A DNA stretch of 64,000 nt, from the NCBI GenBank assembly GCA_022827245.1, contig JAJDTI010000001.1:35311-99310 (forward strand), read 5' to 3'. Positions 1 to 64,000 of this stretch are shown here, in pieces. This DNA is from Pseudomonadales bacterium. Lineage in GTDB: Bacteria > Pseudomonadota > Gammaproteobacteria > Pseudomonadales > Azotimanducaceae. A program made the translations under genes and the position numbers. Position 1 is the first letter of the stretch. The number at the start of each line of letters is the position of its first letter. The notes under the pieces are model-generated. The model ran no database searches. It saw nothing but the letters and a program-made list of their open reading frames with translations, and was not told the origin of the DNA.

Positions 1-948
1 GGGCGACTCGACGAAGAAGCGCCGGCCTTCGAACTGCGGATTGCGCCCCATCTCGTCCATGCGGAACACGGGGCCAGCGATGACGCGTTCCCGCGCCAGG
101 GCATCGAACAGCGCCTGGCGGCTCCACCCGGCCATCCGTTCCTCGACCCGGTCCACGAACCGGTCCTTGAACTTGTGGCGCAGTCCGGCCTGCTGCAGTT
201 CCTCGTCGTCCGCGAGATCCGGCAGACCGAGCACCTCCATCGCCCGCTTCCAGAAGTGGGGACGCGAGATCGGCAGGGCGAAGTACCCGTCGCCGACGGG
301 GACCGGGCCTTCGTTCATGTCCACGTGCTCGCGCCGCGACCATATGAAACCGGCGGTCTGGACGCGCAGCGGGGCCGGCGCGAAGGTGGACACGAGGGTC
401 TCGAACTCGGAAACGTCGACGAGCTGTCCAGGGGAGTCGTTGGCGAGCCGCTCGATCAGGGCGCACACGACCGTGCCCCAGGCCACGGTCCCGGCCTGGA
501 AGGACGCCTGGTAGCCGCTGCCCTTGAGCGGCGGCCGGCCCGCGAGGCCGTTGACGGAAGCCCATCCCGAGCGCGCCGCGGCCGTCAGGTCGTTCCCCGG
601 GAGGTCGCGGTAGCGGCCCGTGAGTCCGTGGGGCGTGATGGCGCAGACGATCGCGCGCGGGTGCGCCGTAGCGAGGTCCGACGCATCGAGACTGCAGGTG
701 ACGATAACGTCCGCCGTTTCCAGGAGCGCCGCTTCGCCGGACGGGACCGACGCCTTGTTGGCGAGGAAGTACCGGGCCGCGACTGACCGTCCCGCGGCGT
801 CGAACGGGGGATGGCGGCGCAACGGGTGTCCACCCGGAGGCTCTACCGCCAGGACCTCCGCACCGAAGTCGGCGAGCAGCCGCGAGCACCAGGCCGTCGC
901 GGCACGCGTGCCGAGGTCGACGACACGGATTCCGTGCAGGGTGAGCAT
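1..948 (-). CDS. CaiB/BaiF family CoA-transferase (partial, runs off window start)
   Basis: Minus-strand reading from ATG at 948: MLTLHGIRVVDLGTRAATAWCSRLLADFGAEVLAVEPPGG...; absent from the ORF track because it has no stop inside the window. Confidence 0.85.
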   Translation of the reverse strand, partial: MLTLHGIRVVDLGTRAATAWCSRLLADFGAEVLAVEPPGGHPLRRHPPFDAAGRSVAARYFLANKASVPSGEAALLETADVIVTCSLDASDLATAHPRAIVCAITPHGLTGRYRDLPGNDLTAAARSGWASVNGLAGRPPLKGSGYQASFQAGTVAWGTVVCALIERLANDSPGQLVDVSEFETLVSTFAPAPLRVQTAGFIWSRREHVDMNEGPVPVGDGYFALPISRPHFWKRAMEVLGLPDLADDEELQQAGLRHKFKDRFVDRVEERMAGWSRQALFDALARERVIAGPVFRMDEMGRNPQFEGRRFFVESP

Positions 949-1237
949 CCGGGCGATGATACCGCTCGCTCACAGGGGACGCGCTTGTGGCGTCCCGTCC
1001 TGAATTCGTGCAAGGTGCCGACCTCGCGCGGCAGACGGGTCAGGGAACATCGCACCACAACATCTGCGACGGGCCGCACGGCTCGCCCTCTGCTGCACCC
1101 TGCTCGCGGCCGCCGTCGCCCACGCCCGGCCACCCAACGTCGTCCTCATCCTCGCCGACGACCTGGGCTTTGCGGACATCGGCGCGCACGGGTCGGAGAT
1201 CCACACGCCCCACATCGACAGCCTCGCCGCCGAGGGC

Positions 1238-2632
1238 ATGCGTTTCACCAGCTTCTACAACATGTCCAAGTGCGAGACCACGCGGGCCGCCATATACACG
1301 GGGCTGGTCACGGAGAAACGCCACGCCGCAAACGCGCAGACCCTCCCCGAACTCCTGCGGGGCGCGGGGTACCACACGGTCATGGTCGGGAAGAAACACT
1401 TCCGGGACTGGGCGTCGGACCTCCTGCTCGAACGCCGCCCGTTCGACGATGCGCTGACCTTTTACGGCCTCGCGCCCTACTTCGAGAGCCCGGACGGCAC
1501 GTGGGACGGAGAGTGGCACAGGCCCTTCCTCCTCAACGGCGAGGAGCTGCTCCCGGAGCAGATGGACGTCGAGCGCGAGCCGTTCTACCAGACGGACGCG
1601 TTCACCGACTACGCGCTCCGGTTCCTGGACCAGGCCCACGCGACCGGCAAGCCGTTCTTTCTCTACCTGCCCTACCACGCTCCGCACTATCCGCTGCAGG
1701 CGCGCGAGGAGGACATCGCGCGGTATCGGGACACGTACCGCGCCGGCTGGGACGCCATCCGCGCCGAGCGGTTCCGCCGCCAACGGGAGCTCCGCGCCGT
1801 GCCGGCGAACGCGCGCCTCAGCCCCCCCGAGGACAACATCAACCGCTTTCGCGCCCCCTACCGCGGAGACATCTACCGCTACCGCCCCTGGGACGAGGTC
1901 GAGCCGGCGGAGCAGGACGCGCTGGCCCTCGAGATGGCCGTGTTCGCCGGGATGGTCGACCGGCTCGACCGCAACATCGGGCGCGTGCTCGACAGGCTCC
2001 GGACCCTCGGGGTGGAGGACGACACGCTCGTTCTGTTCCTGGCCGACAACGGCTCCTGCCCGTACGACAGCAACGAGGATTTCGCGATCCCGCCGGGCGG
2101 CCCCGGCTCGTTCCGCACGCTGAGCGCGGCGTGGGCGAACGTCGGCAACACGCCCTGGCGCTACTTCAAGCAGTACGGCCACGAGGGCGGGTCACACACC
2201 CCGCTCCTGGCGCGCTGGCCCGCGAGAATCCAGCCCGGCACGACGGACGCGCCCGCGCACGTCGCCGACCTGCTGCCGACCCTGCTGGACGTCGCCGGGA
2301 CCGAGTATCCCGCCACGGCGGCGGGCAATCCGACCCCTACCCTCGACGGCGCCAGCCTGCTGCCCGTCCTCGACGGCGGCTCGCGTCCGCAGCCGGAGTT
2401 GATGATCTCCGGCTTCACCGAGCGGTTCCGCATGGTGCGGATGGGCGACTGGAAGATCGTGCGGGTCAACGCCGAATCCTGGCAGCTCTACCACCTCCCG
2501 AGCGACCCGACCGAACTCGATGACCGCGCCGCCTCGGAGCCTGCGCTGCTCGAGGAACTCGTCGCCCGATACGAGGCCTGGATCGACGAGCACGGTGCGG
2601 TGATGCCCCTGTACGACGAGGTAAACCGATAG
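1238..2632 (+). CDS. Sulfatase / arylsulfatase family hydrolase
   Basis: ORF with CETTRAAIYTG motif and LFLADNGS; the conserved N-terminus (RPPNVVLILADDLGFADIGAHG) lies in frame upstream from about 1121, but no ATG/GTG/TTG is available there. Confidence 0.85.
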   Translation: MRFTSFYNMSKCETTRAAIYTGLVTEKRHAANAQTLPELLRGAGYHTVMVGKKHFRDWASDLLLERRPFDDALTFYGLAPYFESPDGTWDGEWHRPFLLNGEELLPEQMDVEREPFYQTDAFTDYALRFLDQAHATGKPFFLYLPYHAPHYPLQAREEDIARYRDTYRAGWDAIRAERFRRQRELRAVPANARLSPPEDNINRFRAPYRGDIYRYRPWDEVEPAEQDALALEMAVFAGMVDRLDRNIGRVLDRLRTLGVEDDTLVLFLADNGSCPYDSNEDFAIPPGGPGSFRTLSAAWANVGNTPWRYFKQYGHEGGSHTPLLARWPARIQPGTTDAPAHVADLLPTLLDVAGTEYPATAAGNPTPTLDGASLLPVLDGGSRPQPELMISGFTERFRMVRMGDWKIVRVNAESWQLYHLPSDPTELDDRAASEPALLEELVARYEAWIDEHGAVMPLYDEVNR

Positions 2633-2641
2633 GGCGACCCC

Positions 2642-3499
2642 TCACAGGAACGCTTCGACGGTCTCCAGGAACGCGTCGAGCTGGTCGTGATGCGTCCAGT
2701 GCCCGGCGTCGCCGATTTCGACGAGCCGGACGTCCCGGAAGTGCCGCAAAGTGTCGTGCTGGCCGATGCGGTGACCGTAGCCCCCCTTCGAGTTCACGAT
2801 CAGCACGGGACAGGCGATGCGTTCCCAGAGGCGCACCGTGTCCTCGCGCGGCACGTCGTAGGGATACCGGGTGCGCGTGTAGTTGTCGAACTTCCAGGTG
2901 AACGTGCCGTCCTCGTTCTGGTCCGCGCCGTGCACGGTGAGGTGCCGGGCCTGCTCCGGGCTCAGGTGCGGATTGGTCTCCTGCATGCGCCGGTCGGCGG
3001 CGTCGAGGGACGGATAGCGACGCGGGGTGCGCCCGGCGAGCGCGTAGTTGGAGGAGATCCAGTTCCGGAGGCGTTCGTGCGGCGGTGCGCTGGCCCGGTC
3101 CGGGTGGAGGCCGACTCCCTCGACGATCACGAGCTTCGCGACGGCCTCGGGGAAGATGCCCGCATAGAGCGCCGCGATCGTGCCCCCCATGGAGTGGGCG
3201 ACCAGCGTCACCGGCTCGAGCTCAGCCTGCCGCACGAGCTGCGCGATGTCCTGGACGTACTCCAGCCACGCGTAGCTGCTCCCGCGGGTCCATTGCGAGT
3301 CGCCATGGCCGCGCAGGTCCGGAGCAATGACGTGGAAGCGTCCCCGCAGGCTCCGGGCTACCCAGTCCCAGCTATGACACTGGTCGTGGATGCCGTGCAG
3401 GAGCAGCAGGTGTGGAGCTCCGGGGTTGCCCCAATCCAGGTAGTGCAGCCGCAACCGCTGCGAGAAATAGCTGTGGGAGGTCGGGTTGCCGTAATCCAT
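2642..3499 (-). CDS. alpha/beta hydrolase
   Basis: LLLHGIHDQ, DLRGHGDS, VAHSMGG motifs. Confidence 0.88.
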   Translation of the reverse strand: MDYGNPTSHSYFSQRLRLHYLDWGNPGAPHLLLLHGIHDQCHSWDWVARSLRGRFHVIAPDLRGHGDSQWTRGSSYAWLEYVQDIAQLVRQAELEPVTLVAHSMGGTIAALYAGIFPEAVAKLVIVEGVGLHPDRASAPPHERLRNWISSNYALAGRTPRRYPSLDAADRRMQETNPHLSPEQARHLTVHGADQNEDGTFTWKFDNYTRTRYPYDVPREDTVRLWERIACPVLIVNSKGGYGHRIGQHDTLRHFRDVRLVEIGDAGHWTHHDQLDAFLETVEAFL

Positions 3500-3583
3500 G
3501 GAGTAACGCCCACCGCGCCAGCGCGACCGGCGCGGATTATTCCATGCGCGGTCCCAGGGGCTTCAACTCCCGGCGTCCTTGCA

Positions 3584-4477
3584 TCAGGCGGCGGCTTCGG
3601 CCGCTCCCTCGCCCAGCGCCGCCGCCGCGGAGCGCGCAAACGCGTCCGTAAGGGCCCGGGTCATCTCGCGAACCCGCGTGCAGGAGCGCAGGTCGGGGTG
3701 CATCAGGACCCAGATCTCGCACCCCGCGAGCGGCGGTGCTGCGCCGATGCGGACCAGCAACGGGTCGGCGTCGCCCAACGAACAGGGCAGCGGACCGATG
3801 CCGACACCCGAACGCAGCGCCGCCGACTGTGACGCGAGGTCGTGGCAGCGGCCGCCTACGGGCACGCCCGGGAAATCCCTCTGGCGGAGGTCGCTGCGCA
3901 GCTCGGGCGGACCCTCCAGCTCGATCCAGCGACACGCCTCTCCCGAGGCCCGTCGGCGGGACCACTCGAGGGTCCCGTACGCCGCGAGCATGAGCCGGCC
4001 CAGCGACCGGCCAACCAAATGTCCCGGCGGCTGGTCGGTGATGAACAGGCCGCAGTCCGCCTCCCGGCGTCCCACGTCGGGCCGCGCCGCCAGCGGCGCG
4101 AACTCGATGTCGACCTCCGGGAAGCGCTCCCCGAACTCCGCGACCGCCGGCATCGCGACACTCGCCAGCGCGTCCGGCACCCACAGCCGCACGCAGCCCG
4201 CCATGCGCCGGTCGCTGCCGCTCACGGCGCGTTCAATGTCCCCGATACGCTCGGCCACGCCCTCCACCCGCTCCAGGACATCCTGGCCGGCGGGGGTGAT
4301 CAGCAGCCCGCGGGGCCCGCGGTTGAAGAGCTTGACCTCGAGCCGCCGCTCGAAGTGTTCCAGTCGCCTCGTTACGGTGGAAGCGTGTACCCGCAGCAGT
4401 TCGGCGGCCTGCCGGACCGAACCGGCCTTGGCGAGCACCGCGAACATCCGCAGGTCGTCCCAATCCAGGTCACGCAT
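3584..4477 (-). CDS. LysR family transcriptional regulator
   Basis: N-terminal HTH: DDLRMFAVLAKAGSVRQAAELLRVHASTVTRRLEHFERRL. Confidence 0.9.
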   Translation of the reverse strand: MRDLDWDDLRMFAVLAKAGSVRQAAELLRVHASTVTRRLEHFERRLEVKLFNRGPRGLLITPAGQDVLERVEGVAERIGDIERAVSGSDRRMAGCVRLWVPDALASVAMPAVAEFGERFPEVDIEFAPLAARPDVGRREADCGLFITDQPPGHLVGRSLGRLMLAAYGTLEWSRRRASGEACRWIELEGPPELRSDLRQRDFPGVPVGGRCHDLASQSAALRSGVGIGPLPCSLGDADPLLVRIGAAPPLAGCEIWVLMHPDLRSCTRVREMTRALTDAFARSAAAALGEGAAEAAA

Positions 4478-4495
4478 CGTTCGATATCCTCAATG

Positions 4496-4550
4496 ACGCA
4501 ACGCTACGTTGCGTTGTTACCATATTGCACGCGGCGTTACCACAGGTAAC
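4496..4550. promoter_or_regulatory. Inverted repeats in divergent LysR/enoyl-CoA hydratase intergenic region
   Basis: ACGCAACG-CTA-CGTTGCGT (4496-4514) and GTTACC-ACA-GGTAAC (4536-4550) are perfect inverted repeats; ACGCAACG recurs at 4561-4568. Confidence 0.6.
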
Positions 4551-4580
4551 ATACGCATCAACGCAACGAACCCCTCCCCT

Positions 4581-4629
4581 AGTAGGCTGCGTAGAACCCG
4601 CCCCCCGGGTTCTCCAGCCTACTTTTTTT
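4581..4629 (+). terminator. Rho-independent terminator-like hairpin in 5' leader
   Basis: AGTAGGCT...AGAACCCG-ccccc-CGGGTTCT..AGCCTACT followed by a T tract. Confidence 0.75.
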
Positions 4630-4682
4630 GTGCCCGCCATTCGGGCGACGATAAGGCTCCTGCCGTCGCGACCGGGAAGGGC

Positions 4683-5471
4683 ATGGCCGAGCACTACGAG
4701 AACCTCACCGTCGAACGGGACGGACACGTCGCCGTCGTCACGTTCAACCGGCCCAGCAGGGCGAACGCCCTCGACCACGCGCACCTGGTCGACATCGAGG
4801 CGGCCGCCCTGTCCTTTCGCGAGGACGCCGACACCCGCGCGATCGTCTTCACCGGCGCCGGCAAGCACTTCTCCTCCGGGCACGACCTGGACTCGAGGCC
4901 GCCCGACGGCGACCTGGTCCGCCGGCGCCGCACGGCACGCATGGGCGAACGCGCCGTGCAGGCGTTGCAGGACATCGACCAGATCACCGTCGCCGCGTGG
5001 AACGGCGCCGCGATGGGCGGCGGCGCCTGTCTCGCCACCGCGCTCGACCTGCGCATCGGGGCGGACGACTGCTTCATGCAGTATCCGGAGATCGACATCG
5101 GCGTGAACCTGATGTGGAAGAGCCTGCCCCTCATCACGCACATCGCCGGGCCGTCCCGCGCCAAGCGCCTGGTCGTCGGCGGAGAGCGGGTCCACGCGGA
5201 GACGCTCCTGGCCTGGGGCGTACTCGACGAACTCGTCCCGCGGCCGCAGCTCCTCGACCGGGCGCTGGAAGTCGCGGCCTTCTATGCCGCCAAGCCGCCC
5301 ATCGCGGCACAGATGATCAAGCGCAGCGTCAACGCGATCGTGTCCTCCCTCGACACGGCGGTGATGCACATGGACGTCGACCAGAACCTGCTCACGGCGA
5401 TGACGGAGGACCGGCGCGCGGCCATCCAGGCCTACCTCGACAAGACGAAGCCCACTTTCACGGGCAACTGA
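4683..5471 (+). CDS. enoyl-CoA hydratase/isomerase family protein
   Basis: Crotonase fold: VTFNRPSRANALDHAHL, FSSGHDL, AAMGGGACLATALDLRIGAD. Confidence 0.88.
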   Translation: MAEHYENLTVERDGHVAVVTFNRPSRANALDHAHLVDIEAAALSFREDADTRAIVFTGAGKHFSSGHDLDSRPPDGDLVRRRRTARMGERAVQALQDIDQITVAAWNGAAMGGGACLATALDLRIGADDCFMQYPEIDIGVNLMWKSLPLITHIAGPSRAKRLVVGGERVHAETLLAWGVLDELVPRPQLLDRALEVAAFYAAKPPIAAQMIKRSVNAIVSSLDTAVMHMDVDQNLLTAMTEDRRAAIQAYLDKTKPTFTGN

Positions 5472-5531
5472 ACGCACGGGCAACTGAACGCGCTCTTATC
5501 ATCCCGAACATCACCCGGAGACACACCACCG

Positions 5532-6362
5532 ATGACCGCCATCGACACCGGCACGAACGAGCTGCTCTGCGACCTCGAGGAGGGTGTCGCCACGATCACC
5601 CTCAACAAGCCGCACAAGCGCAACGCCCTCGGCGACATCCTGACCCCGGCCCTGCGCGCGACCCTGCTCACGCTCGAGGAGGACGCCCGCTGCGGCGCCG
5701 TCGTGATCACCGGTGCGGGCACCGCGTTCTGCGCCGGCGGGGACGTGTCGGGCATGGGTGGGCGGTCCGCACCGGATCCGGACGCCCCCAGGCCCTCGTT
5801 CGAGGACGGCGTGCGCACCCTGATCCGCAAGCAGGAGACGCTGACCCTGCGCCTCCACGAACTCGCGAAGCCGACCATCGCCGCCCTGCCCGGACCGGCC
5901 GCCGGCGCCGGACTCTCGATCGCCCTCGCGTGCGACCTGCGCGTCATGGCGGACTCCGCCTTCATCACCACGGCGTTCGCGAACATCGGGCTCTCCGGCG
6001 ACTACGGCGGGAGCTGGCTCCTGACGCAGCTCGTGGGGCCCGCCGTAGCCAAGGATCTGTACCTGACGGCACGCCGCGTCGGGGCCGACGAGTGCCTCGC
6101 CCTCGGCCTCGCCAACCGCGTCGTGCCCTTCGACGACCTGCAGGACGAGGCGCGCACCCTCGCCGCACAGATCGCGAACGGCCCACGCACGGCGCTCCGG
6201 TACATGAAGGAGAACCTGAACCGCGCCCTCTCGGCGGACTTCCGCACCTGTCTCGCCATGGAGGCCGACCGCATGTCGCGCAGCGCGCAGCACGAGGACC
6301 ACCGGGAGGCGGTGCGGGCGTTCCTCGAGAAACGGGCGCCGCGGTTCGGGCATCCGGGATAG
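5532..6362 (+). CDS. enoyl-CoA hydratase/isomerase family protein
   Basis: ITLNKPHKRNALGD, FCAGGDVSGMG, GPAAGAGLSIALACDLRVM. Confidence 0.88.
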   Translation: MTAIDTGTNELLCDLEEGVATITLNKPHKRNALGDILTPALRATLLTLEEDARCGAVVITGAGTAFCAGGDVSGMGGRSAPDPDAPRPSFEDGVRTLIRKQETLTLRLHELAKPTIAALPGPAAGAGLSIALACDLRVMADSAFITTAFANIGLSGDYGGSWLLTQLVGPAVAKDLYLTARRVGADECLALGLANRVVPFDDLQDEARTLAAQIANGPRTALRYMKENLNRALSADFRTCLAMEADRMSRSAQHEDHREAVRAFLEKRAPRFGHPG

Positions 6363-6381
6363 CGTCACAACGGAGTACGCC

Positions 6382-7401
6382 ATGGAACAGCGACGCATCG
6401 GCAACACGGACCTCGTGACCTCCGTCATTGGGTTCGGCACCTGGGAGATGAGCACGACGATGTACGGCGACATCGACGTGGACGAGGCGGACCGCGCGGT
6501 CAACCTCGCGATCGACCACGGCATCACGCTCTTCGACACGGCGGAGGTCTACGGGCCCTTCCACTCGGAGGAACTGCTCGCGAAGGCCCTGGGCGCGCGG
6601 CGCAAGGACATCGTGCTCGCCACCAAGGTCGGCTTCCGCTACGACCCGGAGACGCAGCGCGTGAACGGCCTGGACTCGAAGCGGGAAAACGTCATCGCCC
6701 GCACCGAGGGTTGTCTGCGGCGGCTCGACACGGACGTCATCGACCTGATGATGATCCACTGGCCGGACCATGACACGGCCCTCGAAGAGACCGTCGGCGC
6801 GCTCGAGCAGCTCAAGCGGGACGGGAAGATCCGCTACTACGGCGTCTCGAACTTCGACGTGGCGATGCTGGACGAATGCCAGCGGCACGGTGCGCTGGCC
6901 GTCAACCAGGTCGGCTACCACCTGTTCGACCGGCGCATGGAGGCCGAAGTGCTGCCGTGGTGCGACGCGAACGACGTGGGCTACATGGCGTACGGCTCAC
7001 TCGGGTTCGGTCTCCTCACGGGAGCTTTCACCCCGGAGACCACGTTCGCCGAGCACGACTGGCGCCGTCGCGGCAACGCCTTCGACCTGCCGCTCTTCGA
7101 GCGGGAGCCGTTCCTGGCCGAGATCCGGGTGTGTAACCGCCTCAAGGAACTCGCCGCCGACCACGGGCGGTCCGTGGCGCAGCTCGCGCTCGCGTGGGTG
7201 GTCGGCCATCCCGCGGTGAGCGTCGCCCTCGTCGGCATGCGCAACGAGCACGAACTCCAGGAAAACGTGGCGGCGGCGGACTGGCGGCTCACGGACGCGA
7301 TCCGGGCGGACATCGACCGCGTCTTCGAGGAGGAAGGCGTGCCGACGCATGTCGATACGCCGCAGGCGCTGTCGCCGCCGGGGCTGCGGCGGAGGGCGTA
7401 A
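6382..7401 (+). CDS. aldo/keto reductase
   Basis: GFGTWEMS, ITLFDTAEVYGPFHSEELLAKAL, IRYYGVSNF. Confidence 0.92.
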   Translation: MEQRRIGNTDLVTSVIGFGTWEMSTTMYGDIDVDEADRAVNLAIDHGITLFDTAEVYGPFHSEELLAKALGARRKDIVLATKVGFRYDPETQRVNGLDSKRENVIARTEGCLRRLDTDVIDLMMIHWPDHDTALEETVGALEQLKRDGKIRYYGVSNFDVAMLDECQRHGALAVNQVGYHLFDRRMEAEVLPWCDANDVGYMAYGSLGFGLLTGAFTPETTFAEHDWRRRGNAFDLPLFEREPFLAEIRVCNRLKELAADHGRSVAQLALAWVVGHPAVSVALVGMRNEHELQENVAAADWRLTDAIRADIDRVFEEEGVPTHVDTPQALSPPGLRRRA

Positions 7402-7404
7402 CGC

Positions 7405-8580
7405 CTACTCGTCCGACGGAAAGAGGCGCAGCCACTCCATCGGTCGCCCCTCCGACTGTGCCGGCGGCTCGACATCGAGCAACGCCGCGATCGTGGCTGC
7501 GAGGTCGACATGGCGCAGTTCGGTCGGCTCCGCATCCGCGTCGACGCCCCGTCCCAACGCGAAGAACACCGCCTGCATGTCGGGTAGCTCCGGCGGATAG
7601 CCGTGCGTTCCACCCAGGCGGGCGTAGCGTTCCGTGAGCACGTACGGCGGCACCGTGGTGACGAGCAGGTCTCCATTGCGGCCGGGCCGCGCCAGCCGGA
7701 AGTCCTCGGGCAAGGCGTCGAGCCGGTGGACGCCGATGTCCCGCACCTCGCTCAGGATGGCCTCCGCCTTCCCGAGATCCTCCCGTTCGTCGAGATACAC
7801 GCGCGCTACCGCGCCCCCGATCACCATGGCGTCCACGCCGCCGTCATCCAGGATCGACTCGATGTCGATGAGCTCTCCGACCGCCGTCATGCCGTGGTCG
7901 CTCACCAGGATCAACGTGGTCTCGGGCCACGCCTCCCGCTGGTCCAGGCCCGCCAGCAGGCGCTGCAACTGCGCGTCCTGCCGCCCGAGCTGGCGCACCA
8001 CCGCCGGATGGTCCGGCCCGCGCTCGTGTCCGACGGTGTCGGCGCCGGCCCAGTAGCTCATGATGAGCTGGGGACGCTCGTCGTCGGGGAGGTCGAACCA
8101 CTCGAGGATCCTGTTCACCTTCACGCCTTCCGGCCTGCGGCCGTCGAACGGCGCGACCCGGTAGCGGGTTCCCCGCCCGCGCCAGTCGCTCTCGGACCCG
8201 ACCCAGAAGTAGGTCGCCACGTCGATGCCCTGGCGCTGCGTCGAGATCCACACGGGCTCCGCCTGGATCCAGTCCGCGTCGCCCACGTCGTAGCGTGCGC
8301 CGTCGTCGAAGAAGACGTTGTCCACGATGCCGTGGACGTCGGGATAGGTCCCGGTGGCCATCGACACGTGCGAAGGGAAGGTGTTGGAGGGATAGACGCC
8401 CACGAGCCGGGCCCGTACGCCCTCGCGTTCGAGGCGTGCAAGGCCCGGGAAGTCCCCGCGCTCGGGATAGTCGTGGCGCACGCCGTCCCAGGACAGCACG
8501 ATCACCGTCGTCTCGGCCGCCGCGCACCAGGCGAGCGCCCATGCGGTCGCCGCGGCGGCCAGCCAGCCCGGCGACGACAC
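7405..8580 (-). CDS. alkaline phosphatase family / ectonucleotide pyrophosphatase-phosphodiesterase-like protein
   Basis: VLSWDGVRHDY, SNTFPSHVSMATGTYPDVHGIVDN, LVSDHGM. Confidence 0.85.
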   Translation of the reverse strand: MSSPGWLAAAATAWALAWCAAAETTVIVLSWDGVRHDYPERGDFPGLARLEREGVRARLVGVYPSNTFPSHVSMATGTYPDVHGIVDNVFFDDGARYDVGDADWIQAEPVWISTQRQGIDVATYFWVGSESDWRGRGTRYRVAPFDGRRPEGVKVNRILEWFDLPDDERPQLIMSYWAGADTVGHERGPDHPAVVRQLGRQDAQLQRLLAGLDQREAWPETTLILVSDHGMTAVGELIDIESILDDGGVDAMVIGGAVARVYLDEREDLGKAEAILSEVRDIGVHRLDALPEDFRLARPGRNGDLLVTTVPPYVLTERYARLGGTHGYPPELPDMQAVFFALGRGVDADAEPTELRHVDLAATIAALLDVEPPAQSEGRPMEWLRLFPSDE

Positions 8581-8581
8581 G

Positions 8582-11500
8582 TCAGGCCTTCTCGATGCCG
8601 TAGGTGAACGCCTTGCCGTCGATCTCGGCGGAGAACCCGTCCGCCTCGCCCTGTCCGAACTCGACCGCGAGCACCTCGCCCGCCACGTACTCCCGGTGGG
8701 CCCCCACGGCCTCCACCACTTCCGGCGCCCCGCCGTACACCACCCGGATCCGGTCGGACACGTCGAGCCCCAGTTCCTTGCGCGAGCGCTGGATGCGGTT
8801 GACCGCCTCCCGGGCGAACCCTTCGCGGATCAGGGCCTCGTCCAGGTCGCAGACCAGGTCGATGGAGATCAGGCGGTCGGAGACCGCGTTGGCGCCCGCC
8901 TTCGGTTCGCGGAACACCTGGATCTCCTCGGTCGTGAAGGTCTCGCCGTCGAGTTCGACGCTCCCCGCCTCCTGGAAGTCCGCGATCTCCGCCGGCGTCA
9001 GCGCGCCGATGCGGCGCTGGAAGTCCCGCATCCGCTTGCCCAGCCGCTTGCCGAGCACCGGGAAGTTGGGCTTCGCGTAGAGATCGATGTAGCGGCTCTC
9101 GTCCCGCTCGTAGCGCACTTCCTTGACGTTGAGCTCCGCCTTCACGTAGTCCTCGAGATCGGCGATCGCCTCGAGCGGCGCGGCGTCCCGGTGGATGATC
9201 GTGAGGGACCGCAGCGGCGTGCGCAGGTTGACCTTCGCCTCCTCGCGCTTGCGGCGGCCGAGCAGCACCACCTGCTGCATGCGCGCCACCGCGTCCTCGA
9301 GCCCGGGCTGCACGAGGCCCTCCTCGGGCTCCGGATAGCCGCAGAGGTGCACCGAGAGCGGCTTCGGGTCCACGTCGCCGCCGAGCCTGGCCAGCTCGTG
9401 GTAGACGTGCTCCGAGAGGAACGGCGCGAAGGGCGCCATCGCCACCGAGAGTTCGTGCACCGCCGTGTGGAGCGTGCTGTACGCGGCGATCTTGTCCGCC
9501 GTGATGTCCGGCCCCCAGAAGCGCGGGCGGTTCAGGCGGATGTACCAGTTGGTCAGGTCCTCGATGAACTCGAAGAGCTTCGGCACGACGTTGTAGAGCC
9601 GGTAGCCCGCCATCTCGCGGGCGATCTCCGCCTTCATGGTCTGCAGCTTCGACAGCACCCAGCGGTCGAGAATGTTCGTTCCCTGGTGAAAACCCCGGTC
9701 CGGCGCCCAGCCGTCGATGCGGGCATAGGTCCGCAGGAAGGCGAAGGCGTTGTACCAGGGCAGGAGCGCCCGGCGCACCATGTCGCGCACGCCGCGGTCG
9801 GCGAAGCGCTGGTCCTCGCCCCGGACCAGCCCTGAGTTGATGAGGTAGAGCCGCAGCGCGTCGGCGCCGAACGTCTCCATCAGTTCGTCGGGCGGCGTGT
9901 AGTTGCGCAGGCTCTTCGACATCTTCTTGCCGTCTTCGGCCATGACCAGGCCGTTGACGATGACGTTGCGGAACGCCGGTCGGGCGTAGAGGGCGGCCGC
10001 AAGAACGGTGAGCGTGTAGAACCATCCCCGCGTCTGGTCGAGCCCCTCCGCGATGAACTCGGCCGGGAAACCCTGCTCGAAGACACGCCGGTTCTCGAAC
10101 GGGTAGTGGAGCTGCGCGTAGGGCATGGAGCCGGACTCGAACCAGCAGTCGAGCACTTCCTCCACCCGGTAGTAGGTGCCCTCCTCCCCGTCGATCTCGA
10201 AGGTGAGGGGATCGACGAACTCCCGGTGCAGGTCCTCGACGCGCTGCCCCGTGTAGCGCTCGAGCTCCTCGATGGAACCCATGCAGATCCGGTTGCCGGT
10301 GACGCCGTTCTCCCAGATCGGCAGCGGCGTGCCCCATACCCGGTTCCGCGAGATGGCCCAGTCCACGGCGCCCTCGAGCCAGTTGCCGAAGCGGCCTTCC
10401 TTGATGTGGTCCGGCACCCAGAGGATTTCCGCGTTCGCCGCCACGAGATCGTCGATGAGGTCCGTCACGCGCACGTACCACGAAGGCACGGCGCGATAGA
10501 CGAGGGGCGTGTCCGACCGGTAGCAGAACGGATAGGCGTGTTCGATGACGTCCCTGTCGTAGAGCGCGCCGGAGTCCCTCAGGTAGGCCATGATGTCCGC
10601 GTCGGCGTCCTTGACGAACTGGCCCGCGAAATCCGTCACCTCCTTCGTGAAGACCCCGTCCATGCCGACCGGGCAGACGAACGCCTCGATGCCGTGCGCG
10701 CGCAGCACCCGGTAGTCGTCCTCGCCGAAGGCCGGGGCCTGGTGCACGAGTCCGGTGCCCTCGTCCGTGGTGACGTAGTCGTCCGCCACCACGACGAACG
10801 CCCCCTGCTCCACGGCGTCGCGGAAGTAGGGAAATAGCGGTTCGTAGGGACGCCCGACGAGGTCCGCGCCCCTTACCTCTTCCAGCACTTCCAGGGCATG
10901 TCGCTTCGCGTACGCGGACACGCGCTCCCGGGCCATGTAGAGGACCCTACCGGTGTCCGTGTCGCGCACCCGGGCGTAGTCGATGTCCGCGCCGACGCAG
11001 ACGGCGAGGTTCGACGGCAGCGTCCACGGCGTGGTGGTCCAGGCGGTCAGGTAGGCGTCTTCGTCCGCGAGCCTGAACGTCACCGTGATCGCCGGGTCCT
11101 GCACGTCCCGGTAGTTCATGTTCGCTTCGAAGTTCGACAGCGGCGTCTCGAGCGCCACCGACACCGCCATCACCTTGAAGCCGCGGTAGACCAGCCCCTT
11201 GTCCCAGAGCTGTTTCAGGACCCACCAGACCGACTCCATGTACCAGGGGTCCATGGTCTTGTAGTCGTCGTCGAAGTCGACCCAGCGACCGATGCGGCGC
11301 ACGATCGCGCGCCACTCGTCGACGTAGCGCTCGACGATCTGGCGGCACTCGGCGTTGTAGCCGGCGACGCCCAGCTTCTGCACGGCGTGCTGCGCCGACA
11401 TGCCGAGCTGCTTGTCGATCTCGTGCTCGATCGGGAGGCCGTGGCAGTCCCAACCGAAGCGCCGCAGCACGTGGCGCCCGCGCATGGTCCAGTAGCGCGG

Positions 11501-11710
11501 CACGATGTCCTTGATGATCGACGCGAGCAGGTTGCCGTGGTGCGGCAGCCCCGTCGCGAACGGCGGGCCGTCGTAGAAGATGTACGGCTGCTTGTCCTTC
11601 GTGGCCTCGAGGGACTGCCTGAAGATGTCGTGCTCGTCCCAAAAGGCGAGGACATCGTGCTCCATCGCCACGAAGGAGAAGGACCGGGTCGATTCCGCCG
11701 GTTCCGCCAT
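8582..11710 (-). CDS. ileS: isoleucine--tRNA ligase
   Basis: 1042 aa class I synthetase: GLPHHGNLLASIIKDIVPRYWTMRG, GWDCHGLPIEHE, KMSKSLRNYTPPDELM; long eukaryote-like (IleRS2-type) architecture. Confidence 0.95.
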   Translation of the reverse strand: MAEPAESTRSFSFVAMEHDVLAFWDEHDIFRQSLEATKDKQPYIFYDGPPFATGLPHHGNLLASIIKDIVPRYWTMRGRHVLRRFGWDCHGLPIEHEIDKQLGMSAQHAVQKLGVAGYNAECRQIVERYVDEWRAIVRRIGRWVDFDDDYKTMDPWYMESVWWVLKQLWDKGLVYRGFKVMAVSVALETPLSNFEANMNYRDVQDPAITVTFRLADEDAYLTAWTTTPWTLPSNLAVCVGADIDYARVRDTDTGRVLYMARERVSAYAKRHALEVLEEVRGADLVGRPYEPLFPYFRDAVEQGAFVVVADDYVTTDEGTGLVHQAPAFGEDDYRVLRAHGIEAFVCPVGMDGVFTKEVTDFAGQFVKDADADIMAYLRDSGALYDRDVIEHAYPFCYRSDTPLVYRAVPSWYVRVTDLIDDLVAANAEILWVPDHIKEGRFGNWLEGAVDWAISRNRVWGTPLPIWENGVTGNRICMGSIEELERYTGQRVEDLHREFVDPLTFEIDGEEGTYYRVEEVLDCWFESGSMPYAQLHYPFENRRVFEQGFPAEFIAEGLDQTRGWFYTLTVLAAALYARPAFRNVIVNGLVMAEDGKKMSKSLRNYTPPDELMETFGADALRLYLINSGLVRGEDQRFADRGVRDMVRRALLPWYNAFAFLRTYARIDGWAPDRGFHQGTNILDRWVLSKLQTMKAEIAREMAGYRLYNVVPKLFEFIEDLTNWYIRLNRPRFWGPDITADKIAAYSTLHTAVHELSVAMAPFAPFLSEHVYHELARLGGDVDPKPLSVHLCGYPEPEEGLVQPGLEDAVARMQQVVLLGRRKREEAKVNLRTPLRSLTIIHRDAAPLEAIADLEDYVKAELNVKEVRYERDESRYIDLYAKPNFPVLGKRLGKRMRDFQRRIGALTPAEIADFQEAGSVELDGETFTTEEIQVFREPKAGANAVSDRLISIDLVCDLDEALIREGFAREAVNRIQRSRKELGLDVSDRIRVVYGGAPEVVEAVGAHREYVAGEVLAVEFGQGEADGFSAEIDGKAFTYGIEKA

Positions 11711-11823
11711 GGGTATCAGGGACCGCTCTCGGGGAGGGCGCGCATTTTAGCGGGGGCCGGGGGCGGCGAACAGCCGGCATCGAGTAACGTAGCCACAGGA
11801 GTCGGGAGGTCAAGTAGTCCTGC

Positions 11824-12291
11824 ATGAGACGCGCTATCGTCGGCTTCCGTCAGGACGAACACGAAGACTGGGTGGCCGACCTCGACTGCGGCCACCGCCA
11901 GCACGTACGCCATCGCCCGCCGTTCATCTTGCGGCCCTGGGTGGAAGACGCCGCAGGGCGCGAGTCGCACCTGGGCACCCGACTCGACTGCGCGCTTTGC
12001 GACCGCATGGAGTGGCCCGACGGCCTGGCCGCCTACGCTCGCACTCCGGAGTTCGACCAGGACACGGTGCCGCGTGGGCTCGTCTCCTCTCACACCACCA
12101 GGACCGGTGTCTGGGCACGCATCCACGTGCTTGAGGGCACGATCCTGTATCGGGTGGAAGCTCCCGTGGACCGCTGCGTGCGCTTGGGAGCCCCGGCCAC
12201 TGGCATCGTCGTCCCCGAGGTCCCCCACCACGTGGAGCCGCAGGGGCCGGTGCGCTTCTTCGTCGAGTTCTTTCGGCTCGCGCGGGATTGA
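11824..12291 (+). CDS. DUF3565 + DUF1971 (TehB-like) fusion protein
   Basis: GFRQDEHEDWVADLDCGHRQHVRHRPPFILRPWV...; C-terminal VWARIHVLEGTILYRV...VPHHVEP. Confidence 0.7.
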   Translation: MRRAIVGFRQDEHEDWVADLDCGHRQHVRHRPPFILRPWVEDAAGRESHLGTRLDCALCDRMEWPDGLAAYARTPEFDQDTVPRGLVSSHTTRTGVWARIHVLEGTILYRVEAPVDRCVRLGAPATGIVVPEVPHHVEPQGPVRFFVEFFRLARD

Positions 12292-12341
12292 CGCGAAGCC
12301 TTGCGGGCCTAAAATGCCATCATGTTGGCGGATATGACGAC

Positions 12342-12590
12342 ATGATACGCACCCAGATTCAGCTCACCGAGGAGCAACTCAGAAGCCTCAAGGCCCTCGC
12401 CCGCGAGGAGGAACGTTCCGTTGCCGACCTCGTCCGCCAGAGCGTTGCCGAGTACCTGGTGCGCCGACCCACGGTGGACCGCGCCGAGCTGGTCCGACGC
12501 GCCCGCGGCCTGATCGGCCGGTACCGGTCCGGAATTCCCGATCTGGCCGAGAATCACGACCGCTACCTCGACGACGCGTTCGACACGTGA
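12342..12590 (+). CDS. ribbon-helix-helix antitoxin (VapB-like)
   Basis: MIRTQIQLTEEQLRSLKALAREEERSVADLVRQSVAEYL; overlaps downstream PIN toxin. Confidence 0.85.
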   Translation: MIRTQIQLTEEQLRSLKALAREEERSVADLVRQSVAEYLVRRPTVDRAELVRRARGLIGRYRSGIPDLAENHDRYLDDAFDT

Positions 12591-13003
12591 GCCTGTTCGT
12601 CGACACGTCCGCGATCGTGGCCATCGTCGACGCCGGCCAGGATCGGCACGCGGACGCCGCAGCAGCGTGGGAGGCCGCCCTCGAATCCGGCCGCGCGCTG
12701 TACACGTCGAACTACGTGCTCGTCGAGACGTTCGCCCTGGTGCAGCGCCGTCTCGGGTTGGCGGCGTGCAGGGAGGTCTCGACCACACTCGTTCCGCTCC
12801 TGAGTCCCTTGTGGGTGGACGAAGCCCTCCACGAGACCGCCCTGGCAGCCGTGTTCGCGGCCGATAGCCGGAGCCTCTCGTTCGTCGACTGCACGAGCTT
12901 CGAGATCATGCGCCGCCACGGACTCGGGGAAGCCCTGACCCTGGATCGCGACTTTACGCGGCAGGGTTTCCTCGTTGCGCCGAACCCGCGCGGTTCCGTC
13001 TGA
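12587..13003 (+). CDS. PIN domain toxin (VapC-like)
   Basis: SLFVDTSAIVAIVDAGQD..., C-terminal SFVDCTSFEIMRRHGLGEALTLDRDF. Confidence 0.88.
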   Translation: MSLFVDTSAIVAIVDAGQDRHADAAAAWEAALESGRALYTSNYVLVETFALVQRRLGLAACREVSTTLVPLLSPLWVDEALHETALAAVFAADSRSLSFVDCTSFEIMRRHGLGEALTLDRDFTRQGFLVAPNPRGSV

Positions 13004-13074
13004 CGCCTGCCGGAGACGGCCGGCGGACCTCGGCCCGTATATCATCGGTCGCGCCGTCCGCCAGGAGCGCCGCA

Positions 13075-13941
13075 ATGAAACTCGGCATCGTCTTCCCCCA
13101 CGACGAGATCGGCACGGACCCGATCGCCATCCGCGACTACGCCCAGGGCGCGGAGGCGCTCGGCGCGGACCACATGATGATCTACGACCACGTGCTCGGG
13201 GCCGATCCCGACCGGCCGGGCGGCTGGGACGGCCCGTACGACAAGGACGTGGCCTTTCACGAGCCCTTCACGCTCTTCTCGTACATGGCCGCCGTCACCG
13301 AGCGCATCGAGTTCGGCACGTGCGTGCTGGTCCTGCCGCAGCGGCAGACCGCACTCGTGGCCAAGCAGGCGGCGCAACTGGCGATCCTTTCCGGCAACCG
13401 CTTCCGGATGGGCATCGGCGTCGGCTGGAACACGGTGGAGTTCGAGGCGCTCGACGTCCCGTTCGAGCACCGCGGCGCGCGCCAGGCCGAGCAGGTCGAA
13501 CTGATGCGCCGGCTGTGGACCGAGGACAGCCTCACCTTCGAGGGGGACTACCACACGGTTACGCAGGCAAGCATCCTGCCCCGGCCGACCCGCCCGATCC
13601 CCATCTGGTTCGGGGGCGGCGCGCCGTCCGTGCTGCGGCGCTGCGGCCGGCTCGGCGACGGCTGGGTGCCCGTCGGGGTGCCGAACGAGAAGTCCCGGCA
13701 GGCGCTGGCGACCATCCGGGAAGCGCGCGAGGCGGCAGGACTGCCGTGGGACGGCTTCGGCGTCCAGGCCCAGGCGCAGACCCGGGGCGGCGATCCGGAA
13801 CGGTGGAAGACCCACCACGACCAGTGGCGGGAACTCGGCTGCACGCACCTCGCGATCGTGACGCACTACGTCGGACACGGCACGAACGTGGACGCCCACC
13901 TAGCATCGGCGCGGCGGTACTTCGAGGCCGTGGCGGACTGA
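13075..13941 (+). CDS. LLM class (F420-dependent-type) oxidoreductase
   Basis: RFRMGIGVGWNTVEFEALDVPFEHRG; PIWFGGGAPSVLRR. Confidence 0.9.
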   Translation: MKLGIVFPHDEIGTDPIAIRDYAQGAEALGADHMMIYDHVLGADPDRPGGWDGPYDKDVAFHEPFTLFSYMAAVTERIEFGTCVLVLPQRQTALVAKQAAQLAILSGNRFRMGIGVGWNTVEFEALDVPFEHRGARQAEQVELMRRLWTEDSLTFEGDYHTVTQASILPRPTRPIPIWFGGGAPSVLRRCGRLGDGWVPVGVPNEKSRQALATIREAREAAGLPWDGFGVQAQAQTRGGDPERWKTHHDQWRELGCTHLAIVTHYVGHGTNVDAHLASARRYFEAVAD

Positions 13942-14001
13942 GCGGCCGGGCGTCTCCGGCGCGACTCCCGCACGCACCAGTACGCACCCGAACCCGACGC
14001 G

Positions 14002-15273
14002 ATGGCCAACCCGCCGAAGAAGGACCATGCCAAGCTGGTCATGCTCGGCATGCTGCACATGGCCCAGTACTTCCCGGCCGCCTTCACCGGCGTCGCCCTG
14101 CCATTCCTGTTCCGCAAGGAAGGACTGCCGCTCGAGATGTTCTGGCTGCTCGCGCTGCCGGGCATTCCCCGCTGGCTGAAGTGGCTCATCGCCCTGCTGG
14201 TCGACAACTACGGCAACGCCCGCATCGGCTACCGCAAGACGTGGATCATTCCGTGCACCGCGATCGGGGCCGCCGCCTACGCGATGCTGGCCTGGATCCC
14301 GCCCTCGGTCACGGCGGTCTACCTGATCGTGGGCATCCTGCTCGCCAAGTCCTTCATCATGGCCGCACAGGACATCGCCGTGGACGGTTACGCGGCGGAG
14401 TCGATGACCGACGCCGAGCGCGCCACGGGCACCTCGATCATCGTCTTCCTGGCGGTGCTCGCGGGCGTGATGGGCTCGGGCGTGGTAGCCCTCGTGGAGA
14501 CGTTCGGCTGGCCGCAGACGATGCTGGCCGCATCCGCCCTCATGCTCGCGGCGGCCGCACCGGCCATCATCCGCCGGGAACCGCCGCCGCCCGAGGCGAC
14601 GCGCCAGCGCCGCGCCCGAGGCGAACGCCCCAACCTGTGGAAGGCCCTGCGGCGCCGCGAGTCGCGAGTCATCCTGCCGTACCTGTTCGTGTTCGGGTTC
14701 GGCGGCACCTTCTTCGGGTCGATGATCGGCCCCTTCTTCGCGGACAAGGGCCTGACGCTCACCGAGTTCGGCATCCTGTCCCCGATCGCGGCCATCGCCG
14801 GCGCCGGGCTCGGCGCCCTGGCCACCCCGTGGCTCGTCGAACGCATCGGCATGAGCCGGACCGCGATCATCGGCGTCGCCGCCCTGCCCGTCGAGGGCTT
14901 CATCTTCTCCGCCCTCGCGCTGTTCCCCGGGCTGCCCGTCCTGCCCTTGCTGACGCTCATCGTCGCGATCCTCGGCTTCGTCACGTCGATTTACTCGTTC
15001 GTGGTAAACAACTCCCGCTTCCGCTGGGCGTCCAAGGCGCAGGCGGCGACGGACTACAGCATGCAGTCGAGCGTGTGGAACTTCGGGGTCTGGGCCGCGG
15101 GATCGGCGTCCGGCTTCGTGGTGGCGGGAGTCGGCTGGGCGGTTTTCTTCCCCATCGCCGGGTGCCTGGCCGCCGCGGGCGGCGTGTTCTACATCGTCAT
15201 GTTCGACCGCATCGAGGGCATGGTGCGCCGGCGCGAGCGCGAGGAACTCGAGAGCGCTCCGGCTGCGCTGTAG
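14002..15273 (+). CDS. MFS transporter (AmpG-like)
   Basis: About 12 hydrophobic segments; RWLKWLIALLVDNYGNARIGYRKTWI. Confidence 0.8.
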   Translation: MANPPKKDHAKLVMLGMLHMAQYFPAAFTGVALPFLFRKEGLPLEMFWLLALPGIPRWLKWLIALLVDNYGNARIGYRKTWIIPCTAIGAAAYAMLAWIPPSVTAVYLIVGILLAKSFIMAAQDIAVDGYAAESMTDAERATGTSIIVFLAVLAGVMGSGVVALVETFGWPQTMLAASALMLAAAAPAIIRREPPPPEATRQRRARGERPNLWKALRRRESRVILPYLFVFGFGGTFFGSMIGPFFADKGLTLTEFGILSPIAAIAGAGLGALATPWLVERIGMSRTAIIGVAALPVEGFIFSALALFPGLPVLPLLTLIVAILGFVTSIYSFVVNNSRFRWASKAQAATDYSMQSSVWNFGVWAAGSASGFVVAGVGWAVFFPIAGCLAAAGGVFYIVMFDRIEGMVRRREREELESAPAAL

Positions 15274-15293
15274 GGGCGGGCTTGTCCCGTCCC
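15270..15293 (+). repeat. Dispersed palindromic repeat overlapping a stop codon (copy 1)
   Basis: gTAGGGGCGGGCTTGTCCCGTCCC; TAG is the stop of the upstream CDS. Confidence 0.5.
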
Positions 15294-15328
15294 GTCTCGA
15301 TTTGCCTGCATGACATCAACACGGCGAT

Positions 15329-15350
15329 CGCGAGGGGCAGGCCCCTCGCG
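15329..15350. terminator. Perfect palindrome between convergent genes (terminator-like, no T-tract)
   Basis: CGCGAGGGGC-AG-GCCCCTCGCG. Confidence 0.45.
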
Positions 15351-15374
15351 CTCCCCGGCTGAAGGCTCAAGCGT

Positions 15375-15716
15375 TCACCCGGCGAGCCGCAGCTTGCCAC
15401 CGCCAGCCGAACGAGGCCGTCGCACGACGATGTCGATGTCGGGGCCGAGCGCGGTCAGGAGGCGCAGCAGACGCTCCAGTGAGTACTCGCGGAAGTCACC
15501 TCTAAGCAGCCGGGAGACATCGGGCTGGGAGAGCCCGAGCAACCGTGCGGCCTCGGTCTGGGTAAGGCTACGCTGGCGGATGATCGCGTCGATCCGGGAA
15601 ACGAGTCCGGCCTTCAGGAGATGGGCGTCGGCATCCGGCAGACCCAGATCAGCGAAGACGTTGCCGCTGCCGCGCTCTACGTCGGTGTCACGGGTGTCCA
15701 TGGCATCATCGGTCAT
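15375..15716 (-). CDS. HTH XRE-family antitoxin (HigA-like)
   Basis: IRQRSLTQTEAARLLGLSQPDVSRLLRGDFREYSLERLLRLLTALG. Confidence 0.85.
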   Translation of the reverse strand: MTDDAMDTRDTDVERGSGNVFADLGLPDADAHLLKAGLVSRIDAIIRQRSLTQTEAARLLGLSQPDVSRLLRGDFREYSLERLLRLLTALGPDIDIVVRRPRSAGGGKLRLAG

Positions 15717-16062
15717 CAAGCGTCTCCTGGTGGTGGCGTTCGGCGGCGCGCAGCCGGCGCGCAATGAGATCGAGTTCGCGTTTCGGCGTGCGGATCCCGC
15801 GGCTGGACTTCTTCTGGAAGGCGTGCAGCACGTAGATCGCAGCTTCGAAGCGGACGGTGTAGACCGCGCGAAAGGTGTCGCCGTCGTAGCGCGCGGCGAC
15901 CTCCAGGACGCCGGAGCCGAAGCCCTTGAGAGGCTTGGCGTCGCGGTGCCGGAGACCGACCTGGGCCTGGTGGATGGCAAAGCCGATGCGACGTCGCACC
16001 GGATCCGGGAACAGCTTCAGGTCGGTGTTGCTCGATCCCACCCATTGAACCGGTTTCAGCAT
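15706..16062 (-). CDS. RelE/HigB-like (phage-derived Gp49-like) toxin
   Basis: KPLKGFGSGVLEVAARYDGDTFRAVYTVRFEAAIYVLHAFQKKSSRGIRTPKRELDLI; overlaps downstream HTH gene. Confidence 0.88.
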   Translation of the reverse strand: MLKPVQWVGSSNTDLKLFPDPVRRRIGFAIHQAQVGLRHRDAKPLKGFGSGVLEVAARYDGDTFRAVYTVRFEAAIYVLHAFQKKSSRGIRTPKRELDLIARRLRAAERHHQETLDDR

Positions 16063-16081
16063 GTCGTTGTCGATCCCGGCA

Positions 16082-16101
16082 CTATAGTGGTTTCACCATA
16101 G
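16082..16101. promoter_or_regulatory. Inverted repeat upstream of HigBA-like operon
   Basis: CTATAGTG-GTTT-CACCATAG (7/8 arm match). Confidence 0.5.
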
Positions 16102-16152
16102 CGGCGCAAAGCGGAAGGCGAGCGACTGGCATCCATCGCGACCGGCCCGCCC

Positions 16153-18762
16153 CTACCACTCCAGGCCGACCTTCACGTAGGCAAACCGCCCGTTGAATCC
16201 GCCCGGCGCGTACTGGCTGAAGCGGTTGCCGAGGCCGGTGCGGGCGTTGGGATTCTCCTCCGGCGTCTCGTCGAACAGGTTCTCCGCACCGAACGTCACG
16301 GTCAGGGAGTCCGTCGCGACGTAGTGGACCAGGACATCCACCATGCCGTAGCCGTCGAAGTCGAGACCTTCCTCCGAGTCGTACCACCCTCCGTAGCGGT
16401 TCAGGCGCGCCGTGACGTCGAACCGGCCGAGCGAGTGGCTGGCCGACAGGAGCAGGCGCCGCTTCGGCAGACCGGCCTCGTAGTCGCGGATCTCGCGCGC
16501 GTCGTCGAGCGGGCCGCCCGGGGTGTAGCGGTCTACCTCGGTGTCCGTAAGGTTGTACGCCCCGGTGAAGACGGTGAAGCCCGCCGCCGTTTGCAGGCGG
16601 TAGCTGCCGGTCGCCTCGCACCCCGTGGTGACGGTGGTGAAGTCGTTGGTGAAATAGTTGATGTAGTTCCAGCTTCGCGCCGACGTGAGGCCCGCGCGTT
16701 CGAGCATGGCGAGCAGGTCGCCCCGCACGCGGTCGCGGCCGAGGTCGGGCCGGTTCAGCTCGATGTCGCGAGACAGCGCGAGCCGGTCGCGGACCCGGAT
16801 ACGGTAGCAGTCCAGGGACGCCGTGAGCGATGCGCCGACGTGGACCAGTCCCAGCGAGAGGTGGGTGGACCGCTCCGGCTTCAGCGGCGCGCCGCCCAGG
16901 ACCACGCCGACCGGGCTCGTCGGGGCGATCGTCGAGACGATGGACAGCGCGCGCTCGGCGCCCTCCCCGCCGATCTTCGACGTGGCATTGATGGCGTTCG
17001 ACTGGCCGGGCGTGGGTGCGCGAAAGCCCGTGCTCACGGTACCCCGCAGCGCCAGCCGGTCGTTCAGGGCGAAGCGCGAGGCCAGCTTGCCGTTCGTGGT
17101 GCCGCCGAAGTCCTCGTAGTCCTCCCACCGTACGGCCAGGCCCACGGTCCAATGGGGCCGCGGGTCGGCCTCAATGTCGGCGTACAGCGCCCGGTTGGCG
17201 CGCGACCACCGCCCGGCCGTGTCCGGGCTGAATCCGGGGAAGCCATTGGTGGCCGCGGTGAACCCCTGGGACTGGAGATCGACCGCGGCCCCCATCCAGT
17301 CGAAGCGGCGTTCCCACGACGCCGGCTCGCCGCCGCGGATCTCGAACTCCTCCTCGCGCCACTCGGCGCCGAACGCAAGGTTCGCAGCGTCCGCCAGGAC
17401 ACCCCAGTCGAGCGGATAGGCCAGGTCCACGTTGACGGTCGTTTCGCGTTGGACGTAGTCGCCCGGGTCGAAGCGGTAGTCCGCGGGATTGGCGGGTCCG
17501 AGCGCGGCGTTGACGGTGTTGTAGATGAAGAAGTCCACGTCGCTGACGCCGGTCCCGACACTCAGGTCCCACGTGAGCCCGCCGTCCCGCCCGCCCCGCA
17601 GGCCCGCGAAGGCCGAGTAGTCGGTCGTGTGGCCCCCGAAACGCGGCGTGAACCCGCCGGGAAACAGCGCGTTCATCACGAAGCAGCTGGGATGCGCTTC
17701 GCGGAATGCGTCCGACTGAAACACGCCGTTCGCGTAGTAGGCGCCCTCGGGTGCGAGGTCGGCCGGGCACGCGCCGGAGTTATCGCCCGTCAGGTCGCCC
17801 ACCAGGCGGTGTGCGCCTTGGGTATAGACGCCCTCGCGGTCGTTGGGATTGCGGTAGTAGAAGCCGCCGTCCGTTTCCTTGGTTGCGTAACTCGCGAACG
17901 CGTAGGCCTCCACGCGCTCCGTCGGCCAGAAGCCCAGATTCAGGAAGGTCTTCAGATTGTCCCTGACCTCGGGGCTCCCCCAGAGCTGCGCCGGATCGGG
18001 CACGGCCGCGTTGCCGGCGGCCGCGAGCGCCGCTGCGTCGGCGCGCTGCACGCTGCGCACCGTGTCCCCGGACTCGCCGTACTCCACGGTGAGGTTCGCG
18101 AAGCCGGCGGCGCCGAGGGCGATGCCGCGATTGACGGCGACGGTGACCGCTTCGCCATCCCCCGCCGCGGTGCGGCCGTAGCGCACCTCGGCGGCGCCGC
18201 CGGCGGCGGCGTCCTTGAGCACGAAGTTCATCACGCCGGCAACGGCGTCGGACCCGTACTGCGCCGCCGCGCCATCGCGGAGCACCTCGACGCGTTCCAG
18301 CGCCATGGACGGAATCACGGACAGGTCCGGCCCCTGCGCCCCTTCCGAGGCCTTCGGCACGAGCCAGGCGATGACCGCGCCGCGGTGGCGCCGCTTGCCG
18401 TTCACCATCACGAGGGTGTGGTCGGCGGCGAGATTGCGGATGTTGGGCGGGCGAACGATGGTCGCGCCATCGGCGATCGGCTGCATGTTCACGTTGAACG
18501 ACGGCACGCTGTCGCGCAGCAGATCGAGCACGTCCGTGCCGCCGCGTTCCCGCAACGTGGCGCCGTCGACCACGTGCACGGGAGACTTCGACTCCGCCGC
18601 GCTCTGCCCCGCGCGCCGGCTGCCCACCACGACGACCAGCTCCTCGATGCCGTGCGTGGCCGGTTGCTCGTCCGCGGCCATCCCGGGCGGTGCCGACGCC
18701 AGGCAGAAGGCCGCCACCGCGCAGCGGGGCATCCAGGGTTGTCGGCATCTGGTCAAGGGCAT
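16153..18762 (-). CDS. TonB-dependent receptor
   Basis: Signal peptide; ELVVVVGSRRAGQSAAESKSPVHVVDG plug, DLLRDSVPSFNVN, YGSDAVAGVMNFVLK, C-terminal GLEW. Confidence 0.93.
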   Translation of the reverse strand: MPLTRCRQPWMPRCAVAAFCLASAPPGMAADEQPATHGIEELVVVVGSRRAGQSAAESKSPVHVVDGATLRERGGTDVLDLLRDSVPSFNVNMQPIADGATIVRPPNIRNLAADHTLVMVNGKRRHRGAVIAWLVPKASEGAQGPDLSVIPSMALERVEVLRDGAAAQYGSDAVAGVMNFVLKDAAAGGAAEVRYGRTAAGDGEAVTVAVNRGIALGAAGFANLTVEYGESGDTVRSVQRADAAALAAAGNAAVPDPAQLWGSPEVRDNLKTFLNLGFWPTERVEAYAFASYATKETDGGFYYRNPNDREGVYTQGAHRLVGDLTGDNSGACPADLAPEGAYYANGVFQSDAFREAHPSCFVMNALFPGGFTPRFGGHTTDYSAFAGLRGGRDGGLTWDLSVGTGVSDVDFFIYNTVNAALGPANPADYRFDPGDYVQRETTVNVDLAYPLDWGVLADAANLAFGAEWREEEFEIRGGEPASWERRFDWMGAAVDLQSQGFTAATNGFPGFSPDTAGRWSRANRALYADIEADPRPHWTVGLAVRWEDYEDFGGTTNGKLASRFALNDRLALRGTVSTGFRAPTPGQSNAINATSKIGGEGAERALSIVSTIAPTSPVGVVLGGAPLKPERSTHLSLGLVHVGASLTASLDCYRIRVRDRLALSRDIELNRPDLGRDRVRGDLLAMLERAGLTSARSWNYINYFTNDFTTVTTGCEATGSYRLQTAAGFTVFTGAYNLTDTEVDRYTPGGPLDDAREIRDYEAGLPKRRLLLSASHSLGRFDVTARLNRYGGWYDSEEGLDFDGYGMVDVLVHYVATDSLTVTFGAENLFDETPEENPNARTGLGNRFSQYAPGGFNGRFAYVKVGLEW

Positions 18763-18867
18763 CCACAAGGACCGTACGTCACCACCCCTCCGTCGGGGCA
18801 ATCGACCTGCGCAAACGCCTGATCCGCGCTACGTATCTTCTCATGCGCGATTGCATGATGTACGTCG

Positions 18868-18885
18868 TGAGACATCTATGTATCA
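18868..18885. promoter_or_regulatory. Putative TetR-type operator
   Basis: TGAGACAT-CT-ATGTATCA; arms match 7/8 and resemble the palindrome at 20963-20984. Confidence 0.55.
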
Positions 18886-18931
18886 TGGCGGGGAATGAAA
18901 TCGAAGCGAGGAGGTTGCCGAAGGGCAACGT

Positions 18932-20020
18932 GTGAAGACCGCTGACGCCGGACAATCGACCTTCGACCCGGCCCGGGCGCTGCCCGCGGCCGCGTACAGG
19001 GATCCAGGATGGCTCGCGGCCGAGAAGGACCGCATCTGGCACCGCGACTGGGTCTTCGCGACCACCGAGGACGCGCTCGCGGAACCGGGCGACCAGGTTC
19101 CCGTGACGATCGGCGATCAGCCTGTTCTGCTCCTGCGCAACCAGGCGGGCGAACTGGTGGCCCTGTCGAACCTGTGCGCCCACCGGGGGACGCTGCTGGT
19201 CGAGCAGCCAGCCAACGCCAGGCGCATTCAGTGCCCCTACCATGCCTGGACCTACGACGACGCCGGTCGACTGGTCGGCGCGCCTTTCGCGCCGAGCGGC
19301 GTCATCGACAGATCGGCCCACCGTCTCCCCACGTATCGTGTCGAGTCCTGGCACGGGCTCGTGTTCGTCAGCCTCGACGACGGCGTGGAGTCGCTCGCCC
19401 GGCGCTTCGCCTTGATCGAACGGCATGTGTCCGCCGCCGGAATCGATGCCCTGGATCACCGGGCAGACATGCAATCGGCGGAAACGTGGGCCTGCAACTG
19501 GAAGGTCGCGATCATCAATGCCATGGAGAGCTATCACCTCTTCAAGGTCCATCCCGAGACCCTCGAACCCTTCACGCCCACCAGGGATGCTTACTACGTC
19601 GCGGGTTCCGCCCGGGCGACCGCCACCGGCGGCGCGTTCAAGGGCCAGGACGACTATCTGCTGCTCAGCCTGCCACCCGGGTTCGTCGGGGTGCTCACCC
19701 GAGGGAGCTTCGTCTGGCAGGCCGTGCACCCGGTAGACAGCGACCGTTGTGCTGTCCGCACCGGGGGAGCCTACGCATCCCACCGACCCGCCAGCCCTTT
19801 CGGACGGATCGGCAAGTGGCTTGGTCGGGCGGCCGCAGCCGCGTACCCGCAACCCGACTTCCTGCGGGAGGACAAGGCCATCTGCGAGCGCGTACAGCGC
19901 GGCGTCACCGGCGATTTCCTTCCGGGCACCCTGGTACCCATCGAGCGGGTCGTGCGCGATTTCGGGGACTATCTCAACTGGCGGCTCAACGACGTCGAGC
20001 CGCCCCTGGCTCGCGACTGA
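18932..20020 (+). CDS. Rieske 2Fe-2S aromatic ring-hydroxylating oxygenase alpha subunit
   Basis: CAHRGTLLVEQPANARRIQCPYHAWTYDDAGRL (CxH-17-CxxH); NAMESYHLFKVHPETL metal-binding site. Confidence 0.93.
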   Translation: MKTADAGQSTFDPARALPAAAYRDPGWLAAEKDRIWHRDWVFATTEDALAEPGDQVPVTIGDQPVLLLRNQAGELVALSNLCAHRGTLLVEQPANARRIQCPYHAWTYDDAGRLVGAPFAPSGVIDRSAHRLPTYRVESWHGLVFVSLDDGVESLARRFALIERHVSAAGIDALDHRADMQSAETWACNWKVAIINAMESYHLFKVHPETLEPFTPTRDAYYVAGSARATATGGAFKGQDDYLLLSLPPGFVGVLTRGSFVWQAVHPVDSDRCAVRTGGAYASHRPASPFGRIGKWLGRAAAAAYPQPDFLREDKAICERVQRGVTGDFLPGTLVPIERVVRDFGDYLNWRLNDVEPPLARD

Positions 20021-20030
20021 TCCGAACTCC

Positions 20031-20291
20031 ATGGAACCAGTCGGAACGCCGTCCCAAAGCCGGTTCCGGCCGTGGCTCACCTGGGCCGCGCTGGCGGCGA
20101 TCTGGTGCGCCGCGGTCCTGGATCAGCTTTGGGTGTTCTCGCTTCTCCTGGTGGCGTGGGCCCTCTACGACATCCGCACGGGGGAGAGCCTCTTCATACA
20201 GCGCATCACCCGACGACAGCAGCCGGTGACGTACTGGATCATCGTGGCGACCTGGCTCTCGTTCGGTCTACTCGGGATCCTGTATCGGTGA
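20031..20291 (+). CDS. small membrane protein of unknown function
   Basis: 86 aa, three hydrophobic segments, directly downstream of the Rieske gene. Confidence 0.65.
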   Translation: MEPVGTPSQSRFRPWLTWAALAAIWCAAVLDQLWVFSLLLVAWALYDIRTGESLFIQRITRRQQPVTYWIIVATWLSFGLLGILYR

Positions 20292-20330
20292 AGGCCGCCA
20301 ACGGCGGCTCGAGGTGCCCATGCAACAACC

Positions 20331-20888
20331 CTATCGCAGCCCAACAGTCAGGGTGCGCACGGCCAGTTCGGTCGCTTCGTCGGCGCTGAGGTAGCCTTCC
20401 GCAACGGCGTTCCACGCCGTCCAGACGAGTTGATCGATCTGCGCGACGACCCAGGCCGAGGGGACGTCCCTGCCGACATCTCCCTGTTCCTTCAGGTCCT
20501 CGACCAACGCCACGGCCCACTCCAGTTGCGTCCCGTAGCCCTCGTCAACCCTCCGGTCGTCCGTGTAGTTGGTACCGAGGAAACTGTATCGGTCGCCGAG
20601 CGGAATGACCGCCCGGAACATGTTCCGCAGCCGGTCGACGGCGCGTTGACCCGCCGTGGCCTGCGCCCGGACGGCCGCGTTCATGTCCTCGATGCAGCGG
20701 ATCCCGATGGCGCTGACGAGGTCGTCCCGGGTACGGAAATGACGGTGCAGCGTTGCCCGGCCGACGCCGGCCTGGACGGCGATCTCGCTCATCGTCGCAC
20801 CGGCGTTGGCGTTCAGAACGCGAATCGCGGCTTCGACGATCGCCTCCAGGGTCGCCGGACGGATGACGTGTCTTCGAGGTGCGCTCAT
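20331..20888 (-). CDS. TetR/AcrR family transcriptional regulator
   Basis: [43 protein letters not shown]. Confidence 0.93.
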
Positions 20889-20962
20889 CCCTCAGTCCCT
20901 ACCGATTCAGGATCGCCCCGCATTACGGGTTGGGACCACGTGTGTTGACCCACATACCCCGG

Positions 20963-20984
20963 TTTGAGACATTGATGTCTCAAA
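20963..20984. promoter_or_regulatory. Perfect 22-bp palindrome, putative TetR operator
   Basis: TTTGAGACAT-TG-ATGTCTCAAA between divergent TetR and cytochrome genes. Confidence 0.65.
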
Positions 20985-21004
20985 TTGCCAGCAAGCAGGC
21001 ACCC

Positions 21005-21763
21005 ATGACCGTCAGAACCCGGGCTCAGGGAGTGGTGCCGCCACCGCTTGAACGCCGCATCCCGCTGTCCGCGGGCCTGACCAAAGCCCGCCTTCCCGGG
21101 CTTGCACTGGCGTGCGCATTCTACCTCTCGACGGCGCACGCGGCCGACTTCATCGCTTTCGAGTCGGGCCCGGTGCGCCCCATGGCGCTGTCGCCCGACG
21201 GGCGCATGCTCTACGCCGTCAACACGCCCGACAACCGGCTCGAGATCTTCACGGTGAGCGATGCCGGCACGCTCGCGCATGCAGCAGCGGTCCCCGTGGG
21301 CCTGGAACCGGTTGCCGTCACAGTCCGCAATCCTGCCGAAGCCTGGGTCGTCAACCATCTCTCGGACTCGGTCAGCATCGTCGACACGCAAGCGCTGACG
21401 GGGACCACGCCGGGGGAACCCGGCGTGCCGTTCGTGGCGCGCACGCTCCTCGTCGGCGATGAACCGCGCGACATCGTCTTTGCCCAGGGCCGGGCGTTCA
21501 TCACGACCGCGCACCGTGGCCAGCAGCGTACCCACCCGTCCATTGCCGACGTTCCCGGCGCCGGAGACCACCAACTGCACACGCCGGGGATCGGCCGGGC
21601 GGACGTCTGGGTGTTCGACGCCGAACAACCCGGCCCGGGCGTGGGCGGTACGCCGCTCAGGATCGTCGAACTGTTCGGCGACACGCCACGCGCGCTCGCC
21701 GTGAGCCCGATGGCAACACCGTCTATGCAGCAGTGTTCCATTCGGGAAACCAGACCAGCGTGA
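21005..21763 (+). pseudogene. N-terminal fragment of frameshifted YVTN beta-propeller/cytochrome c protein
   Basis: Signal peptide then [31 protein letters not shown]; homology continues in another frame after about 21706 (alternative ATG at 20975 lies within the palindrome). Confidence 0.7.
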
Positions 21764-24700
21764 TTCACGAAGCCGTGATGTGCCGGGGATTCGAGGATAC
21801 GCCCCGGGGCTACTTCGTCGGCGCCACCTGGGCGCCCCGGCGGGGCGATCAACGCTGCATCGCCGGCCAGGTCCCCGCCCGGCATGCAACCGCGTCTCCC
21901 AACGGACCGGCAGACAAGACCCTGCCCATGGGGCGCCCGTTGCCGAGCACCGGGGCCGACGGCGAGCCCGCTCCGTTCACCGCCATGATCGTCAAATGGC
22001 ATGAAGAGTCCGGCGAGTGGCGGGACTCACGAGGCCTGAACTACTCGAACGGGATCCGTTTCTATCTCCCGGACAGGGACGTGTTCGCGCTCGACGCCGC
22101 CACGCTGGAGGAGGCAGCCAGTTTTCGCCACGTCGGCACGACCCTGTTCAACATGGCGGTCAACCCCGTGACCGGCAGGATCTACGTAGCCAATACCGAC
22201 GCGCAGAACCACATCCGCTTCGAAGGTCCGGGCGTTCGCGGCGGATCCACCGTTCAGGGCAACATCGCGCACACGCAGATCACCGTCATCGATCCCGCCA
22301 CCGGCTCGGTCGACCGGAGGCACCTGAACCGCCATATCGACTATACGGTGCTGAAGGCGTCCGCCGACGTGCGCCGGCACAGCCTGTCCACGCCGCTCGA
22401 ACTGCAGGTGAGCGCCGATGGCGCCACACTCTACGTCGCCGCCCTGGGCTCCGACCGGATCGGCGTGTTCGCCACCGCCGACCTGGAGAACGATGCGCTG
22501 TGGGACGGCACCGGCGAGGAGTTCGATCCGACGGTTGCCAGCGCCGGCTATCTGACGGTGACCGGCGGGCCCGCCGGCCTGCTGCTCGATGAGTCGCGTA
22601 ACGGTGAGAACGGGTTGCTGTACGTTTACACGCACATCGACCGCGGCATTAGCGTGATCGATCCGTCAACCGGCGCCCTCTTGCAGACGGTTCAGCTCCA
22701 CAACCCGGAACCCCCTTCCGTGCTTGCCGGCCGGCGGATGCTGTACGACGCGGACGGAACCTCGTCGAACGGCGAGTCGTCCTGTGCGAGCTGTCATGTC
22801 TTTGGCGACACCGATCATCTGAGCTGGAACCTGGGCAACCCCGATGCGGCAAACTCGGTCAACCCACAACCCTTTCCCACGTTTTCCGATTTTTTCCTGA
22901 ACTGCGATTTCTTCGGCCACTACCCGGGGTGCGAATTCGTGCCCTGGGTCAACGGCAACGGCGACCAGCTCGCGTTTGCCTCGATGAAGGGTCCGATGGC
23001 CACGCAGACCATGCGCGGCATGTCCACCCACGGCCACATGCACTGGCGGGGCGACCGGGCCACAGGCTACTTCGGGACGGACGATGCGCAAACGCTCGAT
23101 GAGAAGCTCTCCTTCAAGAACTTCATCGTCGGCTTCGAGAGCCTGCTCGGCCTGGACGTGGAGCTCACGGACGCCGGCCGTCCCGACAAGCCGCCGGAGG
23201 TCGTTCGACTCGAGGACGACGTCGACGCGTTTGCCGACTTCATGCTGGCCGTGCAACTGCCGCCCAATCCCATCAAGCCGCTGGACAACCGCCACAGCCC
23301 GTCGGCGCGGCTCGGGGACGCGTTCTTCAGCGGGCCGCGACGCTCCGACGGCACCGGCCCGGGATTCGATCTCCCCGACAACCGCAATGGCGCGGAACCT
23401 GACGGCCGCAACTGCGAAGGCTGCCACACCCACGAACCCGCCAAGGGCTTATTCGGCACCGACGGCAGCGCAGGGCACGGCGGTGAAGTGCTGATCCTGA
23501 AGGTCCCGCACCTGCGCAACCTCTACCAGAAGGTAGGCATGTTCGGGCTGCCGAACCGCGAGTACTTCCTCCCCTCCACCACCGAGGCCCACCAGGGGGA
23601 CCAGATCCGCGGTTTCGGGTTCCTGCACGACGGCGCCACCGACAAGCTGTTCAACTTCCTGCAGGGCGCCGTATTCGACGACGGCGCCACGACCTGCGCC
23701 GACCTCGGGGTACCGGACAGCGCCAGTTACGGGGGGTCGTTGGGCAGCTGGTTCGGCTGCGATTTCAGTGACGGAATGGACGTCGGCATCCCCGGGGACA
23801 CGGTGCGGCAAGGCCTGGTCGACTACCTCATGGAGTTCGACACCGACCTCGCGCCGATCGTCGGGCAACAGGTCACGCTGGACGCGACCAACGCCGCATC
23901 CGCCAACCCGCGCATCGACCTGCTGCTCCGGCGCGCTCCGACGCCTTTCGAGTCGTTCATTCTCGGTGGCGCCGTCACCGAATGCGACCTGGTCGTCAAA
24001 GGCGTTGTCGACGGCCAGGCGCGGGGCTGGGTACGGCGCTCCGACGGCAACTTCAAGGACGACCTGGGGTTGACGTGGACGGAAGCCGACGTGCGTGCGC
24101 TCGCCGCGCAGGAAGGTCCCCTGACCTATACCTGCGCGCCGCCGGGTTCAGGGGTGCGCATGGGGATCGACCGGGACGGCGACGACGTGCCGGATGGCGT
24201 CGACAGCCGCCCCTCCCACGCCAACGTCGATCAGAACGACGCGAGATCACTCATGCCTTCGGTGTCCCGAAGCCCTGACTGGCGCTCAGTGCCTCCGCGA
24301 GTCGCTCTCTCCCGCTCCGGACGCTCCGCCGTCCTCGAAGTGGGCGCGTACCTCCTCCATGACGCACCGCTTCAACTCGGCGGGGTCCGCGCCGCCCTCG
24401 GCGTAGCGCTCCGCCAGGAGTTCGAGGTCCCGCTCACCGAAGGACAGGCTGATGCGTGGGCGCTGGATCTTCGCGTAGGGGAGACCGACCAGCTTGCGGA
24501 CGTAGTCGGAGTAGCTGAGGTTCTCGGCCGCCGCGGCAAGCCGGATCCTGCGCATCAGCGACTGCTGGAACTCGAAGTGGACCTGCACCTTCCGGAGCGC
24601 CTGCCGCTCCGCCTGGAAGCGCTCGGCGGACGGCGCCTGCGACCCGCGCCGCCTGGGCCGTCCCCTCCTCATCGCCCCTGGCTGTCCCCCGGCCACATCG

Positions 24701-24843
24701 ACTCGATGACGTCCGGCGGGACGTTGACGTCGAGGGAAACGTCGGTGTCGCCGTCCGCCCATACCTCGACGGTCAGCCCGAAGCGGCCGGTCGGGTCCTC
24801 GCACTCGTGGGAGCGGAGCTCCTCGGCGTCGTCGTCCCGGTAG
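21733..24843 (+). pseudogene. C-terminal fragment of frameshifted YVTN beta-propeller/multi-haem cytochrome c protein
   Basis: [11 protein letters not shown]...; CxxCH motifs SSCASCHVF and NCEGCHTHE; DRDGDDVPDGVDSRP near C-terminus; open frame overruns antisense into two minus-strand genes, so the true end is probably near 24278. Confidence 0.7.
24286..24672 (-). CDS. conserved hypothetical protein in PspA/YjfI/YjfK-type operon
   Basis: 128 aa; SLMRRIRLAAAAENLSYSDYVRKLVGLPYAKIQRPRISLSFGERDLELLAERYAEGG; ATGA overlap with upstream gene. Confidence 0.65.
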   Translation of the reverse strand: MRRGRPRRRGSQAPSAERFQAERQALRKVQVHFEFQQSLMRRIRLAAAAENLSYSDYVRKLVGLPYAKIQRPRISLSFGERDLELLAERYAEGGADPAELKRCVMEEVRAHFEDGGASGAGESDSRRH

Positions 24844-25316
24844 CGGGAGAGATCCTCGCCGCGGCAGTCCCGGTCGTGGAAGTAGCCCTCGGTCCACTTC
24901 TTGACCTGGGAGTACCGCTCGGCGAGCCAGCCCTCGTATTCGGGCAGGGCGGACACCACTTCGAGGTCCACGAATCCGTCTTCCCACAGCCCCGCGAACG
25001 CCGCCTCGTCAAAGAGTTTCAGCACGTCGCGCCGGGGTACATCCCGGGACAGCGTCAGCTCCGAGACGTCGCGCGCCGCGTACGCGAGGTAGATCCGGCC
25101 GCCTTCCACGCCGTCGAGGGTGAGCTCCGGATGCAGCCCGTCCTCGAACTCGTAGGCGGCTATCTTCGACACCTCGAAGGTGTGTCCCTGCACGCTCGGC
25201 GGCAGGGCGAGGCGATGCTTGAACGTCAGCAGGTCTCCGGCGCCGAGGTCGCCCGCGCCTTCGAGGCGGCGCGCCTCGGGACCGGAACCGCTGCGCCGGA
25301 AGAGCTTGCGGAGCAC
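24669..25316 (-). CDS. DUF2491 (YjfK-like) family protein
   Basis: LLTFKHRLALPPSVQGHTFEVSKIAAYEFEDG...; position between PspA-like gene and small ORF; GTG start. Confidence 0.65.
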   Translation of the reverse strand: MLRKLFRRSGSGPEARRLEGAGDLGAGDLLTFKHRLALPPSVQGHTFEVSKIAAYEFEDGLHPELTLDGVEGGRIYLAYAARDVSELTLSRDVPRRDVLKLFDEAAFAGLWEDGFVDLEVVSALPEYEGWLAERYSQVKKWTEGYFHDRDCRGEDLSRYRDDDAEELRSHECEDPTGRFGLTVEVWADGDTDVSLDVNVPPDVIESMWPGDSQGR

Positions 25317-25318
25317 TG

Positions 25319-26014
25319 TCAACCGGCCTGACGGGCCTTCAGCCGCGCGAGCACGTCGTTCGCGCCGCCGCTGCCGGACGCGCCGATGCCCTTCGCGCGC
25401 AGCTTCGCGTCGATGTCGTCCCCGGCCTCCTCGCCTTCGAGCCACTCGCCGGCCTGCATGCGGTCCTGCCAGTTTTCCTGCTTGGCCTTGACCCGCTCGA
25501 GCGCCGCCGAGACCCGGTGCGAGCTCGAACCGGTGGCCGCGAAATTCCGCGACACGGACTCGGTCGCGCGCTGCAGTTCCTGCACCGTGCGCACCTTGTC
25601 GAGTTCCCGCTTGTTCTTCTGGATGGTCCGCTCGCGGGCCTTGATCATCGCGTGGATCTTGTTGATCTCGGCATCGAGCGCGGCCTGCTCGGAACCCTTG
25701 TCGTTCCGGTCGCTCTCGAGCTCCGCGATGCGCTCCGCCACCTCGGTGGCCAGGGCTTCCTCGCCGGCGTTCAGCGCGGCGACCGCCTTCTGCTCGTAGT
25801 CCGCGACGTCGGCATCGAGCGTCGCCATCTCCCGCTTCAGCTTGATCTCCGAGCTCTTCATGCGCGTCAGGCTCTGCTTCGCGCTGCCGATGGCCGCCTC
25901 CGCGTCCCGGATCTCCTGTTCGAGGATGCGGATCGCGTTCGCGTCCACGATGGCCTCGCCCACCTCGCTCGCGCCGCCCCGCAACGCCGTCAGCATGTCT
26001 CTCAATACACCCAT
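25319..26014 (-). CDS. PspA/IM30 family protein
   Basis: Coiled coil: MGVLRDMLTALRGGASEVGEAIVDANAIRILEQEIRDAEAAIGSAKQSLTRMKSSEIKLKREM. Confidence 0.9.
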   Translation of the reverse strand: MGVLRDMLTALRGGASEVGEAIVDANAIRILEQEIRDAEAAIGSAKQSLTRMKSSEIKLKREMATLDADVADYEQKAVAALNAGEEALATEVAERIAELESDRNDKGSEQAALDAEINKIHAMIKARERTIQKNKRELDKVRTVQELQRATESVSRNFAATGSSSHRVSAALERVKAKQENWQDRMQAGEWLEGEEAGDDIDAKLRAKGIGASGSGGANDVLARLKARQAG

Positions 26015-26049
26015 GATTACCTCCGTTTGTGCTTTCCCGGTGCGGCCGC

Positions 26050-26451
26050 TCAGGCCAGCAGGTGCTCGACCGCTTCGAGCACGTCGATGGTGTTCTCCGC
26101 CTGCACTTCGAGTTCGTGCGCGACGACCTCGAAACGGGTCGACAGCGCCATCGACCCGAACAGGATGTAGGTGTCCCCCTGCAGGCCGATCGAGGACAGC
26201 GGCACGGCCGGACTCAACTGCAGGAAGGTGCGGTTCAGTTCGTCGAGCCTGTCGGGCTGCACCTCGGCCACCGAGAACAGGGGGGTGACCGACAGGAGCT
26301 GGGTCTCCGTGGTGGTGAGGTGGATGGGGAACTCGTCGTTGTTGGAGCAGACGACTTCCAGGATGCCGCGCTCGGTCACGAGCGCATCGAACGTCGTGCC
26401 TTCCTCCCCAGAGTATTCGTTGAGGCGAAAGGCCAGGTCGTCCAGGATCAT
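26050..26451 (-). CDS. DUF2170 (YjfI-like) family protein
   Basis: 133 aa upstream of PspA-like gene; FDALVTERGILEVVCSNNDEFPIHLTTTETQLLSVTPLF. Confidence 0.7.
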   Translation of the reverse strand: MILDDLAFRLNEYSGEEGTTFDALVTERGILEVVCSNNDEFPIHLTTTETQLLSVTPLFSVAEVQPDRLDELNRTFLQLSPAVPLSSIGLQGDTYILFGSMALSTRFEVVAHELEVQAENTIDVLEAVEHLLA

Positions 26452-26536
26452 TCGGGCACTCCCTTTTCGCTATCGGTTCGCTGTTCGCCGCTTGTTGGCG
26501 GATCGGTCGTCCGGAGCCCGGACGGTCGTGCGAGGG

Positions 26537-26565
26537 ACGTTATGACATATTATGTCGTGCGTCAA
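26537..26565 (-). promoter_or_regulatory. Putative promoter with operator palindrome in spacer
   Basis: On minus strand TTGACG-17 nt-TAACGT with GACATA-A-TATGTC (26544-26556) in the spacer. Confidence 0.45.
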
Positions 26566-26607
26566 CCCCAAGCGTCCTGACGCGGCGAGCGTACCCACAT
26601 GAACCAA

Positions 26608-26635
26608 GCCGGGACGCCACAAGGGCGTCCCCTAC
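26608..26635 (-). repeat. Dispersed palindromic repeat overlapping a stop codon (copy 2)
   Basis: Minus strand: CGTAGGGGACGCCCTTGTGGCGTCCCGGC; TAG is the stop of the adjacent CDS. Confidence 0.5.
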
Positions 26636-27132
26636 GGTGCCCTGGTCTCCGGGTCGAACACCCGCCGCTCTTCCCCCGTCATGTCGACGCCGGTGACGCG
26701 AACGAACCTGGCCCCTTCCGTGTAGTCGATCGAGTGGATCTCGCGGACGTCGAAGAGGCCTGCTTGCCCAGCCTCCAGGCGGAAGGTCCGCACCGGCTCC
26801 AGGGCTCCGGCGTCCCCCGTCGCGGACCAGACGGTCATGTCCGTGTGTCCGGCCGCCTGGCCGTACACGGCCCACGATGCGCCGTGATCGTGGGGCGGCG
26901 AGGTGCGCGGCTCCGTCATGTTGTAGGCCAGCACGCAGAAGTCGAGTTCGGGATCATGGTAGATCTGCTCCATGCCGGCGTCGTTGCCGGGCGCGACGTG
27001 CGTCGCGCAGAAACCCGGGTCGCGGAGGAGCGCCTCGAGCTTCTGACGGACCTGCTCGCGGCCGTCCCGGTCGTCGCGTTCCCGGAGTATCGCGCGCACG
27101 TCGTGACAGAACTCGACCAGGGAATAGCCCAT
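26632..27132 (-). CDS. cupin / cysteine dioxygenase-like protein
   Basis: SPPHDHGASWAVYGQAAGHTDMTVW...AGQAGLFDVREIHSIDY cupin motifs. Confidence 0.65.
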   Translation of the reverse strand: MGYSLVEFCHDVRAILRERDDRDGREQVRQKLEALLRDPGFCATHVAPGNDAGMEQIYHDPELDFCVLAYNMTEPRTSPPHDHGASWAVYGQAAGHTDMTVWSATGDAGALEPVRTFRLEAGQAGLFDVREIHSIDYTEGARFVRVTGVDMTGEERRVFDPETRAP

Positions 27133-27216
27133 GCAACTCTCTCCTGCGACCCCCGACCCCGCGAAGTCGTCCACAGACTATGATCGCGGTAGCCCATTGC
27201 CACAAGCGCCAAGAGC

Positions 27217-28095
27217 ATGGAAGCGATGACCCCCCGGTTCGTCCGCGTCTACGGCGGCGATCACTCCCCCTGGGTGCAGGCCGTCCTTCTCGGCCTGCAC
27301 CTGAAGAGGATCCCGCACGACGTGGTCACGTTCCCGCCGCTCTCCGTCTTCCTGCGCTCCGGAGTCCTGATGCCGGCGGTGCGCATCGACGGCGGCCCCT
27401 GGCATCACGACTCCACGCGCATCCTCGAAGAACTCGGCTTCTCGGGCAAAGCGCCGGGGGACGACCGCATGCTCGCCGGCGCACTGCGCGGCGGGACCAA
27501 CCGGACCGACAGCGCCTGGCGTTTCTGGCACCGGTGGAGCCTGGTGCGGGAACGGCGGGGGCCTGCGCCGGCGCGCATGCTGCGCGGCGCCCTGCGCAGC
27601 TTCACGGTGCTCTATTTCTACCTCACGCTCGAGTCGCTCGGACGCCGGTTCGGGCACTCGTCCGAAGACGATATCCGCCGTAGCTGGCAGCGCTGGGAAG
27701 GGCGTTTCGCGAAGCACCCACACCCGTTCCTGGGCGGCGCGGAGCCGGGTCTCGTCGACCTGCAGTTGTTCGGGGGCCTGCAGTGTCACTGCAGCATTTC
27801 CGTCCCGCCGGTCGCCGTGCTGCAGACCGACCCGTCACTCCCGCATGTGCGCGAGTGGATCGCGTCCATGCAGCGTCTCTTAGAAGACTATCCGCACCTG
27901 TACTCCGGAGTCTTTTTCGAACCGTCCCTGCCGTCGCCGGCGCGCGCGCCACTGCATGAGCAGGTCAGCTTCTGGCTGGGCAGTGTCGCCACGATCCTCG
28001 CCTTCCCGGTGACCGTGCCGCTGTGGTACTTCTACATGCGGCATGTCCGCAGAAGCGGCAAGCTCGGGCTGCCGAGTCGGCGCCGGCGCGCCTGA
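27217..28095 (+). CDS. glutathione S-transferase-like protein
   Basis: RVYGGDHSPWVQAVLLGLHLKRIPHDVV; GGPWHHDSTRILEEL. Confidence 0.75.
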   Translation: MEAMTPRFVRVYGGDHSPWVQAVLLGLHLKRIPHDVVTFPPLSVFLRSGVLMPAVRIDGGPWHHDSTRILEELGFSGKAPGDDRMLAGALRGGTNRTDSAWRFWHRWSLVRERRGPAPARMLRGALRSFTVLYFYLTLESLGRRFGHSSEDDIRRSWQRWEGRFAKHPHPFLGGAEPGLVDLQLFGGLQCHCSISVPPVAVLQTDPSLPHVREWIASMQRLLEDYPHLYSGVFFEPSLPSPARAPLHEQVSFWLGSVATILAFPVTVPLWYFYMRHVRRSGKLGLPSRRRRA

Positions 28096-28147
28096 CCCGA
28101 AGGTCGACTACACTCGCTCGTGGACTCGCGGAGCAGGACGGCCGATC

Positions 28148-29998
28148 GTGAACGCGCCCCTACGTGAACCATGCGCCATTCTCCTGTTCGTCTGCTGTGC
28201 CGGCTGTTCCGACGTTCAGGCGCCTCCCACTCCCGGATCTCCCGCCGTGACCGACGGTCTCATCGAAGCGAACCCCGAACGCAACGCCTACTTCGGCGAC
28301 CTGCACGTGCATACCGCCAACTCCTTCGACGCGTTTGTCCTCGGGACAGTCGCGACGCCCGACGATGCGTATCGCTTTGCGCAAGGCGAAGCGCTCCGGC
28401 ACCCGGGCGGTTTCGACATGAAGCTGCGGGAACCGCTTGATTTCTATGCGGTGACCGACCATGCGTTCTACCTGGGCATTACACGGGCCATGGCCGATCC
28501 CGAGAGCCCGATGTCCAGACACCCGGATGCCAAGGCCCTGGCCAGCGTGCTTACCCCCGACGGGCGGATGCGTGCCTTCCGGGTAGGGGCGCAGTTCACG
28601 CAGCCGATGAGTCCCCGCTATCGCGAGATCGATGACCCGGCGACCAGCCGGGCCGCCTGGCTGGACAACATCTCGGCGGCCAATCGACACAACGACCCGG
28701 GTCGGTTCACGGCCTTCATCGGCTACGAGTACACACCGGGCCCCGTGGTGCGGAATCTGCATCGAAACGTCCTCTTCAAGGGAGATACGGCGCCCGACAT
28801 GCCGTTCTCCCAGTTCGACTCCGAGAATCCGGAAGATCTCTGGGCATGGATGGACGCGCTGCGCGAGCAGGGGATCGAGAGCCTGGCGATACCGCACAAC
28901 TCGAACCAGTCCCGGGGCCAGATGTTCGCCCTGGTGGACTTCGCGGGAGATCCCATCGACGCGGACTACGCATCGGTACGGAGTCGCAATGAGCCCCTGG
29001 TCGAGATCAGCCAGACAAAAGGCACGTCGGAGACGCACCCGCTGTTGTCGCCGAACGACGAGTGGGCGGCTTTCGAGACCCTGTCGTACAGGGTGGGTTC
29101 GAGGGAGCCATTGCAGGTCAGGGGCAGCTATATCCGGGAAGCGCAGCTCAACGGACTGAAGCTGGCGGAACAGCAAAGGTTCGATCCGTTCAAGGTGGGC
29201 GTGATCGGCTCCAGCGACACCCACAACGGCAGCAGCGGCGGCGAAGAAGAGGATTACTGGGGTCCCGCCGGCATGATGCACGCGAACGGCGTATTGCGCG
29301 GGTCGGTGCCGAACGCCACCGGCGTCTACCAGGGCGACCCGGCTTTCCCGACTTTCGGCGCCTCGGGCCTCGCCGGGGTGTGGGCGGAACGCAACACGCG
29401 CGCCTCCCTCTACGATGCCATGCGCCGCAAGGAAACCTTCGGCACCAGCGGAACCCGGATCAAGGTGCGGTTCTTCGCAGGTTACGACCTCCCCCACATC
29501 GACAGCGAGAACATGGTCGGCGAGGCCTATGCCGGCGGAGTGCCCATGGGTGGCGACCTCGTCGCCCGGGCCGATCAAACGCCCGCGTTCATCGCATGGG
29601 CCCTGCGCGACCCGTCGAGTGCGCCGTTGCAGCGGCTGCAGATCATCAAGGGCTGGATCGCGGAAGGCGAAATCCGGGAAGCGGTGTTCGACGTGGCGTG
29701 CTCCGACGACGGAGCGGTCGATCCGGCGACCCATCGTTGCCCCGACAACGGCGCCCGGGTCGACGTGACCGATTGCAGGGTCATGGAAGGGACCGGCGCC
29801 TCGGAACTCAAGGTCCGTTGGCGCGATCCCGGGTTCGATGCCGCGCAGCGCGCGTTCTACTATGTCCGGGTACTGGAAGACCCCATATGCCGATGGTCCA
29901 CCTGGGATGCGATTCGGGCCGGCGGCGCTCCCAGGGAGGGTCTCCCGACAACCATCCAGGAACGGGCATGGTCTTCGCCCATCTGGTACGTGCCTTGA
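28148..29998 (+). CDS. DUF3604 domain-containing lipoprotein
   Basis: Lipobox-like LFVCCAGC; NAYFGDLHVHTANSFDAFVLGT; VTDHAFYLG; VGVIGSSDTHNG. Confidence 0.88.
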   Translation: MNAPLREPCAILLFVCCAGCSDVQAPPTPGSPAVTDGLIEANPERNAYFGDLHVHTANSFDAFVLGTVATPDDAYRFAQGEALRHPGGFDMKLREPLDFYAVTDHAFYLGITRAMADPESPMSRHPDAKALASVLTPDGRMRAFRVGAQFTQPMSPRYREIDDPATSRAAWLDNISAANRHNDPGRFTAFIGYEYTPGPVVRNLHRNVLFKGDTAPDMPFSQFDSENPEDLWAWMDALREQGIESLAIPHNSNQSRGQMFALVDFAGDPIDADYASVRSRNEPLVEISQTKGTSETHPLLSPNDEWAAFETLSYRVGSREPLQVRGSYIREAQLNGLKLAEQQRFDPFKVGVIGSSDTHNGSSGGEEEDYWGPAGMMHANGVLRGSVPNATGVYQGDPAFPTFGASGLAGVWAERNTRASLYDAMRRKETFGTSGTRIKVRFFAGYDLPHIDSENMVGEAYAGGVPMGGDLVARADQTPAFIAWALRDPSSAPLQRLQIIKGWIAEGEIREAVFDVACSDDGAVDPATHRCPDNGARVDVTDCRVMEGTGASELKVRWRDPGFDAAQRAFYYVRVLEDPICRWSTWDAIRAGGAPREGLPTTIQERAWSSPIWYVP

Positions 29999-30023
29999 TC
30001 ATGCGAAACAGCGGAACAGCCAC

Positions 30024-31061
30024 ATGAAGGTCGTTCGAACACCCGACGAACGCTTCGAGAACCTTCCGGGATTCTCCTTCGACCCCCACTACCTCGAAAT
30101 CGACCACGGTGTCGGCGGCCGCCTCCGCATGCACTACGTCGACGAGGGTCCGCGGGACGGGCCCCTGGTCCTCTGCCTCCACGGGCAACCGGTCTGGAGC
30201 TACTCCTTCCGGAAGATGATCCCGCCCCTCGTGCAGGCCGGGCATCGCGTGATCGCCCCGGACCTCGTTGGCTTCGGGCGCTCGGACAAGCCCGCGGCAC
30301 GATCCGATTACACCTACGCCCGACACGTGCACTGGATGCGGGAGTTCATCCTCGGCCTCGACCTCACCGGGATCACCTTCGTGATCCACGACTGGGGCGG
30401 ACTGATCGGCCTGCGGGTCCTGACCGGGAACCTGGAACGCTTCGATCGCGTCGTGGCGTGCAACATGGGGCTCCACGACCTGAGGGACGTGCCGCTGGAA
30501 CGGGGGCCGGCACTGCGCAGGCTACTGGAGGAGACCCCCGCTCTCCCGGCCGAAGAGATGATACGCACGGGCGAGGAGACGACCCGCAGGATGATTGCGG
30601 ACCCGAACGCCGAAGGCGTGACCGCACGGTCGGTCTTCTTCCGCGTCTTCATGTACTGGGTCAAGCACTGCGGCACGTTGCCCGGCTTCCGCCCGGAGGA
30701 GATCATTCGCCTCTGGCTCAGGAACCCGACCGACGCGGAGATCCGGGCCTATGCGGCGCCGTTTCCGTCCGAGGAATACCTGCAGGGCGCGCGGCAGTTC
30801 CCGAGCCTGGTGCCGATCTTTCCCGACGACCCTGCGCTGCCCGCCAATCGCCGCGCCTGGGAGGTCCTCCGCACGTTCGAGAAGCCGTTTCTCACCGCGT
30901 TCAACAACCCGAACTCGATCGAGGCGCCCCGCTTCCAGCAGGAGATTCCCGGCGCGAGGGGCCTGAACCATGTCGTCTTCGAGAACGCCGGGCACTACCC
31001 CCAGGACGATGTCGGCGAGGAGTTCGCGCGCGTTGTCATCGAGTTCGCCGGCACCACCTGA
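30024..31061 (+). CDS. haloalkane dehalogenase-like alpha/beta hydrolase
   Basis: HGQPVWSYSFRKMIPPLVQAGHRVIAPDLVGFGRSDKP; FVIHDWGGLIGLRV (Asp nucleophile + Trp). Confidence 0.85.
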   Translation: MKVVRTPDERFENLPGFSFDPHYLEIDHGVGGRLRMHYVDEGPRDGPLVLCLHGQPVWSYSFRKMIPPLVQAGHRVIAPDLVGFGRSDKPAARSDYTYARHVHWMREFILGLDLTGITFVIHDWGGLIGLRVLTGNLERFDRVVACNMGLHDLRDVPLERGPALRRLLEETPALPAEEMIRTGEETTRRMIADPNAEGVTARSVFFRVFMYWVKHCGTLPGFRPEEIIRLWLRNPTDAEIRAYAAPFPSEEYLQGARQFPSLVPIFPDDPALPANRRAWEVLRTFEKPFLTAFNNPNSIEAPRFQQEIPGARGLNHVVFENAGHYPQDDVGEEFARVVIEFAGTT

Positions 31062-31074
31062 ACGTCTCCGCCTC

Positions 31075-32160
31075 TCAAGGCGCGGCGCCGTCCATCCGCG
31101 CTTCGAAGCCGAGGCGCTCACCGAGTCTGCTACGCATCTCCTGCGAGCCGTCCTCGAGGGGCACCCCCGCCGCGTCGGCCGCCCGGGTGTTGAGCTGGAA
31201 CATCGCCGTGACCGCCGCGGCATCCACGACACCCGCTTCACCGATGGCCTCTGTCAGCGCAGCGCGCGCCGGGCCGGTCATGCCCGGGTCGCGCTCCATG
31301 GCGGCATCGACGAATGCCAGCAGCGCCTGGCCGTGCGGCACTCCGCCATCCCCCGCCCCACTGCGGATCACGTCGACGTCGACCTCCCTGTCCGCCTGCC
31401 TGCCGCCCGCACGGAGCAGCCCCGCGTGGCCGGTGGCTCAGTAGAAGCAGTCGTTGTGCATCGACACCCGCGACGCGAGCAGTTCCATCTGCATCTTGTC
31501 GATCGCATGGTCGTGATCGGCGTCCGTGTAGCGCGGCACGTGCTCGTAGGGAAAGTAGTGGGAGGCCATCAGGTGGTTGGCGACCCGCGTCGCATCCGGC
31601 ACCAACGAGAAGGCGCGGTGCACGTTCGGCACGAAGAAGCGGGTGTCGTACAGGTCCGTGTAGTCGTCCGCGAGGGCGTCTGGCGCGACGGTGGGCACGT
31701 ACGCGCCCCCCGACGCCGCGGTGCGGGGCCGCTGGCGGGTGGGTTCACCCGGCTCCGGGTCGGGCAGCGGCCGCAGCGGCAAGCCCAACGCGGCGTGGAA
31801 CGTGTCGACCACCATCACGGCGCTGACCAGCCCGGCGATCTCGACGTACTCGGCGTCCTGCAAGCCGCTCGCGAGCAGCTCCGTCACCCATGACCGGGTG
31901 ATGCGGCCGGGGTCGGTCACGAGCTTGTGGATGAGCTCGACGCGAGCCGTCGGCATGTCGTCGCAGACGGTTGCGTGCCGGCCCCTGACCGCGGCCGGCG
32001 ACAGCGAAGCCTTGCGCTCGCGGCACAACGGACAATCGTCCGCGGCACGAAGCTCGCGGGCAACGGCGACGCGCTCGGCGCCCGTCAACCAGGTCCCCGG
32101 CGACGCCAGTTGCTGCCAGACGCGGTCGTGGGACGCAGTCAGGTCGGGTCGGATCCACAT
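31075..32160 (-). CDS. Putative selenoprotein: double-domain AhpD/carboxymuconolactone decarboxylase-like (peroxidase-related) protein, Sec at residue 241
   Basis: Track ORFs 31438..32166 and 31075..31371 are in the same frame separated by a single TGA (31438-31440) inside ...MHNDCFY-U-ATGHAGLLRAGG...; related CMD-family proteins have CFYC..H; first domain retains DDCPLCRERK. Confidence 0.82.
31410..31426 (-). promoter_or_regulatory. Putative bacterial SECIS hairpin for the AhpD-like gene
   Basis: RNA: UGA-GCCACCGGCCA-[CGCGG GGCUGCU CCGUG]; loop starts 17 nt after UGA with G in first loop positions. Confidence 0.5.
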
Positions 32161-32162
32161 GC

Positions 32163-33302
32163 TCAACCGGCTCCTCTCCGCCGTTCGGACATCCGCCGAA
32201 AGTGCGCCATGGCGTTCGGCTCGGCCGCCGCGCCCCTGCTGTTCCCCAGCGCCGGCGGGGTCGGTGCGGACACCGGCACCATGAGCTCGAAGCGCTGACT
32301 CGCGGGGAGGTCACAGACCTCGTCGTCACAGCACTGCCATCGGACTTCGCCGGCGATCGTGATCTCCGGGGCGTCCTGGCGGGGAGCGCTGTTGACGGTC
32401 ACCGGCAGGCGCAGCTCGAACACGCCGTGATGTACCTCGAAGGACTCGCCCGTACCGGCGAGCGTATGGGGTTCGCTCGCCGGCCGAACGATCGGGCGCC
32501 GGACGAGGCGTTCGCTTGCATCGAGCCTCACGTCGACGCCCACCGATCCTTCCGGCGCAGGTTCCGCGTAGACATGGCGGCCCGGCGGCACGCTGAAGCG
32601 CGCGACCAGGTCCCGCTGCACCATGAGCGCGAGGTGGTCGCCATCCAGCGCGACGGTCACCTCAACGTCGTCCGGCGCGGCAACCCGGTCGAGTTCCGGT
32701 TCCGGCAGGGACTGGCCCAAGGCAGCGCCGAGCAACTGCTCGGGCCCCGCCCGTACGGCCAGGTTGCGGTCGAAGAACTTGTGGGTGATGACGCCTTCCG
32801 CGTCGACCACGATGGCGCCGGGGTACGGGATCCCGTACCAGGGATGATCGTTCGGGTCGATCAGGGTGTTCAGGATGCCGAACGACCGGATGACCTTCGA
32901 ATCCGGATCGGAAAGGAGCGTGTAGGCGATGCCGTGGGCATCGCGGAAGTCCCTGAGCGCATCGGCCTCGTCATAGCTCAGGGCGTACACGGCGACGTTT
33001 GCGGCGTCGAAGTCCCGGATGCTCTTCTGCAGCTCGACGAGCTGCACGCGGCAGGGAGGTCACCAGACCGCGGAGCGGTAGAAGACGAACACCGCCGGCC
33101 GCCCGGCGCGGTGCTCGTGCAGGTCGAATCGCGTCCCGTCCGCCGAGACGCACCGCACGTCCGGCATGGCGTCGCCGACGGCCGGACCGGTAGGAAAATC
33201 GCCCCGGGGATCGCTCCTCGGGCCCGTCCCCGGCTGACGTGGGCCAACGAAACCGTCATGGTCCCGCCAGCCCGCATCCGTCCGGGTTCCCCTTGTCTCC
33301 AT
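32163..33302 (-). CDS. Putative selenoprotein: peroxiredoxin/redoxin (AhpC/TSA family) fused to DsbD-N-like domain, Sec at catalytic position
   Basis: Track ORFs 33060..33347 and 32163..33047 are in the same frame joined through TGA (33060-33062): GRPAVFVFYRSAVW-U-PPCRVQLVELQKSIRDF...LLSDPDSKVIRSFGILN; canonical motif is FYRSxxWCPxCxxQLVELQ. C-terminal WQCCDDEVCDLPASQRFEL resembles DsbD N-terminal domain. Exact start uncertain. Confidence 0.87.
33028..33046 (-). promoter_or_regulatory. Putative bacterial SECIS hairpin for the peroxiredoxin gene
   Basis: RNA: UGA-CCUCCCUGCCGCG-[UGCAGCUC GUC GAGCUGCA]; perfect 8-bp stem, loop beginning GU, 22 nt after UGA. Confidence 0.7.
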
Positions 33303-33360
33303 GTCTGGCCGCATCCGTCCTCCCGCTTCTGCATTCGCTCGTGTCATGCCGAGGGATCGA

Positions 33361-33751
33361 TCAGTCGGGGAGACCCAGCACCCGCTTGGCGATCACGTTG
33401 CGCTGCACCTCCGACGAGCCGCCCGCGATCAGGTGTCCCTTGCTGAGCGGTCCCGAGTTCCAGCAACGTGGAACCCAGCATGGTCGGACCGGCGCCGGAC
33501 AGCGGCGGCGGCGCACCCACCTCGCGCATGGCGCGCTTCAGACGCTCGACGCTCGTCCGATCGAGTCCTGCTCCGCCGTATTCCCGCGGCCACGACGGCA
33601 CGGTGAAGCCCCGCTCGAGGCAGGCCGCGAACCAATGCTCGAAGGCCTTGCTCGGCATGATGGACCTGCTGCCGCCGCCAAATCCCAGCCCACGTCCGCG
33701 CATCTCGTCGGGGCAGACCTGTCTTACCCAGGCGAGATAGTCTTCGGCCAT
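33361..33751 (-). pseudogene. acyl-CoA dehydrogenase remnant (internal deletion and frameshift)
   Basis: N-term KAFEHWFAACLERGFTVPSWPREYGGAGLD... then, in another frame, typical ACAD C-terminus LSKGHLIAGGSSEVQRNVIAKRVLGLPD*. Confidence 0.8.
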
Positions 33752-33817
33752 GAGCGGTGGCGATCCCTCGGATGCAGGGGCGCGATTGTATCTTGGAGCT
33801 CGATCTCGTTACCCGGC

Positions 33818-35557
33818 TCAGGGATCCATCGGGCTCATCGGGCTCATCAGGGGAGAGGGCTGCGCAAAGAAGACGCCCTCGTAGGTCCGCCACGCGACCT
33901 GGTGATAGTCGTAGACGGCGTGCGTACCGAGGCGGTTCACGCGGATCGTGTCCAGCGCCTCGAAAAAGCCGGACGGAAAGGCGAACGCGGCGGCGATGAT
34001 CCGCCCGTCCAGCCATCCGTCCGGCGTTGCATCGATGCCCGCTTCCGCGATCCGCACCGAAGCCGGCTTGCCGGTCACCGTGCCGATCGTCCAGCCCCAT
34101 TCCCCGAAACTCGGCACGTTGGCGTGGTACTGCTCGGTCTGGAAGCCTGCGGCGGCCACGGTCTTGCCGATCGAGACGAACGCCTCCCGGGCGTGGAACG
34201 GGGAGGTCGACTGCGTGACGAAAGCGCCGTCCGCGGAGAGGAGCTGTCGCACGCGCCCGAAGAAATAGTCGCTGTAGAGGCGGTTGAGGTCCGGGTGGCT
34301 GGGGTCCGGGAGGTCCGCGATGACCACGTCGAACCGCTCGCCCGCCGCCGCCAGCCGCTCCGCCTCGACGAACGCGTCCGCCTCCACGACCGTGACGCGG
34401 TCGTCGAGGAAGGCGTCCTCGTTGAGTTCCGTCAGCGCGCGGCCCAGCCATGCCGGGGCCTCGCCGTCCGCGCCCTGGAACAGGCGCAACAGCCCGGCGT
34501 CGATGTCGACCAGCGTCACGGAACGCGGGTCCCAGCGCAGCACGTCGCGCAGCGCCAGGCCGTCGCCCCCGCCCAGGATCAGGACCCGCTCGCGTCGATA
34601 GGCGGCCAGCATGGCGGGCGTCGTGAGGTAGGCGTGATAGATCCGCTCGTCGTTCGAAGCGAACTGCAGGCGGCCGTTGATGTAGAGGCTGAGCACGTCC
34701 GGCCGTCCCGCCGTCACGTGCCGCTTGGTGATGACGACGTTCTGGTACGGCGTCTGCAGGCGGTGGACGACCCGGTCCTGGAAGAGGGAGTCGCCGAGCC
34801 GCTCGATCCAGAGCGGCCCGAGCACGGCGAGGACCACCAGCAGCATCGCGAGCGCCGCGTGGCCGATCCACAGCCAGCGGGCCGGCGCGAGGCTCTTTCG
34901 GTACACGACCAGGAAGCCGAAGCCCACCGCCGTGTTGACCGCCGCCGCGCCGACGGCCGCGTACATGATCGGCAGCTTCAGGCACACGAGGACCCAGATC
35001 GCGGCGCCGATGCCGGCCCCGATGTAGTCCGCGCCGTACATCGTGCCGAGGTTGTGCTCCAGGCGCCGCGCGTGGACATGCTCCCGAACCCGGGCGATCA
35101 GGGGGATCTCCATGCCGATCAGGAAGCCGATGAGCGCGCCCATGGCGAACGGCAGCACGCGCGAGAACGCGATCAGCGAGTCGGCCGCCGCGCCGTCCAT
35201 GGACACGAACACATCCACGTTGTAGACGGCGCGCAGCCACTCCGGCAGCGAGTACGCGACGGCCACGGCCGCCGAGAGCGCCAGCACGGAAGCCCCGCCG
35301 AGGAGCGCGATGCCGAGCTCCAGCCACGCGAAACCGCGGTAGATAGCGGAGATCCACTTCGCCGCGAAGGCGCCGAGCCCCATCGCCACGATCATGAGAC
35401 CGATCATCGTGTAGATGGTCGGCTCGACCGCGCCCAGGATGCGGCCCGCGTAGTGCGCGAGCAGGTATTCGTAGACGAGGCCGCACGCGGCGACCAGCCC
35501 CATCGCCCCGATGAGGGCGGCGTCGTGGAGGCGCAGGCGGGCGGCTTCGGTACTCAC
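33818..35557 (-). CDS. membrane-anchored spermidine synthase-like (polyamine aminopropyltransferase) protein
   Basis: Multi-TM N-terminus; RVLILGGGDGLALRDVLRWDPRSVTLVDID; VVIADLPDPSHPDLNRLYSDYFF. Confidence 0.88.
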   Translation of the reverse strand: MSTEAARLRLHDAALIGAMGLVAACGLVYEYLLAHYAGRILGAVEPTIYTMIGLMIVAMGLGAFAAKWISAIYRGFAWLELGIALLGGASVLALSAAVAVAYSLPEWLRAVYNVDVFVSMDGAAADSLIAFSRVLPFAMGALIGFLIGMEIPLIARVREHVHARRLEHNLGTMYGADYIGAGIGAAIWVLVCLKLPIMYAAVGAAAVNTAVGFGFLVVYRKSLAPARWLWIGHAALAMLLVVLAVLGPLWIERLGDSLFQDRVVHRLQTPYQNVVITKRHVTAGRPDVLSLYINGRLQFASNDERIYHAYLTTPAMLAAYRRERVLILGGGDGLALRDVLRWDPRSVTLVDIDAGLLRLFQGADGEAPAWLGRALTELNEDAFLDDRVTVVEADAFVEAERLAAAGERFDVVIADLPDPSHPDLNRLYSDYFFGRVRQLLSADGAFVTQSTSPFHAREAFVSIGKTVAAAGFQTEQYHANVPSFGEWGWTIGTVTGKPASVRIAEAGIDATPDGWLDGRIIAAAFAFPSGFFEALDTIRVNRLGTHAVYDYHQVAWRTYEGVFFAQPSPLMSPMSPMDP

Positions 35558-35651
35558 GGGAACCGAGCGGGCGTCAGGACGTTCTTGCGCCACGAGTCAC
35601 CCGCGTGACCGCCGCATTCCCCGCCGTCGCGGCCGCCCTCCCCGCGGCCCT

Positions 35652-36548
35652 TCAGCCGGCGACGGCGCGGATGACCAGGCCGATGCCCAGGAAGATCGCG
35701 GCCTCGATCGCCGCCACCCCCACATTGCGCTGGTTGTCCACCTCCTCGACCACGTCGATGCCGCCCAGCACGGCGCGTTGCGCGAGCATGGAGAGCACGA
35801 GGAGCGCGGCGGAGAGGACGATGGCCCACACGAGCCAGGACAGGTAACCGACCAGCGCCACCATGTCCCAGCCGGGCACGAACGACACCATCCCGCCGGC
35901 CGAGGACGCCGCGAGCGAGGCGCCGACCAGGTGTCCGGCGTAGCGCACGCCGAGCGCCGTGTTGCCGCCGGAGATCGCGTCCTGCCAGCGCTGCCCGTCG
36001 TGACGGCGCGCATAGATCGCCGCCCGCAAGCGGGTGACGGCGAGCACTACGAGTTGGGAGAGCACGAACACGACCACCACCGCGGCGAGGCCCTGGACGA
36101 GCCCGCCGTCCGCCCAGCCGATCGCGCCGTTGATGAGCACGCCGATCGCGATCAGGTTGGCCGCCTGGGCGGTCCCCGCCGCCGCGTTCTGGGCGCCGAT
36201 CGCCTCCCGCACCGAGAAGCGGTGAAAGACGATCCAGTCGTTGACCAGCACCCCGAGCTTCAGGAGCAGCAGGCCGAGCACGGCGTACGCCACGACCACG
36301 CGGAGTTCCTCGCCGACCGTGATCGCCGGGTCCCCAGCGGCGGCCGCGGCGAGAATGAGCGCGACGGCCAGCGCCCCGCCGGCGAGGGCCACCCCGAAGG
36401 CCAGGTTGTCCCGCTCCGCGAGTTCGTCCCGGGAGTCCACGCCGAACAGCACGCCGGACCCGTAGCGCAACGCACAGATGGCGGCGACCGCCACCGCCAG
36501 GTCCAGCGCCACGATGCCCCAAATCCAGATGCTCAGTGAATCGACCAT
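35652..36548 (-). CDS. DUF350 family membrane protein (YjfL-like)
   Basis: About 8 TM segments in repeated units; adjacent to spermidine synthase-like gene. Confidence 0.7.
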   Translation of the reverse strand: MVDSLSIWIWGIVALDLAVAVAAICALRYGSGVLFGVDSRDELAERDNLAFGVALAGGALAVALILAAAAAGDPAITVGEELRVVVAYAVLGLLLLKLGVLVNDWIVFHRFSVREAIGAQNAAAGTAQAANLIAIGVLINGAIGWADGGLVQGLAAVVVVFVLSQLVVLAVTRLRAAIYARRHDGQRWQDAISGGNTALGVRYAGHLVGASLAASSAGGMVSFVPGWDMVALVGYLSWLVWAIVLSAALLVLSMLAQRAVLGGIDVVEEVDNQRNVGVAAIEAAIFLGIGLVIRAVAG

Positions 36549-36614
36549 GGCTTGCCTCTTCCAATCGAGGGCGCGGCTGGTGACGCCCGCATCTTCGCCT
36601 TCCTCACCTCCGCG

Positions 36615-37586
36615 TTACTTCCCGCGGCTCGGACCGCGGAAGCCGCCGCCCCCGAATCCTCGCATCGACGCCGTCCCCGCGCGGGCGCCGCCGCTCGACG
36701 CCGCGAATTTCTGCCGCGCCACCGCGGTGGACGCCCCGGTGCGCTGACGCGCGTACGGGCTGCGGAACGTGCGTCCCTCGGAGGAGAACTTGCGCCGCGC
36801 CGTAGAGTCGACGCGCGCCTGTTGCTGCCGCATGGACCGCGACGTGTAGTTGCCGCGGCCGTAGTCGTGGTAGTAGCTGTAGTCCCGGCGTCCGGCCCAG
36901 TCGCCGTATCCGACGCGCGGGCCGCCGAGCAGGCTCTGCATCAGCGCGAACTGTCCGTACCACACCCAGAACGAGCTGCCGCCGCCATCGGTCCGCCATT
37001 GGCCGTAATGCGGATTGCCGACCAGCTGGCTCCCCGGGCCCAGGTCCGCCGCCCCGTTGGCCTGACGGGACGCGGACGCGCTGATCGCGTCGACCCGCGG
37101 CAGGGCGCCGTCCGAGAGATCGGCCAGCACGTTCAGGGGGTCGCTCAAGGCGCGGCTGAACTCCGCGGGGTCGGCCGCCGCGGCCAGGCTCTGCAGCTCC
37201 CGCGCGACGGGGACGTACGCTTCGGCGGCGGCGTCCGGCGGAGGCAACATGCCGCGCGCCTCGTCGAGACGCTCCCCGAGGCTGCGATACATCGTGCCGT
37301 CCCGCGTGCCTTCGCGCCGGAGCACCTCGGTGAGTTCCCGGAGTTCCGGCTTCGCCCTCGCCACGCGCGCGGCGTACTGCTTGATGAGCGCCGCGTTCTG
37401 CACCCGGTCGCCGTCGAGGTCCGCACCGAGACGCTCGACGGCCGCCGCGACCCGCCCCAGGTCCGTCTCCACCTGCGACCGCAACGCCGCGCCCCCGTCG
37501 CATCCCACCAGCACGACCGCGGCGACCAGCAACAGCAGGACGCCCGGCGCCGCCAGCGCCATCAAGGCGCCGCGCTCGGAACTCAT
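36615..37586 (-). CDS. hypothetical lipoprotein/secreted protein
   Basis: LLLLVAAVVLVGCDGG lipobox; Arg/Gly/Ser-rich low-complexity C-terminus. Confidence 0.65.
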   Translation of the reverse strand: MSSERGALMALAAPGVLLLLVAAVVLVGCDGGAALRSQVETDLGRVAAAVERLGADLDGDRVQNAALIKQYAARVARAKPELRELTEVLRREGTRDGTMYRSLGERLDEARGMLPPPDAAAEAYVPVARELQSLAAAADPAEFSRALSDPLNVLADLSDGALPRVDAISASASRQANGAADLGPGSQLVGNPHYGQWRTDGGGSSFWVWYGQFALMQSLLGGPRVGYGDWAGRRDYSYYHDYGRGNYTSRSMRQQQARVDSTARRKFSSEGRTFRSPYARQRTGASTAVARQKFAASSGGARAGTASMRGFGGGGFRGPSRGK

Positions 37587-37981
37587 GCTGTTCTCCCCGC
37601 CGGACCCGCCAGACCCGGCGGACCCGACACCGCCGCCGGCGTGCGGCGTTCGAGACTGCGGATCTCGACGGTAGCCGCCGCCTCCGCGATGACCGCCGCG
37701 GCGGCCTCCGCGTCACAGCGGCCGCACATGAACACGTCGAAAGCGGCGTAGTCGCGCTCGGGCCAGGTGTGCACGGTGATGTGGGACTCCGCCAGCAGGA
37801 CCACCCCCGTCACCCCGCCGCCGCTGCCGAAGGCGTGCATGTGCGAGGCCAGCACGTGCGCACTCCCCGCCGCCGCGGCCCGCCGCATCAGCGCCTCGAG
37901 CGCCGTCGCGTCGAGGTGGGCGTGCAGCCCCGAACACTCGATCAAGAGGTGGCGTCCGGGAGCCTGTGGAGGCACTGACAT
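37583..37981 (-). CDS. speD: S-adenosylmethionine decarboxylase proenzyme
   Basis: GRHLLIECSGLHAHLDA; LLAESHITVHTWPERDYAAFDVFMCG (ESH processing site). Confidence 0.92.
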   Translation of the reverse strand: MSVPPQAPGRHLLIECSGLHAHLDATALEALMRRAAAAGSAHVLASHMHAFGSGGGVTGVVLLAESHITVHTWPERDYAAFDVFMCGRCDAEAAAAVIAEAAATVEIRSLERRTPAAVSGPPGLAGPAGRTA

Positions 37982-38036
37982 AATATGGCATGGTACGGGC
38001 AAGACTCGCGCGGGCGCAAGCGCCGGCTGCCACCGG

Positions 38037-38795
38037 TCACCGCGCGAGCCTCGCGATGCGTTCCGGCTTGCGGCTCGTGTGGTAGAGCCGCAGGCCGACC
38101 GCGGTGGAGACCGCCGCAAGCCCCACCGACAGGGCGGCCCAGAAGCCGTACACGCCCATCTCGGGGAAGCGCCACCAGCCGAAGCCCAGCGCCATGCCTA
38201 GCGGCAGGGCGAAGCACCAGTATCCGACCAGCGAGTACACCATCGGCGCACGCGTGTCCTTGTAGCCCCGCAGCGCGCCCGCCAGGGTGCCCTGGACGTC
38301 GTCGAAGACCTGGTAGACGGCGATGATCAGGATCAGCGCGGCGGCGAGTTCCGTCACGGCGACATCGCCGCTGTACACCGCGGCGATGCCGTCGCGCACC
38401 AGCACGAGGGTGATGCTCACCGTCAGGGCATAGCAGAGCGCGATCACGAACGCGACGCGCGCGACCGCGGCCGCCCCGTCATGGTCCCCCGCCCCCACGC
38501 GAAAGCCGATACGGATCCCGGCGGCCGCCCCGAGGGACATGGGCAGCACGAAGGTGGCCCAGTTGAGGTGCGTCGCGATGCTGTGCGCCGCGAGCGGCAC
38601 GACCCCGAGACTGCCCACGAGGAAGCCGACGATGGCGAAGAGTCCCATGCCCACGAACGACGTCAGTCCGATGGGCAGGCCGATGCGCAGGATGCGCCCG
38701 ATCTCGCGGAAGTCGAGGCCGGCGAACGTGCGGCCACGCCGGGGTGACCGCCGCCACAGCCCGGTCTCCCGGAAGTAGCGGAATCTCGAGAGCAC
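38037..38795 (-). pseudogene. MATE family efflux transporter, C-terminal fragment (duplicated segment + true C-terminus)
   Basis: Near-identical to the C-terminal half of 38837..40072; GALRGYKDTRAPMVYSLVGYW continues to a normal C-terminus. Confidence 0.8.
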
Positions 38796-39370
38796 CAGTA
38801 TCCGACCAGCGAGTACACCATCGGCGCGCGCGTGTCCTAGTAGCCGCGCAGCGCGCCCGCCAGGGTGCCCTGGACGACGTCGAACACCTGGTAGACCGCG
38901 ATGATGAGGATCAGCGCGGCAGCAAGTTCCGTCACGGCAACGTCGCCGCTGTACACGGCGGCGATGCCGTCGCGCACCAGCACCAGCGTGATGCTCACCG
39001 TCAGGGCATAGCAGAGCGCGATCACGAACGCGACGCGCGCGACCGCGGCAGCCCCGTCATGGTCCCCCGCCCCCACGCGAAACCCGATACGGATCCCGGC
39101 CGCCGCCCCGAGGGACATGGGCAGCACGAATGTCGCCCAGTTGAGGTGCGTCGCGATGCTGTGCGCCGCGAGCGGTACCACCCCGAGGCTGCCGACGAGG
39201 AAGCCGACGATGGCGAACAGCCCCATGCCCACAAAGGACGTCAGCCCGATGGGCAGGCCGATGCGCAGGATGCGCCCGATCTCGCCGAAGTCCAGGCCGG
39301 CGAACGTACGGCCATGCCGGCGTGACCGCCGCCACAGTCCGGTCTCCCGGAAGTAGCGGAATCTCGAGAG
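38213..39370. repeat. Imperfect direct tandem duplication, period 578 bp (copies about 38213-38790 and 38791-39370)
   Basis: agcaccagtatccgaccagcgagtacaccatcggcg at 38214 and 38792; gaatctcgagag near 38783 and 39361; scattered substitutions. Confidence 0.9.
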
Positions 39371-40072
39371 TACGAGTATCGCCGCGAGCTCGAACCACAT
39401 GACCGCGGCCGTCGCCCAGCCGCAGCCTTCCCCGCCGAGTTCCGGCGCGCCGAACTTGCCGTAGATCAACGCATAGTTGAGCCCGGCGTTCATGACGAGC
39501 GCGAGGCCCGCGATGACCATCGGGCCCACGGTTCGCCCGACCCCTTCCGATGCGTACCGCAGGACGATGTAGCAGAGGCCCGCGGGAAAGCCGACCGCCG
39601 CGGCGCGCAGGTACCGGTTGCCGACATCCGCCGCTTCGGGGTCGATCCCGAACACGGCGAAGAGCGGTTGCGCGTTGAGCAGCGCCACCGTGCCGAGGCC
39701 GCCCGCGACGGCTCCGACGATCAGCGCCTGGTGCACCACCGCGCCGACGCGCCGCACGCGTCCGCCGCCGGCGAGCTGCGCGGCGATGGGGGTGACCGAC
39801 ATCGTGCAGCCCGCGAAGAGCAGGTACACCGGCCACAGCACGTTGCCGCCGACGGCGACGCCGGCGAGATGGGCTGACGCGTAGTGCCCCGCCATCGCCG
39901 TGTCCATGAAGCCCATCGCCATGATGAAGAACTGCGTGGCCGCCATCGGCGCGCCAAGGCGCGCGAGCGCACCGGCCTCCCGCCACGGGCTCGCCGCCCT
40001 CCCCATGCGAGGATCGACGCGGTCCGCTGCGCCTTCCGTTCCGGTCCCGCGGGCGTTCGCTCGTGCCGTCAT
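38837..40072 (-). CDS. MATE family efflux transporter, truncated by in-frame TAG
   Basis: FFIMAMGFMDTAMAGHYASAHLAGVAVG...; ends GALRGY* where the other copy reads GALRGYKDTRAP. Confidence 0.85.
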   Translation of the reverse strand: MTARANARGTGTEGAADRVDPRMGRAASPWREAGALARLGAPMAATQFFIMAMGFMDTAMAGHYASAHLAGVAVGGNVLWPVYLLFAGCTMSVTPIAAQLAGGGRVRRVGAVVHQALIVGAVAGGLGTVALLNAQPLFAVFGIDPEAADVGNRYLRAAAVGFPAGLCYIVLRYASEGVGRTVGPMVIAGLALVMNAGLNYALIYGKFGAPELGGEGCGWATAAVMWFELAAILVLSRFRYFRETGLWRRSRRHGRTFAGLDFGEIGRILRIGLPIGLTSFVGMGLFAIVGFLVGSLGVVPLAAHSIATHLNWATFVLPMSLGAAAGIRIGFRVGAGDHDGAAAVARVAFVIALCYALTVSITLVLVRDGIAAVYSGDVAVTELAAALILIIAVYQVFDVVQGTLAGALRGY

Positions 40073-40105
40073 GCGACGGGAGTCCGGCGGCCGGCGCCAC
40101 CGCTT

Positions 40106-41320
40106 ATGATGCGGCGGATGTCCGACGTCCCGCCGCGCCGCTCCGCGTTCCCGTGGTACCTGGCCAGTTCGAGCCTGTGGCTCGGCGGCATGAGCCTGCA
40201 GGGCATCCTCGTGCCGTGGATGCTGCTCGGCATGCTCGAGACCACCCCGGCGCAGTACAGCCTGAGCCGCGTGCTGATCGAGCTGCCGCCCATCGTCGCG
40301 CTGTTCGCCGGCGGCCTGCTGGCCGACCGGACGGACGCGCGCCGGCTCCTGATCGCGCTCAGCGTCGCGGCGTGCCTCCCGCCCCTCCTCATGGGCCGCG
40401 CGACGCCGGGGTTCTGGGCGGTGGTGTGCTTCGGCATGGCCATGTCGACCCTGCAGTCGCTCTCCGACCCGGCCCGGCAGGCGATGCTGAGCCGGATCAG
40501 CCGCATCGACATCCAGCGCACGATCGTCGTCGCGACCGTGGTCACCTCACTGGTCGGCATCGGCGGCTTCGCCGTCGGGGGCCAGGTCCGGACGCTCGGC
40601 CTCGAACGCGCGCTCGCGATCGAGGCGGCGCTGTTCGCGGTCGGTATCGCCGCGCTGGCGCGGCTCCCGGCACAGCCCGCCAGCCTCGGGGGACGGCCGC
40701 ACCTCCTGGCCGGCTTTGCCGCCCTGCGGCGCCTCCCGGTCGTGCGGAACATCGTCGGCCTGAACTTCCTCTCCTCGCTCTTCAACGCCGGGGCCTACAC
40801 CGTGGCCATGCCGTTCGTCGTCACGCAGGTCTATGACGGCGATGCCGCCTTCCTGGCGAACATGTTCATCGCCTTCACGGTGGGGAGCATCGGCTCCAAC
40901 GTCGTCCTGCTGTTCGTCATGCCGCTGCTGCGCCCGGGACGGCTGTTCTCGATCCTGCAGCTTACCCGCATCGTCATACTGGCCCTGCTCTTCGTGAAAC
41001 CGCCCGTGTGGATGTTCTTCGCGCTGGTGTTCGCGTGGGGGCTCAACATGGGCGTCACGTCCACGCTGGTGCGCACGACCGTCCAGGAACTCGCGCCAGC
41101 GCCGGTCCGGGCGCAGGTGCTCGCCATCCTCCTGTTCAGCTTCATGCTCGGGGCGCCGCTGTCCGCCGCCCTGCTCGGGCAGATCGTGCAGGCGACGGAT
41201 CCGCTCACGGCGCTGCTGCCCGGCATTCCCGTGTCGCTGGCGATCTTCCTCGCCGGGGCTTTCGGCAGCGGGCTATGGTCCTATCGGGCACCATCCCATC
41301 CGGCCGCCGAGGCCCGCTGA
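40106..41320 (+). CDS. MFS transporter
   Basis: 405 codons, about 12 TM: SLQGILVPWMLLGMLETTPAQYSLSRVLIELPPIVALFAGGLLADRTDAR. Confidence 0.85.
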   Translation: MMRRMSDVPPRRSAFPWYLASSSLWLGGMSLQGILVPWMLLGMLETTPAQYSLSRVLIELPPIVALFAGGLLADRTDARRLLIALSVAACLPPLLMGRATPGFWAVVCFGMAMSTLQSLSDPARQAMLSRISRIDIQRTIVVATVVTSLVGIGGFAVGGQVRTLGLERALAIEAALFAVGIAALARLPAQPASLGGRPHLLAGFAALRRLPVVRNIVGLNFLSSLFNAGAYTVAMPFVVTQVYDGDAAFLANMFIAFTVGSIGSNVVLLFVMPLLRPGRLFSILQLTRIVILALLFVKPPVWMFFALVFAWGLNMGVTSTLVRTTVQELAPAPVRAQVLAILLFSFMLGAPLSAALLGQIVQATDPLTALLPGIPVSLAIFLAGAFGSGLWSYRAPSHPAAEAR

Positions 41321-41339
41321 CGAAAAGCTGCCAGGGGGG

Positions 41340-41597
41340 TCAGCCCTTCCTGCCCTGCAGCGCCCGATACCCGAGGAGCAGCAGGATCGACCCGCCGGTG
41401 GCGAGGAACAGGCTCTTGACGTCGAATCCGTCCACGCCGCCGAGACCGAGCTGGGCCCCGACGAATCCGCCGATGACGGCGCCGGCCATGCCGATGACGA
41501 TGGTCGTGAGGCAGCCGCCCGGGTCCTCCCCCGGCACGATGAGCTTTGCCACCGCGCCCACCAGCAGCCCCAGCACAATCCAGCTCAGGAGACCCAT
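41340..41597 (-). CDS. GlsB/YeaQ/YmgE family stress response membrane protein
   Basis: MGLLSWIVLGLLVGAVAKLIVPGEDPGGCLTTIVIGMAGAVIGGFVG. Confidence 0.88.
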   Translation of the reverse strand: MGLLSWIVLGLLVGAVAKLIVPGEDPGGCLTTIVIGMAGAVIGGFVGAQLGLGGVDGFDVKSLFLATGGSILLLLGYRALQGRKG

Positions 41598-41623
41598 GGC
41601 CGTTCCTCGCCGCCCCGACCGCC

Positions 41624-42508
41624 CTATCTTACGGACTCCGGCGCCGCGATGGCCGCGGCGACCAGTTCCGGGTGCTGCATCGGGATGAAGTGCGTCAGTT
41701 CCGGCCGGTACACGTCCCGGCCGTCGGGGAACGCGTCGGCCAGGCCCTCCCAGGTCGGGGACTGCGAGAAGTCCATCTCGCCCTGGCGGATCTCGCGCCG
41801 TTTCGCCCGCACCACCAGCACCGGGCGCGGCAGCGTGCGGATGGCCGCGTAGATGTCCGTGCCGCCGCTGCCCATGTAGATCGAGGACTCCACGATCGGC
41901 GGGCAGGCGAGCGTGTACCCGTCGCCTTCCGCTCGCGCCAGGACGCCGTGCCGGCAGTAGTCCCGCAACGCGTCCTCCCGCCAGAGCCGGAAGGGATGCC
42001 GGTCGCGGAACCGCGCGAACATGTCCTCCCAGGAGTCGAAATCCGCCCGGCGCCGCGCCACCGGGTGCTCCTCCGGGGACTCGAACGGGCGGTCCTCGGC
42101 CCACCCCTCGTAGGCGTCCGGCTCCATGATCACCGGGTCGACGAGGACCAGGCGCCGGAACCGCTCCGGACGGCGGGCGGCCGCCTGCACCATGGCGTGG
42201 CCGCCCATCGAGTGGCCCACGCCGACCGCGTCGCCCACGTCGAGCCGGTCGAGCAGTTCGACCATGTCCGCGCCGAACTGCCGCCAGTGGAAGGGACCCG
42301 CCTTGCCGCTGCGTCCGTGGCCGCGCTGGTCCACGGCGATCACGCGAAAGCCGTCCCCGAGGGCCGCCACCGTCGCGTCCCAGCAACGGGCGTGGAATCC
42401 GGTCGCGTGGACCAGCACGACCGTGCGTCCGTCCGCGGGGCCCCATTCGAAGCTCGCGATCTCGATGCCCCGCACGGTGTCGCGCCGCTCGCGCGGTTCC
42501 TGCGTCAC
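41624..42508 (-). CDS. alpha/beta hydrolase
   Basis: VVLVHATGFHARCWD, AVDQRGHGRSGK, VGHSMGGHAM. Confidence 0.9.
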   Translation of the reverse strand: MTQEPRERRDTVRGIEIASFEWGPADGRTVVLVHATGFHARCWDATVAALGDGFRVIAVDQRGHGRSGKAGPFHWRQFGADMVELLDRLDVGDAVGVGHSMGGHAMVQAAARRPERFRRLVLVDPVIMEPDAYEGWAEDRPFESPEEHPVARRRADFDSWEDMFARFRDRHPFRLWREDALRDYCRHGVLARAEGDGYTLACPPIVESSIYMGSGGTDIYAAIRTLPRPVLVVRAKRREIRQGEMDFSQSPTWEGLADAFPDGRDVYRPELTHFIPMQHPELVAAAIAAPESVR

Positions 42509-42599
42509 TGTCGAAACCTCCCTGTACGCCCGCGTCGGCCGGCCCCGGCGGCCGCAAGCGTACCCGCAAACGGGACGCCAGGGGCGCTAGAATCCCGCC

Positions 42600-43163
42600 A
42601 TGCCCGCCACGCTCACCAAGCACGAGGTCGTTTCCTCCGACGCGGAGCGCCTGGTCCTCGTGAACTCGCGGGACGAGCCGGTCGGCTTCCTGGACAAGAG
42701 CGCGTGCCACGACGGCGCCGGCGTGCTCCACCGCGCATTCTCCCTGTTCGTTCTCAACGGCTCGGGGGAACTGCTGCTACAGCGCCGGCACGCTTCCAAG
42801 CGCCTCTGGCCGGACTACTGGTCCAACACCTGCTGTTCGCACCCGCGCGCCGGCGAGGAGATGGATGTCGCGGTGGCGCGCCGCCTCGCCGAAGAGGTCG
42901 GACTGACCGCCGACCTCCGGTTCGCGTTCAAGTTCGAATACCGCGCCGAGTTCGGCGACGCAGGCGCCGAGCACGAGCTGTGCTGGGTGTATGTCGGGGC
43001 GACGACGGACACGCCCGTGATCAACACCTCCGAGATCAGCGAATGGCGCTGGGTCGCGCCCGCGGAACTCGACCGGGAGCTGGCGGAGCATCCGGAGGGT
43101 TTCACGCCGTGGCTCCGGATCGAATGGGCGCGGCTCCGCGACGATGGCACGATCCCGGACTGA
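42600..43163 (+). CDS. idi: isopentenyl-diphosphate delta-isomerase
   Basis: LHRAFSLFVLNGSGELLLQRRHASKRLWPDYWSNTCCSHPRAGE...RRLAEEVGL. Confidence 0.95.
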   Translation: MPATLTKHEVVSSDAERLVLVNSRDEPVGFLDKSACHDGAGVLHRAFSLFVLNGSGELLLQRRHASKRLWPDYWSNTCCSHPRAGEEMDVAVARRLAEEVGLTADLRFAFKFEYRAEFGDAGAEHELCWVYVGATTDTPVINTSEISEWRWVAPAELDRELAEHPEGFTPWLRIEWARLRDDGTIPD

Positions 43164-43187
43164 CGCCGTCCGGGACGCGCCGGTCCG

Positions 43188-45020
43188 TCAACGCAGTTCC
43201 ATCCCGTCCATGTCCCCGCGTTCCCGCCACTCCTTCAGCAATGCGTTGAACGCGTTGATGCCCGGCGCGTAGGCCGAGTTCTGCATGTTGCCCTGCGTGC
43301 CCTTGCCTTCGCGGTTGTAGTAGCCGGGCGTGCACTGCTCCAGGAAGGCCGTGGCGCCCGTCCCGGCCAGCGAGACGATCTCCGCGACCCACCGGTCCTC
43401 GGCCTCCGCGGTGACCTCCGCCACCTGCTTGCCGCGTCGCTTCACCTCGTCGATGACGTAAGCCACGTGCATCGCCTGGTCGTCGAACATCGCCGTCATG
43501 TTCGGCGAGAGCCCGTTCTGGTTGATGCCGATGGTGAACCAGTTCGGGAAGCCATGGCTGCTGAGGCCATGCAAGGTCCGGAAGCCGTCCGCCCAGTGCT
43601 CGTACAGGGACTTCCCGCCGCGCCCGACGGTGTCGAAGTCGACCCTGCGGTGCGCGGAGGTGGTGATCTCGAATCCGGTCGCGTAGATGATGCAGTCGAC
43701 CTCGTACTCGACGCCGCCCGCGACCACGCCCCGCTCGGTGATCCGCTCGACGCCCCGGCTGTCGGAGACGTCGATCAGCTCCACGTTGTCGCGGTTGAAT
43801 GTCTCGAGGTACTCGTCGTTGAACGTCGGCCGCTTGCAGAACTGCCGGTACCAGGGCTTCAACGACTCGGCGGTCTCCCCGTCCGCCACCGTGCCGTCGA
43901 CCCTCCCCCGGATCTCGTTCATCTTCTCGAAGTCGGCGATCTCCGCCCGCAGCGCCACCTCCTCCATGTCGAGCGCTTCGTCGGACTTGCGGGTCATCAG
44001 CGAGATGCCGATGCGCCGGGCGATGTCCGTCCAGCCGTCGGCCACCAGGTCCTCCGTGACGTTCTGGCCGAACAGCACGGACGCGAAGTTCTCGCGCCGG
44101 GCGCGCTGCCACCCGGGCTCGAGGTTCCGGTACCACTCCTCGTCCGTCGGCATGTTGCCGCGCAGGTCCACGGACGAGGGCGTGCGCTGGAAGACATAGA
44201 GCTTCTCGGCGTGCTCGCCGAGGAACGGCACGGACTGGATCGCCGTGCAGCCCGTGCCGATCACCGCCACGCGCTTGTCGGCGAGGCGCGTGAGGCCGCC
44301 TTCGTGATCGCCGCCCGTGTACTCGTAATCCCAGCGCGCCGTGTGGAAGGTATGCCCCTTGAAGTCGCCGATCCCCGGGATGCCGGGCAGCTTCGGCCGG
44401 TTCGCGGGTCCGGTCGCCTGCACGACGAAGCGGGCGCGGATCTCGTCCCCGCGATGCGTGGCGACATGCCAGCGGTTGTCCTCCTCGTGCCACCGGACCT
44501 CGGTGACGCGCGTCTGGAAGAGGGCCCGGTCGTACAGCCCGAAGTACTCCGCCACGCGCTTGCTGTGGTCGAAGATCTCCGGCGCGTAGGAGTACTTCTC
44601 CTTCGGCATGAACCCGGTCTCCTCCAGCAGCGGCAGATAGCAGTACGACTCGATGTCGCACTGTGCGCCCGGATATCGGTTCCAGTACCACGTGCCGCCG
44701 AAGTCGCCGCCGGACTCGATGATGCGGAAGTCGGTGATCCCTCGGTCCTTGAGCCGCGCACCGGCCATCAGCCCGCTGAAGCCGGCGCCGATGACGGCCA
44801 CGTCGATCTCGACGTCGAGCGCGTCGCGCACGAAGTCCGGGTCCGCGTAGGGATCGTCGTGGGCGTAGTGGGCGAACTCCGACGCCGCCTCGATGTACTG
44901 GTCCTCGCCGTCCTCCCGGATCCGCTTGTCCCGCTCCACGCGGTACTTCTCGCGCAGGGCGCCCGGGTCGAAGTCCAGGTCCGGGAAGAGGTTGTGCAGT
45001 CGTTCGCGTTCGGATGCCAT
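43188..45020 (-). CDS. FAD-dependent Baeyer-Villiger-type monooxygenase
   Basis: VIGAGFSGLMAGARLKDRGI, GGTWYWNRYPGAQCDIESY, FKGHTFHTARW, VIGTGCTAIQ. Confidence 0.92.
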   Translation of the reverse strand: MASERERLHNLFPDLDFDPGALREKYRVERDKRIREDGEDQYIEAASEFAHYAHDDPYADPDFVRDALDVEIDVAVIGAGFSGLMAGARLKDRGITDFRIIESGGDFGGTWYWNRYPGAQCDIESYCYLPLLEETGFMPKEKYSYAPEIFDHSKRVAEYFGLYDRALFQTRVTEVRWHEEDNRWHVATHRGDEIRARFVVQATGPANRPKLPGIPGIGDFKGHTFHTARWDYEYTGGDHEGGLTRLADKRVAVIGTGCTAIQSVPFLGEHAEKLYVFQRTPSSVDLRGNMPTDEEWYRNLEPGWQRARRENFASVLFGQNVTEDLVADGWTDIARRIGISLMTRKSDEALDMEEVALRAEIADFEKMNEIRGRVDGTVADGETAESLKPWYRQFCKRPTFNDEYLETFNRDNVELIDVSDSRGVERITERGVVAGGVEYEVDCIIYATGFEITTSAHRRVDFDTVGRGGKSLYEHWADGFRTLHGLSSHGFPNWFTIGINQNGLSPNMTAMFDDQAMHVAYVIDEVKRRGKQVAEVTAEAEDRWVAEIVSLAGTGATAFLEQCTPGYYNREGKGTQGNMQNSAYAPGINAFNALLKEWRERGDMDGMELR

Positions 45021-45095
45021 CGTGCGCTCCAGTCGTTATGGGGAAGATCGTAACCCGGCGACGGGGTCACGGCTCATCGGGTCAGGCCGCCCGCC

Positions 45096-45839
45096 TCAGT
45101 CGCCGGCCCTCGGGTCCACCGACCGCAGGCGGCCGGGCCCCCGGCCGGCGCCGGCGGTCGTGGCGCGGTCGAACCATGCGTCCGCGTCCACGTCGTTGTA
45201 CGCGCGCATCGTCGCCTTGATCCGCGCGAGCGAGCCGTCCGGGTAGGAAGCCAGTTGCTCCACCAGTCGCTCGGTCTCCGCAATCACGTCGCCATCCGGG
45301 ACGCAGGCGTAGGCGACGCCCAGCCGCTCGAGCTCCGGACCGAAGAAGCGGCGGCCCGTCAGCGTCAGCCTGGCCGCGAGGGCTTCGCCGTACCGCAGCC
45401 GGAGCCAGGCCATGTTGTACGGCGCGGCCATCCCCTGCTGGACTTCACCCACCTGTACGAACGCCCCTTCGCCGGCGACCAGGAGGTCCGCGGCCAGGGC
45501 GACCGCCGCGCCGCCGTTGATCCCGTAGCGCTCGAACGCGGCGACCACGGGTTTCGGACACTCGAACAGCGCCTTGTGGGCGCGCCGCCAGATGGCGCCG
45601 AAGCGCGGCAGCCACTCGGGCTCCGGGTCCGCGTTGAAGGCCTTGAGATCGAGGCCGGAACAGAAGGCGCCGCCGGCGCCGCGCAGCAGGATGCAGCGCA
45701 CGCCCGCATCGGCCGAGAGATCCGCCAGGCGGTCCGCCAGGGCGACCCCCAGCTCCCCGTCGATGGCGTTGCGCCGCTCGGGCCGGTTCAGGACCAGTTC
45801 CGCCCAGCCGTCGCGCCCGACGACTTCCACTACGGCCAT
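45096..45839 (-). CDS. enoyl-CoA hydratase/isomerase family protein
   Basis: LVLNRPERRNAIDGELG, FCSGLDLKAF, YGINGGAAVALAADLLVAGE. Confidence 0.88.
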   Translation of the reverse strand: MAVVEVVGRDGWAELVLNRPERRNAIDGELGVALADRLADLSADAGVRCILLRGAGGAFCSGLDLKAFNADPEPEWLPRFGAIWRRAHKALFECPKPVVAAFERYGINGGAAVALAADLLVAGEGAFVQVGEVQQGMAAPYNMAWLRLRYGEALAARLTLTGRRFFGPELERLGVAYACVPDGDVIAETERLVEQLASYPDGSLARIKATMRAYNDVDADAWFDRATTAGAGRGPGRLRSVDPRAGD

Positions 45840-45870
45840 CTCGCGTACCCCCGTTGCTCGACCGCCCAAC

Positions 45871-46767
45871 CTACCACAGCACCAGCACCAGCCCGAGCAC
45901 GACCAGCGCGGCGCCGCCGATCTCCGCCGGGCGCACGCGCTCCCGGAAGAGCACGACACCGGCCCCGAAGGCGAACAGCAGTTCGACCTGCCCGAGCGCA
46001 CGAACGTAGGCCGCGGGCATGAGGGTCATGGCGGAGAACCAGCCCGCGGACGCCAGCATCCCCGCCAGGCCTACCCACGTCGACGCGCGCCAGGACCGCG
46101 CCACCCGGGCGAGGGCACCGCGGTCCCGCCACGCCAGGTACGCACCCATGCCCAGGGTCTGCACCGCCGTGGCCCCGAGCAGCGTCACCCCGGCGCGCAC
46201 GTAGAACTCTCCTTCCGGCAGGGCGAGCGAAGCGGCCCGGTAGGACACCGCGGACACGGCGAACCCCGCCCCCGCCGCGATCCCCAGCCAGGCGCCCCGC
46301 CCGAGGCCCGCGCGGATCACCGCGCGCGACTCCGCGGCGCCGCGCGTGGACAGGAGCACGACGCCGGCGAGGCTCACGACGATGCCGCCCAGGGCCAGCG
46401 GCGTCAGCGCGTCGCCCAGGATCACGAAGCCGAAGACCGCCGTCTGCACCGTCTCGGTCTTCGAATACGCCGTGCTCGCGGCGAAACTCCGGTGCCCGAA
46501 GCTGCGCACGAGCGCCACGGTGCCGAGCACCTGGAAGAAGCTGCCCGCGAGCACGTTCCAGAACCAGGACGCGTTCGGGAGCGGTACGTCGTGGCCGCCG
46601 GGGGAGGCGAGCAGCAGGACGAACACCGCCGCGAACGGGAACGCGTAACAGAAGCGGACGTAGGCGGCCTCCTCGTCGGAGAGCCGCTCGGTCAGCCTCT
46701 TCTGGAGCGCGGACCGCAGGTTCTGGCAGAACGCCGCCGCTACGGTGATCGGGATCCAGACATCCAC
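45871..46767 (-). CDS. EamA/DMT family transporter
   Basis: About 10 TM: FWNVLAGSFFQVLGTVALVRSFGHRSFAASTAYSKTETVQTAVFGFVILGD. Confidence 0.82.
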   Translation of the reverse strand: MDVWIPITVAAAFCQNLRSALQKRLTERLSDEEAAYVRFCYAFPFAAVFVLLLASPGGHDVPLPNASWFWNVLAGSFFQVLGTVALVRSFGHRSFAASTAYSKTETVQTAVFGFVILGDALTPLALGGIVVSLAGVVLLSTRGAAESRAVIRAGLGRGAWLGIAAGAGFAVSAVSYRAASLALPEGEFYVRAGVTLLGATAVQTLGMGAYLAWRDRGALARVARSWRASTWVGLAGMLASAGWFSAMTLMPAAYVRALGQVELLFAFGAGVVLFRERVRPAEIGGAALVVLGLVLVLW

Positions 46768-46788
46768 GCCTGCCGGGCCAACCGCCGC

Positions 46789-47280
46789 TCAGGGCGCGGC
46801 GGTCGACCCGGCGAAGTGCCCGTACGCGCCGCGGAAGAACAGCAGCGGGCCGCGCTCCCCGTCGAGGACCTCGATGTCCAGAACGCGGCCCACCGCGATG
46901 GTGTGGTCCCCCGCGTCGTGCTCGGCCTCGAGGGCGCAGTCCACGTACGCGAGCACGCCGTCGAGGATCGGAGCCCCGGAGGCGCCGGGCCGCCACCCGA
47001 CGTCCGCCACCTCGCCGCTCCGGGCGAACACGTCGGAGACCGCCTGCTGATCCTCGCCGAGCACGTTGATGCAGAAGCGCCCCGTCGCCCGGATCCTGGG
47101 CCAGCTCGTGCTGCTCTTGCCAGGGCACACGGCGATCAGCGGCGGCTCGAGCGAGAGCGAGACGAAGGACTGCGCGGCGAAACCGGCCATGCCGCCGTCG
47201 GACGCCCCCGTGACGATGACGACGCCCGTGCAGAACTGGCCCATGGTGTCGCGGAACTCGCGGCCGTGGAACTTCGTCAT
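46789..47280 (-). CDS. flavin reductase family protein
   Basis: FRDTMGQFCTGVVIVTGASDGGMAGFAAQSFVSLSLEPPLIAVCPGKSS. Confidence 0.9.
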   Translation of the reverse strand: MTKFHGREFRDTMGQFCTGVVIVTGASDGGMAGFAAQSFVSLSLEPPLIAVCPGKSSTSWPRIRATGRFCINVLGEDQQAVSDVFARSGEVADVGWRPGASGAPILDGVLAYVDCALEAEHDAGDHTIAVGRVLDIEVLDGERGPLLFFRGAYGHFAGSTAAP

Positions 47281-47378
47281 CGCTTCCTTTGCGTCCCGAG
47301 GCGTCCCGAGGCGTCCTAGTCGAAAGCGGGCAAAGGTATCACGCCGCCGAAAGGTATCCGGTCTACAATGCCGCACCC

Positions 47379-48884
47379 ATGGCCGAGGTCAGCGCGCCCT
47401 TCCCCGACGCCTCGAAACAGACCTTCGCGGCACTCGACCTGGGATCGAACAGCTTCCACCTGATCGTCGCCATCGACCAGGGCGAGCGGCTGCAGGTCGT
47501 CGACCGGCACCGCGAGATGGTGCGCCTCGCCGAAGGGCTCGGCGACCGGCAGGAACTCTCGCCGGCGACGTCGCAACGTGCCCTCGCCTGCCTGGAACGC
47601 CTCGGCCAGCGCCTGCGCGAACTCCCGGCGCGCAACGTGCGCGTCGTCGGCACCAACGCCCTGCGCAAGGCCCGCAACAGCCGCAGCTTCATCCGGCGCG
47701 CCGAGCAGGCCCTCGGCCACCGGATCGAGATCATCAGCGGCCGGGAGGAAGCGCGCCTCATCTATCTGGGCGTGTCCCACTCCCTCGAGGACGACCGGGA
47801 CTCCCGGCTGGTCGTGGACATCGGCGGAGGCAGCACCGAGATCATCCTCGGCAGGCGCTTCCAGCCCAGTCTCATGGAGAGCCTGTTCATCGGGTGCGTC
47901 GGACTGTCCGACCGGTTCTTCCCGGACGGCGTCATCACGGAGCGCGCCATGGAAGACGCCGAGCGCGCCGCCCGGCAGGAACTCGAGGCCGTCGAGCAGA
48001 TCTTCCTGGCCCGCGGGTGGGACACGGCGATCGGCGCCTCCGGCACCGTGCTCGCCATATGCGGCGTCGCCGAGACCGAGACCGGCGCCAAGGAGATCAC
48101 GGCGGCGGGCCTGCGCCAGGTCCGCGGACGCGTGCTCGAAGCCGGCCATGTCGAACGCCTGGAGTTCGACGCCGTCGGAGTCGAGCGCGCACCCGTCTTT
48201 CCCGGCGGCGTGGCCATCCTGTCGGCGATCTTCGAGTCCCTGCGCATCGAGCGCATGTCCGTTTCCGACGGGGCGCTCCGCGAGGGGCTCCTGCACGACC
48301 TGCTCGGGCGCGTCCACGACGAGGACATCCGCGACCGGACCGTGCACAACCTGGCCGGGCGCTACCACGTCGACCGTGACCACGCCGGGCGCGTCGCCCG
48401 CACCGCCGGCAACCTCCTCGACCAGGTCGGCCCGGGCTGGGGCCTCGCGGACCCGGACCTCGCGGCGCTCCTCCGCTGGGGCGCCACGCTGCACGAGATC
48501 GGCCTCGACATCGCGCATAACCAGTACCACAAGCACGGCGGCTACCTGCTCGACAACATGGACCTGCCCGGGTTCTCCCGTCCCGAGCAGCACCGGGTGT
48601 CCCTGCTGGTCCGCGCGCACCGCCGCAAGTTCCCTGTCGACGACTTCGTCGACGCCGAGCACATCCTGCGGCTCTGCGTACTGCTCCGGATCGCGGTAGT
48701 GCTCCACCGGGGCCGCACCGACGCTCCGCTGCCGTCGTTCGGCATCTCCGCCCGCGACCGCACCGTGCGGCTGTGGCTGCCCGCGAAGTGGCTACAGGCG
48801 CACCCGCTGACGCAGCTCGACCTCGAGCAGGAGGCGGAGTACCTGGCGGGCGCGCAGGTCGAGCTGCGGGTCTCGGCGCGGTAG
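47379..48884 (+). CDS. ppx: exopolyphosphatase (Ppx/GppA family)
   Basis: FAALDLGSNSFHLIVA, SGREEARLIYLGVSHSL, LVVDIGGGSTEIILG. Confidence 0.93.
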   Translation: MAEVSAPFPDASKQTFAALDLGSNSFHLIVAIDQGERLQVVDRHREMVRLAEGLGDRQELSPATSQRALACLERLGQRLRELPARNVRVVGTNALRKARNSRSFIRRAEQALGHRIEIISGREEARLIYLGVSHSLEDDRDSRLVVDIGGGSTEIILGRRFQPSLMESLFIGCVGLSDRFFPDGVITERAMEDAERAARQELEAVEQIFLARGWDTAIGASGTVLAICGVAETETGAKEITAAGLRQVRGRVLEAGHVERLEFDAVGVERAPVFPGGVAILSAIFESLRIERMSVSDGALREGLLHDLLGRVHDEDIRDRTVHNLAGRYHVDRDHAGRVARTAGNLLDQVGPGWGLADPDLAALLRWGATLHEIGLDIAHNQYHKHGGYLLDNMDLPGFSRPEQHRVSLLVRAHRRKFPVDDFVDAEHILRLCVLLRIAVVLHRGRTDAPLPSFGISARDRTVRLWLPAKWLQAHPLTQLDLEQEAEYLAGAQVELRVSAR

Positions 48885-48908
48885 GGGGCGCCCTCGCGGC
48901 GTCCCGGC
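48881..48908 (+). repeat. Dispersed palindromic repeat overlapping a stop codon (copy 3)
   Basis: GTAGGGGGCGCCCTCGCGGCGTCCCGGC; TAG is the ppx stop. Confidence 0.5.
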
Positions 48909-48928
48909 GCGGCCCTGCGGGTCGCGTT

Positions 48929-48952
48929 GCAGTTTCGCTGGCGCGAAACTGC
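48929..48952. repeat. Perfect palindrome in ppx-ppk intergenic region
   Basis: GCAGTTTCGC-TGGC-GCGAAACTGC. Confidence 0.6.
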
Positions 48953-48983
48953 CCTCGTCGGCGGTGCCTTTCTCCAACTCCGA

Positions 48984-49008
48984 CACGGGCGGGGGCAAGC
49001 CCCCCGTG
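48984..49008. terminator. Terminator-like hairpin between convergent ppx and ppk
   Basis: CACGGGcGGGGGC-AA-GCCCCCCGTG. Confidence 0.45.
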
Positions 49009-49009
49009 C

Positions 49010-51082
49010 TCAGTCCGGCAGCGTCTCCAGCAGCAGTTGCTGCGCCGCCACCCGCTTGCCTGTCTCCGGCCGCTGTTCGTAGGTCCCGTCGGGCTTGAGT
49101 TCCCACTTGGTGGAGTCGGCGAGGTAGAGCTCGAGGTCGCGGATCACGGCGCGGCGCAGCCCCTCTTCCTCGATCGGGAAACAGGTCTCCACCCGGTCGA
49201 AGAAGTTCCGCTGCATCCAGTCCGCGCTCGAGAGGTACACGCGCGGCTCGCCGCCGTCCTCCGACGCGTTCTCGAAGTAGAACACCCGGGTGTGCTCGAG
49301 GAACCTGCCGATCACCGAGAAGACGCGGATGTTCTCCGAGACGCCCGCGACGCCCGGGCGCAGCGCGCACATGCCCCGCACCACCAGGTCGATCGATACC
49401 CCGGCCTGCGAGGCGCGATAGAGGGCCTGGATGACGCCAGGCTCCACGAGCGAGTTCATCTTCGCGATCACGCGGGCCGGCAGGCCGTTCCCGGCGTTCT
49501 CGATCTCGGTCTCGATGTGGGAGAGCATCGTGCTGTGCAGCGTGAAGGGGGACTGCAGCATCTTCTTCAGGCGGCCGGCGCGACCCATGGTCGTGAGCTG
49601 CTTGAACACCTTCTGCACGTCCTGCCCGAACGCGTCGTCGCAGGTGAACAGCCCGTAGTCCGTGTACAGGCGTGCGGTGCGCGCGTGGTAGTTGCCCGTG
49701 CCGAGGTGCACGTAGCGCGCGAGCTTGCGTCCCTCGCGGCGGATCACCATGCACATCTTCGCGTGCGTCTTGTAGCCGACCACGCCGTACACGACCTGCG
49801 CCCCCGCTTCCTGCAGGTGCGTCGCCAGCTCGATGTTGGCCGCCTCGTCGAAGCGCGCGCGCAGCTCGATGACGACCAGCACCTCCTTGCCGTTCGATGC
49901 CGCGTCCACCAGCGCCTTGACGACCGCCGAGTCGGCGCCCGTCCGGTACAGCGTCTGCCGGATGGCCAGCACGCTCGGGTCGCTGGCCGCCTGGCGCAGG
50001 AAGTCGACGACCGGCGCGAACGAGTCGAAGGGGTGGTGCAGCAGCACGTCGCCCTCCCGGATCGCGCTGAACACGTCCGTCGCGCGCTGGATGCGCCGGG
50101 ACACGCGCGGCGTGAACCCCGGGTACTTGAGGTCCGGCCGGTCGACCAGGTCCGGGATCTGCATGAGCCGCATGAGGTTCACCGGGCCGTTGCACGAGTA
50201 CACGTCCATGTCGTCGAGGTCGAACTGCGCCTGCAGGAACCGCTCGACGGGGCCCGGGCACTCCTCGGCGAGTTCCATCCGCACCGCGTCGCCGAACCTG
50301 CGTGACGGCAGCTCGCCCTCCATCGCCCGCAGCAGGTCGTCCACCTCCTCTTCGTCGAGCAGCAGGTCGCTGTTGCGGGTGACGCGGAACTGGTAGCACC
50401 CCGTGGCCTTCATGCCGGCGAACAGTTCGTCCACGTGCGCATGGATGATCGACGACAGGAACACGAACTCGTGCGGAGCCTCGGCGTGCGTGTCCGGCAG
50501 GCGGACCATGCGCGGCAACGCCCGGGGCGCCTGGACGATGGCCATCCCGCTGCTGCGGCCGAAGGCGTCCTTGCCGTCGAGCGTGACGATGAAGCTCAGG
50601 CTCTTGTTGAGCGGGCGCGGGAACGGGTGCGCCGGGTCGAGCCCGATCGGCGTGAGGATCGGCTCCAGTTCGCGGTTGAAGTACTGCTTCAGCCACTGGC
50701 GCTGGCGCTTGTCCCAGCTCGCACGGCGCCGGAAGCGGATGCCCTCGGCGTCGAGGAGCGGGAACAGCACGTCGTTCATCACCCGGTACTGCTCGGCCAC
50801 GAGTTCGTGGGTCAGCTCGGCGATGCGACGCAGTTGTTCGGAGGGCGTGAGGTTGTCCGTACCGCGGTGGGTTCCGCCGAGGGCTTCCTGCTGCTTGAGC
50901 CCGGCCACGCGGATCTCGAAGAACTCGTCCAGGTTGGAACTGGAGATGCACAGGAAGCGCAGGCGCTCGAGGAGCGGGACCTCGTCCTTCTTCGCCTGCT
51001 CCAGGACGCGCCGGTTGAACTCGAGGAAGGCGAGTTCGCGGTTGATGTAGAGGTCCGGGGCTGCGAGATCCACCGTTTCCAT
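49010..51082 (-). CDS. ppk1: polyphosphate kinase 1
   Basis: LYINRELAFLEFNRRVLEQAKKDEVPLLERLRFLCISSSNLDEFFEIRVAGLK; HLGTGNYHARTARLYTDYGLFT. Confidence 0.97.
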   Translation of the reverse strand: METVDLAAPDLYINRELAFLEFNRRVLEQAKKDEVPLLERLRFLCISSSNLDEFFEIRVAGLKQQEALGGTHRGTDNLTPSEQLRRIAELTHELVAEQYRVMNDVLFPLLDAEGIRFRRRASWDKRQRQWLKQYFNRELEPILTPIGLDPAHPFPRPLNKSLSFIVTLDGKDAFGRSSGMAIVQAPRALPRMVRLPDTHAEAPHEFVFLSSIIHAHVDELFAGMKATGCYQFRVTRNSDLLLDEEEVDDLLRAMEGELPSRRFGDAVRMELAEECPGPVERFLQAQFDLDDMDVYSCNGPVNLMRLMQIPDLVDRPDLKYPGFTPRVSRRIQRATDVFSAIREGDVLLHHPFDSFAPVVDFLRQAASDPSVLAIRQTLYRTGADSAVVKALVDAASNGKEVLVVIELRARFDEAANIELATHLQEAGAQVVYGVVGYKTHAKMCMVIRREGRKLARYVHLGTGNYHARTARLYTDYGLFTCDDAFGQDVQKVFKQLTTMGRAGRLKKMLQSPFTLHSTMLSHIETEIENAGNGLPARVIAKMNSLVEPGVIQALYRASQAGVSIDLVVRGMCALRPGVAGVSENIRVFSVIGRFLEHTRVFYFENASEDGGEPRVYLSSADWMQRNFFDRVETCFPIEEEGLRRAVIRDLELYLADSTKWELKPDGTYEQRPETGKRVAAQQLLLETLPD

Positions 51083-51164
51083 CGGGTGTTCCGTCCCGAC
51101 AGTCGGCCCGGAGGGTCGGGAAGCGGATTCTACACCCGCCGGGAAGCGGGCCACCCCCGCGTGC

Positions 51165-54100
51165 TCACCGCCGCGTCGCGCGGATCTCCCCGAAGCGGGA
51201 GAAGTCCTCCCGGATCATCAGCAGCGCCGGCACCAGGAACAGGATGATGACGCTCGCGAACACGATCCCGGTGGCCAGGCTCACCGCCATCGGGATCAGG
51301 AACTGGGCCTGCGTGCTCGTCTCGAAGAGCATGGGCGTGAGGCCGAGGCCGGTGGTGGCGGTGGTCAGGAAGATGGCCCGGAAGCGGCGTTGCGACGCGA
51401 GCACCACGGCGTCCATCGGGGTCAGACCCGTGGACCGCCGCTGCTCGTTGTAGCGGTGCACGAGCACCAGCGAGTCGTTGATGACCACGCCGCTCAACGC
51501 CACGATGCCGAAGATCGAGATGAACGACAGGTCGTAGCCGAGCAGGAAGTGGCCGACGAACGCGCCCGAGGCGCCGAACGGGATCGCCGCGAGGACGACG
51601 AAGGGCTGGGAGTAGCTGTGCAGCACCGAGGCCAGCAGGGCGTAGATCACCAGCAGCGCGACGAGCGCCAGGCGCCCGAGGGACGCGATGTCCTGGGCCT
51701 GTTCGCGGCCGAGGCCCGCCTGGACGATCTGCAGGCCCGGGTAGTCGGCCCGCAGCGGCGGGAAGAGCTCCGTCTCGATGCGGTCGATGACCTCGTTGGG
51801 CGTGGCGAGGGCCGTGTCCACGTCCGCGGAAACCGTGACGATGCGGCGCCCGTCGACCCGGTTGATCTCCGAGAAGCTGCGCGATTCGGCGACTCGGGCG
51901 ACGGTCGAGAGCGGGGCCTCCGTGCCGTCCGCCAGCCGGATGCGCACGTTGAAGAAATCCCGCGTGCTGCTGCGCTGCTCCCGGGGGTACCGCACCATGA
52001 CCTTCAGCTCTTCGCGTCCGCGCTGGATGCGGTGCACCTCTTCCCCGAAGAAGTGCTGCCGGAGCTGGCGCGCGACGCCGGCCGGGGACAGCCCCGCCGC
52101 CTCGCCCGCAGCGGTCAGTTCGATGTCGTACTGGCGCTTGCCGAGGCTCACCGTGTCCTGGATCTCGGCCGTTCCGGGGATCCCGGCCATGCCCGCCTTC
52201 ATGCGTTCGACCGCCGCCAGGAGAATGTCGTCGTCCCGGTGCGAGAACTCGTACTCGATGTCGCCCCCGCCGAAGAAGTCGGTCGCGAACGAGAGGCGCT
52301 CCACCCCCGCGATCGTGCCCACCTTGTCCCGCCACAGACGGCCGAGTTCGCGGGCCGACAGCTCGCGGGCCGGCTCGCGCTCGAGCTGCACCTCGACCGT
52401 GGCCATGTGACTGCCGAACGCGGACACGCCCGGGCCGCCCGGGCCGCCGCCGCTGGTGGCGATCCGACCGCCGACGGTGACGTTGACCGTCTTGATCGAG
52501 GTACCACCCACGTCCCGGTCCACTTCGCGGACCGCCGCGGCGATGCCCTGGGCGGCGTCCCGGGTAGTCGCGAACGGCGTTCCGACCGGAAACTCCAGTT
52601 CCGCACTCATCTCCTCCGCTTCCAGGGCCGGGAAGAAGATGAACCGCACCGCGCCCGTCTGCACCAGCGAGAACGCCGCGCCGATCAGCACCAGACCCGC
52701 CAGCAGCGTCAGGTAACGGTGCCGCACCGCGCGCCGCACGCCGGAGGTGACCACTTCGTCGCGAAACCGCTTGACGGCGCGCCCGATGGCGTTCTGCAGC
52801 GTGTCCAGGGGCCAACGGCTCCAGCCCCCGGGGTGCGAGAGGTGCGACGGCAGGATCAGGAACGCCTCGACGAGCGACATGCCCAGTACCGCGATCACCA
52901 CGATCGGCACCTGGCCCAGGATCTGCCCGAACGTTCCGGTCAGCAGCAGCAGTGGCGCGAACGCCGCCATGGTCGTCAGCACGCCGATGAACACCGGCGC
53001 GAACACGCCGCGTACGCCCGCGATCGAGGCCTCCGGGCCCACGTGCTCGCCGGCCTCGCGCTCGGTGATGATGTTCTCGCCCACCACCACCGCGTCGTCC
53101 ACGACAATCCCGATCACGATGATCAGCGCGAACAACGACACCATGTTGACGTTGACGCCCAGGTACGGCAGCAGCAGGAAGGCGCCCATGAACGAGATGG
53201 GCACCCCCATGGCCACCCAGAACGCGAGCCGCAGGTCGAGCATCAGCACGAGGAACAGGAACACGAGCGCGAAACCGAGCGTCCCGTTGCGCAGCAGCAG
53301 GCTCAGGCGGCCCGCCAGGATCTCCGTCTGGTCTGCCCAGACCGCGACGTCGACGCCCTCCGGCGGGTCGAGGGTCGCCATGTGCAGCTTGATTGCGTCC
53401 GCGATCTCGATGGCGTCCTCGGCCTCGGACTTCTGAACCCGCACGAAGATGCTGTCGCGGCCCTCGTAGCGGTTGATCAGGTCGACATCGGCGAACCCGT
53501 CCCGTATGACGGCGACGTCCGCGAGCCGCAGGATGCTGCCGTCCGGCGCTGCGCGCAGCACGATGTCCTCGAACTCCTCGCCCGTCTCGCGCTTGGCGTT
53601 CGTGCGCAGCAGGAGATCGCCGGCCCCGGTGCGGATCTCCCCCGACGACAGGTTGAGCGACGACGCGCGGACGGCCGCCGCCACCTGGGTCATCGACAGG
53701 CCATGGCGCCGCAGCGCTTCCTCGCGCACCTCGATGGCGATCTCGTAGTCCCGGGTGCCGAGCAGCTCGACCAGCGACACTTCCGGCAACGCCAGCAACT
53801 CCTGCTCGAGCCACTCCGCGGCCTCCCGCAGGGACCGCTCCCCGCGTTCAGACGCGACCACGAGGGTGATGACGTCGCTGATGGTTTCCGCCACGACGAT
53901 GTCCACCTCCTCCGCGTCAAGGGGCGGGAAGTCGGCGATGCGGTCCACCGCGGTCTCGATGTCGTTGCGCACCTTGATCTCGTCGACGCGGTCCTTGAGT
54001 TCGACCTGCACGACGCCCATGTTCTCCGAAGCGGTCGAGGACACCCGCTCGACCCCGTCGATCCCGAGCGTGGCTTCCTCGACGCGGCGCGTGATGCCCT

Positions 54101-54329
54101 CCTCTACCTCCGAGGGAGTGGCGCCGGGATAGGGCACGGTGATCGAGATGATGCCGGGGTCGAGCGTCGGGAAGATCTGCGCCGTCATGCCCAGCGCCGA
54201 GATGAGTCCGCCGACCAGGAGGACGGCCATGACCAGGTTGCCGGCGACGGGGTTGTAGGAGAACGCGGCGACGACGCCCCGGCGCTCGCGGGTCTCGGCC
54301 GCGCTGCGCAGGGTAGCCTGGTCGCTCAT
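51165..54329 (-). CDS. efflux RND transporter permease subunit
   Basis: 1054 aa; FSYNPVAGNLVMAVLLVGGLISALG, TVPYPGATPSEVEEGI, ALIIVIGIVVDDAVVVGENI. Confidence 0.95.
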   Translation of the reverse strand: MSDQATLRSAAETRERRGVVAAFSYNPVAGNLVMAVLLVGGLISALGMTAQIFPTLDPGIISITVPYPGATPSEVEEGITRRVEEATLGIDGVERVSSTASENMGVVQVELKDRVDEIKVRNDIETAVDRIADFPPLDAEEVDIVVAETISDVITLVVASERGERSLREAAEWLEQELLALPEVSLVELLGTRDYEIAIEVREEALRRHGLSMTQVAAAVRASSLNLSSGEIRTGAGDLLLRTNAKRETGEEFEDIVLRAAPDGSILRLADVAVIRDGFADVDLINRYEGRDSIFVRVQKSEAEDAIEIADAIKLHMATLDPPEGVDVAVWADQTEILAGRLSLLLRNGTLGFALVFLFLVLMLDLRLAFWVAMGVPISFMGAFLLLPYLGVNVNMVSLFALIIVIGIVVDDAVVVGENIITEREAGEHVGPEASIAGVRGVFAPVFIGVLTTMAAFAPLLLLTGTFGQILGQVPIVVIAVLGMSLVEAFLILPSHLSHPGGWSRWPLDTLQNAIGRAVKRFRDEVVTSGVRRAVRHRYLTLLAGLVLIGAAFSLVQTGAVRFIFFPALEAEEMSAELEFPVGTPFATTRDAAQGIAAAVREVDRDVGGTSIKTVNVTVGGRIATSGGGPGGPGVSAFGSHMATVEVQLEREPARELSARELGRLWRDKVGTIAGVERLSFATDFFGGGDIEYEFSHRDDDILLAAVERMKAGMAGIPGTAEIQDTVSLGKRQYDIELTAAGEAAGLSPAGVARQLRQHFFGEEVHRIQRGREELKVMVRYPREQRSSTRDFFNVRIRLADGTEAPLSTVARVAESRSFSEINRVDGRRIVTVSADVDTALATPNEVIDRIETELFPPLRADYPGLQIVQAGLGREQAQDIASLGRLALVALLVIYALLASVLHSYSQPFVVLAAIPFGASGAFVGHFLLGYDLSFISIFGIVALSGVVINDSLVLVHRYNEQRRSTGLTPMDAVVLASQRRFRAIFLTTATTGLGLTPMLFETSTQAQFLIPMAVSLATGIVFASVIILFLVPALLMIREDFSRFGEIRATRR

Positions 54330-54339
54330 GGGGTGCTTA

Positions 54340-55677
54340 TCAGCCCGCTATGCGGACTTCGAGCCCGTCGCGGCCCCCGGGCGCGGCGCCGATCACGACG
54401 CCCTCGCCGGGATCGAAGGCCCGCACCACGAGACCGTCCGGAGAGCGCCCCAGAATGGTGACGTCCTGGCGTTGCAGCTGTCCGCCAACCACGCGCCAGA
54501 CGTGGCCCCCCGCCTGCTCCGCCGCGTCCGGCAGCACGAACGTGTCCGCCACCACGGGTCCGTGCACCGTGACGTCGACGAACGTGCCCGGGGCGACCTG
54601 TGCATCCTCCGGCAGACCGAGGTACAGCTTCGCGAAGCGGGTGCGCGCGTCGAGTTCGGCCGACACCCGTTCGACGGTCGCTTCCAGTTCCATCCCGACG
54701 GCCCGCACCGTCGCCGTGCGCCCCACGGCCGGCTCGAGCCGCGCGAGTTCATCCTGCGCGACCGGCGCCACCGCCTCCAGGGAGTCGAACGCGAACGCCT
54801 GTCCGAACGGCTGGTTGGGGGACAGCATCTGGCCGACCTCCGCGGTCGTCTCCGTGACCTTGCCGGCGAACGGCAGCGAGAACCGGGTACGCGTGAAGTC
54901 GAGTTCCACGACGGCGAGCCGCGCCCGGGCCGACTCGAGCCGCGCCCGGGCCTGCGCGATCTGGGGAATGCGGGCGACCAGCGGCGGGACCCGGTCTCCA
55001 GGATGCAGGATGGCGTAGTTCGCCCGCGCCGCGTCGCTCTCGGCGAGCCGCAATCTTAGGTCCGCCTCCGCGGACGCGACGTCGGCCCTGGCCTGCTCCA
55101 GCGCCAGTTCGAAATCGCGCGGATCGATCGTCACCAGCACCTGGCCCGCGGCGAACTCGCCGCCCGCCCGCAGGGACTCAGACACCGCGACGATGCGTCC
55201 GCCAACCTGCGGCGTGAGGGCGACATAGCTGCGCGGGTCGATGGTCCCCGTGGCCTCGACCTCGACGACCGTGGACACCGGAACCGGGACCACGACGCTG
55301 ACGAGCGGCGCCAGGTTCGCCGCCCCGGCGCCACCGGGGCCGCCGGGTGCGCGCACCGGGGTGTCCGCGGGCGTCCGGGACACCGCCACCGCGATGCCGA
55401 CCAGGGCGATGACCACCAGGATCTGCAGCGGACCCACCCAGCGTCGCCGGCGCGGCGCGTGTCCACCCGGGTGCAGGGGCGTCTCGGGGGCATCGCCCTC
55501 CCCGCTGCCCTCCCCGCTGCCCAGAGGAGCCGCCTCCGGCGCGTACGGCCCCGGCGCGTCCTCCTCCGCGCTCTCCCCGACTTCCCCGACGGCCGCGTCG
55601 TTGTCCGTCACCGCCTCCGCGGACTGCTGTCCGAAGGCCCTCCGACTGAACAGCCGAGGCTTCCTGATCGCCTTCAT
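54340..55677 (-). CDS. efflux RND transporter periplasmic adaptor subunit
   Basis: VEVEATGTIDPRSYVALTPQVGGRIVAVSESLRAGGEFAAGQVLVTIDPRDFELALEQARADVASAEADLRL. Confidence 0.92.
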   Translation of the reverse strand: MKAIRKPRLFSRRAFGQQSAEAVTDNDAAVGEVGESAEEDAPGPYAPEAAPLGSGEGSGEGDAPETPLHPGGHAPRRRRWVGPLQILVVIALVGIAVAVSRTPADTPVRAPGGPGGAGAANLAPLVSVVVPVPVSTVVEVEATGTIDPRSYVALTPQVGGRIVAVSESLRAGGEFAAGQVLVTIDPRDFELALEQARADVASAEADLRLRLAESDAARANYAILHPGDRVPPLVARIPQIAQARARLESARARLAVVELDFTRTRFSLPFAGKVTETTAEVGQMLSPNQPFGQAFAFDSLEAVAPVAQDELARLEPAVGRTATVRAVGMELEATVERVSAELDARTRFAKLYLGLPEDAQVAPGTFVDVTVHGPVVADTFVLPDAAEQAGGHVWRVVGGQLQRQDVTILGRSPDGLVVRAFDPGEGVVIGAAPGGRDGLEVRIAG

Positions 55678-55800
55678 GCGGGCTCGCGGCTCCACCGACG
55701 CACCTGTCGATTCTACGCAAAACCCGCGGAGATTCGTCGCCGGCCGGAACCGTGCGCGGCGCGCCGGGCACCGTGCGGCGGCGGGTTATCATCCTGCGCG

Positions 55801-56169
55801 ATGTTCCAGCTCGCCAACACCTGGCCCCGTTACCGCGGCAGGACCCAGCGCATCCTGGCCGCCTACCGGGTGTTCCTCGAGAACCCGACCGAGGGACTGC
55901 ATCCCCAACAGGTCGCGCGGCGCACGGGCATGTCGATGATGACGGCGGCCGCGTTGCTGGAAGGCGTACCCGACCTCTTCGTGAAACTGCCCAAGCGCGA
56001 CGGCCTCACCCGCTACCGCCTGAACAGCAGGACCACCGCCGCGGACCCGGAGGAGATCGAGGCGTTCGTCTTGCGCTCGGCCCGGCGCGAGGGCTGGGTC
56101 CTCTACGCGGGGCTCGCGATGGTGCTGCTCGGCGTGCTCATGGTCGTGCTCCTGATGCGGGCGTCGTGA
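55801..56169 (+). CDS. hypothetical membrane-anchored protein
   Basis: 122 aa with winged-helix-like N-terminus and C-terminal TM (LYAGLAMVLLGVLMVVLLM). Confidence 0.6.
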   Translation: MFQLANTWPRYRGRTQRILAAYRVFLENPTEGLHPQQVARRTGMSMMTAAALLEGVPDLFVKLPKRDGLTRYRLNSRTTAADPEEIEAFVLRSARREGWVLYAGLAMVLLGVLMVVLLMRAS

Positions 56170-56181
56170 CCGGTCCCGGGC

Positions 56182-57285
56182 ATGCCTGAATCCCTGTCAC
56201 CAGAACTCGAGCGGCTCCGCGACGACACGGACGCCCTCGCCCGCGAGGTACTCGCCCCCCTCGCGGCCGACGCGGCCGCCAACCGGGCACGGATCGTCGC
56301 GGCGTCGAAGGAGGCCGGCCTGTTCACGATGACCCAGCCCAGGGCCTTCGGCGGCACAGAGGCGACCACCCTGGCCCTGACCGTCGTGCGGGATACGCTC
56401 GGCAGCCACAACATGACCCACCTCCCGGTGTTCGGACCCGGACCCGGCGTTCTCGCGGGCGCCGGAGAGCCGATCGCGAGCCGTTACCTCGGCCCGCTCA
56501 TGGCGGGCGCGAAGCGCGGATCCTTCGGCTTCACCGAACCGGACGACGCCGAGCGCGCCACCTGGGGCCGCCTCGACGGCGACACGCTCACGGTGAGCGG
56601 CCAGAAGTCCTACGTCACCGGCGGCGCGGACGCGGACTTCATCAACGCGCTCGTCGAGATCGAGGACGTGGGACCGGCCATGGTCGTGATCGACACCGAC
56701 CGCGACGGAGTGCGTATCCGCGACCGCTTCGGCTCCCTGGACGGCACCCACCACACGTACTTCGAGTTCGACGACGTGGCGGTGCCCGCCGCCAACATCG
56801 TCGGCAAGCCCGGCGACGGCCTGCCGCGCGCGCTGCGGCAGATCGGCGACACGCGTGTCGCCTTCGCCGCGGAGTCGGTCGGCCTCATGCGGTGGGTCCT
56901 CGACTTCGTCACCACGCACCTCGAGGCGCCCCATCGCAGCGGCGCGCCGCTCGGCGCACGCGAAGGGGTGCGGCTGCGCTACGCCGACCTGCGCATCCAG
57001 GCCTACGCCGCCCGTTCGATGGTCTACCGGACCGCGCGCCTCGCCGACGCCGGCGAGAACGTCGTCAACGAGGGCATCGCCTGCAAGGTGTTCGCCACGG
57101 AGACCGTCGGGAACGTGGTGGACACGGCGATACAACTCGTCGGCGGCAAGGCGCTGACGATCGGCCACCCCCTGGAGCAGCTCTACCGGAGGGTCCGGGC
57201 GCTGCGGCTCGCCGAGGGGGCGAGCGACATCCTGCGGCTTAACTTGGCGCGGGGTCGGCTGGATCTCAAGAAAGGGCGAGTTTGA
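56182..57285 (+). CDS. acyl-CoA dehydrogenase family protein
   Basis: FGFTEPDDAERATWGRLDGDTLTVSGQKSYVTGG; QLVGGKALTIGHPLEQLYRRVRALRLAEGASDILRLNLAR. Confidence 0.92.
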   Translation: MPESLSPELERLRDDTDALAREVLAPLAADAAANRARIVAASKEAGLFTMTQPRAFGGTEATTLALTVVRDTLGSHNMTHLPVFGPGPGVLAGAGEPIASRYLGPLMAGAKRGSFGFTEPDDAERATWGRLDGDTLTVSGQKSYVTGGADADFINALVEIEDVGPAMVVIDTDRDGVRIRDRFGSLDGTHHTYFEFDDVAVPAANIVGKPGDGLPRALRQIGDTRVAFAAESVGLMRWVLDFVTTHLEAPHRSGAPLGAREGVRLRYADLRIQAYAARSMVYRTARLADAGENVVNEGIACKVFATETVGNVVDTAIQLVGGKALTIGHPLEQLYRRVRALRLAEGASDILRLNLARGRLDLKKGRV

Positions 57286-57354
57286 CCCTACGGTCCGGCG
57301 CCTCCCCCAACCACCGCGCCGGCGTCATACTTCGTTGCGACGGTGGAGCGTCAT

Positions 57355-57516
57355 ATGTACACCACCCATCTACGTAAGGTCGGCGGCTCCGTCATGTTCG
57401 TGGTGCCTCCCGCGCTACTCGATGCTCTGGGGCTTCGCGCCGGGGTCAAGGTCGACATCGGAGTCGACGGCGGTCGGCTTGTCGTAGTGCCGAGAACGCG
57501 TCCGAGTACACCCTGA
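57355..57516 (+). CDS. AbrB/MazE-like antitoxin
   Basis: MYTTHLRKVGGSVMFVVPPALLDALGLRAGVKVDIGVDGGRLVVVPRTRPSTP; below ORF-track length cut-off. Confidence 0.75.
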   Translation: MYTTHLRKVGGSVMFVVPPALLDALGLRAGVKVDIGVDGGRLVVVPRTRPSTP

Positions 57517-57523
57517 ACGAGTG

Positions 57524-57685
57524 ATGGCGCTGCAGGCTGGCAGGCGTCAGCTCGATTACACGACTTGGGATGAACGGAAGGCCGAGTACATTGGCGCCGT
57601 TCAGGCAGGTATGACCGACTATGGGCCCATGATCGGGTTGGTCAGGCGAGTGTTACGCGAGACGGCAGGGAACGCAGATGATTGA
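57524..57685 (+). pseudogene. Fic-family toxin C-terminal remnant (mobile mystery protein B-like)
   Basis: MALQAGRRQLDYTTWDERKAEYIGAVQAGMTDYGPMIGLVRRVLRETAGNADD; only the Fic C-terminal tail remains. Confidence 0.5.
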
Positions 57686-57821
57686 TCCTCTCTTCGATCT
57701 CGCGCACCGGTTTGCCCGTCTCGATCGCCGTCGAACTGGCCACGCTGCGAATCGTCTGCCGGGCCGCCTTCGCAGCGTCGCGCAGGTGAGGGTTGGTCGC
57801 GGAAAGCGTCTTGCGTTTCAC
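57642..57821 (-). CDS. small hypothetical (antitoxin-like) protein
   Basis: MKRKTLSATNPHLRDAAKAARQTIRSVASSTAIETGKPVREIEERINHLRSLPSRVTLA from GTG. Confidence 0.5.
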   Translation of the reverse strand: MKRKTLSATNPHLRDAAKAARQTIRSVASSTAIETGKPVREIEERINHLRSLPSRVTLA

Positions 57822-57845
57822 GTCCCCATTGTAGCCGAAGCGCTC

Positions 57846-58418
57846 CTACCCCCCGTACCGCTCCCGGTTCTCCTCCCTGCTCGCCGCGCTCTTGCGCAGC
57901 AGCACGAACACGGCGCCGGTGCCGCCTTGCCGCGGCGGCGCGCTCGAGCAGGCGATGACCTCCGGCGCCTGCCGCATCCAGTGCGCGACGTAGCTCTTCA
58001 TCCGTGCCGGGGTCGCGCTCCTGATGCCGCGGCCGTGCAGGATCGCGACGCAACGCCAGCCTCGCCCGCGGGACACGGCGAGGAAGCGGTAGACCTCCTG
58101 TCGCGCCTCCTCGATGGTGCGCCGGTGCAGGTCTAGCCGTCCTTCCACCTCATAGCCGCCGCCCTTCAGCTTCTGGAACACGGCGGGCTGCACGCCGTCC
58201 TTCTTCCACTCGAACCGTTCGTACGGATCCATGGCCCGAACCTCCCCGGTGTAGAGGTAGTTCGGATCCGGTTCGAGCTCCCGCGCCACGGCCGCGTCCC
58301 GGCGCCACTTCTGCCCCGGCGTCGGCGCCCCGGGGGGTGCGTTCGGCTGGCGGCGAGAGTCGAGGCGCTCGACTCCGTCCAGGGCCTCCATGGCCTCGCG
58401 GAGTACCTCGTCGGTCAC
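57846..58418 (-). CDS. Smr/MutS-C domain protein (SmrA/SmrB-like)
   Basis: LDLHRRTIEEARQEVYRFLAVSRGRGWRCVAILHGRGIRS. Confidence 0.88.
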   Translation of the reverse strand: MTDEVLREAMEALDGVERLDSRRQPNAPPGAPTPGQKWRRDAAVARELEPDPNYLYTGEVRAMDPYERFEWKKDGVQPAVFQKLKGGGYEVEGRLDLHRRTIEEARQEVYRFLAVSRGRGWRCVAILHGRGIRSATPARMKSYVAHWMRQAPEVIACSSAPPRQGGTGAVFVLLRKSAASREENRERYGG

Positions 58419-59227
58419 GGGGCGATGGACGGATAGCGCGCCGAGCGCGTGCCGGGGATGGGCCGGTTGTCCGCATCGTGATAGGTGAACACGACCGACA
58501 GCTTCACGCGGTCCGTGTCGTTGCTGCCGGCGGCATGGAAGAGGCGGCAGTGGAAGAAGAGCACGTCGCCGGCTTCGAGTTCGAGCGGGATCGCCGCGTC
58601 GATCAGCCGCGCGTTCTCGGGGGACTCCGGACGCAGGAACAGGTCCCGGTCCAGCCGCCCGCGGCCCACGTGCAGCGCGTGGCTGCCCGGAATCACCCAC
58701 AGCGCGCCGTTCGTCGCCGTCTCCGGCCCGAGCGCCAGCCACACCGAAACGAGGTCGGGACGCTCGAACGACCAGTAGCGGATGTCGTGGTGCCACAGGG
58801 TGGCGCTGCCGTACCCCGGGTGCTTCGTCATGACGCAGTTGTGGTGGCACTGGGACAGCAGCATGCGCTGGCCGCCGGTCAAGGCGGACAGCGTCGCTCG
58901 CACCCCGGCGTCCGTCGCCCACCGACGGAACTCCGCGCCGCGCGCGTATGCGTTGAGCAGCCGCCGCGGCGTGTCTCCGCCGCGGGCGCCGCGGGCGGCG
59001 GGAGCGCCCGGGTAGCCGACATCGGCTTCGAACTCGGCCGGGCCGACCAGCGGGTCGAGCGCGGCTTCCGCCGCCGCCGCCATGCCGGCGCAGGCGTCCG
59101 GCGGCGCCAGTCCGCGCACGACGACGTAGCCGTCGCGGGCGAACGCGGCTGCACCTGCGTCGGGAATGGCGGCGTCCGGAACGGCGGTGTCGGCGGTCGA
59201 TGGACGCGCGGCCAGGCGGTCGGGCAT
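58415..59227 (-). CDS. phytanoyl-CoA dioxygenase family protein
   Basis: FARDGYVVVRGL; LWHHDIRYW; NGALWVIPGSHALHVGRG; ELEAGDVLFFHCRLFHAAGSN. Confidence 0.9.
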   Translation of the reverse strand: MPDRLAARPSTADTAVPDAAIPDAGAAAFARDGYVVVRGLAPPDACAGMAAAAEAALDPLVGPAEFEADVGYPGAPAARGARGGDTPRRLLNAYARGAEFRRWATDAGVRATLSALTGGQRMLLSQCHHNCVMTKHPGYGSATLWHHDIRYWSFERPDLVSVWLALGPETATNGALWVIPGSHALHVGRGRLDRDLFLRPESPENARLIDAAIPLELEAGDVLFFHCRLFHAAGSNDTDRVKLSVVFTYHDADNRPIPGTRSARYPSIAP

Positions 59228-59339
59228 TGCCGGAGGCCATCGGTTAAGATGCGCGCACTGTACGTTACTTTTCGTATCGTCACTAGCGCGCGACCAACGA
59301 GTCACCAGCGAGTCGACGCGCCCGGAGCGGTACCCGAAA

Positions 59340-60506
59340 ATGCACGGTTTCCTGAAGGTCCTCCTCCCCGTCGTTTTCCTGGCGGTCGCCGTCGGCGCCT
59401 CCTTCGTCATGATCCAGTCGCGGCCGGAAGCGATGCAGAAGCCCGCACCGCCGCCCTCGCTGCTCGTTTCCGTCGCCGTCGCCGAGCGCGAGCCCGTCCG
59501 TTTCACCGTCTCCTCCCGCGGCTCCGTGTCGCCGCGCACGGAGACGACCCTGGTGTCGGAGGTCGCCGGACAGATCGTGGAGGTGTCCCCCGCGTTCGTC
59601 AGCGGCGGATTCTTCAAGCGCGGCGACGTGCTCATCCGCATGGACCCGCGGATCTACGAGGCGAGCGTGAAACGCGCCCGCGCCGAGGTCGCCAAGGCCC
59701 GCACGCAGGTCGCGACCGAACACGCCCTCGCCGGCTATGCGCTCGAGGACTGGCAGCGGCTGCAGCGGCTGGACGCGGCCCGGGGGCCCGCCTCGGACCT
59801 CACGCTGCGCAAGCCGCAACTGCAGCAGGCGCTCGCCGAACTCGAATCGAAGAACGCCGAGTACGACAAGGCGCGGGAGGACCTGCGGCGCACCGTCATC
59901 CGCGCGCCTTACGACGGCATGATCCGCGAGAAGATCGCCGATGTCGGCCAGTTCGTGAACGTCGGCGCGCAACTGGCGCGCGCCTTCGCCGTGGACCGCG
60001 CCGAGGTGCGCCTGCCCCTGACGCAGCAGGACCTGCGCTACCTGGACCTCGAGCGTCTTGAGGGCGGGGGGACGCTACCGGTCACGCTGCACGCCCGGTT
60101 CGGTGACGACGCCTTCTCGCGGACCGCGCAGGTGGTGCGTTCCGAAGGCGTGTTCGACGCGGCGAGCCGCGTGCTCTACGTGGTCGCCCAGGTCGACGAC
60201 CCCTACGACCTGAACCGCGCGCCCGAGGAGCCGGCCCGGCCCCTGCGCATCGGGACGTTCGTGGCGGCGGAGATCGCCGGCACGGCGGGCGGCGACCTGT
60301 TCGCCCTGCCCCGGCACGCCCTGGTACGGGGAACCACCGTCTGGGTCGTCGACGATGCCCTCGCCATCCACCCCCACGAAGTGGACGTGGTGCGCACGGA
60401 CGACGAGTTCGCCTACATCGCCGCCGGAATCGCCGACGGCGACCGCTATGTCACCACCCCCATCGACCAGCCGCTCCCCGGCATGAAGGTGCGGCTGGGT
60501 GGCTGA
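59340..60506 (+). CDS. efflux RND transporter periplasmic adaptor subunit
   Basis: SRGSVSPRTETTLVSEVAGQIVEVSPAFVSGGFFKRGDVLIRMDPRIYEASVKRARAEVAKA; VIRAPYDGMIREK. Confidence 0.92.
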   Translation: MHGFLKVLLPVVFLAVAVGASFVMIQSRPEAMQKPAPPPSLLVSVAVAEREPVRFTVSSRGSVSPRTETTLVSEVAGQIVEVSPAFVSGGFFKRGDVLIRMDPRIYEASVKRARAEVAKARTQVATEHALAGYALEDWQRLQRLDAARGPASDLTLRKPQLQQALAELESKNAEYDKAREDLRRTVIRAPYDGMIREKIADVGQFVNVGAQLARAFAVDRAEVRLPLTQQDLRYLDLERLEGGGTLPVTLHARFGDDAFSRTAQVVRSEGVFDAASRVLYVVAQVDDPYDLNRAPEEPARPLRIGTFVAAEIAGTAGGDLFALPRHALVRGTTVWVVDDALAIHPHEVDVVRTDDEFAYIAAGIADGDRYVTTPIDQPLPGMKVRLGG

Positions 60507-63500
60507 CCCCCAAGGCGGGTCGTTCCCACTCGAGGACGAACCCGAGGTCCGCGGCCTGATCGGCTGGTTCGCCACCAACCACGTGGCGGCCAACCTGCTG
60601 ATGTTCCTGATCATCGGCGGGGGCATCTGGGGCCTCATCGTCGTCAAGAAGGAGAGCTTCCCCGAGTTCAACTTCGGCCAGATCACCGTGGCCGTCCCCT
60701 ATCTCGGCGCCGCGCCCCAGGAGGTCGAGGAAGGCGTCGTCGTCAAGATCGAGGAGGCCATCGAGTCCATCCAGGGCATTCGCCGCGTCGACTCCATCGC
60801 CTTCGAAGGCATGGGCCAGGTCATGATCGAGGTCCAGGAAGGCCACGACGTGGCGGACGTGACCGACGAGGTGAAGCTCGCGGTGGACGGCATCTCCACG
60901 TTCCCGGCCGAAACCGAGAGGCCGGTCATCTCGAAGTACACGCACCGGCGCGGCGTGCTCAACCTGCAGGTGCACGGAGCCCTCGACGAGGCTTCCCTGA
61001 AGCAGCTCACGGAGCGCATCCGGGAGGAAGTCATCGCGCTGCCGGAAGTGTCCTACGCGGAGGTGATGGGCTCGCGGCCGTTCGAAATCTCGATCGAGAT
61101 TTCCGAACACACCCTGCGCCAGTACGGCCTCACGCTGGACCAGGTCGCCCGCGCGGTCCGCGGCTGGTCGATCGACCTGCCCGGCGGGGCGATCCGTTCG
61201 GAGGCCGGGGACATCCGCCTGCGCGCCAAGGGGCAGGCCTACACCGGTACCGAGTTCGAGGCGATCGTGCTGCTGACCCGGCCGGACGGGACCCGCGTCA
61301 CCCTCGGCGACATCGCGACCATCACGGACGGGTTCGCGGAGGTGGAGAGCTTCGCCTTCTTCAACGGCGAACCGAGCTTCGGCATCAGCGTCATGTCGAC
61401 GAAAGAAGAGAACGAGATCGAGATCAGCGAGGCAGTGCACCGCTTCGTGGACGAGCGCCAGGCCACCCTGCCGGACGGCGTCGGTCTCACGGCCTGGGCG
61501 GACGGCTCGTTCTACCTGAAGGGCCGCCTCAACATGATGCTCGAGAACATGGCGATGGGCGCGGTGCTGGTGTTCGTCATCCTGGGCATCTTCCTGCACA
61601 TGAAGATCGCGGCCTGGGTAATCATCGGGCTGCCGGTGGCCTTCCTCGGCGCCTTCATGATGCTGCCCGTCCCGTTCGTGGACGTGTCGATCAACATCAT
61701 GAGCCTGTTCGCGTTCATCCTGGTCCTCGGCATCGTCGTGGACGACGCGATCATCATCGCGGAGAGCGCCTACACCTATACCGAGGAACGGGGCTACACG
61801 CCGGCCAACATCGTCGCCGGCGCGCGCCGGGTCGCGGTGCCCGCCACGTTCGGCGTGCTGACGACGGTCATGGCGTTCCTGCCGATGCTGCTGGTCACCG
61901 GGCCGATGTCGACCGTCAACGGCGCGATCGGCTGGGTGGTGGTGTTCTGCCTGCTCTTCTCCCTCGTCGAATCGAAGCTCATCCTGCCGTCCCATCTGGC
62001 GGTGATGAAGTCCTCGCACGGACCGAAAGCCGGCTTCGCCGACCGGGTCGACCGGGGGCTCAAGTGGGTCATCGAGAACGTCTATGCGCCGATCCTCGAA
62101 CGGGCCATCGAGTTCCGCTACGCGACCCTGGCCTTCTTCGTCGGGCTCCTCATCCTGGCCGGCGGGCTCGTCGCCAGCGGCCTGGTGCGCTTCGTCTTCT
62201 TCCCCGAGATGGACGCGGACTTCGTCGTCGCCCAGGTGGAACTGCAGGAAGGGGCGCCCGAGTCGCTCATCCGGGACATCGTGGAGGAGATGGACGCGGG
62301 ACTGCGCGCGGTGAACGAGGACATCAAGGCCGAGCGGAACATCGACGTGGACGTCGCCCAGTCCCTGTTCGCCTACGTGTGGGAGGGGGCCAAGGCGCGC
62401 ATGCAGGTGGAGCTCGACAGGAGCGAGGACCGCCCGGTGAGCCCCAAGGAAGTGGAGCAGCGCTGGCGCGACAAGGTCGGGGAGATCGCCGGGACGAAGG
62501 AACTCAAGTTCTACTCCAGCATGCACATGGGGGGCGATGCGCCCATCCAGATCTCGCTCAAGGGCAACAACCACCGCCTCGTCGAGGAGGCGGCGGTGGA
62601 ACTCGTCGACCACCTGCGCACGTACGAAGGCCTCTACGAGATCAAGAGCAGCGCCAGCGCCGGTCCCGAAGAGCTCAAGCTGCGCATCCGCCCGGAGGCC
62701 GACGCCCTCGGCGTCACGCTGGCCGACCTCGCCCGCCAGGTTCGCGAGGCCTTCTACGGGGCCGAAGCGCAGCGCATCCAGCGCGGCGACGACGAGGTGA
62801 AAGTGATGGTCCGCTACCCCCGCGCGGAGCGGAAGTCCATCGGCAACCTCGAGAACATGTGGATCCGCACGCCCGACGGCCGGGAGGTCCCGTTCGGCGC
62901 CGTGGGCGAGTACGAGATCGTCCAGGGCTACAACGCCATCACGCGCACGGACGGACAGACCGCCGTGACCGTCAAGGCCAACGCCGACCTGGCCGTGGCC
63001 GAGCCGATGCGGGTGGTGGCGCAGGTGACCGAGGAGTTCATGCCGACGCTCCTGAGCCGCTATCCGGGCGTGACCTACGACCTCACCGGCAGTTCCCGGG
63101 AGGAACGGATGTCCCTGGAGGCGATGGGCTACGCGTATCTCGCGGCGCTGTTCGGCATCTACGCCCTGATGGCGATTCCCCTCAAGTCCTACGTGCAGCC
63201 GCTCATCGTGATGACGGCCATCCCGTTCGGCATCATCGGCGCCGTCATCGGGCACCTGCTGCTCGGCTTGACCCTCAACGCAGTGTCGCTGATCGGCATC
63301 ATTGCGCTGTCCGGCGTCGTGGTGAACGACAGTCTCATCATGGTGCACTTCGTGAACCGCGCGGTGTCCCTCGGCGCCTCGCCGGCGAGCGCCGCCTTCG
63401 AGTCCGGCAAGGGCCGGTTCCGGGCGATCCTCCTGACGTCCCTGACGACGTTCTTCGGCCTCGTCCCGATCCTCGCCGCCGGCGGCATGCAGGCGTCGAT

Positions 63501-63651
63501 GGTCGTCCCGATGGCGGTCTCGCTCGCGTTCGGGATCGTCTTCGCCACCGTCATCACGCTGATCCTGGTGCCATGCCTGTACAACATCGTGGATGACTTC
63601 AGGCGCGCCACGCACCTGGCGCCGCGGGTGACGGCGGCGCCGGGGGGCTGA
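60499..63651 (+). CDS. efflux RND transporter permease subunit
   Basis: FATNHVAANLLMFLIIGGGIWGL, VPYLGAAPQEVEEGVVVKIEEAI, FILVLGIVVDDAIIIAES. Confidence 0.95.
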   Translation: MADPQGGSFPLEDEPEVRGLIGWFATNHVAANLLMFLIIGGGIWGLIVVKKESFPEFNFGQITVAVPYLGAAPQEVEEGVVVKIEEAIESIQGIRRVDSIAFEGMGQVMIEVQEGHDVADVTDEVKLAVDGISTFPAETERPVISKYTHRRGVLNLQVHGALDEASLKQLTERIREEVIALPEVSYAEVMGSRPFEISIEISEHTLRQYGLTLDQVARAVRGWSIDLPGGAIRSEAGDIRLRAKGQAYTGTEFEAIVLLTRPDGTRVTLGDIATITDGFAEVESFAFFNGEPSFGISVMSTKEENEIEISEAVHRFVDERQATLPDGVGLTAWADGSFYLKGRLNMMLENMAMGAVLVFVILGIFLHMKIAAWVIIGLPVAFLGAFMMLPVPFVDVSINIMSLFAFILVLGIVVDDAIIIAESAYTYTEERGYTPANIVAGARRVAVPATFGVLTTVMAFLPMLLVTGPMSTVNGAIGWVVVFCLLFSLVESKLILPSHLAVMKSSHGPKAGFADRVDRGLKWVIENVYAPILERAIEFRYATLAFFVGLLILAGGLVASGLVRFVFFPEMDADFVVAQVELQEGAPESLIRDIVEEMDAGLRAVNEDIKAERNIDVDVAQSLFAYVWEGAKARMQVELDRSEDRPVSPKEVEQRWRDKVGEIAGTKELKFYSSMHMGGDAPIQISLKGNNHRLVEEAAVELVDHLRTYEGLYEIKSSASAGPEELKLRIRPEADALGVTLADLARQVREAFYGAEAQRIQRGDDEVKVMVRYPRAERKSIGNLENMWIRTPDGREVPFGAVGEYEIVQGYNAITRTDGQTAVTVKANADLAVAEPMRVVAQVTEEFMPTLLSRYPGVTYDLTGSSREERMSLEAMGYAYLAALFGIYALMAIPLKSYVQPLIVMTAIPFGIIGAVIGHLLLGLTLNAVSLIGIIALSGVVVNDSLIMVHFVNRAVSLGASPASAAFESGKGRFRAILLTSLTTFFGLVPILAAGGMQASMVVPMAVSLAFGIVFATVITLILVPCLYNIVDDFRRATHLAPRVTAAPGG

Positions 63652-63653
63652 CC

Positions 63654-64000
63654 ATGCGCGCCGCGCTCATGGAACGCGGACGCATCTGGGTCGAGGACCT
63701 GCCAGACCCGACGCCGGCCGAGGGCGAAGTCGTCGTGAAGTCCGTGGCCTGCGGCATCTGCGGTTCCGACCTCCACGCGGCGCGCCACACCGAGGAGTTC
63801 GTGGCGACGAGCATCGAGGCGGGCGGCGCCTTCAAGCTCACGACCTTCGACCCCGTCGTGCTCGGTCACGAGTTCTGCGCCGAGGTCATGGAGACGCGCG
63901 GCGACCTCCGGGCGGGAGACCTCGTCTGCTCGGTGCCCGCCCTGGACCGGCCGGTCACGGTGGGGGTCGGTTACTCGACCGAGGCGCCCGGGGGCTTCGG
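63654..64000 (+). CDS. zinc-binding alcohol dehydrogenase (partial, runs off window end)
   Basis: MRAALMERGRIWVEDLPDPTPAEGEVVVKSVACGICGSDLHAARH...VVLGHEFCAEV. Confidence 0.88.
   Translation, partial: MRAALMERGRIWVEDLPDPTPAEGEVVVKSVACGICGSDLHAARHTEEFVATSIEAGGAFKLTTFDPVVLGHEFCAEVMETRGDLRAGDLVCSVPALDRPVTVGVGYSTEAPGGF

Follow-up and report, generated by a model that had tools for sequence, protein, structure and literature searches.

A predicted TetR-type operator shared by Rieske oxygenase and propeller-dihaem cytochrome genes in a Pseudomonadales genome

Results

We analysed a window of 64,000 nucleotides (contig C72, positions 35311–99310) from a Pseudomonadales assembly of 4.96 Mb, which consists of 208 contigs and is 86.6% complete. 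A sequence-only reading of this DNA had described a TetR-controlled gene cluster, and the layout that it claimed is present. A TonB-dependent receptor gene (16153–18765, minus strand; start codon, ATG 18765, picked by eye), with matches above cut-off to both Pfam TonB_dep_Rec_b-barrel and Plug, is divergent from a plus-strand gene (18932–20020; putative GTG start) for a 362-aa, CntA/GbcA-like Rieske oxygenase subunit identified with Pfam and NCBIfam. An ORF for an 86-aa hydrophobic (membrane) protein (20031–20291, plus strand) starts 10 bp 3′ of the Rieske stop codon and reads in the same direction. Beyond it lie a minus-strand gene for a 185-aa TetR-family regulator (20331–20888; Pfam TetR_N, PF00440, 38.8 bits against a cut-off of 24) and a plus-strand gene for a propeller-dihaem cytochrome (21005–24276) with a signal peptide, a YVTN propeller and the haem motifs CASCH and CEGCH. 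The reading frames of the Rieske, small-protein and tetR genes are open; the cytochrome gene is frameshifted, as described below. Elsewhere in the window are two ORF pairs that by eye resemble type II toxin-antitoxin systems (12288–13003 and 15375–16062; ribbon-helix-helix/PIN and RelE-like/XRE), a coiled-coil ORF that by eye is PspA/IM30-like, with small ORFs adjoining (25319–26014), and a gene for a full-length DUF3604 protein (28043–29998; 732.7 bits), a copy of which, 54% identical, is found some 2 kb away from the tetR homologue at locus L077.

Two palindromes had been claimed in the intergenic regions, and both are present. The one between tetR and the cytochrome gene (20963–20984; predicted operator 1, TTTGAGACATTGATGTCTCAAA) reads TTTGAGACAT-TG-ATGTCTCAAA. 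It had been called a perfect 22-bp palindrome; the 10-bp arms are indeed perfect, but the TG centre is non-palindromic. Its 3′ end is 20 bp ahead of the cytochrome ATG, and it starts 75 bp upstream of the tetR ATG. The other (18868–18885; predicted operator 2, TGAGACATCTATGTATCA) reads TGAGACAT-CT-ATGTATCA, and matches the consensus TGAKACA-N4-TGTMTCA perfectly, with the Rieske start 47 bp away on one side and the TonB-receptor ATG 103 bp away on the other. With up to three mismatches allowed, TGAGACATNNATGTCTCA occurs twice in the window (with 0 and 1 mismatch) versus 0.07 occurrences expected, and none of 100 shuffled windows contained two occurrences. Across the whole assembly only three places match with at most two mismatches, namely the two window sites and C43:18861. 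Abundance of the motif throughout the genome had been named as grounds for abandoning the regulon; instead, perfect matches to the consensus in the 4.96-Mb assembly number two, and both are the window palindromes. The site at C43:18861, TGAGACTTCTTTGTCTCA, differs from the window sites at two positions and stands directly before a gene for a GPH-family transporter, with a second TetR gene and a second Rieske gene nearby; thus, the weaker third match also falls on the same type of gene set. The second TetR, likewise of the subfamily, and the operator-like site belonging to it are in the stretch G000:C43:16876–18878 (loci L053 and L003). A search of the window region for a consensus sigma-70 promoter found none.

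A search with the TetR protein and a separate motif search in relatives converge on the same loci. Sites adjoin tetR homologues in four genomes (G014, G041, G071 and G067) and lie near one in a fifth (G007), and it was from reading these loci that we derived the consensus. Searching the collection with a TetR alignment gave 80 homologous tetR loci, which span Gamma- and Alphaproteobacteria, Acidobacteriota, Binatota, Myxococcota, Chloroflexota, Planctomycetota and Cyanobacteria. At 59 of the 80, the region from −260 to +60 of the tetR start contains a site with no more than one mismatch (43 of them perfect), and the reversed pattern, used as a control, gave no match anywhere. The 1.28 Mb of these loci contain 16 additional sites (11 perfect), of which most precede genes of the same loci for Rieske proteins, GPH transporters, the cytochrome or FA_hydroxylase. 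Since the 80 loci include near-copies, these counts describe conservation and not independent events. The position of operator 1 is kept in L074, L077, L082 and L055, and that of operator 2, before the Rieske gene, in L074, L075, L076 and L078. The window TetR itself has a helix-turn-helix (HTH) domain, with the conserved palindrome at 20963–20984 in its own promoter region. As judged from sequence, one TetR subfamily has TGAKACA-N4-TGTMTCA as its conserved operator. The closest named records are metagenome-assembled genomes; several of their project prefixes (SB06xx, COS and RHO) probably denote marine sponges as the source. The operator, the module and the combination of TetR, sterol desaturase and Rieske genes were all absent from the open-access papers searched.

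Gene order around these sites was compared among relatives, for which gene calls were crude (longest ORFs plus a GC-position score). Locus L074 mirrors the window, with cytochrome, tetR, small-protein and Rieske genes and sites at the same two places. At L082, Rieske and cytochrome genes follow one another on one strand behind one operator with tetR divergent, and L124 (Binatia) is arranged similarly; at L091, L094, L096 and L099 (Acidobacteriota) the cytochrome, tetR and Rieske genes stand in a row behind a site, and at L056, L084 and L154 a single site serves tetR and Rieske jointly. The triad of tetR, Rieske and cytochrome genes recurs in Gammaproteobacteria, Acidobacteriota and Binatota. 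We surveyed the genes within 5.5 kb of 94 homologous TetRs and found a Rieske gene near 39, FA_hydroxylase near 29, a GPH transporter near 16 and the cytochrome near 10, while 23 had none of these four partners; 8 of the 10 TetRs near a cytochrome gene are also near a Rieske gene. On the TetR tree the labels for these partners fall into clusters, needing 28 changes versus 55 when shuffled, and the window TetR groups with those of L074–L078. More distant TetR homologues at L065 and L066 have the same operator type and are divergent from genes that by eye resemble those of RND efflux pumps.

Few genomes of the class (8 of 369) have the cytochrome, and no operator was found before its homologues in other families of the class, which indicates that this control does not extend to every copy. 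In G575, the cytochrome gene is closely followed on the same strand by genes for a Rieske protein and a PaaE/BenC/GbcB-like reductase, in an apparent operon without this regulator; hence, the link between cytochrome and oxygenase does not depend on this TetR. As had been proposed, the cytochrome/tetR and Rieske/TonB-receptor promoters of the window have one TetR-type operator in common, which is rare in the genome and kept with the same genes in relatives. The rarity and conservation of the operator, together with the recurring tetR/Rieske/cytochrome set, make it a well-supported prediction that this TetR controls both the cytochrome gene and the Rieske gene, the latter together with its small membrane partner.

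Scanned for the motif alone, 392 genomes of the order yielded 23 perfect sites in 20 genomes, versus 4 for the reversed control. The scan recovers Rieske and tetR genes in G313, G311, G115 and G222 and the cytochrome gene in G067 (C234). Of two more perfect sites in G067, one (C243) adjoins an FA_hydroxylase gene and the other (C235) a cytochrome b561 gene; the 13 other perfect sites adjoin none of the tested module genes and may be chance matches. In the 4.5-Mb genome G040, all four places with at most one mismatch are on a single 68-kb contig (reversed control, 0): before a GPH transporter gene (18539), before a TonB-receptor gene (22183), between FAD-oxidoreductase and luciferase-like genes (33124), and between tetR and the cytochrome gene (46725). 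The claim that the TonB receptor belongs to the regulon is best supported by this contig, where an operator precedes such a gene, but the receptor is not conserved at the loci closest to that of the window. The receptor is a likely member, with moderate support.

The cytochrome has the claimed beta-propeller and two haem motifs, but its gene is not one open frame. At about 21707 (21700–21712) the window has CCC where L074 has CCCC, and this one missing C shifts the frame; consequently, the window copy may be broken or mis-assembled. The coding DNA of the two copies is 87% identical, with no further net frame change in the aligned part. The C-terminal frame has no in-frame stop at the expected end, which had been placed at 24278, and continues to 24843, so that the 3′ end is uncertain. 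The gene is intact in L074, L055, L091 and L096, and the G040 copy reads through. An assembly error and a recent mutation would both explain the frameshift. The two CxxCH motifs recur in all 10 aligned cytochrome homologues (alignment A2), and the match to CCP_MauG (PF03150) scores 20.9 bits against a gathering threshold of 25.6. AlphaFold models of the haem part were poor (mean pLDDT 49.5 and 46.9 in two models); hence, we relied on the fold match of the propeller alone. The top match of the modelled L074 propeller is the hydrazine synthase (HZS) beta subunit (5c2v_B; E 7e-15; TM 0.76 on target), at 14% identity.

The Rieske protein has the CxH/CxxH cluster residues C82, H84, C101 and H104, iron ligands of the 2-His-1-carboxylate type (H202, H207 and D314) that are invariant in alignment A3, and Glu199 at the bridging position. 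Its best NCBIfam match is GbcA (NF058607), with 105.5 bits against a cut-off of 670, and the best solved structure by profile is the carnitine monooxygenase CntA (full-length, 185 bits). No reductase gene lies beside it in the window, and one query of the 86.6%-complete assembly found no GbcB-like reductase. The cluster had been read as an aromatic or steroid-like catabolic module. The aromatic reading lacks support, and the Rieske profile, which is nearest to carnitine and glycine-betaine oxygenases, argues against it; the results speak neither for nor against a steroid-like pathway.

The 86-aa protein matched no family in Pfam or NCBIfam. Its homologues, which can also be aligned, lie beside Rieske genes on the same strand in four phyla (Gamma- and Alphaproteobacteria, three cyanobacteria, Vicinamibacteria and Myxococcota), and in further genomes they adjoin genes for FA_hydroxylase, a family of membrane lipid or sterol enzymes. 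L137, L118, L147, L110, L126 and L150 are example loci of these homologues. At L236 (G327:C2, 12–3407), genes for the cytochrome, the small protein, a 248-aa protein and FA_hydroxylase stand in a row on one strand. In the short stretches searched at L218, L219, L223, L224, L226 and L230, no module partner was found near the small protein. A single query likewise found no FA_hydroxylase homologue in the window's own genome, again in the 86.6%-complete assembly.

Discussion

We propose, with a probability of roughly 0.8 for the model as a whole, that the window encodes a TetR/operator regulon comprising the Rieske operon, the cytochrome gene and probably the TonB-receptor gene. The TetR protein (20331–20888) would bind the operator at 20963–20984, between its own gene and the cytochrome gene, and also that at 18868–18885, before the Rieske operon and probably the TonB-receptor gene. 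It would most likely act as a repressor, from which a ligand, probably the substrate or product of the pathway, would release the DNA. Release would jointly switch on the Rieske oxygenase with its small membrane partner, the exported propeller-dihaem cytochrome and outer-membrane uptake, the products of which may cooperate in one oxidation pathway.

Bacterial genomes often hold short inverted repeats, and the palindromes could in principle be chance occurrences or other structures such as terminators. We consider this extremely improbable. Chance is rejected by the window expectation and shuffles (2 occurrences versus 0.07), by the motif scan of 392 genomes and by the strong conservation beside tetR in many phyla; that conservation also speaks against terminators, and no terminator-like site lies in the region. 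A different division of labour would have the window TetR govern only itself and the cytochrome gene, with its paralogue on C43 mainly binding the Rieske/TonB-receptor site, or the two proteins sharing all sites. The paralogue is 52% identical to the window TetR, has the same recognition-helix stretch and has a similar site nearby, but two positions of that site differ from the window sites. In addition, in L074 and L076 the Rieske site and the orthologous tetR belong to one cluster, and one site serves both genes at L056, L084 and L154, so we regard such a division as improbable. Much the same low weight attaches to the idea that the window copy is a decaying remnant in which the cytochrome gene is a pseudogene and the operators are relics. 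The one-base deletion at about 21707 and the missing C-terminal stop would fit decay, but an assembly error, or a mutation that arose very recently, would be expected to leave 87% identity to L074 and no other frame change, and the Rieske, small-protein and tetR genes are open.

The exchange of the Rieske enzyme with an FA_hydroxylase-type enzyme and the presence of a membrane partner suggest a lipophilic substrate, which we put forward at close to even odds. We infer that this is likelier than a quaternary amine, in which case the module would demethylate or oxidise a betaine- or carnitine-like compound and TetR would sense that amine. The best matches of the Rieske protein, GbcA by NCBIfam and carnitine monooxygenase by structure profile, favour an amine, as does the glutamate at the bridging position, found also in CntA. 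However, the GbcA score is far below its cut-off (105 versus 670 bits), FA_hydroxylase genes too are found with this TetR family and small protein, and betaine pathway genes were not seen in the window. An amine substrate thus seems rather unlikely, and we retain the lipophilic compound as the preferred candidate.

The operator provides a handle on a regulon family, because the number of its sites can be determined for any genome, and it links families without shared annotation: the Rieske oxygenase, the propeller-dihaem cytochrome, FA_hydroxylase and the small membrane protein. More tentatively, and at somewhat less than even odds, these may form an undescribed oxidation module that crosses phyla, in which an exported propeller-dihaem cytochrome works alongside a new small membrane subunit and a membrane-associated oxygenase that can be of either the Rieske or the FA_hydroxylase type, under one TetR subfamily acting through its operator. 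If the 86-aa protein is a membrane subunit of these oxygenases, it would to our knowledge be the first for Rieske enzymes. Identification of the TetR ligand would indicate what the module, which recurs in several phyla, acts on.

Parts of this system resemble known ones. The window TetR is like the TetR-family local repressors in its HTH domain, its palindromic operator between divergent genes and its position adjoining its targets. Unlike those of local repressors such as LfrR (PDB 2v57), the nearest solved sequence by a weak match (42.8 bits), its targets are oxygenase, cytochrome and uptake genes. As in CntA and GbcA, the oxygenase combines Rieske and mononuclear-iron domains, and it shares with the aligned CntA a glutamate at the bridging position, but it scores below the curated GbcA cut-off and is adjoined by a membrane protein. 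The cytochrome resembles the MauG/di-haem cytochrome c peroxidase family in its two CxxCH motifs and weak PF03150 match, but its haem part is fused to a YVTN beta-propeller. Propeller and two-haem parts are laid out similarly in fused beta-gamma relatives of hydrazine synthase (PMC12758564), but the window neighbourhood is that of an aerobic oxygenase, unlike that of anammox hydrazine synthase; with the haem part below the PF03150 cut-off, the relation is one of likeness, not membership. A parallel in regulation is with the TetR–FA_hydroxylase pairs of marine Alphaproteobacteria (L112–L153), in which the TetR subfamily and operator are the same as in the window, but the target is FA_hydroxylase (PF04116) in place of the Rieske and cytochrome genes.
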